64,000 nt of DNA. Source: Salegentibacter sp. 24. Its GTDB lineage: Bacteria; Bacteroidota; Bacteroidia; Flavobacteriales; Flavobacteriaceae. The notes beneath the pieces were generated by a model. It was not told the origin of the DNA, searched no databases, and was given only the letters and a program-made list of their open reading frames with translations. Where the stretch lies: NCBI RefSeq assembly GCF_004362395.1, contig NZ_SNWE01000010.1, positions 62,001 to 126,000 on the forward strand. The letters are read 5' to 3'. Made by a program: the position numbers and the translations under genes. Below are positions 1 through 64,000 of this stretch, in pieces. Each line of letters begins with the position of its first letter. Within the stretch, counting starts at the first letter, position 1.

Positions 1-307
1 GATTTCAAATGCTATTAAATTTACGCCCCCAAATGGTATGGTTTCTGTTTTTCTGAGCATTGAAGAAAATAATCAGAAAAACGAACTCCTAATTGAGGTA
101 AAGGATACAGGAATGGGAATGTCCCAAGAGAAGTTAAACCAATTTAGCTCTGGAGCGGTAAATTCAGAAAAAGGTACCCAGGGAGAGAAAGGTTTTGGTT
201 TTGGACTGAAATTAGTGACAGACCTAGTCGATGAAATGAATGGTATGCTTAAGGCTTCATCTAGCCCGGAAGGAGGAACAAAAATTACTGTTCGACTTCC
301 CATATAA
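1..307 (+). CDS. Sensor histidine kinase, C-terminal end only (partial)
   Basis: The reading frame is open from base 2, so the gene begins upstream of the window. What is visible is about 100 residues of a HATPase_c domain: the N-box reads ISNAIKFTPPNG, the G1 box DTGMGMS and the G2 box GFGFGLKLV. These bind ATP in two-component histidine kinases. The protein ends about 20 residues after the G2 box, so no receiver domain follows. The sensor domain and phospho-acceptor histidine are outside the window, so the signal is unknown. No response regulator follows on this strand. Confidence 0.85.
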   Translation, partial: ISNAIKFTPPNGMVSVFLSIEENNQKNELLIEVKDTGMGMSQEKLNQFSSGAVNSEKGTQGEKGFGFGLKLVTDLVDEMNGMLKASSSPEGGTKITVRLPI

Positions 308-500
308 TCCTTCTTTGAGCAGTGTATGGCGGCATCTTTACCTAAGTACATTAAAAACTAGGAATAATTTTCTATTCCGCTCGTTTATTTATTTTAAACA
401 ATAGCCTACAACTCTAACTTTCTAAGACCCATAGTAGTTTCTGACTTAGCCGGTTTTTATGAATTATAAAGGAAAGAAGCCCACAAAATAAAGGATAGGT

Positions 501-2312
501 TTAAATAGAAATCTCTGTATTCAAATTAATTTTAATTATTTGGTCCTTAATAAGATGTAGTTCCTGCAACAGTTGCCCGTTTTTAAAGGGTATGTTTTTT
601 TTAATGAATAGTTGCTGGTAATAGGATATACCTTCCAGAATATTGGCTTTAAATTTTTCCAGTTTATTCTTCTGTTTAATAGAAGGGGCCTCCTTAAATT
701 CTTCAATTTCATTCTTGAAATAATCCAGGTATATCTTGAGTTCCTTGATAAACATATTAGGACGGTTAGGCATATTCATCACGGAAATTTTCCCGTAGAT
801 GTGTTGTACCATTTTAGAAAGCGATATAACTTTAGAAAAATAGGCCAGATTTGGTCCCGGGCAGATAGCGACTCCCTGGGCCTGCCCTTTTATCACCATA
901 TCATTTTCAATAAAAGAAGCGTTTCCTAAGCCTACGCACAAACAAGCTTTTTCGGTTATTTTATTTTTCTCTTTTTCCAAAGCCAACGCTGAGAGGTTTT
1001 CCTTCCTGTCTTCCAATTCCTTGAGTTTTAAATCCTGGAACTTCTTAGATGCGGAACAAAGTCCCATTTCAACATATTCTTTATTTAGTGCTAGGTATTT
1101 TTTTGGACAGGAACTCCCAGCTTTGTTAGCAGCAATTCGTTTTATTTTCAATTGTTCATTGGTAGTCCCTTTTACGGTATTAAATGGGATTCCCAAAGGA
1201 GAAATGTGACTTAAATAAAGATCCTCCTCTTTAGCTTTAACAAGTAGTTGCCGTGTTTTGATATCAACCGAGGTAGCCTCTGGGACAAGTAAAAATGGAG
1301 TACCCCATCCTACTGAAGAAACCTGGTAATAATCTAACAAAAAATCATGTTCTTCGGCGGTTCCTACACCTCCCTGCACCGTAATTTTTACATCATAAGG
1401 TTTTTCAGGTACAGGCAATTCTTTCTGTCTTAAGGCTTTGCTCATTAACTGATGAGCAGAACCAATAAGTTCTATTTTCTTTTGATTAAATTCCTCCAAA
1501 ATTGGACCTAAAAGATGTCCATCAGTTGCAAAAGCATGTCCGCCACAGTTCAGTCCGGATTCAATACGATACTCTGACACCCATAATCCTTTCTTTGCCA
1601 GGTAATTTCCCTGTATTGAAGCAGATCTATAATCACTTACCTTTAGGATAATTTTCTTTTTTAAAATACCATTAGTATCTGGAAAGAAATCTTTAAAATT
1701 TTCAAAATAACTATAAAGCCTGGGATTAAGTCCTGCCGAAAGCACAACTGAAGAAGAAAGTTTGGAATTGGCAAATCCTCGAAGGGCAGCATGTGCATCA
1801 TTGAATTCTACCGGCAATTGTTCATTCTTTTCGTAATTGTCTTTATCGATCTTGGCCATAATATTAACATCTATACTTCCTGGGCTTAGATGTTTGTCAA
1901 TATAATCACTCAGTTTCCTTTTGGCACCAGCTCCCTTATTGAGCCAATATTGCAAGCCTTCCTTTATCTCAGAATGATTGGGTAAAATAGCGATGTAATT
2001 CTCTAAAGCTGTTTTATTTTCGGCCAATTCTTTCTTGAAATCTTCAAATTTACCTAGAACGATCTGGTTTACATTATTTAAATAAGTAGTAATCCGTTCG
2101 GCCCTGGAATCCGGCCTGTTTTTTGAAATTTTCTCATAGGGCAAATCAAACCTTTTACAATAAAAGGAATTCATTTTCTCAATTAGCTCGTCATCAATTA
2201 TGGAAATCACAGACGATATTCCATATTTAGCAAGCCTAATAGGAGTGTCAATAGTAAAAGCAGTTCCCATCACAGGAATATGAAAACTGTGTATTTGGTT
2301 TGTTCTGTTCAT
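501..2312 (-). CDS. Nitronate monooxygenase-like (FMN TIM-barrel) protein of unknown function, with a Cys-rich C-terminal part
   Basis: I do not recognise a named family. A TTG codon at 2366 gives 621 residues, but the ATG at 2312 (603 residues) puts the start just before the first predicted barrel strand and is preferred. In the 621-residue numbering, three segments resemble nitronate monooxygenase/2-nitropropane dioxygenase barrels: IPVMGTAFTIDTP near 30-42, SGLNCGGHAF near 270-279 (like the EAGGH flavin loop) and VQGGVGTAEEHDFLL near 330-344 followed by GWGTPFLLVPEA. Beyond the barrel lie Cys420, Cys437, Cys475, Cys477 and Cys502, a spacing that could bind a metal or Fe-S cluster. The protein is much longer than ordinary NMOs (about 320-370 residues). 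No signal peptide or membrane segment is seen. It is monocistronic. Flavin binding and the cluster are inference. Confidence 0.6.
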   Translation of the reverse strand: MNRTNQIHSFHIPVMGTAFTIDTPIRLAKYGISSVISIIDDELIEKMNSFYCKRFDLPYEKISKNRPDSRAERITTYLNNVNQIVLGKFEDFKKELAENKTALENYIAILPNHSEIKEGLQYWLNKGAGAKRKLSDYIDKHLSPGSIDVNIMAKIDKDNYEKNEQLPVEFNDAHAALRGFANSKLSSSVVLSAGLNPRLYSYFENFKDFFPDTNGILKKKIILKVSDYRSASIQGNYLAKKGLWVSEYRIESGLNCGGHAFATDGHLLGPILEEFNQKKIELIGSAHQLMSKALRQKELPVPEKPYDVKITVQGGVGTAEEHDFLLDYYQVSSVGWGTPFLLVPEATSVDIKTRQLLVKAKEEDLYLSHISPLGIPFNTVKGTTNEQLKIKRIAANKAGSSCPKKYLALNKEYVEMGLCSASKKFQDLKLKELEDRKENLSALALEKEKNKITEKACLCVGLGNASFIENDMVIKGQAQGVAICPGPNLAYFSKVISLSKMVQHIYGKISVMNMPNRPNMFIKELKIYLDYFKNEIEEFKEAPSIKQKNKLEKFKANILEGISYYQQLFIKKNIPFKNGQLLQELHLIKDQIIKINLNTEISI

Positions 2313-3132
2313 CTTATGAATATTTTTTAACTGGACCTGAGTGATATTAAGCACTCTGGCCTTCAAATAATGAAAGTGTAGTTCTTTCTGATGGTAAAGA
2401 AAAGGGTTTCAAAAATCCAAAAATATGACACAAATCATATTTAGAAATAATGCTGGAGATGGAAAATCTGAGTTTTAAATCCTTGCAGCCTTTGTCAATT
2501 AAGCTAAAATCTAATCTTTATAAAAAAGGGCGAATTTAAATTTGAATTAAAAATAAATATCAGCACTCAAATCTATTCAGACCTCAGGTTAGCTAAAAAT
2601 GGAATTGATGAAGAACATACGATTACTCATAAAATTTAAACGGAGCCTTTATGTTGTAAAGAATACTGAAATCTAGAAAAGCAGATCTTACTCTTAAAAA
2701 AATGGTTGGCCCTTTTAAAACTGTAATAGAAAATTAAGAGAAACCTTGTTAGTATGACTGATAAAATAAGTTCCAATGCTTGCTACGAAACTATTATTTC
2801 AAGGGAGAGAAATTTTATTGAAAATATTGTCGAATCCAGCCTTAAGGAGGACCTGGTTTTTTTGGTATAAAAAGAGAACGTTCACCATTATGTTATTACT
2901 ATCGACCGAACCGGTTAAATAATTTCGGCCTTAAGCATATATTTTACCTGGAAAGATATTTATTTTGAAGAAGGACTTTTTTAAATATTAACTTCAATTT
3001 TTTGACAAGGAAGCTTCCAATCAAATTTTTGAGGCATTTTGATATATGATTTAACCAAAGATTCCTTTAAATCCTTAAGATTCATAAAAAATAACTTTGA
3101 TTGAATTTATGAAATTTTGAAAACGGTAAAAA
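2313..3132. other. Gene-poor spacer with a possible decayed reading frame
   Basis: No open gene is visible in these roughly 800 bases. Between about 2754 and 2990 the plus strand reads like degraded coding sequence: an ATG-initiated stretch of 38 codons ends at a TAA, and the same frame continues with interrupted protein-like sequence (for example VHHYVITIDRTG) through two more stops. I could not assign this remnant to a family. The rest is AT-rich with no convincing RNA gene or repeat. Confidence 0.3.
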
Positions 3133-3828
3133 TCACGATTTTCTAACTTCTTTTAAAAGCTTTTTAATATCACGATTATTTCCATATAATACCATAACAT
3201 CCCCAAATTTTAATTTAGTCTTTCCAGAAGCCACTCCCTGTACATTGGATAACTGCTTAGCCGATCCTATTTCATTTTTACCCTCGGTATATTTAATAGT
3301 CGTAAGAACAATGATGTTATACTTCTTCTTTAAACTAATTTCTTCCAAGGTCTTACCGTCATATTCTTCAGGAATTTCTGTTTCAACAATGCTATACTCA
3401 CCGGTCACCTCAAAAGAATCAACTACCCCTTCCAGGTTAAGCTTTTTTGCCCAACGTTCTGCTGTTTCCTCTTCAGGATGGATTATCTCTTCAACGCCCA
3501 TCGCCTCTAGAACCATTTCCTGTAATGGTGCTACTGCCCGGCTTATCAACCGCTTAACCCGTAGCTGCCTCATAAGGGCAGTAGCCATAATGTTTGCACC
3601 TTTATCCTCCCCTATTCCAACGATTACAATATCTGTATCGTCAAGAGGTAAATTAGTTACTGCATTAAAATCTGTGGCATCAAGACTTATAGCATGAGTT
3701 ATTTTTTCCTTTATGGCTTCTACTTTATCCAGATTGTTATCAACCCCAATAACTTCATTTCCCATGGAAGTAAGTTTCTCGGCTAGGGAAGCTCCAAAAT
3801 TACCTAATCCTATAATTATATATTTCAT
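3133..3828 (-). CDS. ktrA: Ktr/Trk potassium uptake regulatory subunit (RCK protein)
   Basis: A cytosolic gating ring protein that binds nucleotide and opens the KtrB channel-like transporter. At 231 residues it has the standard size of a single-RCK KtrA/KtrC rather than the duplicated TrkA. The N-terminal Rossmann domain begins IIGLGNFGASLAEKL, carrying the GxGxxG dinucleotide loop, with an acidic residue at the end of strand 2 (VIGVDNN). The C-terminal half, from about residue 140, is the RCK_C domain. It starts 11 bases after the ktrB stop on the same strand, so the two are surely co-transcribed. The assignment is firm; ATP versus NAD(H) as ligand cannot be told from sequence. Confidence 0.9.
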   Translation of the reverse strand: MKYIIIGLGNFGASLAEKLTSMGNEVIGVDNNLDKVEAIKEKITHAISLDATDFNAVTNLPLDDTDIVIVGIGEDKGANIMATALMRQLRVKRLISRAVAPLQEMVLEAMGVEEIIHPEEETAERWAKKLNLEGVVDSFEVTGEYSIVETEIPEEYDGKTLEEISLKKKYNIIVLTTIKYTEGKNEIGSAKQLSNVQGVASGKTKLKFGDVMVLYGNNRDIKKLLKEVRKS

Positions 3829-3839
3829 CTCTATATTCT

Positions 3840-5627
3840 TTAGTTAATTAAAATCTCTTCAGATGGGTAACGATAATTTAGATGCTTCATATTTCTAAAT
3901 ACAGCTATTAGCAAAGTTAACATACTAACTCTACCAATAAACATCGTAGCAATAAGCACCAATTTAGATCCAGTACTTAAACCGGCCGTAATTCCCATAC
4001 TTAATCCAACGGTACTATAGGCCGAAAATGCTTCGAATGCAATAGCAACAATATCTTTATCATTTTCATAAAATGCGATTAAAAAAATAGAAAAACCAAT
4101 TACCAGTAGTGATAAGGAAATGATGGAAAAAGCCCTTCTAAGAGACATATCGGAGACCTCTCGTTTATATACCTCTATTCTGTCTTTTCCTTTGGCCAAA
4201 CTGAAAAAATTGAGTGTGGCCAGGGCAAAGGTACTAGTTTTTATTCCTCCACCGGTAGAAGCAGGTGAAGCTCCGATCCACATTAAAAGAAACACCAACA
4301 TTAAGGTTGAAAAATTTAATGCTGAGGTATCTACAGAATTAAATCCTGCTGTTCTTGGAGTGGCCGCACCAAAAAAGGCAGTTACTATTTTTCCAAATCC
4401 GTTATGTTCACTAAGGGTATTATTGTACTCAAAAACATAGAACGCACCGGTACCGAAAAATAACAAGAAGAAAGTGGTAGATAAGACAATTCTTGAATTA
4501 AGATTTAAAACCCAGGGAAGGTACCTCTCACTTTTAGGATTCTTGATCTTTTGTAAGTTTCTAAGTAGATAATACCGCAGATATTTAAAAAGGTTTAATA
4601 AAATTGGAAAACCAATTCCTCCAAGAATAAACAGCCCGGCAATAATTAAGTGCAAAGAATAATTAAAACGAAAACCCGATTCAAACAAACTATTTCCTAA
4701 TGTGGAGAACCCTGCATTGCAGAAGCCTGAAATACTATGAAAGACGGAAAAGAAAATACGCTCCGGAACTGATTGAATTACCGCCTTATCCAGGTTTAAA
4801 TAAATAAATAAAGCCCCTACTGCTTCAATACTGAAGGTTAAGAGTAATATTTTTTTTAGAACAACAAAAACCTCCCCTATTTTTTCAGAATTGCTTATAT
4901 CCTTTAGCATAAGTTGATTAGCATAAGAAGTGTTACCTCTAAAAAAATAGCTAAAATAACTAGCAAAAGTCATAATTCCCAGACCACCTAATTGAATTAA
5001 GATCATAATCACACTCTGACCAAAAGTAGTAAAGTAGCTCCCGGTATCCACAACAATTAATCCTGTTACACAAACTGCACTGGTGGCAGTAAATAATGCA
5101 TCTATCAGGCCGATTCCAGAGTAAGTGGCCTTAGGAAGAAGAAGTAATAAAGTACCTATAAAAATAATAAGTAAAAAGCTGGTCACAAATAATTGAGCGG
5201 GATTCAAATAATCTTTCTTAAAATTTACCTTAAAGGAAGAAATTTCACGTATAAAAAAGAGAAAGAGCATTAAATATACCCATCCCATTTGATTAAAAAC
5301 TTGAAAGAATTCAAAATTTTCTAGAAAAAATTCTGTTCTGATCAGAAGTAAAATTCCGAATGAAACTGTAAGGGTCCAGTCGAATAGTATTACTTTGGCT
5401 GGAGTATCCTTGCTGGTCACAAGGCTTCTTATTAATACAATTACAAAACCTAAGCTTATAATAAGATAATACAGGTTCTTTAGTAAATCTTTTTCGCTTT
5501 CAATATGAGTAAAACCCAAATCAAAAATGAGAAGGCAGATTCCAGTGATGCTTAAAATTGCAGCGACCTTATTTAGGCTGTATTCATGATATATTTTTGG
5601 TAGAATATTTTTAAAAAATGCAGACAT
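3840..5627 (-). CDS. ktrB: Ktr/Trk potassium transporter membrane subunit
   Basis: The ion-conducting subunit of a Ktr-type K+ (or Na+-coupled K+) uptake system in the inner membrane. The four pore-loop repeats typical of the SKT superfamily can each be found with their selectivity-filter glycine: VCVTGL, FCNAGF, PRTAGF and YSTVGLS. At 595 residues it is longer than Bacillus KtrB (about 450). The extra 120 or so residues at the N-terminus form about four additional hydrophobic segments before the core begins near RPREISSF-like residues at 127-140. Longer TrkH-like proteins of this kind occur in Bacteroidota, so I read the extension as lineage-typical rather than a fusion. It lies between a 46-residue membrane peptide and ktrA. 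Confidence 0.9.
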   Translation of the reverse strand: MSAFFKNILPKIYHEYSLNKVAAILSITGICLLIFDLGFTHIESEKDLLKNLYYLIISLGFVIVLIRSLVTSKDTPAKVILFDWTLTVSFGILLLIRTEFFLENFEFFQVFNQMGWVYLMLFLFFIREISSFKVNFKKDYLNPAQLFVTSFLLIIFIGTLLLLLPKATYSGIGLIDALFTATSAVCVTGLIVVDTGSYFTTFGQSVIMILIQLGGLGIMTFASYFSYFFRGNTSYANQLMLKDISNSEKIGEVFVVLKKILLLTFSIEAVGALFIYLNLDKAVIQSVPERIFFSVFHSISGFCNAGFSTLGNSLFESGFRFNYSLHLIIAGLFILGGIGFPILLNLFKYLRYYLLRNLQKIKNPKSERYLPWVLNLNSRIVLSTTFFLLFFGTGAFYVFEYNNTLSEHNGFGKIVTAFFGAATPRTAGFNSVDTSALNFSTLMLVFLLMWIGASPASTGGGIKTSTFALATLNFFSLAKGKDRIEVYKREVSDMSLRRAFSIISLSLLVIGFSIFLIAFYENDKDIVAIAFEAFSAYSTVGLSMGITAGLSTGSKLVLIATMFIGRVSMLTLLIAVFRNMKHLNYRYPSEEILIN

Positions 5628-5636
5628 TTAATTGTA

Positions 5637-5777
5637 TTAAATTTGACCCTGGCGTGTATAGTAATCAAAAACAATTACCAAAATTACAATTAAAATACCG
5701 ATTATAATAGCAGGCCATTTAAGATGGGAATAGGATTGTTCTTTCTCTTGATCGGATGTTCTCTCAGGTTTAGCCAA
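5637..5777 (-). CDS. 46-residue single-span membrane peptide between the response regulator and ktrB
   Basis: This small frame begins with TTG at 5777 and ends 9 bases before the ktrB start. The peptide has a charged hydrophilic N-terminus (MAKPERTSDQEKEQSYSHLK), one strongly hydrophobic helix of about 18 residues (WPAIIIGILIVILVIVF) and a short polar tail (DYYTRQGQI). No ATG is available in frame: upstream the frame is open only as far as a TAA at about 5807. The clean hydrophobic block and tight spacing to ktrB suggest a real gene. Small single-span subunits such as KdpF and MgtS accompany other cation transporters, so a role as a KtrB accessory subunit is a reasonable guess and no more. 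Confidence 0.5.
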   Translation of the reverse strand: MAKPERTSDQEKEQSYSHLKWPAIIIGILIVILVIVFDYYTRQGQI

Positions 5778-5867
5778 ACTATATTGATTGATTATCTTGC
5801 AAATTTAGGCTTAAGGCTATAAGCAGAATATAAAATAAAAGCCTGGAGTATAAAGATTTTATAAAGA

Positions 5868-6545
5868 TCAAACAAAGCGGTAACCTACCCCACTTTCAGT
5901 CATTAAATGAACAGGACAATTTGGATTTTTTTCCAGCTTTTTTCGTAGCTGCGCGACAAATACGCGCAGGTATTGGGTTTCATTTTGAGAGCCTAAGCCC
6001 CACACCTCTTTTAACAAAAACTGATGCGTTAACACCCTACCCTGATTTTTAGCTAGAAGAGAAATCAAATTATATTCCGTTGCAGTTAGTTTTATGGGGA
6101 GATTATTCTTCTTTACTGTCCGGGAACTTAGATCGATCTCCAATTCTCCTGAAGTTAATATCGGATGAGAACCTGTTTCTTGTCTTACTCGTAACGAAGC
6201 TCTTATTCTGGCTAAGAGTTCTCCAGTTCTAAAGGGTTTGGTTAGATAATCTGTAGCTCCATTATCCAAAGCTTTAATAATATCAGCTTCTTCGTCCTGT
6301 ACCGAGAGTATAATAATTGATTTATCATACCATTCTCTTAGATCCTTTAATATTAAGTGGCCACTTTTATCAGGTAAACCTAAATCCAGAATAACCAGAT
6401 CAGGGGTATGATTAGCCACCAAATTAACACCTTCCGTTCCGGTTGAGGCCAGCACAACTTTATAATCGTTACTTTCTAGAGCAATTTTAAGCAACTTTCT
6501 AATCTGCGGCTCATCATCTATAACAAGAATTTCTATATTATTCAT
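5868..6545 (-). CDS. KdpE-like OmpR-family response regulator
   Basis: A DNA-binding response regulator of 225 residues. The receiver domain has the acidic pair D10-D11, the phosphorylation site D54 (VILDLGLPD), a switch residue near S81 and K103 (YLTKPF). The C-terminal winged-helix domain runs from about 130 to the end and closes with GVGYRFV, as in the OmpR/PhoB class. Overall wording matches KdpE. Its start overlaps the end of the kinase gene by 8 bases, which indicates translational coupling. In enteric bacteria KdpE activates kdpFABC; no kdp structural genes are present here and ktrB/ktrA follow instead, so the likely target is this potassium uptake operon (inference). Confidence 0.88.
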   Translation of the reverse strand: MNNIEILVIDDEPQIRKLLKIALESNDYKVVLASTGTEGVNLVANHTPDLVILDLGLPDKSGHLILKDLREWYDKSIIILSVQDEEADIIKALDNGATDYLTKPFRTGELLARIRASLRVRQETGSHPILTSGELEIDLSSRTVKKNNLPIKLTATEYNLISLLAKNQGRVLTHQFLLKEVWGLGSQNETQYLRVFVAQLRKKLEKNPNCPVHLMTESGVGYRFV

Positions 6546-7620
6546 TTTGGTAATGTTTAGGGTCAGTTATTTTCGCAGGAATTGTTACCGTAAATTCCGC
6601 TCCTCCACTGATCTTATTTCGTAGATCAATTTTACCTTTCTGAGCCTGAGCAAAACCCTGTGCTATAGAAAGACCAAGTCCGGTTCCTCCGGAAGCAGAA
6701 TTAGGCAATCGATAAAACTTATCAAAGACCTGGTTTATATTTTCTTCCGGAAATCCATGGCCATTATCTGAAATTTTGAAAACACAGCCCTCCGAGCGTG
6801 GGATAACTTCAATTTCAATTATTGATCCTTTGGGAGTATATTGAATGGCGTTATGAACAATATTATGCAAGATCTGTTCAACCAGGGTAGCATCAAATTG
6901 AAAAAGTGGTAAATCATCCTGTGGAAGGTAAATAATCTCATGTTCCTTACATTCCGCCCTATTACTTTCTATCACATTATAAACAACCTCATTGACATCA
7001 AACCAGTTTTGCTGTAAATGAATGGAATCACTTTCTAAACGACTCATATTAAGTAGATTCTTAACTTGCCTGTTAAGTCTTTTTCCAGCAATTTCAATTT
7101 CATTATAAAGTTCTCTTTTATTCTCATTACTCAATTTTTCTGAACTTTCTTTCAGTGTATCTACCGATCCTATAATGGCAGCAATTGGTGTCTTTAATTC
7201 ATGAGAAAGTGAATTGAACAAGGTATTATATAGTTGAATGGTTTTTTCTTTTTCTTTCCTTTTTCTAGTAGTAGCTTTGACTTTTCTGATTTTTATTGTA
7301 AACACTGCATTCATAACAGCTATTACGAAATACATTAAAAATAGAAGAGCATCCTCAGGAGTATTGATTTTAAAAGTTAATTGCGGCTGGATAAATAAAA
7401 AATTCCACATCAAGGCACTTAGTATAGCGACAGTAACAATGGGAAGAATTCGAAAGAACATTGCTAAAATCGAAACAAGGAGAAGTAAAATTAGAGCCAC
7501 CACGTGATAACCAATAAGGTTTATAAAAAGGTAGCAGATAAATGATATAAAAAGGACAGACCCTATTCCAATTAGCAATTGCAATATCCGATTTTCATTT
7601 ATCTTTTTGAAAAATTCCAC
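6538..7620 (-). CDS. KdpD-like sensor histidine kinase lacking the N-terminal KdpD/Usp domains
   Basis: An inner-membrane histidine kinase of 360 residues with a GTG start. Residues about 12-110 form four hydrophobic helices matching the DUF4118 membrane module of KdpD. A basic linker leads to the dimerisation helix with the phospho-acceptor H140 (LSHELKTPIAAI), then the HATPase domain with N-box HNIVHNAIQYTPKG, G1 ISDNGHGF and G2 GGTGLGLSIAQ. Full-length KdpD is about 900 residues; the cytosolic KdpD and universal-stress-protein domains that sense intracellular K+ and c-di-AMP in other species are absent. A TATATTTG element 21 bases upstream probably starts the operon kinase-regulator-peptide-ktrB-ktrA. 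Confidence 0.87.
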   Translation of the reverse strand: MEFFKKINENRILQLLIGIGSVLFISFICYLFINLIGYHVVALILLLLVSILAMFFRILPIVTVAILSALMWNFLFIQPQLTFKINTPEDALLFLMYFVIAVMNAVFTIKIRKVKATTRKRKEKEKTIQLYNTLFNSLSHELKTPIAAIIGSVDTLKESSEKLSNENKRELYNEIEIAGKRLNRQVKNLLNMSRLESDSIHLQQNWFDVNEVVYNVIESNRAECKEHEIIYLPQDDLPLFQFDATLVEQILHNIVHNAIQYTPKGSIIEIEVIPRSEGCVFKISDNGHGFPEENINQVFDKFYRLPNSASGGTGLGLSIAQGFAQAQKGKIDLRNKISGGAEFTVTIPAKITDPKHYQNE

Positions 7621-7640
7621 TTTAAATTAGTTTGAGTTTT

Positions 7641-7648
7641 CAAATATA
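7641..7648 (-). promoter_or_regulatory. -7 promoter element (TATATTTG) of the potassium operon
   Basis: Read on the minus strand the sequence is TATATTTG, an exact match to the Bacteroidota -7 consensus TAnnTTTG. It would start transcription about 14 bases before the GTG of the KdpD-like kinase. No clear TTG -33 element is seen at the usual distance, which would be consistent with an activator-dependent promoter. Confidence 0.45.
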
Positions 7649-7953
7649 CAAGTAGAAATCTATTCAGGCTTTAAGAAATCCAAAGAAAGGAAATAACAGA
7701 AATAAAAAAAGAAAGCTCCGGCAAATATTGATAACTTATCAGTGTTTATTATAGAAGAAAGGACTATCTCTCGAATAAATCAAATGATTTTCAACTTCAT
7801 CACGTTGTTTAAAACCAATTTTTTTAATTTTATTTATCAATTTGCATCATAAAAGGCGGCCTGACAGGATTATTATTTAAATTTTAATCTTCTTAAAACC
7901 AACTCTTTAATGTTTGTTTTTTATATTCACTATATTAATCGAACACTAGAATA

Positions 7954-8340
7954 TTAGAGCAAGCAATTTAAACCGGAAAATTCATTAACCATCTCAGACG
8001 TAATATTACCAGCACTCCAACATCCATATCCGATAACCCAAAAGTGCCGACCCTAATACCGCTTTTTTAATTCAGGGAATACTTGTTGAAACTTCCTAGA
8101 AATTCTACCCTTAAATTTTTTGACTAAAGCGCTAATGTTTTGAGAAGGTCGATAAGCTATATGAACGCGATCTTTGGAGATGACTTAATATTTCCACATT
8201 CTCAGCTTCGCAAATCTATATTAGTAGCTGACGGCAACGCTGCTTAATATCACGCTTTAAAACAGGATTTCTGTATTTGGTGCTCCAAACTAAACTAGAT
8301 GTACGGTAACGCTATGTACATTGGATCTAGGTTCTGACAT
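7954..8340 (-). pseudogene. Decayed IS200/IS605-family transposase (TnpA, Y1 transposase)
   Basis: Reading the minus strand from the ATG at 8340 and allowing frame changes recovers a Y1 transposase: VHSVTVHLV, then after a stop and frameshift TKYRNPVLKRDIKQRCRQ, then ICEAENVEIL, then back in another frame VISKDRVHIAYRPSQNIS, LVKKFKGRISRKFQQVFPEL, KKRY, a stop where W is expected, GRHFWVIGYG and NITSEMVNEF. The HUH histidine pair of this family (HVH) appears as RVHIA, so one histidine is changed. At least two frameshifts and several stops make it inactive. Length fits an intact TnpA of about 130 residues. No subterminal hairpins or partner tnpB could be found, so the element boundaries are lost. 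Confidence 0.82.
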
Positions 8341-8435
8341 AAAACAAAGGTCAATTATAGTTCCCCAAAAATTATAGGCTTTGGCATAAAAAGAAAGATT
8401 AAAAAATATTGTACATATTTTGTACGGATATAAAA

Positions 8436-8463
8436 TAAAAAGGCTTCCGATTCTTCGGAAGCC
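8436..8463 (-). terminator. Rho-independent terminator of tRNA-Pro(GGG)
   Basis: A perfect nine-base-pair stem GGCTTCCGA/TCGGAAGCC with a four-base loop lies 10 bases beyond the tRNA 3' end on the minus strand and is followed on that strand by TTTTTATTTTA. Confidence 0.8.
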
Positions 8464-8473
8464 CTGTATTAAA

Positions 8474-8550
8474 TGGTCGGGATGACAGGATTTGAACCTG
8501 CGACCCCACGCCCCCCAGGCGTATACGCTACCAGACTGCGCCACATCCCG
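8474..8550 (-). tRNA. tRNA-Pro, anticodon GGG, CCA encoded
   Basis: On the minus strand the acceptor arms CGGGATG/CATCCCG pair fully, the anticodon stem TACGC/GCGTG encloses the loop CTGGGGG (anticodon GGG), and the T-arm is GCAGG TTCAAAT CCTGT. The discriminator A is followed by a genomic CCA, giving 77 bases. It reads CCC and CCU codons. A terminator follows directly, so it is probably a single transcription unit. Confidence 0.96.
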
Positions 8551-8802
8551 ATTATTAATTCTTTCAAAATACTTATTGTGTATTCTGCCAAGTGATTTGC
8601 CTTGAGTAAAACAAATCCTGCTAGAATTTCGAGTACAAATTAAAGTGCTTAATTATTATTATCAAAACTAAAAGTATAATTTTTAACAACTATATAATCT
8701 TACCAAAGGTATATAGTTGAAAATCAACTTTCGGAGATCATAAATTAAGCTGTTTTAAATGGATTATTCTTTTACTAATATCTTATTGTTCCATTTCTAG
8801 AC
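8551..8802. other. Spacer upstream of tRNA-Pro
   Basis: No open gene is seen on either strand between the tRNA and the terminator of the next gene. The minus-strand tRNA promoter should lie in the first 60 bases; a near match to TAnnTTTG (GTATTTTG) is present at about 8565, one base short in spacing. The remainder is AT-rich and featureless. Confidence 0.4.
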
Positions 8803-8844
8803 AAAAAAAGCTGTTTAAAAAGCAATAATACTTTTCGAACAGCT
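8803..8844 (-). terminator. Terminator of the carboxypeptidase-regulatory-like gene
   Basis: Arms AGCTGTT and AACAGCT are separated by about 22 bases. On the minus strand the distal arm runs into seven T residues. It lies 22 bases after the stop codon of the gene at 8867. Confidence 0.7.
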
Positions 8845-8866
8845 ATTTATAAATATCAGAAAATTT

Positions 8867-10129
8867 TTACTGAATGTTCCGCTGAATTTTTTCTATAGCA
8901 TTTTGTATAGATTTATCAGGTTCTATTATATTATTACTACCCCAGAATTGCATATCTGTGAAGCCTGCTATGTCATCAGCCATTACAACTCTTTTACTCA
9001 GAAAATTTGCATCTTTTTTTATCCTATCTTCGGTTAGGGGTTGCCAGTTGGTAACTGCCATTTCGGAATCTACCTGATACCTTGAATTAAATAATTTTTT
9101 CTTCCAGTTTACTACAAAAAGGAGTCTGGCATTGGAGTATCCAAAATACCATTTCCCATCTTGTTGATGATAATCAATATCATAACTAACTTCTATGGGG
9201 TAAACCTTTGTACCTCCTGGCTTTTTATTGACAAACATATTACTAGCTGCCCGCCTGTTATCCACATTTCTATGTAATTTAGCTCGCACTAAGCTTTGAG
9301 TTTCTGCATCAATAAAAAGGGTTCCGTAAAACCAAGGCATTTCTCTATTTTTATCTTTAAAACTCACAACATACAAATACCGGTTATCAATTCTTGTTGG
9401 CTCTTCAAATTTGAACTCGTAATTATCCAACTCCTGGTCATAAAATAAATAATCAGGATATTTCATTACATCTATAAAGAGCGTATTAAAAGGACCTCCA
9501 CGTAATTTTAGAGCTAATGTATCCAAACGGTCATAGTCCGCAGTTTTTCTTGCTTTTATAAGTACTATATCTTCTTCTCCATAATGGGTATAAGGTTTTT
9601 TATGTATTTTGACCACGGCTTCACTTAAGGATACATTTCTGTTCCCCTTGCTTATGCTTTCGCGGTAGAAAGCAGTCATTTGCGTAGGATTATCTATATA
9701 GTTATCCCCTCGATTGTTTAGCATCGTTTGAACCAGTCCTTGTGCGTCTCCGGCTCTATATACTTTTACCTCTGTTAGTTCCTCGACCACAGGGTCTAAA
9801 TATATAATGGTCCCATGTGATTTAAAATAACTCAGTGGAAGATTTTTACTTTGATAACCCAGGTATGAAATATTTACCGTACCCGGAGATACACTCTTTG
9901 GTACTTTCAGAGAAAATTTACCTTCTGAATTAGTGACGGTAGAGATATTTGTTTCGTTTACAGACAGATGAGCATTCATAATTGGGTCATCATTATTAGA
10001 GTTGATTACCTCACCTTTGTATTCTACATAATCCTGAGAGGATTCCTGTAAGATTGGAGCAGCATTTAGAGGAGCATAGCTAACAAGCATACCCACTAAA
10101 AAAAGAGAAAGGGCTTTTAAATTTATCAT
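8867..10129 (-). CDS. Carboxypeptidase-regulatory-like domain protein, exported
   Basis: A 420-residue exported protein of the cell envelope. The N-terminus (LKALSLFLVGMLVSYAPLNAAP) looks like a Sec signal peptide cleaved after residue 23 or so. Residues about 37-115 form a CarboxypepD_reg-like beta-sandwich (YKGEVINSNNDDPI, GKFSLKVPKS, VNISYLGYQ), the fold found at the start of many TonB-dependent receptors. The remainder is a beta-rich region without catalytic motifs, of the kind labelled only as regulatory-like domain protein in this phylum. There is no TonB plug or barrel, so it is not a receptor itself. It has its own terminator and is apparently monocistronic. Specific function unknown. 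Confidence 0.75.
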   Translation of the reverse strand: MINLKALSLFLVGMLVSYAPLNAAPILQESSQDYVEYKGEVINSNNDDPIMNAHLSVNETNISTVTNSEGKFSLKVPKSVSPGTVNISYLGYQSKNLPLSYFKSHGTIIYLDPVVEELTEVKVYRAGDAQGLVQTMLNNRGDNYIDNPTQMTAFYRESISKGNRNVSLSEAVVKIHKKPYTHYGEEDIVLIKARKTADYDRLDTLALKLRGGPFNTLFIDVMKYPDYLFYDQELDNYEFKFEEPTRIDNRYLYVVSFKDKNREMPWFYGTLFIDAETQSLVRAKLHRNVDNRRAASNMFVNKKPGGTKVYPIEVSYDIDYHQQDGKWYFGYSNARLLFVVNWKKKLFNSRYQVDSEMAVTNWQPLTEDRIKKDANFLSKRVVMADDIAGFTDMQFWGSNNIIEPDKSIQNAIEKIQRNIQ

Positions 10130-10296
10130 AGCTATAAGGTTTTGATTTTCATCATAATATACGAATATTTAATGACAAAAAATAGTGATTTCGCCTTCAG
10201 TAAATATATTTTATTTGGTATATCGCCATATTTTACGAAGAAGATAAAAATTGCCTAATTTCGACAGAAAAATAGAGGTATTAAATTAGATTAAAT

Positions 10297-11172
10297 ATGA
10301 GCCACGATCATCATCATACTTCATCCGGAAAAAACCTTAAACTTGCATTTTTTCTTAACCTGGCATTTACCATTCTTGAATTCATTGGTGGGATTTATGT
10401 AAATAGTATCGCCATTGTCTCAGATGCCGTTCACGATCTTGGGGATAGTCTTTCTCTTGGTACTTCTTGGTATCTTGATAATAAATCGAAACAAAAAAGC
10501 GATTCGAAGTTTTCTTTTGGGTATAGAAGATTTTCACTTTTAGGTGCTTTAATTAATAGTTTAGTTCTTATTGGTGGTTCCGTGTACGTGATTTATGAAG
10601 CGGTGAGAAGACTAATGGCTCCTGAACATTCTGATGCTCAGGGAATGATGATCTTTGCTATTATCGGCGTTGCTGTTAACGGTTTCGCTGCATGGAAATT
10701 GAGTAGTGGTAAGACTCTGAACGAAAAAGTTGTCTCCTGGCATTTATTGGAAGATGTTTTAGGTTGGGTCGCCGTTCTTGTGGTTTCCATTATCCTACAG
10801 TTTAGAGACATACATTACCTAGATCCGGCCTTATCTTTGGCCATTACTTTATATATTTTATGGAACGTATTTAAAAGATTAAAAAAGACTTTATATATTT
10901 TTCTACAGGGTACACCCAGTGAAATCAATATAAAAGAAGTAAAATATAAGATTGAAAGAATCCAAGGGGTAGCCTCTACCCACCATGTACATATCTGGTC
11001 ACAGGAAGGAGAGCATCATGTGTTTACAGCTCATGTGAAACTACAGCATATTAATTGTTTTAAAGAATATCTAAAATTAAAAACTGAAGTGCTAAATTCG
11101 CTGGAACCTTATAATTTTGAACATTTTACAGTTCAATTTGAACTGGATTCTGAAACCTGTAGTTTGACCTAA
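10297..11172 (+). CDS. Cation diffusion facilitator (zinc/cobalt/cadmium exporter)
   Basis: An inner-membrane antiporter that exports divalent metal ions. The 291-residue protein starts with a His-rich leader (MSHDHHHTSSG), then has about six membrane helices. The metal site is visible as SDAVHDLGD in helix 2 and HLLEDVLGW in helix 5, the HxxxD and HxxxD pair characteristic of Zn-CDF proteins of the CzcD group. The C-terminal ferredoxin-like cytosolic domain follows from about residue 210 (VASTHHVHIWSQEGE), with a further His cluster. It stands alone, without a MerR- or Fur-type regulator nearby. Preference for zinc is the family default; selectivity cannot be read from sequence. Confidence 0.9.
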   Translation: MSHDHHHTSSGKNLKLAFFLNLAFTILEFIGGIYVNSIAIVSDAVHDLGDSLSLGTSWYLDNKSKQKSDSKFSFGYRRFSLLGALINSLVLIGGSVYVIYEAVRRLMAPEHSDAQGMMIFAIIGVAVNGFAAWKLSSGKTLNEKVVSWHLLEDVLGWVAVLVVSIILQFRDIHYLDPALSLAITLYILWNVFKRLKKTLYIFLQGTPSEINIKEVKYKIERIQGVASTHHVHIWSQEGEHHVFTAHVKLQHINCFKEYLKLKTEVLNSLEPYNFEHFTVQFELDSETCSLT

Positions 11173-11456
11173 TTCCAATTTGGATTTCTAAGTTTATTTT
11201 CTAGAATATAATTTATTGAATAGCCGTAATATTTATTAAAATCAATCAATTCGAATCCAATTTATCTAACAAATTAGGAGTCAGTCCTTCATGTTTTTAT
11301 TCCTCTTTAGAGGCTTAACAAACTTCACAATTATTGAAAATCTTTGTATGTTTGGAGTCACTAACAAGCAAATCAATCTGAATTTCTTCAATATTACCCT
11401 ACTGCGAAGAGATTAAGGAGTAGCTCCTGTATTTTGCAGGCAGATAAATCTTAAAT

Positions 11457-11930
11457 ATGTCGTGGTACGTTTTATATACAAAACCCAGAACTGAAAGAAA
11501 AGTTGCTGAAAGTTTGGAACAAATGGGCCTAGAGGTTTACTGTCCTTTGATCACAGAAATCAGGCAGTGGAAAGACCGCAAGAAAAAACTTAAAACACCA
11601 CTTTTTAAGTCGTATGTTTTCATTAAGCTAGAAGAAAAGAAGCGCAACCAGGTTTTTGATGTACCCGGGGTGGTACGATATTTATTCTGGCTGGGAAAAC
11701 CTGCCATTGTAAGAAATGAAGAAATTGAGGTTATTCAAAAGTGGTTAAACCATGAAAAGGTAAACGAGGCTAAAGTAGAGCACCTTAATGAAGGAGATAG
11801 AATAATTATTAAAAATGGAGCCTTTAAGGACCACGAAGCCATTATTCGTGAGGTTGGAAAAAGAAAAATGCGTTTGATTATGCCTAAACTTGGATTTACG
11901 GTGGAGGTTAAAACAAAAGAGCTTGTTTAG
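11457..11930 (+). CDS. NusG paralogue of the UpxY/RfaH type (transcription antiterminator)
   Basis: A 157-residue specialised NusG. The NGN domain spans residues 1-100 (WYVLYTKPRTERKVAESL, PLFKSYVFIKL) and a KOW motif covers about 110-150 (LNEGDRIIIKNGAFKDHEA). In Bacteroides such UpxY proteins are the first gene of capsule loci and suppress premature termination in that operon. Here no polysaccharide genes follow: a 280-base spacer and a convergent terminator come next. The leader upstream carries an AGGAG-TAG-CTCCT inverted repeat about 38 bases before the start. A TATGTTTG promoter-like element lies at 11347-11354. The housekeeping nusG should sit elsewhere with the ribosomal genes. Confidence 0.85.
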   Translation: MSWYVLYTKPRTERKVAESLEQMGLEVYCPLITEIRQWKDRKKKLKTPLFKSYVFIKLEEKKRNQVFDVPGVVRYLFWLGKPAIVRNEEIEVIQKWLNHEKVNEAKVEHLNEGDRIIIKNGAFKDHEAIIREVGKRKMRLIMPKLGFTVEVKTKELV

Positions 11931-12211
11931 AAATATTCAATTACTTTTCCTTTTTAAATAATTGGAAGGCTCCCAGTTCCCTTGTACAATTCTTCTTCCG
12001 CATTCTAGTTATAGTCCTAATCTGAATACTGTGCAGTGCTCAATCTTTCTGTAACTTTTAAGATTTAAATAGGAGATCAATTACCCCAGTATCTTATGGC
12101 TATCTATTCAAACTTTGTGTTCATAGAAAAAAAAACGAATTTTTAATTTCCATCTTCCATTATTATCGAAATAATTCGCAATAATAAGAATGCCATAAAA
12201 GTTTAAAGCAT
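11931..12211. other. Spacer with no recognised feature
   Basis: Nothing that looks like a gene, tRNA or repeat is seen between the UpxY-like gene and the shared terminator. The sequence is AT-rich with stops in all frames. Confidence 0.4.
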
Positions 12212-12240
12212 AAAAAACCACCAGAATTCTGGTGGTTTTT
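12212..12240. terminator. Bidirectional terminator between the UpxY-like gene and the TPR gene
   Basis: A symmetrical hairpin AAAAACCACCAG-AATT-CTGGTGGTTTTT has a T-run on both strands. It lies 21 bases past the stop of the minus-strand TPR gene and also blocks plus-strand read-through. Confidence 0.85.
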
Positions 12241-12260
12241 TATTATAGTTTCAATTTTAT

Positions 12261-13499
12261 TTACTCTAAACGAGCTTTAAGCGCTGCTGCTTTTTCCGTT
12301 TCACCTAATTGATTATAGATATTAATAGCAGTTCTAATAACATTTACATTTTCCGGATCAGCTTCAATTACTTTTTCAAGGTATGGTACTGCTTGCTGGT
12401 AAATCTCATTACGTTCCTTTTCAAGCTCTTCATAACGCTTGTTATCTTCTTTACTCATACCAAGCTGATTCATTTCATCAATGATGCCTCGTTCCTTCGC
12501 TAAAATGGCAACAACAATATTCATTCTTGCATTGGTCATTTCAGGATCAATTTCCAGAGCCTTCTTATAATAATCAATGGCTTTTTCATTGTTACCTAAT
12601 TCAGCCGCAGTTACCCCAAGATTATAATAAACATTAGGATCATTCGGATTTTTCTTTACAATCTCCTGCATTAACTCATTATATTTCTCCTTATTACCCA
12701 TTCTGTAATAAACATCAGCTTCAGCCTGGATTAATGCAATATTGTCAGGATTCTCTGCTTTTGCATCTTGAATAGCCTGAATAGCTTTTTCATCCTGGCC
12801 TTCCTGAATATAAATCAAAGCGATATTCTTTGCTATTTCACCCTTTTTGGAAGGGATTTTACGCTCTTGAGGATTTTCGTATTCACCTGTTTTAAGCAAG
12901 ATATCTCTTTGTCCCTTTGGCATTACTTCTTCTTCACCTGTTTCTACATTTGTGGCTAAATATTCCACACCGGAACCATCATATCCTAATTCCTTTAGGT
13001 CTTTATAATATTCAAGAGCAGTAGTGTAATCCTGTGCATTTAAAGAATTTGCTGCAGCATAGTATAAATACAGAGTATCTTCTTTATTTAACTGATAGCT
13101 ATAATACAATTTATCAGCTGCAGATTTGTATTCCTCCGTATTTTGGTCATTTATAGCACTCTGTACTAAAGCATTTCTTACCTGCTCAGTTCCTTGGACC
13201 GCTTCTTCTTCATTGCCTAACTCCTTGGCTTTTTCAAAAGCTTCCACAGCTATTTTCAAATCCTCCAAAGAAGTATTTTCGCCGTTCCCAAGGTAAGCTT
13301 GACCTTTATATAAATAGAATCTCTCTGTCCATTTTTCATTGGCTTCAGAAAGCATAGATTCAGCGGTTTGTAATTGAGTTTTGGCCTCTGCATAATTACC
13401 ATCTTCAACTGCGTCCCCTGCATCTCTAATTTCACTTTTTTGTGCAACGGCAGCCATCGATAATAGTGACAAGGCTACAGTAAAAATATTAGTTTTCAT
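12261..13499 (-). CDS. Exported tetratricopeptide-repeat protein
   Basis: A 412-residue protein with a Sec signal peptide (MKTNIFTVALSLLSMAAVAQ) followed by TPR repeats through most of its length. The clearest repeat units are near 285-330 (PNVYYNLGVTAAELGNNEKA, IDYYKKALEIDPEMTNARMN) and at the C-terminus (AVPYLEKVIEADPENVNVIR). It therefore probably acts as a periplasmic protein-protein scaffold. Its start lies only 23 bases after the gyrA stop on the same strand, so it is likely co-transcribed with gyrA. No enzymatic domain is seen. Confidence 0.82.
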   Translation of the reverse strand: MKTNIFTVALSLLSMAAVAQKSEIRDAGDAVEDGNYAEAKTQLQTAESMLSEANEKWTERFYLYKGQAYLGNGENTSLEDLKIAVEAFEKAKELGNEEEAVQGTEQVRNALVQSAINDQNTEEYKSAADKLYYSYQLNKEDTLYLYYAAANSLNAQDYTTALEYYKDLKELGYDGSGVEYLATNVETGEEEVMPKGQRDILLKTGEYENPQERKIPSKKGEIAKNIALIYIQEGQDEKAIQAIQDAKAENPDNIALIQAEADVYYRMGNKEKYNELMQEIVKKNPNDPNVYYNLGVTAAELGNNEKAIDYYKKALEIDPEMTNARMNIVVAILAKERGIIDEMNQLGMSKEDNKRYEELEKERNEIYQQAVPYLEKVIEADPENVNVIRTAINIYNQLGETEKAAALKARLE

Positions 13500-13522
13500 C
13501 TTGTTTTGGTTTTAATTTTTAG

Positions 13523-16054
13523 TTATTCTTCACTATCGTCTGCAATAGTTGTGCCATTTGGATTTTCATCAGTCTCTTCAGTCTTTTCCGGATCTTCCAT
13601 CAGCTCTACATCATCTTCATCGTGCAAGACTTTTGCAACAGCAGCGATTGCATCATTGCCTTTAAGATTGATTAACCTAACTCCTTGAGTTGCTCGTCCC
13701 ATTACCCTAAGATTTGAAACTTCCATCCTTATTACGATTCCCGATTTATTGATAATCATAATGTCTTCTTCATCTGAAACGTTCTTAATAGCAACAAGGC
13801 TACCCGTTTTCTCTGTAATGGAAATAGTTTTGACCCCTTTTCCACCTCGGTTAGTAATTCTGTAATCCTCAAGACTGGATCTTTTCCCGTAACCATTCTC
13901 AGAAACTACAAGGATATCAGAATTAAAATCTTCTACAGAAATCATTCCTACTACTTCGTCCTTATCATCTGCAAGGGTAATGCCTCTTACTCCAGAAGCG
14001 TTTCGTCCCATTGGTCGAGTTTTCCCTTCTTCAAATCGAATAGCTTTACCACTTCTAACAGCAAGCATTACCTGGCTATCCCCATTGGTTAATTTTGCTT
14101 CCAGCAATTCATCGTCTTCTCGAATAGTAATAGCATTAATACCATTTGTCCTAGGTCTTGAATATTGTTCAAGAGAAGTTTTTTTAACCTGGCCTTTTTT
14201 GGTAGCCATAATTACGTAATGTTTATTTACATACTCTTCATCCTTTAGATCTTGAGTACATATAAAAGCTTTTACGCGATCATCTGGATCAATGTTAATA
14301 AGATTTTGGATAGCTCTTCCTTTTGAAGCTTTACTACCTTCGGGAATCTCATAGACACGCATCCAGAAACATTTCCCTTTTTGTGTAAAGAACAACATAT
14401 ACTGGTGGTTGGTTCCAGAAAATAAATATTCAAGGAAATCTTCATTTCTTGTATTAGAACCTTTTTGGCCTACTCCACCCCTATTTTGAGTTTTGTATTC
14501 GTTTAGGGAAGTCCTTTTAATATAACCAGCGTGAGAAATGGTAATTACAACCCGCTCATCAGGGATCATATCTTCAATACTCAAATCACCACCGGCATAT
14601 TCTATAGTGGATCTTCTTTCGTCTCCGTACTTTTCTTTTATTTCAAGAAGTTCATCCTTAATTACCTGCATTCTGCGTTCTTTTCGCGCCAAAATGTCTT
14701 TAAGGTCTTCTATGGTATTCATTATTTCCTCGTACTCTGCACGAAGTTTATCCTGCTCCAAACCAGTAAGCTGACGTAAGCGCATTTCTACAATGGCCTT
14801 TGCCTGAAGTTCGCTTAATTCAAAACGTTCAATTAATTTATTTCTGGCTTCTTCCGCATTACTAGAACCACGGATTAAAGCAATAACCTCGTCTATATTA
14901 TCGGAAGCTATAATTAAGCCTTCCAGGATATGCGCGCGATCTTCGGCCTTTCTAAGTTCAAACTCTGTTCTTCTAACAACAACTTCGTGCCTGTGCTCAA
15001 TAAAATGATAAATAATATCTTTTAAATTTAGCATCTCAGGTCTTCCTTTAACTAGCGCTATATTATTTACACTGAAGGATGTTTGTAAAGCGGTATGTTT
15101 ATAAAGGGTATTAAGAACTATATTAGGAATAGCGTCTCTTTTCAATTGATAGACGATACGCATTCCATTTCTGTCAGATTCGTCTCTAATAAGACTAATT
15201 CCTTCAATCTTCTTTTCGTTAACAAGATCAGCAGTTTTCTTTATCATATCTGCCTTGTTCACCTGATATGGAATTTCAGTAATTACTAAAAATTCTTTTC
15301 CATTTATCTCTTCTAACTGAGATTTGGCCCGCATCATAATACGACCTCTTCCTGTTTTAAAAGCTTCGCGCACCCCATCGTAACCATAGATAATTCCACC
15401 GGTAGGAAAATCTGGAGCTTTAATATGCTCCATAAGCTCTTCGATCTCAATATCATTGTTTTCTATGTATGCAACGGTTCCGTCTATTACTTCAGAAATA
15501 TTGTGAGGTGCCATATTAGTGGCCATACCTACGGCAATACCACTTGCTCCATTTACAAGAAGATTAGGAATACGCGTTGGCATAACCACAGGTTCGTTCA
15601 AGGAATCGTCAAAATTCAGTTGGGTATCTACCGTTTCCTTATCGATATCAGCAAGCATATCCTCACTAATTTTGCGCATCCTTGCTTCAGTATAACGCAT
15701 AGCTGCAGGACTATCGCCATCTACGGAACCAAAGTTACCCTGTCCATCTACAAGCATATACCGCATACTCCAGTGCTGAGCCATTCTTACCATGGTATCA
15801 TAAACCGATGAATCACCGTGAGGGTGATATTTACCTAGAACTTCCCCAACGATTCTCGCCGATTTTTTATAGGCTCGATTAGAGAGTACCCCAAGTTCAT
15901 ACATACCGTATAATACCCGGCGATGGACCGGTTTTAAGCCATCACGAACATCTGGTAAAGCACGTGACACAATGACCGACATTGAATAATCAATGTAAGC
16001 CGATTTCATTTCATCTTCAATATTTATAGGAATAAGCTTTTCTCCTTCAGCCAT
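13523..16054 (-). CDS. gyrA: DNA gyrase subunit A
   Basis: The breakage-reunion subunit of the type II topoisomerase that supercoils DNA, acting with GyrB in the cytoplasm. At 843 residues it is full length. The catalytic tyrosine is Tyr121 (MRYTEARM). The quinolone-resistance-determining region reads [14 protein letters not shown]; Ser82 and Asp86 occupy the positions of E. coli Ser83 and Asp87, that is, the susceptible-type residues. The C-terminal DNA-wrapping domain has a GyrA-box-like QNRGGVG and repeated beta-pinwheel blades, and the protein ends in an acidic tail. The GyrA-box and tail argue against it being topoisomerase IV ParC. A TPR gene follows and clpC is divergent upstream. Confidence 0.97.
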
Positions 16055-16302
16055 ACTGTAAAGTTTATTTTAGTTCTCAAATCTAACGTGCCAATTTACA
16101 TATTTTATAGATGTTGAAGCCTTATTTGGCCTATTGTTTAATCAAATTTTATTAACAAATATTTAGTGTGCTATCGTTAATAAGTTCCTTATTTTAAGCT
16201 TTGAATATTGAAAGTAATTTTGTCAATTAGCTAATATCATAGGATTAGGTACAATTTTTGAAAGTTTGGTACTGAATAAATAAGAGAGAAAGGAAGATAA
16301 AG

Positions 16303-18864
16303 ATGGATGATAATTTTTCCCCAAGAGTAAAAGATGTAATCGCATATAGCAAAGAAGAAGCATTGCGTTTAGGCCACGATTTTATTGGAACTGAACACCT
16401 TATGCTTGGTTTGCTCCGAGACGGAGATGGCAAAGCTATAGATATTTTAAATGCTTTAGATATAGATTTAAGCCATTTAAGACGTAAAGTAGAAATACTT
16501 AGCCCTGCTAACCCCGAATCTGCGACGGTTTCTAACGAGAAAAGAAACTTGCATCTAACACGTCAGGCAGAGCGTGCTTTAAAAACAACATTTTTAGAAG
16601 CTAAGCTTTTCCAAAGTTCCAATATAAATACGGCTCATTTACTGCTTTGTATTTTAAGAAATGAAAACGACCCTACCACTAAACTACTTAATAAGCTTAA
16701 GATAGATTATGATGGGGTAAAAGATCAGTTTAAATATATGATAGCCAGCGATGAAAATGATTTTCAAGACAGCCCAACGGCCGAGTCATTTTCTGACGAC
16801 GACAGTGGTACAGACGATGCAACAAAAGACAACCCGTTTAGCGGAAGTGGTAGCGGACCTGGGAAAACTTCTAAAAAATCTAAAACACCTGTTTTAGATA
16901 ATTTTGGAAGGGATCTTACTGCCATGGCGGAAACCGATAAGTTAGACCCGGTAGTCGGTCGGGAGAAGGAAATCGAAAGAGTTTCACAAATATTAAGTCG
17001 ACGAAAGAAAAATAATCCCTTATTAATAGGGGAACCAGGGGTTGGAAAATCGGCAATTGCGGAAGGCCTTGCCCTTAGGATTATTCAACGTAAAGTATCA
17101 AGAATACTTTTCGATAAACGCGTTGTTACTCTAGATCTTGCCAGTTTAGTTGCAGGCACAAAATACCGAGGTCAGTTTGAGGAACGTATGAAGGCCGTGA
17201 TGAACGAGCTTGAAAAGAATGACGATATTATTCTTTTTATAGATGAGATTCACACTATTGTGGGCGCAGGAGGAGCCACCGGAAGCCTAGATGCCAGCAA
17301 TATGTTTAAACCTGCGCTAGCCAGAGGGGAAATTCAGTGTATTGGTGCTACAACTTTAGATGAATATCGACAGTACATAGAAAAAGATGGTGCCCTGGAA
17401 AGAAGGTTTCAAAAGGTAATTGTTGAACCTACAACAGTAGAAGAAACTATTGAGATTCTTAATAATATTAAAGATAAATACGAAGATCACCATAATGTAT
17501 CTTATACAGATGAAGCCATTGAGGCTTGTGTAAAATTAACCAACCGATATTTAACGGATCGCTTTTTACCTGATAAAGCAATTGACGCGTTGGATGAAGC
17601 GGGGTCTCGTGTTCACATCACCAATATTGATGTGCCTAAGCAAATTTTAGACCTTGAGCGCAAACTTGAAGAAGTTCGGGAAAAGAAAAATTCCGTGGTT
17701 AAAAAACAGAAATATGAAGAAGCTGCGAAGCTTAGAGATGATGAGAAAAATCTTGAAAAGGAATTACAAATAGCCCAGGAAAAATGGGAAGAGGAATCTA
17801 AAAAACACAAGGAAACCGTTGATGAAGACAGTGTTGCAGATGTCGTTTCTATGATGACCGGTGTTCCTGTAAACCGTATCGCTCAAACCGAAAGTAATAA
17901 ATTGGTTGAACTACCTAAAAAAATAAAAGGAAAGGTGATTGGCCAGGACGACGCGGTTGGAAAAGTGGTGAAAGCTATACAAAGAAATCGTGCAGGACTA
18001 AAAGATCCTAATAAACCTATTGGGTCGTTTATATTTTTAGGCCAAACCGGGGTAGGTAAAACTCAGTTAGCAAAAGTCCTTGCTCGTGAGCTATTTGATA
18101 ATGATGATTCACTTATTCGTATTGATATGAGTGAATATATGGAAAAGTTCGCAATCTCAAGATTGATTGGAGCACCTCCTGGATATGTTGGATATGAAGA
18201 AGGTGGTCAGCTAACAGAAAAAGTACGAAGAAAACCTTACGCGGTGATTCTGCTCGATGAGGTTGAAAAAGCGCATCCGGATGTTTTCAATATGTTACTT
18301 CAGGTTCTGGATGATGGATATTTAACCGATAGTTTAGGTAGAAAGATCGATTTTAGAAACACCATTATCATTATGACTTCCAATATTGGAGCAAGAAAAC
18401 TGAAGGATTTTGGACAGGGAGTTGGATTTGGTACTGCTTCCCAGCGTTCTCAGGTTGATGAAAACGCCAGAAGCGTTATTGAGAATGCTCTTAAAAAAGC
18501 ATTTGCCCCGGAATTCTTAAACAGAATTGATGATGTGGTTATTTTCAATAGTCTTGAACGTGAGGACATTCATAAAATCATTGATATCGAATTGGTAAAA
18601 TTATTTAGCAGAATTGGAAGCCTTGGGTATAATTTAACTTTAAGTGATAAAGCCAAAGATTTTATTGCAGAAAAAGGTTTCGATAAACAATATGGAGCCA
18701 GACCTCTAAACAGAGCTATTCAGAAATATATTGAAGATGCACTGGCTGAAGAGATTATAACTTCAAAATTATCGGAAGGCGATAAGATTTTTATGGATCT
18801 GGATGAAAAGAAAAATGAATTAACTATCAAAATCGATAAAGCAATTAAAGAAACGGAATCGTAA
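16303..18864 (+). CDS. clpC: ATP-dependent Clp protease ATP-binding subunit ClpC
   Basis: A hexameric AAA+ unfoldase that feeds proteins to ClpP. The 853-residue protein has the paired Clp_N repeats (residues 1-145), a Ser/Asp/Gly-rich linker, AAA domain 1 with Walker A GEPGVGKS at 243-250 and Walker B ILFIDEIH, a short middle domain with a UVR-like coiled segment ([16 protein letters not shown]), and AAA domain 2 with GQTGVGKTQ and [11 protein letters not shown]. The short UVR-bearing middle domain distinguishes ClpC from the ClpB disaggregase. GVGFGT, near residue 707, resembles the ClpP-docking loop region of ClpC/ClpA. It is transcribed divergently from gyrA and ends in a terminator. Confidence 0.95.
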
Positions 18865-18890
18865 GTTTTTAAAGAATAATTAATTTTATA

Positions 18891-18928
18891 AAAGGCTATT
18901 TGAAATTTAATTTTCAATTAGCCTTTTT
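18891..18928 (+). terminator. Terminator of clpC
   Basis: AAAGGCTA and TAGCCTTT form a stem interrupted by an inner pairing of TTGAAA with TTTTCAA, followed by a run of six T residues, 26 bases after the clpC stop. Confidence 0.8.
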
Positions 18929-18980
18929 TCATATTGTTCCTGAAATATATTAAATTTACAAAGAATTAAGCCCTACATTA

Positions 18981-19355
18981 ATGACTACTGATATAATGGA
19001 ATTGGAATTTGGGCAGGTGCGCATCTTTCGAAATATCCTGATTGCCGAATTGAATGAAGGCGTTCTCTTCACAACAGAAAATAATCGAGTATTATTGACT
19101 ATTGGAAAAGAGGCGTTTGAAGGTGGAGACTATGGTTATATTTCTTTCCGTAAGAATTCTTATGCAGTAGATCCTTTGGTTTACCGGGAATCGGCCAATG
19201 CCGGAAATTTAAAAGCTATTGCCGTAGTAAGTGAAAGCGAACTTATTCGCCTGAATGCTCATAAAGTAGAACGTCAGTTTTATAAACCTCCAAATTCTTT
19301 TGAGGTTTTTGATAATTTAGATCAGGCAATAAACTGGATTCAATATAGAATTTAA
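18981..19355 (+). CDS. STAS/SpoIIAA-like small protein, function unknown
   Basis: A 124-residue soluble protein without signal peptide or membrane helix. Its pattern of alternating strands and helices (VRIFRNILIAELNEG, NRVLLTIGKEAFEGGDYGYIS, NLKAIAVVSESELIRLNAH, FEVFDNLDQAINWIQ) resembles the SpoIIAA-like/STAS fold seen in small flavobacterial proteins. The final segment with DNLDQAINWI is typical of that group. No phosphorylatable serine or nucleotide site could be assigned. It follows the clpC terminator and its last codons overlap the end of hutH, transcribed towards it, by four bases. The family assignment is tentative. Confidence 0.65.
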   Translation: MTTDIMELEFGQVRIFRNILIAELNEGVLFTTENNRVLLTIGKEAFEGGDYGYISFRKNSYAVDPLVYRESANAGNLKAIAVVSESELIRLNAHKVERQFYKPPNSFEVFDNLDQAINWIQYRI

Positions 19356-20860
19356 TCGAAGATATTATCTTTAAATTCGAAATTATTCAAATAAATTTTA
19401 GCCGCTTTTATATGTGGGGCCATGGTTACATCGTTATGCAATACAGGGACCACACCTCTAAATTCTTCTAAAACATTGCTTAACATGGTGGAAGTCTTGG
19501 CCGGTTCTCTAAAGTGCATTGCTTGCGAAGCATTAAACAACTCGATGGCTAAAACACTATTTACGTTTTCTACTACTTTTAAAAGTTTTGTAGCTCCATT
19601 GGCACCCATACTAACATGGTCTTCCTGCCCATTGGAAGAAACAATGGAATCTACAGAAGCCGGTACCGCAAGCTGTTTGTTTTGACTTACAATACTGGCC
19701 GCAGTATACTGAGGAATCATAAACCCACTGTTTAAACCAGGATTCTCAACCAAAAAAGCCGGCAGCCCACGAAGGCCAGAAACCAATTGGTAGGTTCTCC
19801 GTTCTGAAATATTAGCAAGTTCAGCCATTGCAATTGCTAAATAATCTAGTGCCAAAGCTAAAGGCTGACCATGAAAATTTCCACCGGAAATAATCTTATC
19901 TTCTTCAATAAAAATATTAGGATTATCGGTAACCGAATTTATTTCGGTTTTAACGGTTCTTCTTACAAAGCTCAAAGTGTCCTTACTTGCCCCATGCACC
20001 TGTGGAATACACCTAAAACTATATGGATCCTGTACATTTTCCTTTTCACTTTTTGCAATTAAGCTGTCATTCAAAAACCTGCGTATACGCTCAGCAGTCT
20101 TCACCTGCCCTCTGTGTGGTCTGGCTAAATGAACCAGTTCATCAAAGGGAGATAAATTACAATCGAAAGCATCAATGGAAACCGACGCGATAAGATCCGA
20201 CAGGTACGACAATTTATAGGATTTCAGTAAGGCGTAAACTGCGTGGGCACTCATAAACTGGGTTCCATTCAGTAGTGCTAAACCTTCCTTAGACTGTAAT
20301 TTTAAAGCTTTCCAGCCTTGGCGTTCCAAAAGATCTTTTCCACTAATTATTTCATTTTCAAAATAAACCTCCCCTTCTCCAATTAATGGTAAAGCTAAAT
20401 GTGCCAAAGGAGCAAGATCTCCGGATGCTCCCAGAGAGCCCTGTTCATAAACTACCGGAAAAATTTTAAGGTTATACAATTCAACAAGCCTTAAAACGGT
20501 GTCGAGGGAGATACCAGAATTCCCATAACTCAAAGACTGAATTTTAAGTAAAAGCATTAATTTGACAATCGCTTTATCAACTGTTTCACCAGTACCGCAA
20601 GCATGAGATTTCACCAGGTTCTCTTGAAGTTCTGTTAATTTACCCGGACTTATTTTTACATTACATAAAGCACCAAAACCGGTATTGATTCCATATATAG
20701 GAATAGCGCTTTCTGTAATTTTTTTGTTTAAGTATTTTCTTGATTTTTGAATATTTGATTCCGCTTCTTCACTAAGCGCTAATTTTTTATCATTTACCAA
20801 TATATCTTCAATGGTTTCTAAATCCAAAATCGCTGAACTGATATAATGATAAGATTGCAT
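19352..20860 (-). CDS. hutH: Histidine ammonia-lyase
   Basis: Removes ammonia from L-histidine to give trans-urocanate, the first step of histidine degradation, in the cytoplasm. The 502-residue protein contains the autocatalytic MIO triad Ala145-Ser146-Gly147 (GSLGASGDLAPLAH), the catalytic-tyrosine loop YGINTGFGAL at 56-65 and the substrate-binding QDPYSFRCIPQVHG motif typical of HutH rather than of phenylalanine or tyrosine ammonia-lyases. The hutU, hutI and hutG genes are not in the neighbourhood, so the rest of the pathway is either elsewhere or missing. Its 3' end overlaps the convergent STAS-like gene by four bases. Confidence 0.93.
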   Translation of the reverse strand: MQSYHYISSAILDLETIEDILVNDKKLALSEEAESNIQKSRKYLNKKITESAIPIYGINTGFGALCNVKISPGKLTELQENLVKSHACGTGETVDKAIVKLMLLLKIQSLSYGNSGISLDTVLRLVELYNLKIFPVVYEQGSLGASGDLAPLAHLALPLIGEGEVYFENEIISGKDLLERQGWKALKLQSKEGLALLNGTQFMSAHAVYALLKSYKLSYLSDLIASVSIDAFDCNLSPFDELVHLARPHRGQVKTAERIRRFLNDSLIAKSEKENVQDPYSFRCIPQVHGASKDTLSFVRRTVKTEINSVTDNPNIFIEEDKIISGGNFHGQPLALALDYLAIAMAELANISERRTYQLVSGLRGLPAFLVENPGLNSGFMIPQYTAASIVSQNKQLAVPASVDSIVSSNGQEDHVSMGANGATKLLKVVENVNSVLAIELFNASQAMHFREPAKTSTMLSNVLEEFRGVVPVLHNDVTMAPHIKAAKIYLNNFEFKDNIFD

Positions 20861-21112
20861 AAATTATGTATTAGGTGAGAAGATAATTTCTAAAACTACT
20901 GCAATTACAATAATGGCAGGTATTAAATTTAAAAAAATGACAATATTTCTAAATCAAAAAAAAATCAAAAATCATCTATTTAACCTAGCATGATTTTCTT
21001 TTATTTTCTGCGTCAAAAATCATGTTTCTATCGATGTAATCCAAATATAAATTCGGATTTTTAAGAAATTTTCAAAATCCTTGATTAAACAATTCAAAAA
21101 GAACTACTATTT

Positions 21113-22630
21113 CTAATTGTCATCTTTCTTAAGGGCTAAGAATGCTTTCCCTAGATTATCACTAATTTCACCTGAAAGTATTGCTTCGTACCCCATCTCT
21201 TCCGCGCAAATATCCCCTGAAAGTCCGTGTAAATAGACACCTAGAATCGCTGCAACCAGAGGTTCGTACTTTTGCGAGATTAAACCGGCAATAATTCCTG
21301 AAAGCACATCGCCACTTCCCGCAGTTGCCATCCCAGGATTCCCTGAATTGTTTATATAAATATGCTTACCACTAAAAATAAAGGTATGTGCTCCTTTTAA
21401 AACCAGTATTATTTTAAACCTTTTAGTGAATTTTTCAATCTTCTCAATTTTTTCAAAATCGTCTTCCCACTCCCCTATCAGGCGGTTCAATTCTTTTGGG
21501 TGAGGTGTGAGAACAGAATCCTTTGGAAGCAATTCAAAAAGATCCTTGTTCTCGGATAATATATTTAATCCGTCTGCATCAATTAGTAATGGATTTTCAT
21601 TTTTTTCCAGTAGTAGTTTAAAAGCTTCTACAGTCTTAGCTGATTTGCCGGCGCCCATTCCAAAACAAACCACATCTGGTTTAATATCGGTCTCAATATT
21701 AGTGAGTTCATGGTTATCCTTATCGGTAATTACCATCGCTTCAGGGACCTGGGTCTGTAATATTTCATAACCACATTTTGGAACAAAAACACTACATAAA
21801 CCTGCACCGGCCCTAAGGGTGGATTTAGCTGAAAGCACAATACTTCCAATTTTTCCATAACTTCCCCCTACCACAAGAGTATGTCCGTAATCACCTTTAT
21901 GGGTGTTTTTATTTCGGGGTTTATAAAGTTGTCTGGCTTCACGCTTTCCTATAAGTTGTGCCACAGCTTTAGCTTCCTTTAAAAAAGATCGATCTAAACC
22001 AATATCTAAAACCTGTACTTCTCCCGAAAATTTCATGGTTTGAGGGAGAAAAAATACAATTTTGGGAGTTTGGAAGGTCAGGGTATAATTTGCTTTAATG
22101 ACAGGGGTGCCCTGGGCTGGAACTTTATCAGGGAATAAGCCTGAAGGCATATCTACAGCAAGACAAAATGCCCCCGAATGGTTAATATGATTTAATAATT
22201 TTCCTAACCAACCTGATGCCGGACGGTTTAATCCAATTCCAAAAATTGAATCTACCACGAAATCACCTGGGGAAATTTCAGGGAAATCTTCTTCTCCATC
22301 TATTGATTGAGGACTACAATGACTCTCTTTTGTATATCGATCATAGTTTATCAAGAAATCATCAGAACGTTTATCACTATAGTTCACGACATATACTTTA
22401 ACTTTATAGCCATATTTATGAAGTAAGCGCGCCACGACCAGTCCGTCACCACCGTTATTTCCAATCCCGCAAAAAATTTTAATGCAGATATCGGCGCCTT
22501 CCAACCTGGTATGAATTTCGTTAAAAACCAAACTTGCTGCACGTTCCATTAATCTCGTACTCGAAATTCCTTCAGTTTTAAGTGTTACTTTATCGGCTTC
22601 TTGTAATTGTTCGGCAGATAATATTTTCAT
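21113..22630 (-). CDS. nnr: Bifunctional NAD(P)H-hydrate epimerase / ADP-dependent NAD(P)H-hydrate dehydratase
   Basis: Repairs damaged NADH and NADPH. The N-terminal half (about 1-215) is the YjeF_N epimerase (MKILSAEQLQEADKVTL, FCGIGNNGGDGLVVAR, VDSIFGIGLNRP). The C-terminal half (about 220-500) is the ribokinase-like dehydratase with HKGDYGHTLVVGGSYGKIG, VLTPHPKEL and the signature NPGMATAGSGDVLSG. At 505 residues it is the usual fused Nnr protein. It appears monocistronic. A TAATTTG-like -7 element with a TTG about 18 bases earlier lies just upstream. Confidence 0.93.
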   Translation of the reverse strand: MKILSAEQLQEADKVTLKTEGISSTRLMERAASLVFNEIHTRLEGADICIKIFCGIGNNGGDGLVVARLLHKYGYKVKVYVVNYSDKRSDDFLINYDRYTKESHCSPQSIDGEEDFPEISPGDFVVDSIFGIGLNRPASGWLGKLLNHINHSGAFCLAVDMPSGLFPDKVPAQGTPVIKANYTLTFQTPKIVFFLPQTMKFSGEVQVLDIGLDRSFLKEAKAVAQLIGKREARQLYKPRNKNTHKGDYGHTLVVGGSYGKIGSIVLSAKSTLRAGAGLCSVFVPKCGYEILQTQVPEAMVITDKDNHELTNIETDIKPDVVCFGMGAGKSAKTVEAFKLLLEKNENPLLIDADGLNILSENKDLFELLPKDSVLTPHPKELNRLIGEWEDDFEKIEKIEKFTKRFKIILVLKGAHTFIFSGKHIYINNSGNPGMATAGSGDVLSGIIAGLISQKYEPLVAAILGVYLHGLSGDICAEEMGYEAILSGEISDNLGKAFLALKKDDN

Positions 22631-22823
22631 ATTGGGTTTGGTTGAAAAATTATGTTCATAAAATTACAAATTAAAGCCTAAAACCATTGATCAATAAGTT
22701 TAATCAAAACTTAAATTTCGGAGAATTTTGCCAATAAAAGTTTAATATTGAAACTTTAATAACTAAGGAATCGTTTTTTATCATACAGTCTTAAAGATTC
22801 TTCATAAAATGCCTTATTTAATA

Positions 22824-22852
22824 TTGTATTCAAAGTGAAATCGATAAATTTG
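22824..22852 (+). promoter_or_regulatory. Promoter of gcvT (TTG-N18-TAAATTTG)
   Basis: TTG at 22824-22826 and TAAATTTG at 22845-22852, separated by 18 bases, match the flavobacterial primary sigma consensus exactly. Transcription would start about 10 bases before the ATG at 22870. Confidence 0.7.
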
Positions 22853-22869
22853 CGGAAATTTTAGACAAA

Positions 22870-23952
22870 ATGAAAGAAATTGCCCTGGCTACCAGACATA
22901 AAGAATTAAATGCCAAAATGGTGCCCTTTGCAGGTTATAATATGCCTGTCTCTTACGAAGGTGTGAACTTAGAACACCAAAACGTTCGTGAAAAATTAGG
23001 TGTTTTTGATGTTTCCCATATGGGTGAATTCCTCATTACAGGGGACAAAGCTTTAGAACTTATACAAAAAATCACTACCAATGACGCTTCAAAACTGGTG
23101 GACGGAAAAGCACAATACACCGTTATGCCTAATGAAACAGGAGGAATTGTAGACGATTTAATTATTTACAGAATTAATTCTGAAAAATATTTATTGGTAG
23201 TAAATGCTTCTAATATAGACAAAGACTGGAATTGGATCGCACAACATAATTCAATGGATGCTACGATGCGCGATATGTCCGACGAATTTTCACTGTTGGC
23301 AATTCAGGGACCAAAAGCCGCCCAGGCAATGCAATCTTTAACCGATGTAGATTTGTCTAGCATGAAATTTTACACTTTTGAAGTAGCCGAGTTTGCTGGC
23401 ATTGATAAGGTGATTATATCAGCTACTGGTTATACAGGAAGCGGTGGATTTGAAATCTATTTTAAGAATGAAGATGCCGAGCAAATTTGGGATCGCGTGA
23501 TGGAAGCAGGAAAAGAATACGGAATCAAACCTATTGGTCTGGCGGCCCGAGACACTTTAAGGCTGGAAATGGGGTTTTGTCTTTACGGGAATGATATTGA
23601 TGAGACCACTTCGCCAATTGAAGCAAAATTGGGATGGATTACCAAATTCAATAAAGAATTTATAAATTCTGAAGCATTAAAAAAAGAAAAAGAGCAAGGG
23701 CCTAAACGAAAACTTATCGCTTTTGAACTCGAAGAGCGAGGGATTCCCCGTCAGGGTTACGAAATCGAGGATGAAAATGGCAAGGTTATTGGCAAAGTAA
23801 CTTCAGGGACAATGTCACCATCACTGGAAAAAGGAATTGGCTTAGGTTATGTGCCGGCTGAAGTTGCTAAATTTGGCAACAAGATTTTTATAAGGGTTAG
23901 AAAAAAATCCATTCCGGCCATACAGGTGAAATTGCCTTTTTATAAAGGATAA
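22870..23952 (+). CDS. gcvT: Glycine cleavage system aminomethyltransferase (T protein)
   Basis: Transfers the aminomethyl carbon from lipoylated H protein to tetrahydrofolate, releasing ammonia, as part of the glycine cleavage complex. The 360-residue length is standard. Recognisable segments are [13 protein letters not shown] near residue 17, FDVSHMGEF, the active-site aspartate region [25 protein letters not shown] and [17 protein letters not shown]. gcvH and gcvP are not in the window, which is common in Bacteroidota where the gcv genes are scattered. The following epimerase-like gene begins four bases after its stop codon. Confidence 0.95.
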
Positions 23953-23955
23953 TTT

Positions 23956-24771
23956 TTGGAAAGAATTTTAATTTTAGGAGCAAGTGGCTTTATAGGCAAT
24001 GCCTTATATAAAGAACTATGCTCCTTTTTTGATACCCATGGTACCTACCACACTCCAAACCGCTTTTTTGAAGAAAACCAGCAGTTTCACCATTTTGATA
24101 TGGAAACTGAAAATATTGAAATCCTGCTTCAGAATGTAAGGCCGACCATAATTATATCGACAGTTCGTGGGAATTTTAATGCACAAATTATCGCACATTT
24201 TGAAATAATTAATTATATCCTTACTCATAATTGTAAATTGCTTTTTATTTCTTCGGCTAATGTATTTGATGCTTTTACAAATTTCCCATCTTATGAGTAT
24301 GACAAAACTCTATCACAAAGTATTTATGGCCGTTTTAAAATTAAGATTGAGAACGCATTACTAAGACTACCAAACGACAAATATAATATCATACGTTTAC
24401 CAATGGTTTTTGGCCATAATTCTCCAAGACTAAAACAAATTATAACGCTTATTGACTTAGGAGAAGCCATAGAAGTTTTTCCTAATGTAGTAATTAATGT
24501 TACTGAAATTGAGAAAGTAACCCAGCAAATCCATTACCTTATAAATAGGAAAAAACAAGGAGTTTTTCATCTCGGCAGCACTGATCTAATTCATCAAAAA
24601 GATTTTATTGAAGAGATCTGTGAAGTTCTGGGCCATAAAAACATAGTTTTTAAAAATATTTACGATTCTAATTTCGATCGCTTTCTTGCAGTTTTACCCA
24701 AAGATAATATTTTACCAAAGAACCTACAGGTATCAGTACATCAGGTTACCCAGTCTTCCATAAAGAGGTAG
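23956..24771 (+). CDS. NAD-dependent epimerase / RmlD-like SDR protein
   Basis: A 271-residue extended-type short-chain dehydrogenase. The N-terminal nucleotide-binding loop is ILGASGFIGNALYKEL, and the YxxxK-like region appears as SIYGRFKIKIENALL near 125-140. A C-terminal domain with HLGSTDLIHQKDFIEEI is like that of dTDP-4-dehydrorhamnose reductase relatives. It starts with TTG only four bases after gcvT, so the two are probably co-transcribed, although no metabolic link is obvious. The substrate is unknown; a nucleotide sugar is the family expectation. Confidence 0.75.
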   Translation: MERILILGASGFIGNALYKELCSFFDTHGTYHTPNRFFEENQQFHHFDMETENIEILLQNVRPTIIISTVRGNFNAQIIAHFEIINYILTHNCKLLFISSANVFDAFTNFPSYEYDKTLSQSIYGRFKIKIENALLRLPNDKYNIIRLPMVFGHNSPRLKQIITLIDLGEAIEVFPNVVINVTEIEKVTQQIHYLINRKKQGVFHLGSTDLIHQKDFIEEICEVLGHKNIVFKNIYDSNFDRFLAVLPKDNILPKNLQVSVHQVTQSSIKR

Positions 24772-24860
24772 GTGTTAATCTTGTACTAAAAGACATTTAA
24801 ATTCCAGATTCAGATTTTAGTTCCTTAAATTTAAAAGACTAATCACAAATAGGTAATACA

Positions 24861-25151
24861 ATGAAAAAGTTAAGCGAAGAAGATATCAAAAAAAAGCTGG
24901 ATCATCTTGAAGGCTGGGTTTATAAAGACAATGCTATTCATACTTCTTTTCAATTTGCGAATTTTAAAGATGCCTTTACCGTTATGACCCGAATTGCTTT
25001 TGAAGCAGAAGCTCAGGAACACCATCCTAGTTGGGGAAATGTTTATAATGAACTAGAAATTTCTTTATCAACCCACGATGCTGACGGGGTCACTGAAAAA
25101 GACTTCAAACTTGCAAAGGCTATTGAAGAAATTGTTGAAGCTTCAGCTTAA
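24861..25151 (+). CDS. Pterin-4a-carbinolamine dehydratase
   Basis: Dehydrates 4a-hydroxytetrahydrobiopterin, the by-product of aromatic amino acid hydroxylases, regenerating the quinonoid pterin. The 96-residue protein is the family's full length and has the diagnostic active-site motif AQEHHPSWGNVYNELEISL with the conserved histidine pair, followed by STHDADGVTEKDFKLAKAIE. No aromatic amino acid hydroxylase gene is in the window. It ends just before a strong terminator. Confidence 0.93.
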   Translation: MKKLSEEDIKKKLDHLEGWVYKDNAIHTSFQFANFKDAFTVMTRIAFEAEAQEHHPSWGNVYNELEISLSTHDADGVTEKDFKLAKAIEEIVEASA

Positions 25152-25177
25152 AATAAGAATTAAAAACTTCAGAATTT

Positions 25178-25215
25178 AAAGCTTTCAATTTCAAATCGAA
25201 TTGGAAGCTTTTTTA
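25178..25215 (+). terminator. Terminator of the pterin dehydratase gene
   Basis: AAAGCTTTCAATT and AATTGGAAGCTTT pair almost perfectly around an eight-base loop and run into TTTTTAT, 27 bases after the stop codon. Confidence 0.85.
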
Positions 25216-25246
25216 TATTTTTGCTTCAATTTTTATTTAATGATTA

Positions 25247-25966
25247 ATGGGAAGAGCATTTGAATTTAGAAAGGCGCGTAAGATGAAACGTTGGTCCGCA
25301 ATGGCCAAGGCCTTTACTCGCATTGGAAAAGATATCGTAATGGCTGTGAAAGAAGGCGGTCCAGATCCAGATACCAATTCCAAATTAAGAGCAATTATAC
25401 AAAACGCTAAGAGCGTAAATATGCCTAAGGACAACATCGAACGAGCCATTAAAAGGGCAAGTGATAAAAGTCAGGGTGATTATAAGATTGTTTTATTTGA
25501 AGGCTATGCTCCTCACGGAATTGCTGTATTGGTCGAAACGGCAACTGATAATAACAACCGTACCGTGGCCAATGTTCGTTCTCATTTTAATAAATGTGAT
25601 GGAAACCTGGGGACTTCAGGTTCTGTGGAATTTATGTTTGACCATACCTGTAATTTCAGATTGAATTCGGAAGGTCTGGATGTGGAAGAATTAGAACTTG
25701 AGTTTATAGATTTTGGAGCCGAAGAGGTTTTTGAAGATGAAGATGGTATTCATATTTATGCTCCCTTCGAATATTTTGGAGCCATTCAAAAAGAATTAGA
25801 ACACAGAAATATTGAAATACTTTCTTCGGGATTTGAAAGAATTCCTCAAGTCACAAAGTCACTTTCAGGTGAAGAAGTCGCGGATGTTGAGAAATTGCTG
25901 GAAAGACTGGAAGAAGATGATGATGTACAGAATGTCTATCACACTATGGAAGAAAATGAAGATTAA
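25247..25966 (+). CDS. YebC/PmpR-family transcriptional or translational regulator
   Basis: A 239-residue cytosolic protein of the YebC family, described variously as DNA-binding regulators and as factors aiding ribosomes at proline stretches. The N-terminal three-helix domain begins GRAFEFRKARKMKRW, close to the family's usual GRSKWxxIKHKK wording. Other family blocks are PDTNSKLRAIIQNAKSVNMP, DNIERAIKRAS, ATDNNNRTVANVRSHFNK and GNLGTSGSVEFMFDHT. The acidic C-terminus ends YHTMEENED, as usual. It has its own terminator and is not linked to ruvC as in many bacteria. Confidence 0.9.
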   Translation: MGRAFEFRKARKMKRWSAMAKAFTRIGKDIVMAVKEGGPDPDTNSKLRAIIQNAKSVNMPKDNIERAIKRASDKSQGDYKIVLFEGYAPHGIAVLVETATDNNNRTVANVRSHFNKCDGNLGTSGSVEFMFDHTCNFRLNSEGLDVEELELEFIDFGAEEVFEDEDGIHIYAPFEYFGAIQKELEHRNIEILSSGFERIPQVTKSLSGEEVADVEKLLERLEEDDDVQNVYHTMEENED

Positions 25967-26027
25967 CTAGGCTCATTTTCTATTACCTCTAATATTTCAA
26001 CTAAGAGCAAATATGATTGACCTAAAG

Positions 26028-26067
26028 AAGCTGTTTTGAATAGTTACTTATTCAAAACAGCTTTTTT
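26028..26067. terminator. Terminator shared by the YebC-family gene and proline dehydrogenase
   Basis: AAGCTGTTTTGAATA and TATTCAAAACAGCTT form a perfect 15-base-pair stem with a loop of about six bases, followed on the plus strand by seven T residues. It lies between two convergent genes. Confidence 0.85.
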
Positions 26068-26073
26068 AAATGC

Positions 26074-27276
26074 TTAATGCTCTCCCCTATCGTGTTTGGT
26101 AGGTTGTCCTTTCCGACGTTTCTTTTCTTCTTCTAGTAGGGAAAGTTCACGTCCGGTTTGACCCTTTACTGAGGTATTTTCCTGAGCCCTTCTTAATAAA
26201 TAGGGAACTACTTCTCTTACAGGTCCAAAAGGTAATAATTTAGCTGAATTATAACCTTTTTTAGCAAGATTATAACTAATGTGATCACTCATTCCATATA
26301 ACTGGCTAAACCAAATACGATTATCATCCAAAGCCAAACCTTTATCTTCCATACTTTGAAGGGCAAGATAGTTACTCACCTCATTATGAGTACCAATAAA
26401 TAAGTGAATATCATTTAAGTTTGCCAAACAATACGACATCACACTGTTGAAGTTAACATCAGTTGCTTCTTTGTTTTCACAAATTGGGGTAGTATAATTA
26501 TATTTTTTCGCTCTTGCATTTTCTTTCTCCATATAAGCTCCTCGCACAATTTTTGCTCCAATCTTAAAGCCTTCCTTCTTAGCCCTTTCGTGAAGATTTT
26601 TGACATATTCCAGTCTGTCCCATCTGTAGCATTGAAAAGTATTATAGATAAGGATTTTCTCCCTATTATATTTCTTCATCATCTCTTCCATTAGTTCGTC
26701 GGCTGCAAGTTGCATCCAGCTTTCCTCCGCATCGGCATATAGCCTTACATTATTATCATAGGCACATTTACAAAGGCTATTTACTCTTTCCTTAACACGT
26801 TCCCATTCATTTTTTTCATCGTCACTAAGATTTATACGCTCTGTAATTTTTTCCCATATAGCAAATCTCCCAATACCGGTAGGTTTAAAAAGAGAAAAAG
26901 GTAATTCATCACTTTCTGCAGCGAATTTAATCAGTTTCATTTTTTTATCAAGAGCAGCATCAAATTGTTCTTCTGTCTCTTTTCCTTCCACCGAATAATC
27001 AAGGATACCATGAAGCTTTTCAGCATACATCTCTTTGGTTAGTGGTTTGCAATCATCTTCGGTAACACCCCCACAAAACTGCTCAAATATGGTTTTTTTT
27101 ATCAGTCCCTCGACTGGCAGGTGAAGTTTTAAAGAAATTTTGGTTAACCAGGAACCAGCGTCAACTAATTGTTTATTCTTCATCATGCTGAATAAAAAGA
27201 TAGCACGATCCAGTTCTAAATCAGATTTTAATTTAAAAGCTGTCTTTGTATCATTAAAAATTTTTCTATTAATCAT
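26074..27276 (-). CDS. Proline dehydrogenase
   Basis: FAD-dependent oxidation of L-proline to pyrroline-5-carboxylate, the first step in proline catabolism. The frame opens at 27300, but the ATG at 27276 (MINRKIFNDTKTAF) fits the family's N-terminus and is preferred, giving 400 residues. The beta/alpha barrel signatures are visible: LYADAEESWMQ (substrate and flavin), YNTFQCYRWDRL, GAKIVRGAYMEKE, LFIGTHNEVS and the C-terminal LPFGPVREVVPYLLRRAQEN. It is a monofunctional ProDH rather than a PutA fusion. The partner P5C dehydrogenase is not in the window. It converges on the YebC-family gene across a shared terminator. Confidence 0.93.
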   Translation of the reverse strand: MINRKIFNDTKTAFKLKSDLELDRAIFLFSMMKNKQLVDAGSWLTKISLKLHLPVEGLIKKTIFEQFCGGVTEDDCKPLTKEMYAEKLHGILDYSVEGKETEEQFDAALDKKMKLIKFAAESDELPFSLFKPTGIGRFAIWEKITERINLSDDEKNEWERVKERVNSLCKCAYDNNVRLYADAEESWMQLAADELMEEMMKKYNREKILIYNTFQCYRWDRLEYVKNLHERAKKEGFKIGAKIVRGAYMEKENARAKKYNYTTPICENKEATDVNFNSVMSYCLANLNDIHLFIGTHNEVSNYLALQSMEDKGLALDDNRIWFSQLYGMSDHISYNLAKKGYNSAKLLPFGPVREVVPYLLRRAQENTSVKGQTGRELSLLEEEKKRRKGQPTKHDRGEH

Positions 27277-27385
27277 GGAGGTATTTCTTAATTTGGACAA
27301 ATATAATTATTGAAGTTTGATTTCATTATGAATATTTCTGCTTATTTTCGAAGCCGAATTACAAATACTAAAAACGTCAATAACT

Positions 27386-28453
27386 ATGTCCAATACGGCA
27401 ACTAAAGGACCGGTTTATTATCAGGAAGAAGGTTTTCTTAAGATAAATTCTTTTCTACAACAATCAAAACCTTCTAAAGTTTTTATTCTAACAGACTCGA
27501 ATACACATCGTGACTGTTTAGCGATTTTACTTCAAAAAATTAATTCTTCTGAAAATTTTGAGATACTAGAAATTGAAGCAGGTGAAATTCATAAAAACTT
27601 AGAAACCTGTACCGGTTTATGGAATGCCCTTTCGGAATTAGATGCCGATCGTAAAAGCTTGATGATAAACCTGGGAGGCGGTGTTGTGACTGACCTTGGT
27701 GGTTTTGTAGCGTCGACTTTTAAACGAGGAATCAGTTACATTAACGTTCCCACAAGCTTACTGGCTATGGTTGACGCATCGGTTGGTGGAAAAACAGGCG
27801 TTGATCTTGGAAATTTAAAAAACCAGATCGGCGTAATTAATCACGCCGAAATGGTAATCATTGAACCTGCCTTTCTTCCAACTTTGCCTCAAATTGAAAT
27901 GAGAAGCGGGCTGGCTGAGATTCTAAAACATGCCCTAATTGATAACCAAATTTACTGGAGTAAAGTGACTAATTTTAAGGAGCTAGCTTTGGAGGACCTG
28001 GATGAAATCATCAAAGAATCAGTCGAGATAAAATCTAAGGTAGTTACAGAAGATCCGGAAGAAAACGGATTGCGCAAAACTTTAAATTACGGTCACACTC
28101 TTGGACATGCCATAGAATCCTATTTTCTAACACATTCTGAAAGAACTACTTTACTTCACGGGGAAGCTATTGCAATAGGATTAGTTTTAGCCACTTACCT
28201 ATCAGAAAAGCTCCAGGGTTTTCCCGAAGAGAAGTTACAAGACATTACGGTTAAGATTCTTGATATTTATGATCGCGTTGAATTTTCGAAAGAAGATATT
28301 GCGCAAATCATAGATTTAATGAAATACGACAAGAAAAACTCCCACGGAAATATAAATTTTGTCTTGCTAAAAGATATAGGTGAACCAGTGATAGATTGCC
28401 GTGTGCCAAATGAATTAATTTGGAATGCTTTTGAATATTACAAGAAAGCTTGA
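27386..28453 (+). CDS. aroB: 3-dehydroquinate synthase
   Basis: Second step of the shikimate pathway: DAHP to 3-dehydroquinate, NAD- and metal-dependent. The 355-residue protein has the NAD and substrate signature GGGVVTDLGGFVASTFKRG, VPTSLLAMVDASVGGKTG and NLKNQIG. The metal ligands lie in LAEILKHALI, NYGHTLGHAIE and LLHGEAIAIG. Divergent from proline dehydrogenase. The next small gene follows after about 60 bases on the same strand and may share its transcript. Confidence 0.95.
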   Translation: MSNTATKGPVYYQEEGFLKINSFLQQSKPSKVFILTDSNTHRDCLAILLQKINSSENFEILEIEAGEIHKNLETCTGLWNALSELDADRKSLMINLGGGVVTDLGGFVASTFKRGISYINVPTSLLAMVDASVGGKTGVDLGNLKNQIGVINHAEMVIIEPAFLPTLPQIEMRSGLAEILKHALIDNQIYWSKVTNFKELALEDLDEIIKESVEIKSKVVTEDPEENGLRKTLNYGHTLGHAIESYFLTHSERTTLLHGEAIAIGLVLATYLSEKLQGFPEEKLQDITVKILDIYDRVEFSKEDIAQIIDLMKYDKKNSHGNINFVLLKDIGEPVIDCRVPNELIWNAFEYYKKA

Positions 28454-28514
28454 TTTATAATTTAAAAACAGTATTTTTAAAACCTACTAACTACATACTC
28501 ATAAACTTTTATTT

Positions 28515-28811
28515 ATGAAAAGAATTATTGTTGATTACAAAAAATTAACTCCGGAAATCCTAGGATTGCTAGTGGAAAAATATCCTGATGGATATGACGA
28601 CGACCAGATTATTTCTTTTAAAAACGCCAAAAACGAAACAATTGAAGCCGTAGAGGTAAAAACCGAAGACACCATTTATTTGGTAAAAGTAAGCACACGT
28701 CTGGAAAATACGATGGCCAACTTTGATGAAGATGATTATGATGATTCCGATTATAACGAGCCAATTGTAGAAATTCCAGAGAAGGATGAAGATGAAGATG
28801 ACAAGCAATAA
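28515..28811 (+). CDS. Small acidic protein, function unknown
   Basis: A 98-residue soluble protein. Residues 1-65 look folded (MKRIIVDYKKLTPEILGLL, DDQIISFKNAKNETIEAVEV), and the last 30 residues are almost entirely Asp and Glu with short hydrophobic interruptions, an intrinsically disordered acidic tail. Start and length are supported by good codon use and by a terminator 70 bases downstream. I do not recognise a characterised homologue. The acidic tail could bind basic protein or mimic nucleic acid, but that is speculation. Confidence 0.7.
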   Translation: MKRIIVDYKKLTPEILGLLVEKYPDGYDDDQIISFKNAKNETIEAVEVKTEDTIYLVKVSTRLENTMANFDEDDYDDSDYNEPIVEIPEKDEDEDDKQ

Positions 28812-28881
28812 AAAATTGCTCATAAGTTCATAAGTCTTTGAAATTTATTTCTAAGACATATTATCAAATCTGAAGAATAAT

Positions 28882-28921
28882 AAAAGGGTGATTTTTTGAA
28901 ATTCAAACAATCACCCTTTTA
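28882..28921. terminator. Terminator after the small acidic gene
   Basis: AAAAGGGTGATT and AATCACCCTTTT form a perfect 12-base-pair stem with a loop of about 15 bases and a T-rich tail (TTTTATTATTTTT) on the plus strand; the minus strand also reads CTTTTATTATTC. Confidence 0.85.
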
Positions 28922-29180
28922 TTATTTTTAAATATAACTTGTTAAAGTCAGGGTATCAGCCTTGGTTTTTTCATCTCTTAATCCCTATAAATACAGTCTT
29001 TTTCTTAATTTTTTCAACTTCAGATAACTGAATAAGTAATCTTTAGAGTGATAAAATTCAACTCCTAGAGATAAGAAATTTTATTTGAAAACATTTCTTG
29101 AATTTTTTCTCTGAAATAATCTTTCTTCATCGGTTACAAGGATGCCGACTTCTGATTTAGTGGTTTTCCCAGAATTATAT
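28922..29180. other. Spacer with a possible decayed minus-strand reading frame
   Basis: On the minus strand one frame reads protein-like sequence from about 29180 to a TAG at 28985, broken by a single TAA: SEVGILVTDEERLFQRKNSR, then after the stop LGVEFYHSKDYLFSYLKLKK. No family could be assigned. It may be a remnant of a gene that followed the F420-like pseudogene. Confidence is low because the piece is short. Confidence 0.25.
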
Positions 29181-29744
29181 CTACAAATATGGACGTGCCA
29201 TCTCGTCTGCCTGTGAAAGATTTTCCTTACGTTTGTTTTTATCTGCCTTTTTTAATGCTGCTTTCAACTTTTCTTTACCTAAATCCTGACAATAGGCAGG
29301 TTCACCTGGCTGTTGTCTCCACGAATCAGAAAGCAAACCTCCATCTATAGCGTCAAAGCCGATTTCATCAATAAGTTTCATCACGACCCGTTTTTGTTCT
29401 TCTTCATTACCGGCAACCGATAATGCAATTCGATTTGGTGCTCCAGCCGGAACAACCTTGGAAGCTAAACTTGGCACAGTGATATTGTTAAAAGCCTTGA
29501 TCACCGAATGACCAATTATTTTTGCTACCCATTCACTGTCAGTTAAACCTTCTTCAATATCAGCAATTTTACCATCGCGAGATGGGTAATAATTTCCTGC
29601 ATCTACAATGATAGCTTTAGAAGTTGAGAGTATCTCTATTGGGAGATTTACGATTGCTTTAGTAGGAATGGCGATTATCACAAGGTCTTTTACTCCGGCA
29701 GCTTCCTCAGGAGTTACCGGTTTTGCACCGGTTTCCTGTTTACT
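29181..29744 (-). pseudogene. 5'-truncated NADP/F420-dependent oxidoreductase-like gene
   Basis: The remaining frame encodes the centre and C-terminus of the NADPH-dependent F420-reductase-like family (F420_oxidored fold): ETGAKPVTPEEAAGVKDLVI, IAIPTKAIVNLP, IIVDAGNYYPSRDGKIADIE, VIKAFNNI, RIALSVAGN, GFDAIDGGLLSDSWRQQPGE and a normal-looking end. The N-terminal 40-50 residues with the GxGxxG Rossmann loop are missing. The frame meets a TAA at 29745-29747 and no such loop is found in the 200 bases further upstream in any frame. Without it the protein could not bind its dinucleotide. Bacteroidota generally lack F420, so the ancestor probably used NADP (inference). Confidence 0.7.
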
Positions 29745-30113
29745 TTAGTTATCTTTAGTATTTTCCTTTTGGGAAAGAATGAAAAATCATTTTAAATCAG
29801 GAAGAAGAAGATATTGTGCCAGTTTCATTTACTTTTTTCCGGGTCCTCACATAATCTTTTGATGCCCTACATCTGTGATCTTTGGAATTATTAAGGTCTT
29901 ATAAATAGACCAATATTGGTTTATGCAATCCGTTTAATTTCCAAGCTTATTTATTAGCAGTAAAAATGTGATCTAGGTAGGATCACATCCTGATTGGTAA
30001 ATTTTAGTTAGCACCTGATGGATTTGGGTTAAAAAGAACGTTTTAAAATGATAAACATTTTTTGTTATAAACTTAAAATATTTAGAAATTCCCATCTAAA
30101 ATCTAAGCCATCC
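29745..30113. other. Spacer containing a perfect palindrome upstream of the DoxX-like gene
   Basis: No gene is visible. The one notable structure is ATGTGATC-TAGGTAG-GATCACAT at 29966-29988, described as a separate entry. The remainder is AT-rich with stops in all frames; it is where the missing 5' part of the F420-like pseudogene would be expected but is not found. Confidence 0.4.
29966..29988. repeat. Perfect inverted repeat, possible operator
   Basis: Eight-base arms ATGTGATC and GATCACAT flank a seven-base centre TAGGTAG. It lies about 125 bases before the preferred DoxX-like start. There is no T-run, so it is not an ordinary terminator. The half-sites resemble TGTGA/TCACA of CRP-type regulators, but the spacing is five bases too long for a standard CRP site. 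Confidence 0.5.
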
Positions 30114-30479
30114 ATGTTAAAACAAATATTACTGATTTTACTAGGTGTTTTCTTTCTATTAAATGGACTAAATCATTTTTTTAACTCAAAAATTTTAGAA
30201 GAATATGCCGAGAAAAGAAGTCTCTTAGCTTCTAATTTAATGATCAAATTAAGTGGTATACTCCTATGTTTTGGCGGGATAACCTTAATTTCCGGTTTTT
30301 ACCTTTTATATGGAATTATCGGTTTATGTTTATTTTTAATGATTGCCTCTGTAACCATACATAAATTTTGGGCGGTAAAAAATAGGGAGGTTATGATGTT
30401 GGAGTCCATGCATTTTGCAAAAAATTGGGCCATAATTTTTGAGCTACTTTATATAGGTGATTCCCTTTTAGAAGTATAG
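30114..30479 (+). CDS. DoxX-like small membrane protein
   Basis: A four-helix inner-membrane protein. The frame opens at 30048, but the ATG at 30114 (MLKQILLILLGVFFLLNGLNHFF) begins directly at the first membrane helix and gives 121 residues, a normal size for the DoxX/DoxD superfamily; the extra 22 upstream residues are basic and poorly conserved in style. Typical features are the NGLNHFF motif in helix 1, LSGILLCFGGITLISGF in helix 2 and two further hydrophobic segments. DoxX proteins are associated with redox or thiol stress in other bacteria; here there is no informative neighbour. Confidence 0.75.
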   Translation: MLKQILLILLGVFFLLNGLNHFFNSKILEEYAEKRSLLASNLMIKLSGILLCFGGITLISGFYLLYGIIGLCLFLMIASVTIHKFWAVKNREVMMLESMHFAKNWAIIFELLYIGDSLLEV

Positions 30480-30505
30480 AACTTTTAAATACAATGTATT
30501 AATCA

Positions 30506-31072
30506 TCAGCTCCTTTCCAATCTTCTATCCGGGATAATCCATATAATAGCTACAAATATAAAACAGGCTATGGAAATCCAGGAATTAATAAACGCCGTGG
30601 GAATCGCTAAAATATAAATGATAATAGATAAATGTTCTTTAGCTCCTCGCTGAGTGATTCTCTTTAAAGGAAAATTTTCGTCATGGAAATTAATTAGTTG
30701 AATTTCCAAAATCCAGTAAGCTATTGCCGCCATAAGTAATATAACTCCATATAAGGCAATAGGTAACGGGGCAGCATAATTCTCACCTACCCAGCTTGTC
30801 GCGAAAGGAATTAATGATAACCAGAACAATAAATGTAAATTGCCCCATAAAATCTTTCCGTTTACTTTAGGAGTAACCTGAAGCAAGTGATGGTGATTGT
30901 TCCAGTAAATTCCCAGGTATATAAAGCTTAACAAATAACTTAGAAATATGGGAAATATTTCCAGCAGGCTTTTTAAATCAGTATTTTCAGGAGCTTTCAT
31001 TTCCAGGACCATTATGGTGATTACAATGGCCAGTACCCCGTCACTAAAAGCTTCAAGTCTTCCGGTTTTCAT
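30506..31072 (-). CDS. TMEM175-family (DUF1211) membrane protein, putative potassium channel
   Basis: A 188-residue protein with about six membrane helices. The N-terminus carries the family signature RLEAFSDGVLAIVITIMVLE, equivalent to the RxxxFSDGVFAIAITLLVL motif of prokaryotic TMEM175 channels, whose helix 1 lines the K+-selective pore. Later segments include IYWNNHHHLLQ and LIPFATSWVGE. It is a single-repeat protein, as in bacteria, which would assemble as a tetramer. It lies six bases downstream of the pirin pseudogene on the same strand but looks intact itself. Confidence 0.82.
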   Translation of the reverse strand: MKTGRLEAFSDGVLAIVITIMVLEMKAPENTDLKSLLEIFPIFLSYLLSFIYLGIYWNNHHHLLQVTPKVNGKILWGNLHLLFWLSLIPFATSWVGENYAAPLPIALYGVILLMAAIAYWILEIQLINFHDENFPLKRITQRGAKEHLSIIIYILAIPTAFINSWISIACFIFVAIIWIIPDRRLERS

Positions 31073-31078
31073 GAATGA

Positions 31079-31708
31079 TTAATTTGGTAGCGGAACAAAC
31101 CCTGTTTCTCCAGGTACTATAGGAAAGTTCTGATTTTTCCAATTGTTCCTGGCTTGTTTCATAAAATTTTTATCAGAAGCTACAAAATTCCATTGGATAT
31201 GCCTCTCTTCTTTGAAAGGTTCTCCTCCAAGAATATAAATTGTTGTATTCTTATCCATTTCAAATTCACATAGCTTATGATCCTTGGCTATCAAAATTTG
31301 TTTAGATCCATACGTATTCCCATCACTAAAAATTTTGCCTTCCAGAATGTAGAGACCTGATTCTCCAAAAAGATCTTTACCCAAATTCAGTTTTCTTTTT
31401 TCACTGCTTTTCAATTCCACAAGGAATAATTTACTATGTACAGGTAAAGGAGATTTGCGTCCAAAACATGCTCCGGCAATTAGTTTATTGGAAATTTCAT
31501 TTTCATTCCACTGTGGGATTTCCTTCTTTTCGATATGACTAAAGGAAGGATCTATGTTTTATAGTTCTTTGGGAAGACCAACCCATATTTGTAATCCATG
31601 TAAGGATTTTTCTTTATTACGTAATGGCTCTGGAGTTCTTTCCGAATGTACCACTCCTTTACCTGCAAATCTATGATCATCGCCATTTTGGCTTAAAGAA
31701 TATGACAT
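31079..31708 (-). pseudogene. Truncated pirin-family gene with an internal stop
   Basis: One frame from the ATG at 31708 to 31079 encodes the last two thirds of a YhhW-type pirin: AGKGVVHSERTPEPLRNKEK, SLHGLQIWVGLPKEL, then a TAA at 31559-31561 where pirins usually read LPKELE, then NIDPSFSHIEKKEIPQW, AGACFGRKSPLPVHSK and a normal C-terminus with ILGGEPFKEERHIQWNFVAS. The first 90-100 residues, which hold the metal-binding cupin histidines, are absent. Both the 5' loss and the nonsense codon argue that the gene is dead, although a 113-residue piece from 31420 remains open. Confidence 0.8.
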
Positions 31709-31867
31709 AATTTCTAATATTTAATACAAAGTTAGAAGCTAAGATCCAGCTATTGACCTTTGATAAGAAGCAAAATTAAGTTCTATTGGATAGATCCCTG
31801 CGTAGCCTGTTTAAACTTTCAGGGGAAAAATAGGTAACCGAATAGGTTCCATTTAATTGATACCAAA

Positions 31868-31915
31868 CAAAAAAAAATGATTTCCAGTTTTGCTAAAAGC
31901 ACTGAAAATCATTTA
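31868..31915 (-). terminator. Terminator of tRNA-Pro(TGG)
   Basis: AAATGATTTCCAGT and ACTGAAAATCATTT form a near-perfect stem; on the minus strand it runs into TTTTTTTTTG. It lies about 40 bases past the tRNA. Confidence 0.7.
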
Positions 31916-31952
31916 TTTAGGTGTTTCTTGATGTATTTTGATACTCAAAAAG

Positions 31953-32027
31953 TCGGGGTGGCAGGATTCGAACCTGCGGCCTCCTGCTCCCAAAGCAGGC
32001 GCGATAACCGGGCTACGCTACACCCCG
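31953..32027 (-). tRNA. tRNA-Pro, anticodon TGG
   Basis: On the minus strand the acceptor stem CGGGGTG/CACCCCG, anticodon stem CCTGC/GCAGG with loop TTTGGGA (anticodon TGG) and T-arm GCAGG TTCGAAT CCTGC are all well formed. The discriminator base is A. Unlike the GGG isoacceptor in this window, no CCA is encoded after it. It reads CCA and, by wobble, other proline codons. Confidence 0.95.
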
Positions 32028-32102
32028 TAACTTGATAACTTACGTTATCATCAATTCCAATATTTCAACTTACAGTCCTTAAATTATCCTTCAAAGCGGG
32101 TG

Positions 32103-32131
32103 CAAATATAAGAAAACTTATCACTCTACAA
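32103..32131 (-). promoter_or_regulatory. Promoter of tRNA-Pro(TGG) (TTG-N18-TATATTTG)
   Basis: On the minus strand TTG, an 18-base spacer and TATATTTG match the flavobacterial promoter consensus exactly. Transcription would start near 32096, leaving a leader of about 70 bases that contains a GATAAC-GTAA-GTTATC hairpin (near 32033-32052) just before the tRNA. Confidence 0.75.
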
Positions 32132-32208
32132 GAAAAACTTTAGAATTTTTATATCTTAGTTGAATCTTGCCAATAATGCAGGATAAGCTAATCAAAAAAA
32201 AAAATATT

Positions 32209-33408
32209 ATGAAGCGTATTTTATTATTAATAGGCATAGTTTTTATATTCTCGGCCTGTGGAGAAAACGAAAAATCAGAAGAAAAAGCAGAAATTGAAGT
32301 AAAAACAGAAAAGACTAATCAGGATAGCGAAAATCCGGTACCTGAGAAACAGCCCGAAATAGTTTCTCCAGAACGGGAGTATCAACACGAGGTAGTGGCA
32401 GGAGATATGTCAATTCCATGGGGTTTTGATTTTCTTCCTGATGGAAGCATTTTAATCACTGAGAAAGGTGGTGATATTTTTCATTATAAGAATGGTGTAA
32501 AAACTGCTATATCCGGTGCTCCCGAAATTTACAATCAAGGCCAGGGTGGTTTGCTGGATATTGCTCTTCATCCTGATTATGAAAATAATAATTGGGTTTA
32601 TATCACCTACTCCTCTACAAAAGGTGAAGCCGAAGGTGGAAATACAGCTTTGATGCGAGCAAAATTGGAAAATAATCAGCTTACCAACAGTGAAGTCCTT
32701 TACAAAGCCGAACCTAATTCAACCCGAGGTCAGCATTTCGGTTCAAGGATTGCCTTTGATGATAAGGGACATGTATTCTTCAGCATAGGAGATAGAGGGA
32801 ATAGAGATGTCAATCCACAGGATATCACAAGAGATGGCGGGAAGATCTATCGATTAAATTTAGATGGAAGTATTCCCTCGGATAATCCGTTTGTAGGCGT
32901 GGAAAATGCAAAGGAAGCTATTTATTCCTATGGTCATAGAAATCCCCAGGGCATGTTTTTTAATCAAGAAACCGGAGAAATTTGGGTTAACGAGCATGGA
33001 CCAAAAGGTGGTGATGAAATCAACGTTATTAAACCGGGAAAAAATTACGGCTGGCCGGTGGTTACCTATGGTGAAAATTATGATGGAACAACCATCACCG
33101 AAGATCGAACCGGACCTAAGTTTCAAAACCCACTCACCTATTGGGTTCCTTCTATCGCCCCTAGTGGTTTTGAAAAAGTAACTTCCGATAAATACCCTGA
33201 ATTAAAAGGTAATCTTTTGGTTGGGTCACTTAAATTTCAATACCTAGAACATTTAGCATTGGAAAATGGCGATGTAACCAAAAGAGAAAAATTATTAGAA
33301 GGAATGGGAAGGTTGAGAGATGTACAACAAGGTCCTGACGGTTTCATTTATGCCGCAATAGAAGGCACTGGAATTGTGAGGGTGTTACCTATTGAAGAAA
33401 CAGAATAA
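32209..33408 (+). CDS. PQQ-dependent sugar dehydrogenase-like lipoprotein (Asd/YliI family)
   Basis: An exported quinoprotein-like six-bladed beta-propeller. The frame is open from 32167, but the ATG at 32209 begins a lipoprotein signal (MKRILLLIGIVFIFSACGE) with the lipobox cysteine at residue 17, so this start is chosen; the mature protein would be lipid-anchored. An acidic Glu/Lys-rich linker precedes the propeller. Family motifs are IPWGFDFLPDGSILITEKGG, GQGGLLDIALHPDY, YSYGHRNPQGMFF, NEHGPKGGDEINVI and NYGWPVVTYG. These enzymes oxidise aldose sugars using PQQ; whether this strain makes PQQ is not visible here. Confidence 0.87.
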   Translation: MKRILLLIGIVFIFSACGENEKSEEKAEIEVKTEKTNQDSENPVPEKQPEIVSPEREYQHEVVAGDMSIPWGFDFLPDGSILITEKGGDIFHYKNGVKTAISGAPEIYNQGQGGLLDIALHPDYENNNWVYITYSSTKGEAEGGNTALMRAKLENNQLTNSEVLYKAEPNSTRGQHFGSRIAFDDKGHVFFSIGDRGNRDVNPQDITRDGGKIYRLNLDGSIPSDNPFVGVENAKEAIYSYGHRNPQGMFFNQETGEIWVNEHGPKGGDEINVIKPGKNYGWPVVTYGENYDGTTITEDRTGPKFQNPLTYWVPSIAPSGFEKVTSDKYPELKGNLLVGSLKFQYLEHLALENGDVTKREKLLEGMGRLRDVQQGPDGFIYAAIEGTGIVRVLPIEETE

Positions 33409-33465
33409 TTTTAATGATTTATTTGAAAATTACTTTTTGAGTAATAAAACATCATATTTATTTCT

Positions 33466-33504
33466 AATTTGGGGCAAATGTTTAAATTTGCCTCAAATTT
33501 TTTT
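33466..33504 (+). terminator. Terminator hairpin abutting the udk start codon
   Basis: Arms AATTTGGGGCAAAT and ATTTGCCTCAAATT pair over 14 bases (one G-T wobble) with a six-base loop, followed by seven T residues ending two bases before the udk ATG. It would end transcripts of the sugar dehydrogenase gene. The right half overlaps a TAAATTTG promoter element. Confidence 0.75.
33483..33490 (+). promoter_or_regulatory. -7 element (TAAATTTG) for udk, inside the terminator hairpin
   Basis: An exact TAnnTTTG match places a transcription start about 10 bases before the udk ATG, a typical leader length in flavobacteria. No clear TTG is found at the usual -33 spacing. It lies within the terminator stem-loop, so its use as a promoter is inference. 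Confidence 0.4.
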
Positions 33505-33506
33505 AG

Positions 33507-34115
33507 ATGCTCATTATAGGAATTACAGGTGGCACCGGTAGTGGAAAAACTACGGTAGTAAGACAGATTATAGATGAATTAAAAAATGAAGAGGTAGATG
33601 TTATATCACAAGATTCTTACTATAAAGATCTAAGCCATTTATCTAAGGAAGAACGGATAAAAACCAATTTTGACCATCCAAAATCTATTGATTTTGATCT
33701 TCTTGTAGAACACCTAAAAGAATTAAAGGCAGGCAATACTATTCAGCAACCTGTTTACTCTTTCACTGAACATAACCGAACCAAACAAACCCTTGAAACA
33801 CAGCCCAGGAAGGTAGTTATTGTTGAAGGTATTTTAATTTTTGCACATCCGGACATCAGAGAAATGTTTGATATCAAAATCTATGTGCACGCTGATAGTG
33901 ATGAGCGATTAATTCGCCGACTTAAAAGGGATATTTCTGAACGAGGGCGCGATCTGGACGAGGTTCTTTGGCGATACCAAACCACGCTTAAGCCTATGCA
34001 TCAACAATTTATAGAACCGACAAAAGAATTTGCTGATTTGATTATCCCCACCAACCGCTATAATACCGTAGCTGTTGATATTGTACAAACCATAATAAAA
34101 GACCGCTTGGCCTAA
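33507..34115 (+). CDS. udk: Uridine kinase
   Basis: Phosphorylates uridine and cytidine to UMP and CMP in pyrimidine salvage. The 202-residue protein starts directly with a P-loop, IGITGGTGSGKTTVVRQI, and has the family blocks DSYYKDLSHLSKEER, NFDHPKSIDFDLLVEHL, PVYSFTEHNRTKQTL, VVIVEGILIF and RLIRRLKRDISERGRDLDEV. It leads the cluster udk-ftsB-like-mutA-mutB, an order I recognise from other Flavobacteriaceae. Confidence 0.95.
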   Translation: MLIIGITGGTGSGKTTVVRQIIDELKNEEVDVISQDSYYKDLSHLSKEERIKTNFDHPKSIDFDLLVEHLKELKAGNTIQQPVYSFTEHNRTKQTLETQPRKVVIVEGILIFAHPDIREMFDIKIYVHADSDERLIRRLKRDISERGRDLDEVLWRYQTTLKPMHQQFIEPTKEFADLIIPTNRYNTVAVDIVQTIIKDRLA

Positions 34116-34205
34116 TTTTGTATCTTTAAGCCAAATAGTTGACAAAATTCTAAATTTTATCAACTTGACCAAAATAATCTTAATTAGTTACTGAAGTTAG
34201 AAGGT

Positions 34206-34523
34206 GTGAAATTAAAAGAATTAAGAAATAAAAAATGGTTTAAAATTATCAGCAATAAATACGTGCTGTTAATACTTATTTTTGGAGGTTGGATGTTTTT
34301 CCTTGATAGCAATTCCTGGTTAATTCACAACGAACTCAATCAGGAAATAGAAGAACTTGAGGAAAACAGGCAATACTACAGGAATGAAATTTCTAAAGAT
34401 AAAGCCATTATTAAGCAGCTTCAGGATTCAGTAGAAATGGAGAAATTTGCTCGCCAGCAGTATTACATGAAGCGACCTAATGAAGAAATATTCATTATAG
34501 AATACGACACCATTCAGGACTAA
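34206..34523 (+). CDS. Septum formation initiator protein (FtsB/DivIC family)
   Basis: A 105-residue bitopic membrane protein of the divisome. A GTG start at 34206 gives a short basic cytoplasmic segment (KLKELRNKKWFKIISNK), one membrane helix (YVLLILIFGGWMFFLD) and a periplasmic coiled coil (ELNQEIEELEENRQYYRNEI, QLQDSVEMEKFARQQYYMKR). The FARQQYYMKRPNEEIFII ending is the characteristic FtsB/DivIC tail that binds FtsL and FtsQ. It lies between udk and mutA. Confidence 0.85.
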   Translation: MKLKELRNKKWFKIISNKYVLLILIFGGWMFFLDSNSWLIHNELNQEIEELEENRQYYRNEISKDKAIIKQLQDSVEMEKFARQQYYMKRPNEEIFIIEYDTIQD

Positions 34524-34542
34524 TTTTCAGAAAAACCACGCA

Positions 34543-35925
34543 ATGAAAAACTCATTATTTCAGGAATTTGAAGAGGTTTCTGCAAAGCAATGGAAACAAA
34601 AAATTCAATTCGACCTCAAGGGGGCCGACTATAATAAAGAACTCGTATATAAATCTCTAGATGGAATAAACATAAAACCTTTTTATAATTCTGAAGATAT
34701 TGAAAATCACATTCGAACACCTTCTCCTAAAAACTGGAACATATGTGAGCGATTATATGTTATTTCTGAGCAAAAAGTTAATAAACGGGCCCTGGATGTG
34801 TTGCAGAAGGGAGCTGAAAGCCTTTGGTTTATTATTCCTAATGAAGACATTTCAGTAAAAGAACTGTTCAAAGGTTTACCACTGGAAAAAACTATTATAT
34901 ATTTAAGCTTTAGTTTTTTTTCTAAAAATTATTTCAAACGTTTTCGGGAGTTCTTTAAAGAAAAAGATCACCAAATTTTCTTTCAGTTTGATATCGTAGG
35001 AAATCTTGCCAGGTCGGGAAACTGGTTTCACAATCTTAACAAAGACCATGAAATTTTTGATTTTATTTTTGATCAATCCAAAGAATTTGAATCAGTCGTA
35101 AGCATAGACGCTACTCTGTACCAAAATGCCGGAGCAACTATTCCACAACAACTGGCCTATTCCATGGCCCATGTAAATGAATATCTTAATCATTTTCAGG
35201 GCACAACAAATTTTGAAAAATTTCATCCTCAATTTTTAATTGCTTCCGGATCAAATTATTTCTTCGAAATCGCAAAAATCAGAGCCTTAAGATGGCTTTA
35301 CGGCATTTTAGCTGCTGAATATAAAACCCTGGAAACCTGTCATATCCTTGCCCAACCTACCAAAAGAAATAAAACGCTTTACGATTTTAATGTGAATCTT
35401 CTTAGAACTACCACGGAAAGCATGAGTGCGGTTTTGGGCGGAGCCGATACGGTTTACAATATGCCTTATGATGCGATTTACCATAAAAACAACATTTTTG
35501 GAGATAGAATAGCCCGCAATCAGTTGTTGGTGCTGAAGCATGAGGCCCATTTGGATAAGGTGTCCAATGCAGCCGAAGGTGCATATTATATTGAAAGCCT
35601 TACAAAACAATTTGCAGAAAGTGCTCTAGAAATTTTTAAGGAAATTGAAAAAGGTGGTGGATTTTTAAAGCAATTAAAAGAAGGCATAATTCAGCGAAAA
35701 ATAAAGGAAAGCGCACAAAAGGAACAGGAACATTTTGACAATGGCAAGATCGTATTAATCGGGACTAATAAATTTGAGAACCCTCAAGATAAAATGAAGG
35801 AGGAATTGGAATTATATCCGTTTTTAAAACAAAACCCTCGAAAAACTTTAATTGAACCGATCCTGGAAAAACGTTTAAGCGAGCAGCTGGAACAAATACG
35901 CCTGAAACAGGAGAAAGCTGATTAA
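34543..35925 (+). CDS. mutA: Methylmalonyl-CoA mutase small subunit
   Basis: The non-catalytic beta subunit of the heterodimeric mutase that interconverts methylmalonyl-CoA and succinyl-CoA. The 460-residue protein begins with the family's start region (FQEFEEVSAKQWKQKIQFDL) and GADYNKELVYKSLDGI and continues as a TIM barrel with GATIPQQLAYSMAHVNEYL, ALRWLYGILAAEY and TESMSAVLGGADTVYNMPYD. The C-terminal cobalamin-binding DxHxxG motif of the large subunit is missing, as expected, and it is shorter than the usual 600-650-residue actinobacterial form. The large subunit begins 15 bases downstream. Confidence 0.92.
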   Translation: MKNSLFQEFEEVSAKQWKQKIQFDLKGADYNKELVYKSLDGINIKPFYNSEDIENHIRTPSPKNWNICERLYVISEQKVNKRALDVLQKGAESLWFIIPNEDISVKELFKGLPLEKTIIYLSFSFFSKNYFKRFREFFKEKDHQIFFQFDIVGNLARSGNWFHNLNKDHEIFDFIFDQSKEFESVVSIDATLYQNAGATIPQQLAYSMAHVNEYLNHFQGTTNFEKFHPQFLIASGSNYFFEIAKIRALRWLYGILAAEYKTLETCHILAQPTKRNKTLYDFNVNLLRTTTESMSAVLGGADTVYNMPYDAIYHKNNIFGDRIARNQLLVLKHEAHLDKVSNAAEGAYYIESLTKQFAESALEIFKEIEKGGGFLKQLKEGIIQRKIKESAQKEQEHFDNGKIVLIGTNKFENPQDKMKEELELYPFLKQNPRKTLIEPILEKRLSEQLEQIRLKQEKAD

Positions 35926-35940
35926 TTTTAAAACCTAGTC

Positions 35941-38073
35941 ATGGCCAGAAAACAACTTCAACATATTAAATTACAGCAACCGAAACTTGAACAAGGACTA
36001 AAAGAAAAAGAAAATAACTTTTTTGAAACCCCGGAGGAAATAGATTTAAAACCGCTTTATGCCCCCAATGATACAAATGAATTAAAGCATTTAAATTTCG
36101 CAGCTGGAATTCCACCATACCTGCGCGGACCTTATAGCACCATGTATGTTCGGCGTCCCTGGACAATTCGACAGTATGCCGGTTTTTCGACTGCGGAAGA
36201 AAGCAATGCTTTTTACCGAAGGAACCTGGCTGCCGGTCAAAAAGGACTATCGGTAGCTTTTGATCTTCCAACCCATCGCGGATACGACAGTGACCATGAA
36301 CGCGTGGTTGGCGATGTAGGAAAAGCTGGAGTAGCTATAGATACGGTGGAGGATATGAAGATCCTTTTTGACCAAATTCCACTTGATAAAATGTCGGTGT
36401 CTATGACAATGAATGGCGCTGTATTACCAGTTTTAGCATTTTATATTGTAGCCGCAGAAGAACAGGGTGTGAAACCCGAACAACTTTCAGGAACCATTCA
36501 AAATGATATTTTAAAGGAGTTTATGGTGAGAAATACCTACATCTACCCTCCTACCCCTTCGATGAAGATCATTTCTGATATTTTTGAATATTCTTCTCAG
36601 CATATGCCCAAATTCAATAGTATAAGTATTTCCGGGTATCATATGCAGGAAGCAGGTGCTACCTGCGACATTGAACTTGCTTATACCTTAGCTGATGGAC
36701 TGGAATATATCCGCAAAGGTTTGGATGCCGGGATGGATATAGATAGTTTTGCGCCCCGACTTTCGTTCTTCTGGGGAATTGGGATGAATCATTTTATGGA
36801 AATAGCCAAAATGAGAGCAGCTCGTATGCTTTGGGCTAAACTCGTAAAAAAATTCAATCCTAAAAATCCAAAATCGCTTTCACTTAGAACCCATTCACAA
36901 ACTAGTGGCTGGAGTTTAACTGAGCAGGATCCTTTTAATAATGTAGCGCGTACCTGTATTGAGGCTGCAGCAGCTGCTTTTGGTGGCACCCAAAGTTTGC
37001 ATACCAATGCTTTAGATGAAGCCATTGCGCTACCGACGGATTTTTCCGCAAGAATTGCTCGTAATACGCAGTTGCATCTTCAGCAAGAAACAAAAATCAC
37101 TAAAACAGTAGATCCTTGGGCAGGAAGTTATTATGTTGAAAAACTTACTGATGAAATTGCAGAAAAAGCCTGGAATTTGATTCAGGAAGTTGAAGAACTT
37201 GGAGGAATGACCAAGGCTATCGAGGAAGGAATTCCCAAGATGCGTATTGAAGAAGCGGCAGCGAAAAAGCAAGCCAGAATTGATAGTGGAACTGATATTA
37301 TTGTAGGTACTAACAAATACCGACTTGAAAAAGAAGACGAATTGGTTACTTTAGAGGTCGATAACCAGACAGTAAGAAAACAACAGGTGGAACGTCTGGA
37401 AAAAATTAAAGCTGAACGAAATACTGGAAAGGTAAAAACAGCCTTAAAGAATCTTACTGAATGCGCCAGAAAAGAAACCGGTAATTTACTTAGCTTAGCA
37501 ATAGAAGCAGCAAGAAATCGTGCGACTCTTGGTGAAATCAGCGATGCTTTGGAAGACGTTTATGGTAGGCATAAAGCTAAAGTACAAACCTTTAGCGGTG
37601 TATATTCTAAAGAAATGAAAGACAATACTTCTTTTAAAAAGGCCAGGGAACTGGCTGATAAATTTGCAGAACAGGATGGCCGAAGGCCTCGAATTATGAT
37701 CGCAAAAATGGGTCAGGATGGTCATGATCGTGGCGCAAAAGTAGTGGCTACCGGGTATGCCGACCTAGGTTTTGATGTAGATATTGGTCCGTTATTTCAG
37801 ACGCCAAAAGAGGCAGCCAAACAAGCCGTAGAAAACGATGTTCACATCCTGGGAGTTTCTTCCCTTGCGGCAGGACATAAAACCTTAGTACCCCAGGTTC
37901 TGGAAGAATTAAAGAATTTAGGCCGTGAAGATATTATGGTAATTGTGGGAGGGGTAATTCCATCACAAGATTATCAATATTTATTTGATGCCGGTGCAGT
38001 GGCTGTTTTTGGGCCTGGAACTAAAATTAGTGAAGCCGCAATTCAGCTTTTAGAGATTTTGATCGATAATTAA
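35941..38073 (+). CDS. mutB: Methylmalonyl-CoA mutase large, cobalamin-binding subunit
   Basis: The catalytic alpha subunit, cytosolic. The barrel domain holds the substrate residues in [59 protein letters not shown] and [20 protein letters not shown]. The C-terminal B12-binding domain from about residue 575 has the base-off histidine motif [15 protein letters not shown] (DxHxxG), then [12 protein letters not shown] and [10 protein letters not shown]. The length of 710 residues is standard. Together with mutA it gives propionate and odd-chain or branched-chain catabolism, or succinate-propionate exchange. No meaB or methylmalonyl-CoA epimerase is adjacent. Confidence 0.96.
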
Positions 38074-38155
38074 GAGAAGACAACCTGCGGGAATGCATCG
38101 AACTATTTAAGGCTCACCCAGGATTAGATTTTAAACCAATGAATTAATATATATT

Positions 38156-39037
38156 ATGGACTTTACTAAAAAAATGCTGCGGGACGATGCTTTAAAAGGC
38201 AAAACAATTATCGTAACAGGCGGCGGTAGCGGGCTTGGAAAAGCGATGACCAAATACTTTATGGAACTTGGCGCCAATGTTGCCATTACTTCAAGAAATA
38301 TTGAGAAACTTCAAAACACTGTTAAAGAACTTGAAGATGAAACCGGCGGAAAATGTTTTGCTGTGCAATGTGATGTTCGGCATTATGATCAGGTAGAACA
38401 TATGAGAGATGAAGTTTTAAAGAAATTTGGAACTGTTGATATTTTACTGAACAATGCCGCCGGGAATTTTATCTCTCCTACCGAAAGATTAAGTGCCAAT
38501 GCATTTGATACGATTATTGATATTGTATTAAAGGGAAGTAAGAACTGCACAATGGCACTTGGAAAACATTGGATTGACGAAAAACAAAAGGATAAAACTG
38601 TATTAAATATCGTAACTACTTATGCTTGGACAGGTTCGGCTTATGTGGTACCGAGTGCTACAGCCAAAGCAGGGGTTCTGGCCATGACACGTTCTCTGGC
38701 CGTAGAATGGGCCAAATACGGAATTCGATTCAACGCAATTGCACCTGGGCCATTTCCTACTAAAGGTGCCTGGGATAGATTATTGCCTGGTGATCTAAAA
38801 GACAAATTCGATCTTGCCAAAAAGGTACCTTTAAAAAGGCTTGGCCAACACCAGGAGTTAGCAAACCTTGCTGCTTACTTAGTTTCAGATTTTTCAGCTT
38901 ATATAAATGGCGAAGTAATTACCATAGATGGTGGCGAATGGCTTAAGGGTGCAGGACAGTTCAATCTACTGGAAGCTATTCCAGAGGAAATGTGGGATCA
39001 ATTGGAAGCGATGATTAAATCAAAAAAGGGCAGCTAG
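38156..39037 (+). CDS. Short-chain dehydrogenase, 2,4-dienoyl-CoA reductase type
   Basis: A 293-residue NADP-dependent reductase that closely follows the wording of mitochondrial DECR1: GKTIIVTGGGSGLGKAMTKY, CDVRHYDQVEHM, NNAAGNFISPTERLS, VVPSATAKAGVLAMTRSL, YGIRFNAIAPGPFPTKGAW and NGEVITIDGGEWL. The classical SDR YxxxK tyrosine is replaced (PSATAK keeps the lysine), as it is in DECR enzymes, so this is not a lesion. The expected role is removal of double bonds during unsaturated fatty acid beta-oxidation. It lies about 80 bases after mutB and may share its transcript, linking fatty-acid and propionyl-CoA catabolism. Confidence 0.85.
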   Translation: MDFTKKMLRDDALKGKTIIVTGGGSGLGKAMTKYFMELGANVAITSRNIEKLQNTVKELEDETGGKCFAVQCDVRHYDQVEHMRDEVLKKFGTVDILLNNAAGNFISPTERLSANAFDTIIDIVLKGSKNCTMALGKHWIDEKQKDKTVLNIVTTYAWTGSAYVVPSATAKAGVLAMTRSLAVEWAKYGIRFNAIAPGPFPTKGAWDRLLPGDLKDKFDLAKKVPLKRLGQHQELANLAAYLVSDFSAYINGEVITIDGGEWLKGAGQFNLLEAIPEEMWDQLEAMIKSKKGS

Positions 39038-39460
39038 GTTTTTTACCATCCCATTACTATATCCTATCATTAAAGAAAAGCTGAATCTATATTCTATTTA
39101 CCAGTTTGCCATCCAATATCTAATTTGAAACATTCCATAGGAGGCATTAATGTTTTAATCCAAGACATACTGCCATTCTATCTAAAAGATTCCTTGAATT
39201 TTTAGATAGAAAGTTGAGAGGAAGTAGAAAACAAGTATGTACACGAACATTATTTGTGGGTAACACCAAGATCTAAAAAAGTAAAACTGAAGGATTAGGT
39301 GCCAAATTTTAATCCCGAATTCTTAAAAACCCACTTTTTAAAAAACCGTTTGTTAAGCTTTTAGGTCACCATTCCTTTTTTATGTATAAGCTGTTAACAA
39401 AATCATTTTATAAACCTGTAATAAATTGTATTTTTACCCTTCAAAAATCATAGAGACTTA
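39038..39460. other. Spacer before parA, with an inverted repeat
   Basis: No gene is visible in this 420-base interval. A 12-base perfect inverted repeat (TTCTATCTAAAA / TTTTAGATAGAA) lies at 39176-39211 with a 12-base loop and no T-run. Downstream, from about 39226, a short plus-strand frame reads EVENKYVHEHYLWVTPRSKK and stops; it has no start and is probably chance or a relic. No parS-like palindrome was found. Confidence 0.4.
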
Positions 39461-40225
39461 ATGGGTAAAATCATTGCTATTGCAAACCAAAAGGGAGGAG
39501 TGGGAAAAACCACTACCTCGGTAAACCTGGCCGCTTCGCTTGGAGTACTTGAAAAAAAAGTATTGTTAATAGATGCAGACCCACAGGCAAATGCCACTTC
39601 CGGACTCGGAATTGACGTTGAAGAGGTTGAGTTAGGTACTTATCAGCTTTTTGAAGACTCAATAACTCCAGGCGATTGCATTCAAAAAACCAGTTCTCCC
39701 AACCTAGATATAATTCCAGCGCATATAGACCTTGTGGCCATAGAAATCGAGCTAGTTGACCAGGATCAAAGGGAATCAATGTTAAAAAAGGCCATTACCC
39801 CCTTAAAAGACCAATATGATTTTATTTTAATTGACTGTGCCCCTTCCCTTGGTTTATTAACATTGAATGCTTTAACGGCATCCGATTCCGTGGTGATACC
39901 CATTCAGTGCGAGTATTTTGCCTTGGAAGGCCTGGGAAAATTACTAAATACCATAAAGAGCGTTCAGAAAATTCATAACAATAAATTAGACATTGAAGGC
40001 TTATTGCTTACTATGTACGATTCACGCCTTAGACTCTCTAACCAGGTTGTAGAGGAAGTCCAGAAGCATTTTGGTGAGATGGTTTTCGACACAATCATTC
40101 AAAGAAATGTGCGTTTAAGTGAAGCGCCAAGTTATGGTGAAAGTATTATTAACTATGACGCAGGTAGTAAAGGAGCCAGTAACTATTTAAGCCTGGCCAA
40201 TGAAATTATTAAGAAAAATCCATAG
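39461..40225 (+). CDS. parA: Chromosome partitioning ATPase ParA (Soj)
   Basis: A 254-residue deviant-Walker ATPase that drives origin segregation with ParB. The N-terminal motif NQKGGVGKTTTSVNLAA carries the signature KGGVGKT; the Walker A-prime/B segments are LLIDADPQANATSG and FILIDCAPSLGLLTLNAL. It lacks the N-terminal helix-turn-helix of plasmid-type ParA proteins, fitting a chromosomal role. parB starts four bases after its stop. Confidence 0.94.
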   Translation: MGKIIAIANQKGGVGKTTTSVNLAASLGVLEKKVLLIDADPQANATSGLGIDVEEVELGTYQLFEDSITPGDCIQKTSSPNLDIIPAHIDLVAIEIELVDQDQRESMLKKAITPLKDQYDFILIDCAPSLGLLTLNALTASDSVVIPIQCEYFALEGLGKLLNTIKSVQKIHNNKLDIEGLLLTMYDSRLRLSNQVVEEVQKHFGEMVFDTIIQRNVRLSEAPSYGESIINYDAGSKGASNYLSLANEIIKKNP

Positions 40226-40228
40226 AAG

Positions 40229-41134
40229 ATGGCGAAGGCGACCAAAAAACAAGCTTTAGGCCGAGGCCTTTCAGCTTTATTAAAAGATCCACAAAATGAT
40301 ATACAATCAGCAGAAGATAAAAATGCAGATAAACTGGTTGGACATATTGTAGAACTGGATTTGGAATCTGTAGAAGTAAATCCTTTTCAGCCAAGGACTA
40401 GTTTTAATGAGGATAGTTTAAAAGAACTAGCCTCTTCAATTAAGGAACTTGGTGTAATCCAACCTATTACTGTTAGGAAACTGGATTTTGATAAGTACCA
40501 ATTGGTTTCCGGAGAACGACGGTATCGCGCTTCAAAACTGGTGGGCTTGGCGACAATTCCGGCGTATATAAGGATCGCTAATGACCAGGAATCTCTTGAA
40601 ATGGCGCTGGTAGAAAATATTCAACGTCAGGATCTGGATCCAATAGAAATTTCACTTTCCTATCAGCGGCTTATTGATGAGATTAACCTTACTCAGGAAC
40701 AGCTTAGTGAGCGTATTGGTAAAAACAGATCTACCATAGCCAATTATTTACGCCTTTTAAAACTCGATCCCATTATTCAGACGGGAATGCGCGACGGCTT
40801 TATGAGCATGGGCCATGGCAGGGCGATTATCAACGTAAACGATCCACAAAAGCAACTGGAGATTTATGAAAAAATACTTCAAAAATCTTTGTCAGTTAGA
40901 GAAACCGAGCAATTGGTTCGCGAGATAAACGAAGGTTTGAAAAGTTCCAAGTCCACGAAAAAACCAGCTGCTATTCCTGCATCATACAAAAAGGAAATTA
41001 AGGAGTTTTCAGAATATCTTGGAGCAAAAATAGACATAAAGATCACTAAAAAGGGTGGTGGAAAACTCAGTATACCTTTTTCTTCCCAAGAAGATTTTAA
41101 TCGGTTAAAAAAACTTATTCAAGGTGAAAACTAA
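40229..41134 (+). CDS. parB: Chromosome partitioning protein ParB (Spo0J)
   Basis: A 301-residue parS-binding clamp and CTPase. The N-terminus KKQALGRGLSALLKD is the ParA-interaction peptide. The CTP/ParB domain contains NPFQPRTSFNEDSLKELASS, GERRYRASKLVG and ENIQRQDLDPIEIS. A central helix-turn-helix (LTQEQLSERIGKNRSTIANYL) binds parS, and the C-terminal dimer domain follows. Its end overlaps the next gene by 11 bases. The usual linkage to gidA/rnpA near the origin is not seen, which is common in Bacteroidota. Confidence 0.94.
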   Translation: MAKATKKQALGRGLSALLKDPQNDIQSAEDKNADKLVGHIVELDLESVEVNPFQPRTSFNEDSLKELASSIKELGVIQPITVRKLDFDKYQLVSGERRYRASKLVGLATIPAYIRIANDQESLEMALVENIQRQDLDPIEISLSYQRLIDEINLTQEQLSERIGKNRSTIANYLRLLKLDPIIQTGMRDGFMSMGHGRAIINVNDPQKQLEIYEKILQKSLSVRETEQLVREINEGLKSSKSTKKPAAIPASYKKEIKEFSEYLGAKIDIKITKKGGGKLSIPFSSQEDFNRLKKLIQGEN

Positions 41135-41720
41135 TTGGATTTTATCATTTTTTAGTTTTCTGTTGTTCGTCTGCTCACTTACGGCCCAGGAAGATTCTTT
41201 AATAATTGAAGAACCTGTGGTAGAAGAGAAGGTTGTTGAGCAAGAAAAAGATTACAAACCCTATAATGCGCTTGCCCCTGCTAAAGCGGCATTTTACTCA
41301 GCTGTCTTACCAGGTTTAGGGCAGGCATACAACGGGCGTTACTGGAAAATTCCTATTATTTATACAGGGCTTGGAATAGGCGTTTATTTTTATCTTGATA
41401 ACGATAAAGAATACGACAGATACCGCTCAATCTATAAAAGAAGAATCGCAGGATACCGGGATGATGAATTTATTGTGGATGGTAAAGAAAGAATTACAGC
41501 GGAAGGTTTGATAAGGGCGCAGGAATTTTATCGCCGTAATAAAGAAATTTCGATTTTAGTCACTGCCGGAATTTATATTCTGAACATAATTGATGCAAAT
41601 GTTGACGCCCATTTACAGCAATTTAATGTAAGTGAAGACCTAACGGTAAAACCTAGTTTAAATCTTGATAATTACACAGGGAAATCCCGCTATGGCTTAT
41701 CGTTAAATTATACTTTTTAA
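41124..41720 (+). CDS. DUF5683 envelope protein
   Basis: A 198-residue protein that starts with GTG inside the end of parB. The N-terminus (MKTNWILSFFSFLLFVCSLTAQ) is a signal peptide, and an acidic stretch follows. The DUF5683 core has the segment APAKAAFYSAVLPGLGQAYN, WKIPIIYTGLGIGVYFY and a further hydrophobic helix near 145-160 (ISILVTAGIYILNIIDANVD) with the strongly conserved NIIDANVDAHL motif. Gene order parB-DUF5683-dapB-lepB is characteristic of flavobacteria; the function of the domain is unknown. Confidence 0.82.
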   Translation: MKTNWILSFFSFLLFVCSLTAQEDSLIIEEPVVEEKVVEQEKDYKPYNALAPAKAAFYSAVLPGLGQAYNGRYWKIPIIYTGLGIGVYFYLDNDKEYDRYRSIYKRRIAGYRDDEFIVDGKERITAEGLIRAQEFYRRNKEISILVTAGIYILNIIDANVDAHLQQFNVSEDLTVKPSLNLDNYTGKSRYGLSLNYTF

Positions 41721-41795
41721 TAAACCAAAAAATAATATTGTTTACATTTTTAGTTGTAGAATCTGCTTTTAAAAAATAACATTAAAATATAAATA

Positions 41796-42509
41796 ATGAA
41801 AATAGCACTTTTAGGATACGGAAAAATGGGTAAAGCGATTGAAGAAATTGCCAAGAACCGTGGCCACGAAATTGTTTTGAAGCTCGAGGAAGATATTGAG
41901 AGTTTCGAGCTTGAAAAAATGAAAATTGACGTAGCTATTGATTTTAGTGTACCAAAAGCGGCATTTAAAAACATTACCACCTGCTTTAAAAATAAAATCC
42001 CGGTGGTCTGTGGTACGACTGGATGGTTGGATGACTATGAAAAGGCAGTGAAAATATGCAAAAAGGAAGACAGTGCTTTTATTTATGCTTCAAATTTTAG
42101 TGTGGGTGTAAATCTCTTTTTTGAGCTTAATAAGAAATTAGCTGAGATCATGAATGGCATGACCGATTATGAGGTGGAAATTGAAGAAATTCATCATACA
42201 CAAAAGCAAGACGCCCCAAGTGGAACTGCAATAAGCCTGGCCCAACAGATCATCGCTGAAAACGACAAAAAAAATGCATGGCAACTCGACCATGCAGAAG
42301 CAGATGAGATCCCGGTCAGAGCAAAAAGAATTGAGGATGTTCCAGGTACACATACTGTTTCTTACAGCTCTAAAATAGATTCTATAGAGATTATGCATAC
42401 CGCCAAGTCGCGTGAAGGATTTGCTCTTGGAGCAGTAATTGCCGCCGAATATATTAAAGATAGGAAAGGTATTTTCACGATGAAGGATGTACTTTCCAAT
42501 GAATTTTAA
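41796..42509 (+). CDS. dapB: 4-hydroxy-tetrahydrodipicolinate reductase
   Basis: NAD(P)H-dependent reductase of the lysine and diaminopimelate pathway. The 237-residue enzyme has the Rossmann loop ALLGYGKMGKAIEEIA, the hinge segment VVCGTTGWLDDY and the active-site signature EIEEIHHTQKQDAPSGTA containing the catalytic His pair and Lys. Short form of about 235-240 residues, as in other Bacteroidota (270 in E. coli). Confidence 0.95.
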   Translation: MKIALLGYGKMGKAIEEIAKNRGHEIVLKLEEDIESFELEKMKIDVAIDFSVPKAAFKNITTCFKNKIPVVCGTTGWLDDYEKAVKICKKEDSAFIYASNFSVGVNLFFELNKKLAEIMNGMTDYEVEIEEIHHTQKQDAPSGTAISLAQQIIAENDKKNAWQLDHAEADEIPVRAKRIEDVPGTHTVSYSSKIDSIEIMHTAKSREGFALGAVIAAEYIKDRKGIFTMKDVLSNEF

Positions 42510-42564
42510 ATAAAATATAGTAACAAACACTCCATTTTGTTACTAATAAGCAAAGCATAAGATT

Positions 42565-44139
42565 ATGACGTTTACACAATGGTTTCTATTTTTTCTGGTA
42601 GTTCAGGTTATTCATTTCGCGGGCACCTGGAAACTTTATAAAAAAGCCGGAAGAAAAGCCTGGGAAGCCGCAATTCCTGTATACAATGCAGTAATTTTAA
42701 TGAAGATAATAAATAGGCCCTGGTGGTGGGTAATACTTCTATTTATTCCCATTGTAAACCTGATAATGTTTCCGGTAATATGGGTGGAAACCATTAGAAG
42801 TTTTGGTCGGCATAGCAGAACAGATACTTTTTTAGCCATTCTTAGCCTTGGCTTTTATATTTATTATATAAACTACGCTACCGATGTAAAATATATTGAA
42901 GATCGTAGCCTAAAACCAAGAACTGCCGCCGGGGAATGGGTGAGTTCCATCTTATTTGCCGTAATTGCGGCTACTATAGTGCACACTTATGTGATGCAGC
43001 CCTTTACCATACCTACATCCTCTTTAGAAAAAACACTTTTGGTTGGAGATTTTCTTTTTGTAAGTAAATTTCATTACGGTGCAAGATTACCTCGAACAGC
43101 GGTCGCATTTCCTATGGTGCACGATACTATACCTGTTTTGGGAATCAAATCTTATCTTAGTTACCCTCAAATACCCTACTTGAGACTACCTGGTTTTGAA
43201 GACATTGAACGTAACGATATCGTGGTGTTCAACTGGCCAGTAGACACGGTGAATGCTTTTCAGCAATATGGTGATGGGAAGTATTACTACAAGCCTATAG
43301 ATAAAAAATCAAATTATGTAAAACGTGCTGTGGGACTTCCCGGAGATTCACTGGAAGTTAGAGCTGGGAAAGTGATTATAAATAATCAGCCACTCGATCT
43401 TCCGGGTCGTGCAAAGACACAGTTCACTTATATAGGTACTACCAATGGTCAGGGTTTTAGTCCCCGATATTTATACGAGGAATATGATATTACCGACGGG
43501 TATTATCACAATCCAAATACCAATCAGTTTTATATAAAAGCATTAACAGAAGCTGCATATAACCGCATTAAAAATCATCCTAATGTTACCAGTATCCAAC
43601 GATATTCTGATTCCTTAGGAGCGAAAGATCCTCGTATTTTTCCTAACAACGGAAAACTTAACTGGAACAATGACTTTATGGGCCCGGTTTACATTCCCAA
43701 GGAAGGTGCAACCGTATCACTAACTCCTGAATCTTTACCATTCTATAAACGGATTATTGAAACCTATGAAGGAAGTGAAATTGGTATTGATAACGAATTG
43801 AGCGTTAACGGCACCCAAGTTTTACTAAATGGACAACCCGCAGATTCCTATACTTTCAAACAGAATTATTACTGGATGATGGGTGATAACCGTCATAATA
43901 GCGAGGATAGTCGAACCTGGGGATTTGTTCCCGAAAATCATGTAGTGGGCAAACCAGTATTTATTTGGATGAGTTGGGACACCAATGCGGAAGGTTTTTT
44001 TAATAAGATAAGGTGGGATAGGGTTTTCACAACGGTTAAAGGTGAATCCAAACCTATCTCTTATCTACCCTATTTTTTAATAATAGTCGTAATCATTATT
44101 GCCTTCAATTATTTTAAAAAACGCCGGAAAAACCAATAG
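42565..44139 (+). CDS. lepB: Signal peptidase I with an N-terminal DUF5684-like membrane domain
   Basis: Cleaves signal peptides from exported proteins at the outer face of the inner membrane. At 524 residues it is far longer than E. coli LepB (324). Residues 1-110 are a hydrophobic DUF5684-like segment (WKLYKKAGRKAWEAAIPVYN). The peptidase starts with another membrane helix near 125-145, the catalytic serine S153 (FTIPTSSLEKTLLVGD) and the general-base lysine K253 (YVKRAVGLPGDSLEV). A large insertion separates this from the final box MMGDNRHNSEDSRTWGFVP, and a C-terminal membrane helix ends the protein. The residue after the catalytic serine is Leu rather than the usual Met. Confidence 0.9.
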   Translation: MTFTQWFLFFLVVQVIHFAGTWKLYKKAGRKAWEAAIPVYNAVILMKIINRPWWWVILLFIPIVNLIMFPVIWVETIRSFGRHSRTDTFLAILSLGFYIYYINYATDVKYIEDRSLKPRTAAGEWVSSILFAVIAATIVHTYVMQPFTIPTSSLEKTLLVGDFLFVSKFHYGARLPRTAVAFPMVHDTIPVLGIKSYLSYPQIPYLRLPGFEDIERNDIVVFNWPVDTVNAFQQYGDGKYYYKPIDKKSNYVKRAVGLPGDSLEVRAGKVIINNQPLDLPGRAKTQFTYIGTTNGQGFSPRYLYEEYDITDGYYHNPNTNQFYIKALTEAAYNRIKNHPNVTSIQRYSDSLGAKDPRIFPNNGKLNWNNDFMGPVYIPKEGATVSLTPESLPFYKRIIETYEGSEIGIDNELSVNGTQVLLNGQPADSYTFKQNYYWMMGDNRHNSEDSRTWGFVPENHVVGKPVFIWMSWDTNAEGFFNKIRWDRVFTTVKGESKPISYLPYFLIIVVIIIAFNYFKKRRKNQ

Positions 44140-44790
44140 ATGGAAAGCATATTAATACATCCATCCTATTTTGGGCCTATTGCTCAATATGTTGCCCTGG
44201 CAAAGGCTGATCATGTTTTTTTTGAAAACGAAGATAATTATCAGAAGCAAACCTACCGTAACCGGATGTATATCTATGATTCCAATGGAGCATTATTGCT
44301 AAACATTCCTATAAAGCATCGCTCAACCGTTACGGGAGAACCAAAGCAAGCCGGAAAGCATCAGCTTTACAAGGAAGTTAAAATTGAAAACGACTTCCAA
44401 TGGCAAAAACAACATTGGCGAGCCTTAAAAGCTTCTTATCAAACTTCTCCATTTTTTGAATTTTATGAAGACGACATTTACCCGCTCTACCATTCGAAAT
44501 TCGAAAATTTACTGGACTTTAATTATGCCTGCTTAGCATTTATTACCGACTCGCTTCAATTAGATTTAAATTTCAAAAAAACCTCAGAATATATACTTCA
44601 TCCTAAGCAGAAGAAAGACCTGAGATTTTTGATTGATGCTAAATCAAAAATCAGTTTTAAACACGATCAATATGCTCAGGTTTTTAAGGACAAGCACGGA
44701 TTTTTGTCGAATTTAAGTATCCTTGATCTCCTTTTCTGTGAAGGTCCTAACACCCTAAATTTTCTGGAAGTTCAAGAGTTTAAATTTTAA
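44140..44790 (+). CDS. WbqC-like family protein
   Basis: A 216-residue soluble protein that begins one base after the lepB stop. It has the WbqC pattern: LIHPSYFGPIAQYVALAKAD at the start, YRNRMYIYDSNGALLLNIPI, the basic block KHRSTVTGEP and HWRALKASYQTSPFFEFYED. WbqC-family proteins are found in O-antigen and glycolipid gene sets in other bacteria, but in flavobacteria they travel with lepB and their reaction is not established. It ends by overlapping the convergent gene at 44780 by 11 bases. Confidence 0.83.
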   Translation: MESILIHPSYFGPIAQYVALAKADHVFFENEDNYQKQTYRNRMYIYDSNGALLLNIPIKHRSTVTGEPKQAGKHQLYKEVKIENDFQWQKQHWRALKASYQTSPFFEFYEDDIYPLYHSKFENLLDFNYACLAFITDSLQLDLNFKKTSEYILHPKQKKDLRFLIDAKSKISFKHDQYAQVFKDKHGFLSNLSILDLLFCEGPNTLNFLEVQEFKF

Positions 44791-45805
44791 TTCGAGTAAG
44801 AATGGGATAGTGATCTGAGAATGAATTTTTATATCGCTCAAAGGAGTTTATCTGGATACCTGATTCTACCAGCATAAAATCTATACGCAAAGGAAAATAG
44901 TTCAATTTAAAAGTTTGACCGAAACCCTGCCCTGAATTTAAAAAGGCATCTGTAAATCTACCTTCAGCGGTTATCATCTCATAAATATAAGAAAAAGCGG
45001 TGTTGTTGAAATCTCCAGCTATAATGGTTTTATATCCGTCTTCATTTACTTTATCCATCATCATTTCTGCCTGTTCCTGTTGCATACTAAAGCCCTGCCC
45101 TATTCTACCCAATAATTTTTTTGAATCTTCCTTTCGTAGTGCATCAATCTCGGGTTTAATATTTAGTGATTGAAAATGAACATTAAAAATGCGCAGGGTA
45201 TCTTCCTTTACTACCACATCTGCATAAATCGCATTGTTGTTGCCATCGTGGGGAAAACCTACTGAATATTTTCCAATAATTGGATACTTAGAAAAAATAG
45301 CGGAACCGAACTCTGAATTCTTTCCTTTTCTGTGCACATAATGATACGGATAGATCCTTTGTAATTTTACTTCATCCACCGTATGTTCCTGGGTTAATAA
45401 AATGTCAGGATCTTTCTCCTTTATGAAATCGGTTATTTTTGTAGGGATGTTCTTTTCCCGGGTCCAGTTATAAGCATTAAACAATCTTACATTATAGCTC
45501 ATGATACTCAACTCTTCTTTAGAAGTTCGGGTATCCCCACTAAATTGATAAAGACTTGTTACATAATTGAAACCGATAAGCAGAATAAGAAAAGACAGCA
45601 AAAACTGTCTTTTAAACCTTACAAGCCAGAAAATCAAAAATACCAGGTTGATAAGAATTAAAATAGGAACCCCAAGACTTAAGACTGAAAGCAGCGGAAA
45701 TGATTTCGGGGGAATAAAAGCAAGCAGATAAGAGAGTAAAAGCCCAGTAGCTGCCAGGGAATTAAAGATAAAAATGATCTTATCCAAAAGGCCAAGGTTT
45801 TTCAT
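44780..45805 (-). CDS. Endonuclease/exonuclease/phosphatase-family membrane protein
   Basis: A 341-residue protein with three hydrophobic helices in the first 95 residues followed by an EEP catalytic domain. Catalytic motifs are MSYNVRLFNAYNW, ILLTQEHT (metal-binding Glu), NVHFQSL, GDFNNTAFSYIYEM (the DxN pair) and the closing SDHYPILTRIKI (Asp-His). The active site probably faces the periplasm. The substrate may be a phosphodiester or a phospholipid head group; the family also contains nucleases. It is the last gene of the mutL-rhomboid transcription unit, with no gap after the previous gene. Confidence 0.85.
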   Translation of the reverse strand: MKNLGLLDKIIFIFNSLAATGLLLSYLLAFIPPKSFPLLSVLSLGVPILILINLVFLIFWLVRFKRQFLLSFLILLIGFNYVTSLYQFSGDTRTSKEELSIMSYNVRLFNAYNWTREKNIPTKITDFIKEKDPDILLTQEHTVDEVKLQRIYPYHYVHRKGKNSEFGSAIFSKYPIIGKYSVGFPHDGNNNAIYADVVVKEDTLRIFNVHFQSLNIKPEIDALRKEDSKKLLGRIGQGFSMQQEQAEMMMDKVNEDGYKTIIAGDFNNTAFSYIYEMITAEGRFTDAFLNSGQGFGQTFKLNYFPLRIDFMLVESGIQINSFERYKNSFSDHYPILTRIKI

Positions 45806-46726
45806 TTAATCTTCTTTACCAGCTTTAAAAAGGAAATCTTTTTCAGTTTTACTCAAACTATCGTATCCACTTGTACTTATTTTATCTAAAATTGTATCAA
45901 TTTTCCGCTGCTTTTCATCCTTTTCCATTTTCCGGGAGAAGGAAGATCCAGATTGTGTGGTGGTCTTGGCAGATGCCTTACTGGCTGTTTTTCGGTAAAC
46001 GGTTTTCATTTTCGCCTTTCGTTCACTCGGTTTGAATAAGCTCGCCAAACTATCCATTATTTTCTCAAACCATAAACCGATATCATTTCCTTTTTGTAAT
46101 TGCTTGGTATAAACATAACCCAAGGCCGCACCCCCAAGATGTGCAAGATGTCCACCAGCATTACTGATCGGAATTTGAATAACATCCAATGCTACCAGAA
46201 AAGCGGCGATCCACCAGAATTTTATGCTCCCTATTAAAAGAAGTCTAACGCGCATATTTGGAATATAGGCCGCAATACCAACTAAAACTGCCATCACCCC
46301 TGCTGAAGCTCCAATTAAATAGGAACGGCCAGTTGACTGGAACGCGGGGAAAAGATTATAGCTTAACATATACACCAAAGCACCCATGATCACTCCTAAA
46401 AAAAAGTAATTAAGTAATCGTTTTGGAGAAAAATAGTTCAGAAAATAGATTCCCGAGAAATATAAGATCAGCATATTAGAAAGGATATGCCAAATGTCAC
46501 CGTGTAAAAAGGCATAGGTAATTATAGTCCAGGGTTTATAGATAAACTCCCCCAATTCCTTTGGAAAAACAAACCACTCCAGTAAAAATTCTGAAGGTAA
46601 CTGAAACAAATAAGTTAAGGTTCTAAGCAAAAAGAACAAGAGAAATATCACCACATTTATGGCGATCAGTTTTTCCACAACCGTAGCGGTTTGGAGTTTA
46701 TATCTTAATTTTTCAGATCCTTTCAT
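45806..46726 (-). CDS. Rhomboid-family intramembrane serine protease (second of two)
   Basis: The frame opens at 46735 with TTG, but the ATG at 46726 overlaps the upstream stop as TGATG and is preferred (306 residues). The six-helix rhomboid core spans about 20-210. The catalytic serine lies in LIGASAGVMAVLVG and the histidine in NAGGHLAHLGGAALGYVY; HGDIWHILSNMLILYFSG is the usual helix-2 motif. The last 80 or so residues are a cytosolic tail rich in Lys, Ser and Thr ending with a helical segment (DTILDKISTSGYDSLSKTEK) found in other flavobacterial rhomboids. It is translationally coupled to the first rhomboid gene. Confidence 0.88.
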   Translation of the reverse strand: MKGSEKLRYKLQTATVVEKLIAINVVIFLLFFLLRTLTYLFQLPSEFLLEWFVFPKELGEFIYKPWTIITYAFLHGDIWHILSNMLILYFSGIYFLNYFSPKRLLNYFFLGVIMGALVYMLSYNLFPAFQSTGRSYLIGASAGVMAVLVGIAAYIPNMRVRLLLIGSIKFWWIAAFLVALDVIQIPISNAGGHLAHLGGAALGYVYTKQLQKGNDIGLWFEKIMDSLASLFKPSERKAKMKTVYRKTASKASAKTTTQSGSSFSRKMEKDEKQRKIDTILDKISTSGYDSLSKTEKDFLFKAGKED

Positions 46727-47469
46727 CAATCCCAACGATTTTGATTAAACTGGTTTTTCTTCCAGTACCACATCATAATAAAGCCAAATAAGGCTCCACC
46801 AACGTGTGCAAAATGTGCCACACCTCCACCAAATAACGAATATCCTGTTAATCCTGAAAACAAATCGATTAGAATAAGTACTGGAATAAAGAATTTTGCT
46901 TTTATAGGTACCGGCACAAAGAGCAAGAATAATTCCACATTTGGAAACATCATTCCAAAAGCAACCAGAATTCCATATATTGCTCCAGAGGCTCCAACAG
47001 CCGGGGTATTTACACTCTGATACAAATCCTGCAGGGTTTCCTTGGGGATCGAATCTAATATTGCAGTGGCGTATTCCCCTGTCCTGAGCAATTGTTCTAT
47101 ACTTCCCATGCTCATTCCGGCATCCAGCAAAGCATTGTAACCGGTTTTAAATTCTATAAAATTCACCAAGGTATGCAACAAAGCTGCTCCAAGTCCAGCT
47201 GAAAAATAGAAGAAGATAAAGCGTTTTTGTCCAAGCATTTGTTCAATGGGCCCTCCAAAAGCCCAAAGTGCATACATATTAAAAATAATATGCATCAAGC
47301 TGCCATGCATAAACATATGGCTAACAAACTGCCAGGGCATAAAATTCTCATTCTCAAAGAACCAAAGTGCAAATAATTGATATGCATAATCACCCAGAAA
47401 CTGGCTACCAACAAAAAAGATGATATTGATGATTAAAAGTACTTTTACTGTGTCGGTAATTCTTCCCAT
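46726..47469 (-). CDS. Rhomboid-family intramembrane serine protease (first of two)
   Basis: A 247-residue rhomboid with about six membrane helices. Helix 2 reads HMFMHGSLMHIIFNMYALWA, the catalytic serine is in AVGASGAIYGILVAFG and the histidine in GGGVAHFAHVGGALFGFIM. Compared with the second copy it has a longer loop (residues about 105-150, SMGSIEQLLRTGEYATAI and following) and no C-terminal tail, so the two are old paralogues rather than a fresh duplication. It starts directly after mutL. Substrates are unknown. Confidence 0.88.
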   Translation of the reverse strand: MGRITDTVKVLLIINIIFFVGSQFLGDYAYQLFALWFFENENFMPWQFVSHMFMHGSLMHIIFNMYALWAFGGPIEQMLGQKRFIFFYFSAGLGAALLHTLVNFIEFKTGYNALLDAGMSMGSIEQLLRTGEYATAILDSIPKETLQDLYQSVNTPAVGASGAIYGILVAFGMMFPNVELFLLFVPVPIKAKFFIPVLILIDLFSGLTGYSLFGGGVAHFAHVGGALFGFIMMWYWKKNQFNQNRWD

Positions 47470-49338
47470 TTACATAAATTTTTTATCCAGCTCGTCTACC
47501 GTTAAAGTAACGAAAACCGATCTGTTAGACGGGCTTAACCCGGGTTCTTTACAAGCGAACAAACGATTAACGATATGTTGCTGCTCGGTATTGTTTAATA
47601 ATGTTCCGGATTTTACCGCCATTCCCTTTGCAAGGGATTTAGCTAATAAGTCGGTTTGCGAAAACCCATTATCAGGTACATCGTTTTCAAAATCTGCTAT
47701 GAGTTGTTCTAACAATATTTCTACTTCACTTTCTGAAATAAGCGTCGGTATTCCAACTATTTCCACGAAATCGCTTTTTACTTCTGAAAAAACAAATCCC
47801 GTTTGTTCAAGTGAATCCTGTAATTGTTTGAGTATTTCTATTTCGTGCGTATTGAATTGAAGGTTCAACGGAAACAATAACTGTTGACTCACTGCAGCTG
47901 AAACCGTTATATTCTTTAGCATTTCCTCATACAAGATCCTGGTGTGAGCACGATGTTGATCGATCACCAAAATTCCACTTTTCAACGTGCTAACAATATA
48001 CTTTTTATGAAGCTGAAAGGTAGATTTTTCTTGTGAATCTTCTGAGGGTGCAAATAAATTTCCTGTTACCTGCTCACTTTCAAATTCAATTTCATTAAAA
48101 TCATTCCCGTTTTGTAAAGAATCTTCGGTTTGTAAACCTGAATATAAACTTTCCCAACTTTCTCCCCGCTCTCTTATAAGATTTAAAGAAAAAGAATTAG
48201 AGGTTCCTCTATGGGTTCTTGAATTTTCCTCTCGAAAGGGATTAAAATTTTTATCTACTTCAACCTGCGGTACTGCTGCTGATTTATTTTTGTATTCGTA
48301 GGGCGTATCCAGGTTAGCATCCCTGTCAAAATCTAAAACCGGAGCAACATTGAATTGTCCCAAACTATGTTTTATCGCACTTCTTAGGATTGCATAGAGT
48401 GCATGTTCATCGTCAAACTTAATTTCAGTCTTAGTAGGATGAATGTTGATATCAATACTTTTGGGATTAACTTTTAAGAATAGGAAATAGCTTGGATAGG
48501 ATTTTTCCTTTAGCAAACCTTCAAAAGCGGCTACTACCGAATGATTTAAATAAGGGCTTTTTATAAACCGGTTATTCACAAAAAAAAACTGCTCTCCCCT
48601 AGATTTCTTAGCAAATTCGGGTTTTCCAACAAATCCTGAGATTTCAACGATCTCGGTTTCCTCTGTTACCGGCACCAGTTTTTCATTGGTTTTTCCACCA
48701 AAAATATTGGTGATTCGTTGGCGGTGATTGCATTGGGGAAGCTGAAACAGCTCGTTTCCATTATGAAATAACGAGAAGGAGATTTGCGGATGTGCCAATG
48801 CCACTCTTTGAAATTCATCAATTATATGACGAGTCTCGACCACATCAGATTTTAAAAAATTTCTTCTTGCCGGAATATTATAAAAAAGATTTTTAACACT
48901 TATCGAAGTTCCTTTTGGACAAACACAAACATCTTGATTTGAAACCTTACTGCCTTCTACCTTTATCTGTGTGCCTACCTCCTCATCTTCTGGTTTTGTT
49001 TTTAATTCCACGTGTGCAATAGCAGCGATCGAAGCCAGTGCTTCTCCACGAAAACCTTTGGTCTGCAAACTAAAAAGATCTTCAGCAGATTTTATTTTGG
49101 AAGTGGCATGGCGTTCAAAACACATTCGGGCGTCGCTTTGGCTCATTCCCCTGCCATCGTCTATAACCTGGATAAGGGTTTTACCCGCCTCCTTGATTAC
49201 CACCTGAATATTTTCTGATTCTGCATCAATAGCATTTTCCACCAGTTCCTTAACCACCGAAGCAGGGCGTTGCACTACTTCCCCGGCAGCAATCTGGTTG
49301 GCTACATGGTCTGGTAAAAGTTGAATTATATCACTCAT
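47470..49338 (-). CDS. mutL: DNA mismatch repair protein MutL
   Basis: The matchmaker ATPase of mismatch repair. The N-terminal GHKL ATPase is complete: PDHVANQIAAGEVVQRPASV, ENAIDAESENIQV, VIDDGRGMS, TKGFRGEALASI and FYNIPARRNFLKS. The C-terminal dimer domain starts near residue 430. Two motifs of endonucleolytic MutL proteins are altered: DQHA(x)2E(x)4E reads DQHRAHTRILYEE, with Thr at the first Glu, and the terminal CPHGRP box reads LSPSNRSVFVTL. This protein may therefore lack nicking activity. Length 622 is normal. It is preceded without a gap by a small membrane protein gene. Confidence 0.93.
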   Translation of the reverse strand: MSDIIQLLPDHVANQIAAGEVVQRPASVVKELVENAIDAESENIQVVIKEAGKTLIQVIDDGRGMSQSDARMCFERHATSKIKSAEDLFSLQTKGFRGEALASIAAIAHVELKTKPEDEEVGTQIKVEGSKVSNQDVCVCPKGTSISVKNLFYNIPARRNFLKSDVVETRHIIDEFQRVALAHPQISFSLFHNGNELFQLPQCNHRQRITNIFGGKTNEKLVPVTEETEIVEISGFVGKPEFAKKSRGEQFFFVNNRFIKSPYLNHSVVAAFEGLLKEKSYPSYFLFLKVNPKSIDINIHPTKTEIKFDDEHALYAILRSAIKHSLGQFNVAPVLDFDRDANLDTPYEYKNKSAAVPQVEVDKNFNPFREENSRTHRGTSNSFSLNLIRERGESWESLYSGLQTEDSLQNGNDFNEIEFESEQVTGNLFAPSEDSQEKSTFQLHKKYIVSTLKSGILVIDQHRAHTRILYEEMLKNITVSAAVSQQLLFPLNLQFNTHEIEILKQLQDSLEQTGFVFSEVKSDFVEIVGIPTLISESEVEILLEQLIADFENDVPDNGFSQTDLLAKSLAKGMAVKSGTLLNNTEQQHIVNRLFACKEPGLSPSNRSVFVTLTVDELDKKFM

Positions 49339-49632
49339 TTATGGCTGGTTGGAAAAGATGGACAGATCAAAATCAATTATCCATAAAAAAATAAATACCA
49401 GCACCATAATAATTATAAGCAAGCGCTTATTCATCTCCCGGTTGCCCCTGTTCCTGCTGGATTTACGTACTTCGGCCCATTGAGAACCGAAATCTATATC
49501 GTTTGTAGTTTCCCTATATTTATTGAATTTAGAATCAAAACTATAAATATTACCCGCATCTTTCCCCTTATAATATCTTGGGGTATAATTATAACGGGCA
49601 TTCTTTCTGGGTTTATAAATTTTGATTTTCAA
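49339..49632 (-). CDS. Small single-span membrane protein between ribH and mutL
   Basis: A 97-residue protein. Residues 1-65 are basic and aromatic-rich (KIYKPRKNARYNYTPRYYKG), residues about 68-87 form one membrane helix (RLLIIIMVLVFIFLWIIDF), and a short tail follows. The N-terminal part is probably cytoplasmic by the positive-inside rule. It abuts mutL with no spacing. Annotators sometimes name this gene after riboflavin synthase because of its neighbour, but nothing in the sequence supports an enzyme. Function unknown. Confidence 0.7.
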   Translation of the reverse strand: MKIKIYKPRKNARYNYTPRYYKGKDAGNIYSFDSKFNKYRETTNDIDFGSQWAEVRKSSRNRGNREMNKRLLIIIMVLVFIFLWIIDFDLSIFSNQP

Positions 49633-49657
49633 AATATGCTGATTTTTGGTAGTAGTT

Positions 49658-49665
49658 CAAATTTA
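49658..49665 (-). promoter_or_regulatory. -7 element (TAAATTTG) for the small-protein-mutL-rhomboid unit
   Basis: On the minus strand an exact TAnnTTTG match lies 26 bases before the ATG at 49632, in the only sizeable gap (107 bases) of this gene run. A TTG is present 14 bases upstream, which is shorter than the usual spacing, so the assignment is moderate. Confidence 0.45.
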
Positions 49666-49739
49666 CTGAAATTGCTTCACAAAACCGAAGCCAGGAAGCT
49701 AAAAAAATCAACAAGAATAGTGCCGTTATACCAACAGAT

Positions 49740-50237
49740 TTAATATCTGGCGTCCTGGCGTAGTTTTGCCATTTTAATTGCAGCTATGGCAGCTTCAGTA
49801 CCTTTATTACCGTGTTTACCACCACTTCTATCAATGGCTTGTTGCATGTTCTGATCCGTTAATACGCAAAAGATTACTGGTATTTCATTGTTGACATTTA
49901 GATCTTTTATCCCCTGAGAAACTCCCTGGCACACAAAATCAAAATGCTTGGTTTCTCCCTCTATCACACTTCCTATGGCAATAATAGCATCCAGCATATC
50001 AAAACTTTCCTGCATTTTTTTGCACCCATAGACCAGTTCAAAACTTCCGGGAACATTCCAGCGTACAATTCTTTTAGGCTGTACTTTATTTTCTACCAGG
50101 GCATTATATGCACCATTATAAAGGCCTTCGGTAATCTCATCGTTCCATTCAGAAACAACAATCCCGATACGAAAATCACTCGCATCGGGAAGTTTGTTTT
50201 TATCGTAATTTGAAAGATTATTTCCTTCTGTTGCCAT
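49740..50237 (-). CDS. ribH: 6,7-dimethyl-8-ribityllumazine synthase
   Basis: Penultimate step of riboflavin synthesis, condensing the ribityl pyrimidine with 3,4-dihydroxybutanone phosphate. The 165-residue protein shows the family blocks RIGIVVSEWNDEITEGLYNG, RWNVPGSFELVYGCKKM, AIIAIGSVIEGETKHFDFVC and VIFCVLTDQNMQQAIDRSGG followed by HGNKGTEAAIAAIKMA. No FMN riboswitch is visible, which fits its position two bases behind the TPR gene rather than in a rib operon. Confidence 0.95.
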   Translation of the reverse strand: MATEGNNLSNYDKNKLPDASDFRIGIVVSEWNDEITEGLYNGAYNALVENKVQPKRIVRWNVPGSFELVYGCKKMQESFDMLDAIIAIGSVIEGETKHFDFVCQGVSQGIKDLNVNNEIPVIFCVLTDQNMQQAIDRSGGKHGNKGTEAAIAAIKMAKLRQDARY

Positions 50238-50239
50238 AA

Positions 50240-51013
50240 TTATTGTTTTGCAGCACTAGCCTGCCCCATATAAACTGGTACTTTCTCAGCTTCAGGAGTT
50301 TCAGGATATTCCTCTTCGATCTGTTGTAGGTGTTCCTTGGCCACTGCTGGTTGCCCTAACTCTAATGCCGTGATTGCAGATTTAAGTAAAAATTTTGGGG
50401 TAGTAAATTCATTTGACCGCATAGAAGCTGCTTTTTCATAATACCCTAAAGCCTCTTCTGGTTGTTCTAACTGCATAAAAGCATCACCAATTCCTCCGGT
50501 AGCAAGAGCTGCCAGAATTTCGTCCTCACTTTCAAAATCCTCAAGGTAATTAATTGCCTCCTGGTAATTGCCCGTATTCAAATAAGCAAAACCTGCGTTG
50601 TATGTTGCTAAATTAGCGGCATCTGTACTTCCGTAATTTTCTACAATATCGATAAAACCATATTTTCCTTCACCTCCATTTAAAGCCATCATAAAAAGGG
50701 AATCACGCTCAGCACCTGAAGCATCTAATGCAGCAGCAAAATAATTTTGTGCCTGTGCCATTTCGTTAGCTGCTTCCTCCTGTTTTGGTTCACTTACAAA
50801 ACGATCATAACCAAGGTAACCCAAAACGGCTACAATTGCTACTCCTACAATGATATATATGTACTTTTGATTCTCTGCTACCCAGGTTTCGGTCCTGCCA
50901 GCGCCCTGGTCAAGGGTATTAAATACTTCAGCAGTCGTAGATTCGTCTTCTACTTGTTTCTGCTGTTCTTCCTTATTAGATGGTTTATATCCTTTTTTCT
51001 TGTAAGTTGCCAT
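50240..51013 (-). CDS. TPR membrane protein (YfgM-like)
   Basis: A 257-residue protein with a cytoplasmic Lys/Glu-rich N-terminus (MATYKKKGYKPSNKEEQQKQ), one membrane helix at about 50-68 (IYIIVGVAIVAVLGYLGY) and a periplasmic region of tetratricopeptide repeats (AYLNTGNYQEAINYLEDFES, GDAFMQLEQPEEALGYYEKA, ALELGQPAVAKEHLQQIEEE). The layout matches YfgM-type proteins that assist secreted-protein folding near the Sec machinery; that role is inference. ribH follows after two bases. Confidence 0.82.
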   Translation of the reverse strand: MATYKKKGYKPSNKEEQQKQVEDESTTAEVFNTLDQGAGRTETWVAENQKYIYIIVGVAIVAVLGYLGYDRFVSEPKQEEAANEMAQAQNYFAAALDASGAERDSLFMMALNGGEGKYGFIDIVENYGSTDAANLATYNAGFAYLNTGNYQEAINYLEDFESEDEILAALATGGIGDAFMQLEQPEEALGYYEKAASMRSNEFTTPKFLLKSAITALELGQPAVAKEHLQQIEEEYPETPEAEKVPVYMGQASAAKQ

Positions 51014-51033
51014 AAAAACTGTTTAATGCGTGG

Positions 51034-51041
51034 CAAAAATA
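51034..51041 (-). promoter_or_regulatory. -7 element (TATTTTTG) for the TPR-ribH unit
   Basis: On the minus strand TATTTTTGCCAC matches the extended Bacteroidota -7 element (TAnnTTTGC) and would give a leader of about 14 bases before the ATG at 51013. No good -33 TTG is seen at the standard distance. Confidence 0.5.
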
Positions 51042-51159
51042 TGATTTTTATTCAAAATTAAAAGGGAAATTATTTGTATTTTTTTAATATTTTAGGGTCA
51101 TTCGCTTTACTTTGATAATTCCTTTTGATAAAATTTACAAAGCTGAATAACAGAACTTT

Positions 51160-52239
51160 ATGTTTTTAAAACATCTCTCTTTAGTTAATTATAAAAACCT
51201 GGATTCGGCTTCTTTCGAGTTTGATACTAAAATAAATTGCTTTGTAGGTAATAATGGTGTTGGTAAAACGAATGTTTTAGACAGTATTTATCTTTTAGCT
51301 TTTGGAAAAAGTTATTTCAATCCAATTACCACTCAGAACATAAACCATGATGCCGATTTCTTTGTGGTTGAAGGTTATTTTGAAAAGTCAGAAAAGGAAG
51401 AACATCTATTGGTAAGTGCCAAACGCGGGCAAAAAAAGGTGATTAAAAGAAATAATAAGGCTTATGAAAAGTTCAGTGAGCATATTGGTTTTATCCCTAC
51501 CGTAATTATTTCACCGGCTGATCGTGATCTTATTATCGAAGGCAGTGAAACTCGACGTAAATTTATGGATGGGGTAATTTCCCAAAGCGATAATGTTTAC
51601 CTAAATAAATTAATACAATATGGAAAAATAAACGCACAGAGGAATTCCCTGCTGAAATATTTCGCTGCCAACCATAGTTTTGACCGTGACACACTTGAAG
51701 TGTATAATCACCAGCTAAGTGAGCTGGGTCAGTATATCTTTGAAAAACGAAAATTGTTTTTAGAAGAGTTCATTCCGATTTTCAATAAACGATACGCAGA
51801 TATCACTAACAACAAGGAAGAGGTACATATCAGTTATAAAAGCCAGCTTTTTAAGAGTGACTTAGCATCTTTGCTCGAACAGAATCTTCAAAAAGATCTG
51901 GCGCTACAATACACCAGTGTAGGCACACATAAAGATGACTTGAGTTTTGAAATTGCAAGCCACCCCATAAAGAGATTTGGGTCCCAGGGACAACAAAAAT
52001 CTTTTTTGGTCGCACTAAAACTTGCGCAGTTTGATTTTATTAAGGCCATTAGCAAAGTAAATCCGATTTTACTGCTGGATGATATTTTCGACAAATTAGA
52101 CGAACAGCGCGTGGCACACATCGTAGCTTTGGTAGCTACAGATCAGCTTGGGCAAATTTTTATTAGTGATACCCATGCCGACCGTACGGAGGCTGTGGTT
52201 AAAAGCAGTAATCAATCTTATAAACTTTTTAAATTGTGA
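51160..52239 (+). CDS. recF: DNA replication and repair protein RecF
   Basis: An SMC-like ATPase that loads RecA on gapped DNA together with RecO and RecR. The 359-residue protein has the Walker A loop [20 protein letters not shown] near 30, the middle segment [20 protein letters not shown], a signature motif around [18 protein letters not shown] and Walker [17 protein letters not shown]. dnaA and dnaN, its neighbours in many bacteria, are absent here. It begins divergently from the TPR-ribH unit and heads a four-gene run. Confidence 0.95.
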
Positions 52240-52655
52240 ACAAAAAAATTCTTTTTTTCCTTCTTGGTACCGTACTTTTAGGATGTCAGCAAAGAAGTCC
52301 AGAACAACAACTCAAGTATCTTACTGGCTACTGGGAAATTGACCGGGTAGAGGTCTCCAAGGACTCCGTAATTAATTATAAGATAAACGCCGTAGTTGAT
52401 TATATGGAATTTGATGGGAATAAAGGATTTAGAAAGAAGCTAAAACCACAATTTGATGGGAGCTTTAAAACGAGTGATAATAAAGAAGAAATTATTGCAA
52501 AAATAGAGGACGATAGTTTACGACTATATTATAAAACTCCCTTTGACCAGTGGAGAGAAACCGTGATTTCTGCTGAAGAAGAAAAGTTCAGCGTGATCAA
52601 TCAGGACGGAAAAATATATTATTACACCAAATTCACCTCCTTGTTAAATGAATAA
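52236..52655 (+). CDS. Small lipoprotein, lipocalin-like
   Basis: A 139-residue predicted lipoprotein: the signal [19 protein letters not shown] ends in the lipobox LLGC with the modified cysteine at residue 17. It starts with a GTG that overlaps the recF stop (GTGA). The mature part is beta-rich, beginning [15 protein letters not shown], with a pattern like small lipocalin-like domains, and ends near [12 protein letters not shown]. Function unknown. Its end overlaps the next gene by eight bases, so recF, this gene and the DUF721 gene form one operon. Confidence 0.75.
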
Positions 52656-52953
52656 AATGAAGAAAAGAAATAGCGAAAACCAGAGCTTAAGTGAAGTTTT
52701 AAAAGAATTTGTAGATCACAATAAATTACAGGGCGGTTTAGATAAAATTAGTGTAAAAGACGTTTGGTTCCGTGAAATGGGTCCTGCAATTAAAAAATAT
52801 ACCACAGCCATAAAGCTTCAAAACGACACTCTTTTTGTACAGTTGAGTTCTTCTGTTTTAAGGGAAGAACTTAGTTATGGCAAAGAAAAGATCATTAGGA
52901 TGTTAAACAGGGAATTAGGAAAAGACCTGATTAAAAAACTGGTTTTACGTTAA
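52648..52953 (+). CDS. DUF721 (DciA-like) protein
   Basis: A 101-residue protein of the DUF721 family: SLSEVLKEFVDHNKL, VWFREMGPAIKKYTTAIKLQ and LFVQLSSSVLREELSYGKEK are the characteristic blocks. In other bacteria DUF721 proteins include DciA, which loads the replicative helicase DnaB; the small KH-like fold is shared. Its position beside recF supports a role in replication, but the long C-terminal tail of proteobacterial DciA is absent, so this is an inference. Confidence 0.82.
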   Translation: MNKMKKRNSENQSLSEVLKEFVDHNKLQGGLDKISVKDVWFREMGPAIKKYTTAIKLQNDTLFVQLSSSVLREELSYGKEKIIRMLNRELGKDLIKKLVLR

Positions 52954-52963
52954 AATTAATCAA

Positions 52964-53539
52964 GTGCACCACCGCCATTTCAAGATTTATAAACCCTACG
53001 GCTATATAAGCCAGTTTATCACCAATGAACGTCCTCGAAAGAAAAAAAAGCTCCTGGGTGACTTAGGTGATTTCCCAATTGAAACTATGGCTGTGGGACG
53101 CCTGGATCAGGATTCTGAAGGCTTACTTTTTCTTACTACCAACGGAAAGCTCAGCGCAAAGGTCAATGGGAATAAGATTGAAAAAGAATACTATGTTCAG
53201 GTAGATGGACAAATCACTCCCGGAGCTTTAGATAAATTGAAACAGGGTTTGGAAATAAGTATCCACGGGGAAACCTATACCACTCTGCCTTGCCAGGCTT
53301 TTATTTTAAAGGAAAAACCAAATTTCCCAAAGAGAGCAAAAAAAATCCGTGACCAGCGTCACGGTCCGACTAGTTGGATTTCTGTCACCCTGGTTGAAGG
53401 GAAATTCCGACAGGTAAAGAAGATGACCGCCGCCATTGGATTTCCAACATTAAGATTGGTGCGTGTTAGAATCGGCAGTGAAAAACTAAATAATATGGAT
53501 TCCGGTGAAGTAATTGAACTCTCTGAATTCTCTTACTGA
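52964..53539 (+). CDS. 23S rRNA pseudouridine synthase, RluE-like
   Basis: Converts a specific uridine to pseudouridine in 23S rRNA. The 191-residue protein starts with GTG (MHHRHFKIYKPYGYISQF) and lacks an S4 domain, as RluE does. The catalytic aspartate is in the motif METMAVGRLDQDSEGLLFLT (GRLD). Further blocks are KIEKEYYVQVDG, SWISVTLVEGKFRQVKKM and TLRLVRVRIGSEKL. The position equivalent to U2457 is the family's target in E. coli; target identity here is assumed. Confidence 0.88.
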   Translation: MHHRHFKIYKPYGYISQFITNERPRKKKKLLGDLGDFPIETMAVGRLDQDSEGLLFLTTNGKLSAKVNGNKIEKEYYVQVDGQITPGALDKLKQGLEISIHGETYTTLPCQAFILKEKPNFPKRAKKIRDQRHGPTSWISVTLVEGKFRQVKKMTAAIGFPTLRLVRVRIGSEKLNNMDSGEVIELSEFSY

Positions 53540-53605
53540 GGAGTTATCTTAGATCTAAGGAAAAACATAGCATTTAATTTATTATTCAATAAGCTTAGAT
53601 ACCTT

Positions 53606-53613
53606 AACTTTGA
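53606..53613 (+). promoter_or_regulatory. -7 element (TAACTTTG) before the HipA-like/DUF3037 pair
   Basis: An exact TAnnTTTG match 16 bases before the HipA-like start codon would give a leader of about 10 bases, typical of this phylum. It lies in the 90-base gap after the pseudouridine synthase gene, supporting independent transcription of the next two genes. The -33 region lacks a TTG. Confidence 0.5.
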
Positions 53614-53629
53614 GACTTTACAAAAATTT

Positions 53630-54421
53630 ATGCAGCAAGCTGAATTAAGAACCGTAACAGTTACCCGGTATATCACTCCGCTAAGGGAAGGAGGCTCCTT
53701 ACCTGCTTTGACCGAGGCTGATGATGATTTTAAATATGTCCTAAAATTTCGGGGAGCAGGCCACGGGGTAAAAGCTTTAATTGCAGAACTCCTTGGCTGC
53801 GAGATAGCGCGGACCTTAGGCTTCAAAGTCCCAGAACTGGTCTATGCCCATTTGGATGAGGCCTTCGGAAGAACAGAGGGCGACGAGGAGATTCAGGATT
53901 TATTAATGGCTAGTCAGGGTTTAAACCTGGGACTACATTTCCTATCTGCTGCAATAAATTTTGATCCCGTAGTCACTGAAGTTGACGAATTTAAAGCCTC
54001 CAAAATAGTTTGGTTAGATGCTTTTATTACCAATGTCGATCGCACCTTTAGAAATACAAATATGCTAATCTGGCACAAAGAATTATGGCTTATAGACCAT
54101 GGCGCTTCTTTCTACTTCCATCATTCCTGGACCAGTCCCGATGAAAAAGCAAAAACACCTTTTAAATTCATAAAAGACCATGTTTTACTGCCGCGGGCGA
54201 CTAAACTAAAAGAAGCAGATGAGTATTGCAGAACAATAATTACTCCCACCAAAATAAAGGAAATTGTGTCTTTGATCCCCTCAGAATGGTTGCAATGGGA
54301 GGAGACCCAGCAGACGGAAGAAGAAATAAAAGAAGTTTATGCGAGGTTTTTAACCACGCGCCTGGACCATTCCTCAATTTTTATAAAAGAAGCAGAAAAT
54401 GCAAGACAAGCACTTATATGA
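53630..54421 (+). CDS. HipA-like kinase-fold protein
   Basis: A 263-residue protein with the HipA/PI3K-like kinase core but without the N-terminal subdomain of E. coli HipA (440 residues). The ATP-binding lysine is probably K39 (KYVLKFRGAG). The catalytic loop reads DAFITNVDRTFRNTNMLI, with D137 and N142 in the D-R-x-x-x-N spacing of HipA Asp309/Asn314, and the metal aspartate D156 is in LWLIDHGASFY. All key residues are therefore present and an active kinase is likely. No HipB-type antitoxin is adjacent; instead the DUF3037 gene overlaps its end by 23 bases. Its targets are unknown. Confidence 0.8.
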   Translation: MQQAELRTVTVTRYITPLREGGSLPALTEADDDFKYVLKFRGAGHGVKALIAELLGCEIARTLGFKVPELVYAHLDEAFGRTEGDEEIQDLLMASQGLNLGLHFLSAAINFDPVVTEVDEFKASKIVWLDAFITNVDRTFRNTNMLIWHKELWLIDHGASFYFHHSWTSPDEKAKTPFKFIKDHVLLPRATKLKEADEYCRTIITPTKIKEIVSLIPSEWLQWEETQQTEEEIKEVYARFLTTRLDHSSIFIKEAENARQALI

Positions 54422-54782
54422 ATATGCTGTTATTAGGCTGGTGCCTAAAGTTGAACGGGAAGAATTCCTAAATGTCGGAATCATTCTCTTCAGCAAAAGA
54501 GCAGGATTTTTAAAAGTTTTATATGAGGTGGATCTTACCCGGTTGCATGTCTTTTGTAAAGATTTAGAAAAAGATGAAGTAATGGCCAACCTGGATTCTT
54601 TTAAAAAAATCTGTGAAGGTGTCAAAGAAGGGGGACCTATTGCTCAAGTTGATTTGGCCTCAAGATTCAGATGGCTTACCGCGGTGCGCAGTTCTATCAT
54701 TCAAACTTCACGCCCCCACCCAGGAATGACAAAAGATCTTGAAATGACCTTGAATCGTCTTTATAGGGAACTTGTTTTATAA
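54399..54782 (+). CDS. DUF3037 protein, partner of the HipA-like kinase
   Basis: A 127-residue soluble protein. The start KHLYEYAVIRLVPKVEREEF, then LNVGIILFSKRAGFLKVLYE and the C-terminal block ASRFRWLTAVRSSIIQTSRP with PHPGMTKDLEMTLNRLYREL are typical of DUF3037. It begins 23 bases inside the kinase gene, so the two are translationally coupled. I recall this pairing from other bacterial genomes but know of no assigned function. It has no DNA-binding motif, so it is not a classical HipB antitoxin; an inhibitor or substrate adaptor of the kinase is the simplest hypothesis. Confidence 0.78.
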   Translation: MQDKHLYEYAVIRLVPKVEREEFLNVGIILFSKRAGFLKVLYEVDLTRLHVFCKDLEKDEVMANLDSFKKICEGVKEGGPIAQVDLASRFRWLTAVRSSIIQTSRPHPGMTKDLEMTLNRLYRELVL

Positions 54783-54831
54783 CAAAAGTGTTTCAGAAAT
54801 AGCAAGGTTCCTTTTCAATAAAAATAAGCAT

Positions 54832-54881
54832 CTCAATACACAACTTCCTTCTCCTTATGGATCAGGAAGCTGAGTATTGAG
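54832..54881. repeat. Long stem-loop between convergent genes
   Basis: CTCAATAC pairs with GTATTGAG, and inside it CTTCCT pairs with AGGAAG, giving a 50-base interrupted stem-loop with a 14-base loop between the DUF3037 gene and wrbA. There is no T-run on either side, so it is not a standard intrinsic terminator, though it could end or stabilise both transcripts. Confidence 0.5.
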
Positions 54882-54904
54882 AATCAGTTTCTATGAAATT
54901 TTGA

Positions 54905-55507
54905 TCAACCGTTCAGTTTACCAGCCATTTCTACCGTTCTCTTTGCCTGGTGTTTTACCGCATTTTTAATATTGTCTCCTGGAGTGTTACCATCAGCTTT
55001 TACACTTGCACCATATGGATTTCCCCCTGCTTCAAATAAGCAGGGATCGGTATAACCCGGTGGTACAATTATAGCGCCCCAGTGGATCATAGTTTTGTAT
55101 AAGGACATCAAAGTAGTTTCCTGTCCCCCGTGTGGATTTGCAGCACTAGTCATCCCACTTACCACCTTATTTGCCAGTTTTCCAGCAGACCAAAGCCCTC
55201 CAGTAGTATCAAAAAATGCCTGTAATTGTGAAGGCAAATTTCCATATCGGGTTGGCGTGCTAAAAATAATTGCATCCGCCCACTGGAGATCGTCTAAGTT
55301 CACGGTAGGAAAATCTTTATGTTCCTCGACATATTTTTTCCAGTCCTGGTTTTGATCAATTGCCTGTTGTGGGGCAGTTTCCTGTACTCTTTTTAATCGT
55401 ACCTCACCTGCTCCAGCTTCTTTAGCGGCTTCCATGGCCCAATGTGCCAATTGATGATTTGTACCTGTGGCACTATAAAATATCACTGCTACTTTTGGTT
55501 TATTCAT
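54905..55507 (-). CDS. wrbA: NAD(P)H:quinone oxidoreductase, WrbA type
   Basis: A flavodoxin-like FMN enzyme for two-electron quinone reduction. The frame opens at 55555, but the ATG at 55507 (MNKPKVAVIFYSATGTNHQL) puts the FMN phosphate loop SATGTN at the usual distance and is preferred, giving 200 residues. Other blocks are DAIIFSTPTRYGNLPSQLQ, FFDTTGGLW, SAGKLANKVVSGMTSAANPH and GGQETTLMSLYKTMIHWGAI, all characteristic of WrbA. It stands alone next to, but facing the same way as, the heme oxygenase gene, separated by about 125 bases. Confidence 0.93.
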   Translation of the reverse strand: MNKPKVAVIFYSATGTNHQLAHWAMEAAKEAGAGEVRLKRVQETAPQQAIDQNQDWKKYVEEHKDFPTVNLDDLQWADAIIFSTPTRYGNLPSQLQAFFDTTGGLWSAGKLANKVVSGMTSAANPHGGQETTLMSLYKTMIHWGAIIVPPGYTDPCLFEAGGNPYGASVKADGNTPGDNIKNAVKHQAKRTVEMAGKLNG

Positions 55508-55633
55508 AATTAAAACTTTAAAATTGATTAATCTTTCATTATAAATATAAAACAAAATAAGCCTAATTGTTTTAAGATTATTATAAAGTTAAATTAAAAA
55601 CAGATCCGTAAATGTTACCTATGGCTTGTATAC

Positions 55634-56200
55634 CTAAGCCTTATGTGATATCTCAGCGGTATTTCTAAAAATATAACCGAAAAACTCAAAAGTTTCCTGG
55701 GCTTTTCTCGAAGCAGACGCTATTTGTACTTCGCTAAAATTTTGGGAATTAATTTCTTTAACAAATTGATTCCAGGATTTTACGCCCTGGCGATCGCCAT
55801 TGAAAAAGTGTGGGGTAGAAATAGCTGTTAATTCCGGACATTTGGAAATTTCTTTGGAAATATACATTCCCCCTAAGGCGGAACCTAATACAACATAAGC
55901 GGATCCCAAAGCTTCCTCATAAGTAGAAATAGAAAATTTGTCCTGAAATTGATGGGAAATAGAGGTGTCAACATTTAGATTTTGAAGATCTTTGGCAAGT
56001 TGATCACTTTTGTCAGATTGGTAATCAAGGATGAATTTTGAAATTTCAGTTTCGGTAATTTTATAAGCAATATAATTTTGGAGTAGTAAAAGTCTATAAT
56101 TTTCCAGGCTAATCTGGTGGGAAATAATCTGAGCGGCAAGATTCTCATTTTCCAGCTCTTTATGCAGTGATTTGGTAGATTCTCTAAGGTTATTCAGCAT
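55634..56200 (-). CDS. Heme oxygenase (biliverdin-producing, BphO-like)
   Basis: Opens heme to biliverdin, carbon monoxide and iron; in this setting it supplies the phytochrome chromophore. The 188-residue all-helical protein begins LRESTKSLHKELENENLA, with His13 in the position of the proximal heme ligand, and has SAYVVLGSALGGMYISKEI, the distal-helix glycine-rich segment. Length and pattern match BphO proteins. It overlaps the response regulator gene by 11 bases, so the two are translated together, and it is the last gene of the light-sensing operon. The electron donor is not encoded here. Confidence 0.85.
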   Translation of the reverse strand: MLNNLRESTKSLHKELENENLAAQIISHQISLENYRLLLLQNYIAYKITETEISKFILDYQSDKSDQLAKDLQNLNVDTSISHQFQDKFSISTYEEALGSAYVVLGSALGGMYISKEISKCPELTAISTPHFFNGDRQGVKSWNQFVKEINSQNFSEVQIASASRKAQETFEFFGYIFRNTAEISHKA

Positions 56201-56747
56201 TTTCTATGTTGAATTTATTTAAGTTATTTTTTATTTTTTTAATATTGTCACGTTGCTCCTTATCGTCTGCCTTCATACTCTCGAGGTAGCCGTAAATTTG
56301 ATGAATAGCTATTTTATTCTTCCGAATTCGCTCCCTTAGTTCATCATGCTGGATCATATTATATACTACTTGCTTTAAAAGAGGCTCCAGCTTCTGATCA
56401 AGATAACTCATATGCTTTTTCAAAATAAAACCCGAGGCGCCCGAAACAATAGTTTCGGCCGCCAGCTCATCGTCATCTAACGCCCCGGTAATAAATATTA
56501 AAGGAATACTTTCATCTATCGATTTGATTAGTTCTAGGACATCCAAGCCGGTACCGGAAGGCAGACTAAAATCTGAAATCACCAAATCCGGTAAAAAATT
56601 CTTAAAAACACTTTCAAAATCTGGAAAATCATTCACCACTTCTATCACTGGCTTTTCCACCACCTGGTAAATATTTCTTTTAATTAAGACAACATCGGTT
56701 TTTTCATCTTCAACCAATAATATACGCAAAGGAATGTTAATCATCAT
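56190..56747 (-). CDS. Single-domain response regulator of the phytochrome operon
   Basis: A 185-residue receiver protein. The acidic pair is at 13-14 (LVEDEKTD), the phosphorylation site is D59 (LVISDFSLPSG), the switch threonine T87 (FITGAL) and the lysine K110 (FILKKH). The C-terminal 60 residues are a charged helical segment without a DNA-binding or output domain. The same arrangement is seen in Rcp1/BphR-type regulators that receive phosphate from phytochromes, probably as a phosphorelay shuttle or protein-interaction switch. It is coupled to the heme oxygenase gene and follows the phytochrome by 69 bases. Confidence 0.88.
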   Translation of the reverse strand: MMINIPLRILLVEDEKTDVVLIKRNIYQVVEKPVIEVVNDFPDFESVFKNFLPDLVISDFSLPSGTGLDVLELIKSIDESIPLIFITGALDDDELAAETIVSGASGFILKKHMSYLDQKLEPLLKQVVYNMIQHDELRERIRKNKIAIHQIYGYLESMKADDKEQRDNIKKIKNNLNKFNIENAE

Positions 56748-56816
56748 TTCTAAATTTAAACAAAAATACGAAACTGTTGAAAGTTATAAACGGTAGTAAA
56801 AAATTCAGCAAAAAAA

Positions 56817-59030
56817 TCAAAGGTGAAAGAAAAATGTACTTCCCGATCCGGGAGTACTTTCAATCCATATTTCCCCATTGTGTTTTTCTATAATTCTGGC
56901 AACAATGGCTAAGCCAATGCCGGTTCCTTTAAAACTATTTTTTGAAGACCGCGAAAATAATTTAAAAATTTTCTTGCGATCCACATCGGCTATTCCAGTA
57001 CCATTATCTTTAATATAAAAAACATTCTTGGTATCTTTTGGAAAGCTACCGATTTCTACTTTTGGATTTTCAGCATGTTCAGAATATTTCAGGGCATTAC
57101 TTAATAAATTACTCCACAATTGTAATAGCATTCGGCGATCTCCATTTGTTTCCAAAAGTTTCGACGCTACTTCTAACTTCGTGTTTGTGAAATTAATCCC
57201 TAAGTTAAAACTAAATAAAATTTCCTCTAGTAGCTTATTAGTATTCAATATTTTCCTTTGAGGTTTACCTTTGGTCATTTTGGAAAAAGTAAGGATATCG
57301 TCTATCATTTCTTCCATCTTTTGGGAAGTCTTTAGCATAGTATCCAGGCTTTCTATAACCTCAGTAGAAAGCTCCTGGCTATAATCTTCTTTGATCATTT
57401 GTGCGTACCCGCTAATTCCTCGCAAAGGTGCACGAAGATCGTGGGAAATTCCATAGCTAAAAAGTTCTAAATCCTTATTGGATTCCTGAAGGTTTTGATT
57501 TAATCTTACAATCTCCTCTTTTTGTTGTTTGAGGATAACCTGGTTTAAACTTTCCCTGAAGGATTTTGCTGTTTCTATTTCGTAATCCTTCCAGGGATTA
57601 GATATTCCGTTCAGTTTTTCAGTCCATTTCTCAAATGATTTTCGGGGGCTTAAACGCTGTTTGGAGGAATTAAAAAAAACTTTTTTTTCAGGGTTACCAC
57701 CCCAACTTACTGTTTCGGCTATTTCTGGTCTGAACCAAATCACAAAACTATCAAGGAGCTTTCCCAGTTTAAGGCTTAAGATTCCAGAGGCGCACTTTTG
57801 GTAACTTTTCGCTTTTGGATATATTTTTTTAAGGCTCTTTGTTTGGAAAATAGGTTCCTTGTTTTGAGTAAGAAAATCACACAGATCCATCACCTGGGTT
57901 TTAGTAGGTGTGTCTCCCATAAGCCCTATTTCCTCACCAAAAATTACAGCAACCCCAGCGCTATTGATAAGAGAAGTCAAAGGTATTTCAGCCTTATTAA
58001 GTTCATAGAACAAAGGGCTGCCAAGGTCAAGATCCTTTAAAATTTTTTCCTTTACCTGAGAATTTTCACTGAACTTTTTATTGAATATCCCGGTTTGAAT
58101 AGAAGATATTCTATTTGATAAAATCTGGGTTAGAAACTTAAAGGTTTCCCGTTGAAAATAATTTATAAATTTAGCGCTATAATGATGACAGGTTATCAAC
58201 CCCCAGAGCTCATCATTTACAATAATAGCCGTAGTTAAGGAAGCGCCCACCTTCATATTCTGTAAATACTCTATATGAATTGGAGAAACAGCCCGTAATT
58301 CGGATCTGGAAAGGTCCAATGGATTATTTGTATACGGTGATATTTCAGGGGAAATGGAAACAGGTTCATAATTGACATCTGATATAATTCTCACCTTATT
58401 TTTTAAAAACAATTTTCTGGATTGTGAAGGGATGTCACTGGCGGGATAATGGAGGCCCAACCAACTTTCTAAATGCTCTTCTTTTTGCTCTGCAACTACC
58501 TCCCCATTCCAATCTTCATCAAACCGGTAAACCATTACTCGATGGTAACCAAAAATTTCCTTAGTCAATATTGCAGCGGTCCTACACAGCTCTAAAACCG
58601 TCTTTCCTTTATCAAATCGGGTAATAATACTGCTTAATTTCTCCTGCCAAATCATTGGATCCCAAACCTCACCTAAAACCTCAAAATCAATAATGAGATT
58701 ACTAGCAGTAAAATGAGGCAGCATCACAAAGTATTTATTTCCAATCTTGAGCTCCTGCGCTTTAAAAATTGAGTTTCTCAAACTGGTATTCCTAAATTGT
58801 TCAAAAGCAGTTTTCCCAATTAAATCTTCGAGAGCGTCTCCAATTAAAGAAGTATAGGAAATCCCAAAGAATTTGGTCGTGTTTTCACTGGCCTGAATAA
58901 TTTTAAATGTTTCCGGATGTACCGCCAGAATAACCCCATGAGCCTGCACTTTTCCAATCAGGTGAATGGGTTCTTTTTCACAGTTTAGAATGTCCACCTT
59001 CCCGGGATAAGAAAGCTGTCCTGAGCTCAT
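56817..59030 (-). CDS. bphP: Bacteriophytochrome sensor histidine kinase
   Basis: A red/far-red light receptor of 737 residues with the PAS-GAF-PHY photosensory module and a histidine kinase. Cys17 in the N-terminal extension (ILNCEKEPIHLIGKVQAHG) is the biliverdin attachment site. The GAF domain has PASDIP (D199-P201) and the chromophore histidine H252 (SPIHIEYLQNMKVGASL). The PHY tongue shows PRKSF at 462-466 and WGGNP. The kinase has H530 in SYGISHDLRAPLRGI, then N-box SNLLSNALKYSEHAEN, G1 KDNGTGIAD and G2 GTGIGLAIVARI. Every residue needed for light sensing and autophosphorylation is present. It begins six bases after the stop of the CheB/CheR kinase gene. Confidence 0.95.
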   Translation of the reverse strand: MSSGQLSYPGKVDILNCEKEPIHLIGKVQAHGVILAVHPETFKIIQASENTTKFFGISYTSLIGDALEDLIGKTAFEQFRNTSLRNSIFKAQELKIGNKYFVMLPHFTASNLIIDFEVLGEVWDPMIWQEKLSSIITRFDKGKTVLELCRTAAILTKEIFGYHRVMVYRFDEDWNGEVVAEQKEEHLESWLGLHYPASDIPSQSRKLFLKNKVRIISDVNYEPVSISPEISPYTNNPLDLSRSELRAVSPIHIEYLQNMKVGASLTTAIIVNDELWGLITCHHYSAKFINYFQRETFKFLTQILSNRISSIQTGIFNKKFSENSQVKEKILKDLDLGSPLFYELNKAEIPLTSLINSAGVAVIFGEEIGLMGDTPTKTQVMDLCDFLTQNKEPIFQTKSLKKIYPKAKSYQKCASGILSLKLGKLLDSFVIWFRPEIAETVSWGGNPEKKVFFNSSKQRLSPRKSFEKWTEKLNGISNPWKDYEIETAKSFRESLNQVILKQQKEEIVRLNQNLQESNKDLELFSYGISHDLRAPLRGISGYAQMIKEDYSQELSTEVIESLDTMLKTSQKMEEMIDDILTFSKMTKGKPQRKILNTNKLLEEILFSFNLGINFTNTKLEVASKLLETNGDRRMLLQLWSNLLSNALKYSEHAENPKVEIGSFPKDTKNVFYIKDNGTGIADVDRKKIFKLFSRSSKNSFKGTGIGLAIVARIIEKHNGEIWIESTPGSGSTFFFHL

Positions 59031-59036
59031 ATACGC

Positions 59037-62000
59037 TTATGCTTTTAATTTGAAATAAAAAGTACTGCCTACCCCTACCTGGCTTTCCACCCATATAGTA
59101 CCTTCGTGAAGCTGAACGATTTTCTCAACATGGGCCAGGCCTACCCCGGTACCATCATGTCCATTGTCTTCTTTGACCCGATTAAAAATTGTGAAAATAT
59201 TTTTTTTATCCTCCTCTGAAATTCCGTAGCCATTGTCGGTTACCGAGAAAACATAATGCGTTCCTTCCCGGTATGAAGCAATACGCACATCAGGATTTCT
59301 ATCCTTGGGAGTATATTTAATAGCATTGCTTATGAGGTTTTGAAAAAGTAAACGTAACTCCACTTCATGCCCCTTAATCTTAGGAAGAGAACCTGCATTC
59401 ACCTTTGCATTGGTATCCTTAATTCTTTTACCCAGGTCATATTTTACAACCTCTACAATTTCCTTAATGTTGACCAGGCTTTTTTCTCCATGCCGTCCAA
59501 TTCTGGAATGTTCCAAAAGGGCTTTAATTTGCTCAGAAAGTCGTGTGGAGGCATCTTTGATATACTTGATATAATTCTTTCCTTTCTCATCCAGTTTATC
59601 AGCATACATTTTACCCAGCACATCACTTCCGAATTTAATGGTAGAAAGTGGTTCCTGTAGGTCATGGGAACATATAGAAACAAATTGTTCCAGGTCCTTA
59701 TTGGCTCTTTCTAAATCTTCATGTTGTTGTTTTAATTGGTTTTCAGCTTGCTTTAGATCTGAAATATCGACACAGGTGTATCTAATGGTCACCACTCTTC
59801 CCTCCATATCCTTTTCGGCGGTGGCATTTAAAATTACCGGAAGCAAATCTCCCGAGGCAGTAAGCATATCCTGCTCCATATTGACTATGGCACCCGTATC
59901 TTTAAATTCCTTATTTGATTTTAATGCCTTAAGCTGAGATTCCTCATTATAAAGGTCAAAAACAGGTCGATCTATTAAATCTTCTTTTGAGTTATAGCCA
60001 AGCCTGGTCACCGCCATCTCATTGCATTGCACGATAAGTTGGGTCTGTGGGTCAACGCTTATATGAATTACGGGATCTTCTTCGTAGAAAGATTTAAAAC
60101 GTTTTTCACTGGCCACCAATTTTTCTTTGGAGCGTTGCAATAAACCGACATCTATAAAGGTAATGACCACTCCGGTAGTCTCATCATTAGAATTAATATA
60201 AGGGGATATTCTTCTTAAATAATAGGAACCATCCTTGGTCATCACTTGTTTTTCCAGAATTTTACTGGTTCTAAGCACCCTTTTGCAGCGAGTGATAAGA
60301 TTGCTTTTCCCCATACTAGAGGTAAAATGCTCGATAGGCCTGCCCTCATCGGAATCGATTAAATTAAAATGCCGCTGAATGGCCGGTGTGAACTTTCTAA
60401 TCTTCAAATCTTTATCAAGAAAAATCACCCCAATATCAGTGCTTTCCAGCAAGTTATTCATATCGGCATTTAGGGCCGCTAGGTCTTCTACCTTTTGAAG
60501 ATTTTCAGCATTTACCGTGTTAATTTCTTCATTTACACTTTGCAGTTCTTCGTTTGTACTTTGCAATTCTTCATTTGAAGCTAATAATTCTTCATTGGCT
60601 GCCTGTAGTTCCTCATTGCTGGTTTCTATCTCCTCTATAGAAGTTTGCAACTCCTCTTTGGTTTCCTTTAGCTCCTCTTCAAGATCGGCCACATATTCCT
60701 TAGTGCGACTGGTTAGGGTAAGCTTATCTAAGGTTTTAACAGATTCCAGATCGATTTCCTTTTCAATAAAAGTGATTACAAAATTGGTATCAGTATCATC
60801 ATTTTTTGTCTGGAATGGTTTGACGATAATATCTACAGATTTTTTCTCCCCCTGATGCTCAAAGGAGGCGTCCTGGTATCTTAGTTTTACATTTTCGGTT
60901 TTAGCCTTTTTTAAAGTGCTTTGAATGGTATATTTCAAATCCGTTGCCAGCATATCCAACAGGTTCACGGAAAATCCGCTCACCGGTAAATTAGCATATT
61001 TCCGAAATTCCCCTACTGCCTGTAGAATATTAAAGTTATCATCTACAAAAACACTGGCACCTCCAAAAACCTCCATGATGGTTTGATTGAGCTCATCGGT
61101 AAGTTTGTTTTTAACAGGACTTGAAGATTTTCTATAAGCGGGTCGTTGAATTTCCTTTGTTCCCTGGGTCAAATTACTTGTAGAGGTGGTTTGTGAAATA
61201 CTGGCGTTTAAACGCTTATTTACATTTTCATTTCTAAAAATTTTAGCTCCCCGATCTATTACTTTAAAGTTATCCTTTTGAGAAGAAACATTTTCACTAG
61301 TGCCCAGCACCAAAATACCTCCCACCTTAAGGGCATATTGTAAGAAGTTTAAAGCCTTATTTTGAATTCCCGGTTGAAAATAAATTAAAAGATTTCTACA
61401 GGCCACCATATCCATATTGCTGAAAGGTGGATTTTTGATGATATTGTGTCTTGAAAAAACCACCATTCTGCGTACCTTGTCAATAACCTTATAGCCATCG
61501 GGTCTACTGATGAAGTATTTCAGCAGTAATTCGGAATCAATATCTGCAACAATACTTTCTGGATAAAATGCTTCACTACCAATTTCAAGATGCTTCTGGG
61601 AGATATCGGTAGCAAAAATCTTCAAATCTACACTTTTTTTCTGTCGCTCGATTTCCTCGATAATAATCATGGCAAAGGAATAAGCCTCTTCGCCACTACT
61701 GCAGGCTACATCCCACAGCTTTATAACCTCTCCATCTTTTTTGCTTTCCACCAGCTTCGGAATCACCTCTTCTCTTAAGACTTTCCAGACATTTTCGTCT
61801 CTAAAAAACTTGGTTACCCCAATTAAGAATTCTCGGTGCAGTATTTCTGCTTCTTCACTATTATTGATCAAGAATTTATAATATTCTAAAAGATTATTGC
61901 ATTTACATACATTCACCCTTCTTGCGATACGGCGGGCAAGGGTAGCGTGCTTATATTCCCTAAAATCGAGCCCGGTTTGTTCATCTATAAACCGAAGAAT

Positions 62001-62678
62001 TTTCATTAATTCTCCTTCATTATAATTAATATCACCATCCTTAAAATGAAAGACAGAAGGAGATTCAATAAAATTTCTGAGCTCTTTAGCCATGTTAGAC
62101 ACTGGCAATACATAATCTACCAAACCGGTATTTATAGCACTTTGCGGCATTCCATCAAACTTGGATTCCTCCGGATCCTGGACCATGATCATACCATCGC
62201 GTTCCTTAATAGCCCTTACTCCCCTTGTCCCATCACTTCCTGTACCGCTTAAAATGATACCAATAGCTTTTTCTTTACGTTCCTTGGCAAGTGCTTCAAA
62301 GAACATATCTATCGGTAGATTTAAACTTTGATCTTTAGGCTTTTCAATAAGGTGTAGCTGGTTATCCTTAAAAGTTAAATTATTAGCAGGTGGAATTAAA
62401 TAGATATGTCCCTGCTCTATCTTCAGGTGGTTTTTAATCTCACGTATGGGCAGGTTTGTATTCTTTTTTAAAAGTTCTCCCATCATACTTTTGAAGTCTG
62501 GTGAGAGATGCTGTATAACTACATAAGCATTTTTATCGGTTTCGGGTATGCCTTCAAAAAAAGCCTTTAGTGCCTCCAATCCTCCGGCGCTAGCACCTAC
62601 TGCAATTACTCGGGGTTCTTCAGTTTTAAGCTTAGTATCCAGCTCTGACCTGGAGGGGTAGTTATTTACTTTTGTCAT
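59037..62678 (-). CDS. CheB-CheR-PAS hybrid sensor histidine kinase
   Basis: A 1213-residue cytosolic protein. Order of domains: CheB-type methylesterase at about 20-205, with the triad S30 ([12 protein letters not shown]), H57 (VIQHLSPD) and D149 ([12 protein letters not shown]); CheR methyltransferase at about 215-485 ([53 protein letters not shown]); a PAS-like segment; a long coiled coil of repeated SNEEL units near 680-740; two more PAS domains; then HisKA ([16 protein letters not shown]) and HATPase ([38 protein letters not shown]). There is no receiver domain to gate CheB. No chemoreceptor genes are nearby. It heads the phytochrome operon. Confidence 0.93.
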
Positions 62679-63067
62679 TTAGAAATGATTAAGAAAGTCT
62701 TAAAGAATAATAAAAACGCAAACCACAAAAATATAAGTTAAATCATAGAATTATGAACTCATTTGCCATTTAAAATAACAAAATATCAATAAAAACAGTG
62801 ATACCACCCATTTAACAATTCTTAACAATTATTTTTGAATTCCTAAAATTAACAAGTTTTGAAAGAAAATATTGTTAAAAATAAATTATAATTCTGATAT
62901 CCATTTATAACCAGCCAGATTTTAAAAACCTGATATATATCATTTCTAATGCAGCCTTCTAAAACTAAATTTACATAACAAATAAGGTTCAGCACCCCTT
63001 GAGTTGCGTCCCATACGTTCATTCTATGAATCCTAATAGTTATTGAAGTTTATTGAAAGGTATAAAT
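62679..63067. other. Divergent intergenic region between the light-sensing operon and mlaE
   Basis: No gene is visible in about 370 bases. A TATTTTTG element on the minus strand is listed separately. At about 62812-62830 there is a short direct repeat (TTAACAATT twice, two bases apart). On the plus strand a TAAATTTA sequence near 62966 could be a weak promoter for mlaE; I could not find a confident one. Confidence 0.4.
62725..62732 (-). promoter_or_regulatory. -7 element (TATTTTTG) for the light-sensing operon
   Basis: An exact TAnnTTTG match on the minus strand, about 47 bases before the ATG of the CheB/CheR kinase at 62678. It would give a leader of about 40 bases. No strong -33 TTG accompanies it. 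Confidence 0.4.
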
Positions 63068-63847
63068 ATGAAATTTTTATCATCACATCAGTCAGGTTTC
63101 ATTTCCTTTTTCAACGAAATTGGGGATATGGGAAATTTCACGGGTAGATATTTCCGGGAGCTTTTCAGCAAGCCTTTTGAGTTCAGGGAATTTCTGAACC
63201 AATGCTATCAGATGGGTAATAAATCTTTGCTGCTGGTTGGTGTTACCGGTTTTATTTTAGGACTGGTATTTACCCTGCAGTCCCGTCCCACTCTAATGGA
63301 ATTCGGCGCAGTTTCCTGGATGCCCTCTATGATAAGTATTTCTATTGTACGGGAAATAGGACCTGTAATAATTGCACTTATTTGCGCAGGAAGAATAGGT
63401 TCCAGCATTGGTGCTGAGCTGGGTTCTATGAAGGTGACCGAGCAAATTGATGCTATGGAGGTATCTGGCACTAATCCGTTTAAATACCTGGTAGTTACCA
63501 GGATTCTGGCAGCAACCTGTATGCTGCCACTTTTAGTGATAATTGGTGATTTTGTGGCCCTGGTGGGGTCTGCCATTATAGAAAATGCAAAAGGCGATGT
63601 TTCATTTACTTTATATTTCAACCAGGTATTTGAAGCTTTAGAATTTACCGATTTAATTCCTGCAACGCTAAAAACATTTTTCTTTGGTTTTGCCATTGGA
63701 CTGGTAGGATGCTTTAAAGGTTATAACAGCAATAAAGGAACTGCAGGAGTTGGAAAAGCCTCTAATTCTGCAGTCGTTTTTACTTCTATGCTTCTTTTTG
63801 TACTTGATTTTATTGCAGTATTTATTACTGATATTTTTTATAGCTGA
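63068..63847 (+). CDS. mlaE: MlaE-family ABC transporter permease
   Basis: The integral membrane subunit of the Mla-type phospholipid/lipid ABC transporter that moves lipids between the outer and inner membranes. The frame can start at TTG 63053, but the ATG at 63068 (MKFLSSHQSGFISFFNEIGD) is preferred, giving 259 residues with five or six membrane helices. Family motifs include LLVGVTGFILGLVFTLQSRP, SISIVREIGPVIIALICAGR, IGSSIGAELGSMKVTEQIDA and the EQIDAMEVSGTNPFKYLVV cytoplasmic helix. The ATPase gene starts two bases after its stop. Confidence 0.92.
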   Translation: MKFLSSHQSGFISFFNEIGDMGNFTGRYFRELFSKPFEFREFLNQCYQMGNKSLLLVGVTGFILGLVFTLQSRPTLMEFGAVSWMPSMISISIVREIGPVIIALICAGRIGSSIGAELGSMKVTEQIDAMEVSGTNPFKYLVVTRILAATCMLPLLVIIGDFVALVGSAIIENAKGDVSFTLYFNQVFEALEFTDLIPATLKTFFFGFAIGLVGCFKGYNSNKGTAGVGKASNSAVVFTSMLLFVLDFIAVFITDIFYS

Positions 63848-63849
63848 AA

Positions 63850-64000
63850 ATGAAAAACCAACCTGTAATAGAGATAAAGAATCTATATAAAAGCTTCGGG
63901 CAAACAAGGGTTCTAAACGATTTCAACCTGACTCTTTTTAAAGGGGAAAACCTGGTTTTAATGGGTAAATCCGGCTCAGGTAAATCAGTGTTGATTAAAT
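63850..64000 (+). CDS. mlaF: MlaF-like ABC transporter ATP-binding protein (partial)
   Basis: The first 50 residues of an ABC ATPase, cut by the window edge. The protein begins KNQPVIEIKNLYKSFGQTRV and reaches the Walker A loop MGKSGSGKSVLIK near residues 38-50. Position immediately after mlaE makes MlaF the natural assignment. The signature motif and Walker B lie beyond the window, as does the MCE-domain substrate-binding partner usually encoded next. Confidence 0.85.
   Translation, partial: MKNQPVIEIKNLYKSFGQTRVLNDFNLTLFKGENLVLMGKSGSGKSVLIK

Follow-up and report, generated by a model that had tools for sequence, protein, structure and literature searches.

A survey of Azospirillum places CheB and methyltransferase domains among kinase domains (PMC4618731), a CheB-CheR hybrid is reported from R. 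centenum (PMC2890560), cheBR fusions have been counted in Geobacter (PMC8396549), and a CheR/CheB fusion of A. brasilense has been connected with cyst development as well as chemotaxis (Wu et al. 2011, cited in PMC6159551). CheR/CheB genes have been noted downstream of genes for receiver-domain proteins, including in Bacteroidota (PMC5108060). In Myxococcus, FrzF, a CheR with an extra domain, methylates FrzCD at glutamates spaced seven residues apart, E168, E175 and E182 (PMC2535941). The open-licence PubMed Central passages that deal with CheB-CheR fusions name no substrate for them, and in passages of the same open-licence collection, with subscription journals outside its scope, we found neither a coupling of a CheB/CheR kinase to a phytochrome nor a proposal that such a fusion takes its own coil as substrate.

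The window analyzed here, a stretch of 64,000 nucleotides from Salegentibacter sp. 24, carries on its minus strand four genes that the ORF list places in the same direction, encoding a CheB-CheR-PAS histidine kinase (CheBR-HK), a bacteriophytochrome kinase, a receiver-only regulator and a heme oxygenase (Table 1). The first two genes are 6 nt apart, the phytochrome and regulator genes 69 nt, and the last two overlap. ORFs and Pfam thus bear out the co-directional set described in the initial annotation, which also called the bacteriophytochrome complete; the residues on which that description rested were all found (Cys17, DIP from 199, His252, PRKSF from 462, and His530). Its Pfam domains are PAS_2, GAF, PHY, HisKA and HATPase, so that a PAS-GAF-PHY module is combined with the biliverdin Cys, DIP and PRxSF tongue of bacteriophytochromes, and the nearest solved structures, 8uph and 9ys3, are themselves bacteriophytochromes. 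Biliverdin binding by this protein would be expected. A promoter and terminator scan returned about as many sites as shuffled sequences did. Judged by sequence and gene order, the operon is a conserved red/far-red two-component set.

Table 1. Features of the phytochrome operon and of CheBR-HK, in positions of the window (res, residues of CheBR-HK).
Feature	Coordinates	Strand	Basis
CheBR-HK, CheB-CheR-(PAS-like)-coil-PAS_10-PAS_9-HisKA-HATPase, 1213 aa	59037..62678	-	ORF + Pfam
CheB methylesterase domain, res 25-200, without receiver domain; Ser30, His57, Asp149 intact	62079..62606	-	
CheR methyltransferase, res 224-475 (CheR_N 224-273, CheR 288-475)	61254..62009	-	Pfam, motif residues
Alpha/beta segment without Pfam name, res ~521-640	60759..61118	-	AF2, block pLDDT 48-77
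Continuous helix, 91 residues, res 656-746	60441..60713	-	AF2, block pLDDT 56 at start, then 76-90
Five MCP-like methylation motifs, 7-residue register; second Glu 676, 683, 690, 697, 704	60555..60656	-	
PAS_10 domain, res 740-844	60147..60461	-	Pfam
PAS_9 domain, res 873-974	59757..60062	-	Pfam
HisKA (res 996-1061, His1005) and HATPase_c (res 1104-1212)	59043..59693	-	Pfam
Bacteriophytochrome histidine kinase, PAS-GAF-PHY-HisKA-HATPase, 737 aa	56817..59030	-	ORF + Pfam
Receiver-only response regulator, 185 aa, Asp59, C-terminal extension	56190..56747	-	ORF + Response_reg
Heme oxygenase (biliverdin supply), 188 aa, overlaps regulator by 11 nt	55634..56200	-	ORF + Heme_oxygenase

Among 149 genomes of the family, a phytochrome occurs in 11, a CheB domain above the cut-off in 19, and both in 9, a co-occurrence with a P value of 6e-8, uncorrected for kinship. 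In 8 of the 9 genomes that bear both, spanning 7 genera, the CheBR-HK gene lies directly upstream of the phytochrome gene, with regulator and heme oxygenase genes following, and four further named genomes among the matches listed (Gramella, Christiangramia, Mesonia, and Dokdonia) have the same operon order, which is therefore shared by at least 12 genomes. Companionship is not universal: a CheBR gene accompanies the phytochrome in 8 of the 11 phytochrome-bearing family genomes and in 4 of 38 in the phylum sample (one genome, G421, with a weak PHY match, was left unexamined). While the many unlinked phytochromes of the phylum sample would be expected if the adjacency were an accident of one strain, the repeated order within the family and a second arrangement elsewhere refute that explanation, to which we give almost no credence.

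This second arrangement occurs in another clade of Bacteroidota, where a phytochrome without a kinase lies directly upstream of a CheBR gene at no fewer than 13 loci. Those 13 phytochromes all have the Cys, D[IV]P and PR[NAT]SF motifs, and the kinase part of the neighboring CheBR protein is seen in 12, the last (L211) running off its contig. Both above-cut-off phytochrome frames shorter than 600 aa in the phylum sample are of this kinase-less, CheBR-adjoining type. In trees, both phytochrome groups and the CheBR partners of each form near-clades; the CheBR tree comprises 66 hand-chosen rows of 111, and the phytochrome tree holds the gene of G466 twice, once labelled unlinked, with the number of label changes unaffected. 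The arrangement suggests that the kinase-less phytochrome signals via the neighboring CheBR kinase, which would give the kinase-less phytochromes of Pedobacter, Mucilaginibacter, Pontibacter and their relatives an output partner.

Alternatively, CheBR-HK could act on its own, as a sensor kinase whose PAS domains respond to another cue and whose tie to the phytochrome goes no further than a common operon and perhaps a common receiver. HisKA and HATPase are complete in both kinases, three close relatives (G012, G074, and G087) keep CheBR-HK with no phytochrome gene found, and in three of the 12 operons an extra ORF of 134-136 aa, with a receiver match in one, lies between the phytochrome and the receiver. 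Against such independence, the second-clade phytochrome has no kinase of its own and directly adjoins a CheBR gene, and we consider the independent role unlikely. The conserved neighborhood and the second clade together indicate that CheBR-HK is very probably a partner of the phytochrome; the initial annotation's proposal that the two share a pathway is supported, and its suggested comparison of gene order excludes chance adjacency in one strain while showing that the kinase does not always accompany the phytochrome. Most CheBR genes have no phytochrome neighbor: among the matches listed, 60 of 77 named loci have none in the flank (contig ends cut some flanks), and many CheBR ORFs at these loci have no kinase match. 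The count covers 77 of 80 loci, the three without a CheBR ORF call being left out. Red light would therefore be one input among several.

The genome offers no conventional partner for the two adaptation enzymes. No MCP match (PF00015) was found in the whole assembly, which is 99.9% complete, so the initial annotation's remark that no methyl-accepting receptor is present holds well beyond the neighborhood; likewise, the genome has no CheW match (PF01584), and its sole matches to CheB and to CheR lie in CheBR-HK. Above the cut-off, MCP matches occur in none of the 11 genomes of one CheB-bearing set and in 1 of the 22 of another; CheW was found in 0 of 11. The CheB and CheR domains of CheBR-HK score 191 and 184 bits, respectively, and the CheB triad and all inspected CheR motif residues are intact; conservation of these active-site residues predicts that activity is kept. 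Five proteins that have lost the CheB Ser or His keep the CheR motifs and have a partly eroded coil, with equal erosion in the nearest sister with an intact CheB. The alpha/beta segment of CheBR-HK is possibly a PAS domain, judging from its secondary structure in the AF2 model.

Between CheR and PAS_10, the AF2 model of CheBR-HK contains a continuous helix with five motifs of the methyl-accepting type in register (Table 1), defined by the pattern Glx-Glx-x-x-[AST]-[AST], i.e. [EQ][EQ]..[AST][AST]. Applied to E. coli Tsr, the same pattern recovers all four major methylation sites, 297, 304, 311 and 493, along with one off-target, 521. Among the matches listed, at least three motifs in register occur in 96 of 112 CheBR proteins, in 0 of 61 other kinase ORFs, phytochrome kinases included, and in 0 of 978 other ORFs; the stricter motif EE..A[ST] is found in 72 of the 112 CheBR proteins only. 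Because the scan that yielded at least 80 loci used the coil peptide SNEELQST alongside a CheB peptide, the coil statistics were repeated on 31 or 32 proteins from CheB- or PHY-domain searches, and 23 of these 32 have at least three motifs in register, the other 9 having fewer. Register motif runs appear in 0 of 49 Glu/Gln-rich control sequences.

The core of the coil (688-723) is the best-conserved stretch of 36 residues in CheBR-HK, with a mean majority frequency of 0.83, against 0.71 for the best such stretch beyond the coil region. In the alignment of 111 proteins among the matches listed, for which a CheB match of more than 150 aa was required and degenerate CheB such as that of L060, covered by the comparison of CheB-loss proteins, left out, sites 683, 690, 697 and 704 are well conserved and site 676 poorly (Glu in 18 of 111), and a single Gln occurs at the candidate methyl sites. 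The 31 proteins from the coil-independent searches carry Glu and never Gln at these sites, and their exposed heptad positions e, f and g are conserved above the core positions a and d. Tsr, in contrast, has gene-encoded Gln at 297 and 311. The ranking of exposed over core positions and the lack of register in the Glu/Gln-rich controls disfavor a generic coiled coil.

A profile of the coil matches the genome once. Of 48 distinct strong matches, 46 fall within a CheR-bearing ORF and 2 directly beside one. Among the 149 genomes with a match, inspection covered the best 30 loci and 16 further, chosen distinct places. Weaker matches to the profile may be ordinary coils. Tsr receives 0.2 bits from the profile, i.e. 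no recognition, so the likeness is one of motif and descent from MCPs is unsupported; nor does CheBR-HK join the MCP family by a Pfam MCPsignal domain or profile likeness. A split CheBR gene in G080 (L056), considered as a natural separation of enzymes and coil, was dropped, other-strand ORFs apparently interrupting it inside the coil.

Collectively, these data make it probable that the candidate methyl acceptor, overlooked in the initial annotation, sits inside CheBR-HK itself. The same coil could be a mere signaling linker, with CheBR-HK still in the phytochrome pathway and CheR and CheB acting on another, non-MCP protein, as would be compatible with the conserved active-site residues and with the strict avoidance of Gln in the 31-protein set; moreover, coil-PAS_10 proteins that lack CheB and CheR adjoin the CheBR gene at L154 and L294 and are candidate substrates in trans. 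The absence of three register motifs from all the other kinase ORFs, the single profile match in the genome and the conservation of exposed over core positions argue against a simple linker, and we regard it as quite unlikely.

With the acceptor placed in CheBR-HK, the heme oxygenase would supply biliverdin, which the phytochrome would bind at Cys17 before signaling to CheBR-HK, its dedicated partner kinase. CheR would methylate, and CheB demethylate, glutamates of the protein's own coil, those of the Glu683/690/697/704 class, either within one chain or from one subunit of a dimer to the other. Methylation would alter how signals travel through the coil to the PAS and kinase domains, setting kinase gain so that the output reaching the receiver is adapted. 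We judge the case for this entire scheme, a phytochrome operon whose partner kinase methylates itself to adapt its output, to be evenly balanced. More tentatively, and somewhat short of an even chance, CheB-CheR fused kinases in general may be self-contained adapting machines of one chain without a chemoreceptor, coupled to phytochromes in two or more Bacteroidota clades. If so, chemotaxis-type adaptation is a portable one-protein module without receptors, the targets of orphan CheB/CheR kinases become a direct question for mass spectrometry, and phytochrome signaling gains an adaptation step, a light sensor with a chemotaxis-style memory.

Taken together, the locus resembles bacteriophytochrome two-component systems in setting a BphP with Cys, DIP, His and PRxSF beside a heme oxygenase and a receiver, and differs from the usual ones in that a CheB-CheR-PAS kinase heads the operon, in at least 12 genomes. 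Unlike the known CheB-CheR fusions, this one resides in a host without an MCP or CheW match and its gene is tied to a phytochrome. Adaptation of MCPs (Tsr, CheR, CheB) differs again, since CheBR-HK has no MCP signaling domain, the genome has no CheW, and enzymes, putative substrate and kinase form one chain. Finally, while the substrate of FrzF, FrzCD, is a separate MCP, a cytoplasmic receptor, the candidate substrate of CheBR-HK is its own coil.

Pfam names the same domains that the initial annotation had assigned to the four operon genes (see table), which lie head to tail with spacings of 6 nt and 69 nt and then an 11-nt overlap, and the phytochrome residues it had listed (Cys17, DIP, His252, PRKSF and His530) are all present. 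The closest solved structures to the phytochrome are bacteriophytochromes, and the regulator carries Asp59 as well as an extension at its C terminus. In the CheB-CheR-PAS-histidine kinase (CheBR-HK), whose closest named relatives (67-68% identity) come from Gramella and Christiangramia, the CheB catalytic residues Ser30, His57 and Asp149 and the CheR motif residues examined are intact. Among 111 CheBR proteins, defined as ORFs with a long CheB match and leaving out degenerate CheB domains, the CheB Ser and His are invariant, and the Asp is retained in 109 and replaced by Glu in 2. Just 3' of the heme oxygenase, in the same orientation, lies a WrbA-type gene; in the sampled genome G031 it is one ORF farther away.

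Coordinates of the features discussed (window positions, or positions in gene loci fetched for comparison where an L-handle is given)
Feature	Position	Strand	Basis
CheBR-HK, 1213 aa	59037-62678	-	ORF + Pfam
Bacteriophytochrome kinase, 737 aa	56817-59030	-	ORF + Pfam
Receiver-only regulator, 185 aa	56190-56747	-	ORF + Pfam
Heme oxygenase, 188 aa	55634-56200	-	ORF + Pfam
WrbA-type NAD(P)H:quinone oxidoreductase	54905-55555	-	
HipA-like kinase (HipA_2) and DUF3037 protein, overlapping gene pair	53630-54782	+	
Alpha/beta segment of CheBR-HK between CheR and coil, possibly PAS, without Pfam family name	60759-61118	-	
Coil-PAS_10 protein without CheB/CheR	L154:3162-4883	-	
Coil-PAS_10 protein without CheB/CheR	L294:3-2795	+	
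Separate overlapping CheR (269 aa) and CheB (194 aa) genes	L059:6681-8056	+	
Separate overlapping CheR (269 aa) and CheB (194 aa) genes	L246:3272-4647	+	
CheB-CheR kinase gene, apparently broken	L056:5945-10570		
Extra ORF (134-143 aa)	L037:10038-10448		
Extra ORF (134-143 aa)	L041:10148-10552		
Extra ORF (135 aa)	L164		
Extra ORF (134-143 aa)	L047:7969-8400		

The only CheB and CheR matches in this genome, one of each, lie within CheBR-HK, and searches of the same genome returned neither a chemoreceptor (MCP) nor CheW. Across the 11 operon-bearing and closest genomes, the sole set searched for CheW, there was no CheW match and no MCP over the cut-off (one sub-cut-off fragment in G117). MCPs over the cut-off occur in one of 22 further CheB-bearing genomes (G528) and in two of 149 Flavobacteriaceae genomes (G082 and G146), both without CheB.

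A candidate substrate lies within CheBR-HK itself, in a coil with MCP-like methylation motifs that an AF2 model predicts as a single helix (656-746) between CheR and PAS_10, with a block pLDDT of 56 at the start and 76-90 beyond; domain placement is not readable from this single-chain model (39 rows, pTM 0.47). The core repeat is NEEL-x-[AS][AST]. When the motif [EQ][EQ]..[AST][AST] was run on Tsr of E. coli K-12 it marked the four major methylation sites (297, 304, 311 and 493) and one off-target position (521), and on CheBR-HK it marked five coil positions spaced exactly seven residues apart (676, 683, 690, 697 and 704) and one further position, 1009, outside the coil. Glu is kept at 683, 690, 697 and 704 in 96, 107, 109 and 110 of the 111 proteins, respectively, while site 676 is weakly conserved (Glu in 18). 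Runs of at least three motifs were found in 96/112 CheBR proteins versus 0/61 other kinase ORFs and 0/978 other ORFs. Other loci having been found partly with a coil peptide, we also used proteins from loci found by CheB or PHY domain searches, in which 23/32 have such runs versus 0/49 Glu/Gln-rich control ORFs. Among 31 of these proteins, residues 688-723 are the most conserved of all 36-residue windows (0.83 versus 0.71 for the best window outside the coil region; domain means are 0.60 for CheB, 0.55 for CheR and 0.53 for the kinase). A plain coiled coil is expected to conserve its core more than its exposed positions, the reverse of the pattern in these 31 proteins, where exposed positions e, f and g (0.91-0.98) exceed core positions a (0.86) and d (0.59).

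In a comparison of 31 coils, length varied by one whole heptad only. The coil also travels with CheR. A profile built from 25 rows matched in 149/395 genomes of the phylum and once in the window's own genome, and CheR is in the same ORF for 46 of the 48 distinct strong matches inspected; the other two (L154/L271 and L294) directly adjoin a CheBR gene, and their coil-PAS_10 proteins are possible substrates in trans. In G525 adjacent ORFs carry the CheB part. The separate CheR and CheB genes of L059 and L246 neighbour large kinases that contain a Glu-rich coil, the L056 gene appears to be interrupted inside the coil by two opposite-strand ORFs, and the CheB-CheR kinases of L241, L242, L243, L244 and L060 (genomes G313, G172, G348 and G127) have lost the CheB catalytic Ser and/or His and kept the CheR motifs.

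Within the family sample, PHY matches in 11/149 genomes and CheB over the cut-off in 19/149, and nine have both, where 1.4 would be expected (P = 6e-8, without correction for relatedness). The initial annotation had left to gene order whether the CheB/CheR kinase always accompanies the phytochrome. In eight of the nine two-gene genomes, spanning seven genera (G000, G031, G007, G053, G100, G111, G117 and G144), it is the direct same-strand upstream neighbour, with regulator and heme oxygenase following, but the association is not universal: three of the 11 phytochrome genomes are unlinked, G127 having both genes apart and G143 and G068 yielding no CheB. The same order occurs in the named collection in Gramella sp. 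KN1008, Christiangramia oceanisediminis, Mesonia algae and an uncultured Dokdonia. An extra ORF stands between phytochrome and regulator in L037, L041, L164 and L047, and matches a receiver in L041 only.

Another 37 phytochrome genomes (35 from the phylum sample together with G143 and G068) include 28 with a CheB match and three with the link; G179 and G403 place a kinase-less phytochrome (497 or 509 aa) directly upstream of a CheBR-HK, and G466 has the order CheBR-HK, heme oxygenase, phytochrome. A phytochrome flanks 17 of 77 named loci with a CheBR ORF: four are of the window's type, and in 11 CheBR is immediately preceded by a kinase-less phytochrome (in Mucilaginibacter, Pedobacter, Pontibacter, Cesiribacteraceae and Chitinophagaceae, including Flavisolibacter and Flavipsychrobacter); in Sporocytophaga L239 kinase ORFs intervene, and in Aquimarina L171 the phytochrome does not adjoin CheBR. 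The Cys, D[IV]P and PR[NAT]SF are retained in every one of the 13 kinase-less phytochromes, and the neighbour's kinase part is seen for 12, the L211 contig ending before it. Since the link occurs in only 4/38 phylum-sample genomes whose phytochrome match exceeds the cut-off (G421 lying outside those examined), it is a trait of particular clades and not of Bacteroidota phytochromes in general. Quick trees place each of the two phytochrome groups, and likewise their CheBR partners, in near-clades. On well-supported branches the label 'unlinked' must change three times or more across 59 phytochromes and five times or more across 66 CheBR proteins, changes that do not tell gains from losses. CheBR proteins of G012, G074 and G087, without phytochrome, fall inside the linked group of the window's type.

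We propose that biliverdin from the heme oxygenase would load the phytochrome, and that light would alter the state of the phytochrome's own kinase or, for the kinase-less proteins of the second clade, work in trans through CheBR-HK. If the coil lying between CheR and the PAS-kinase half were methylated, signals might pass along it differently, as they do in MCP helices; CheB would reverse the modification to give adaptation, and the receiver would carry the output. Because Pfam finds no receiver domain in the CheB part, control of CheB would presumably have to rely on intrachain contacts. Against this scheme, no Gln occurs at the coil sites in the 31-protein set, the coil profile shows no relationship to MCPs, only 72/112 CheBR proteins contain the strict consensus EE..A[ST], and most CheBR genes of the named loci have no phytochrome neighbour; the partly eroded coil of the L241-L244 and L060 proteins recurs in their sister with intact CheB, a comparison that speaks neither for nor against co-decay of CheB and coil.

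Earlier papers record CheB-CheR fusions and CheB/CheR-bearing kinases in Azospirillum (PMC4618731), R. centenum (PMC2890560) and Geobacter (PMC8396549), and discuss light-response adaptation by CheR/CheB through MCP-like transducers in Halobacterium (PMC5812497). The open-licence papers and passages searched contained no mention of the phytochrome link or of a self-methylation proposal. If shown, self-methylation would be more than a variation on these known CheB/CheR kinases.
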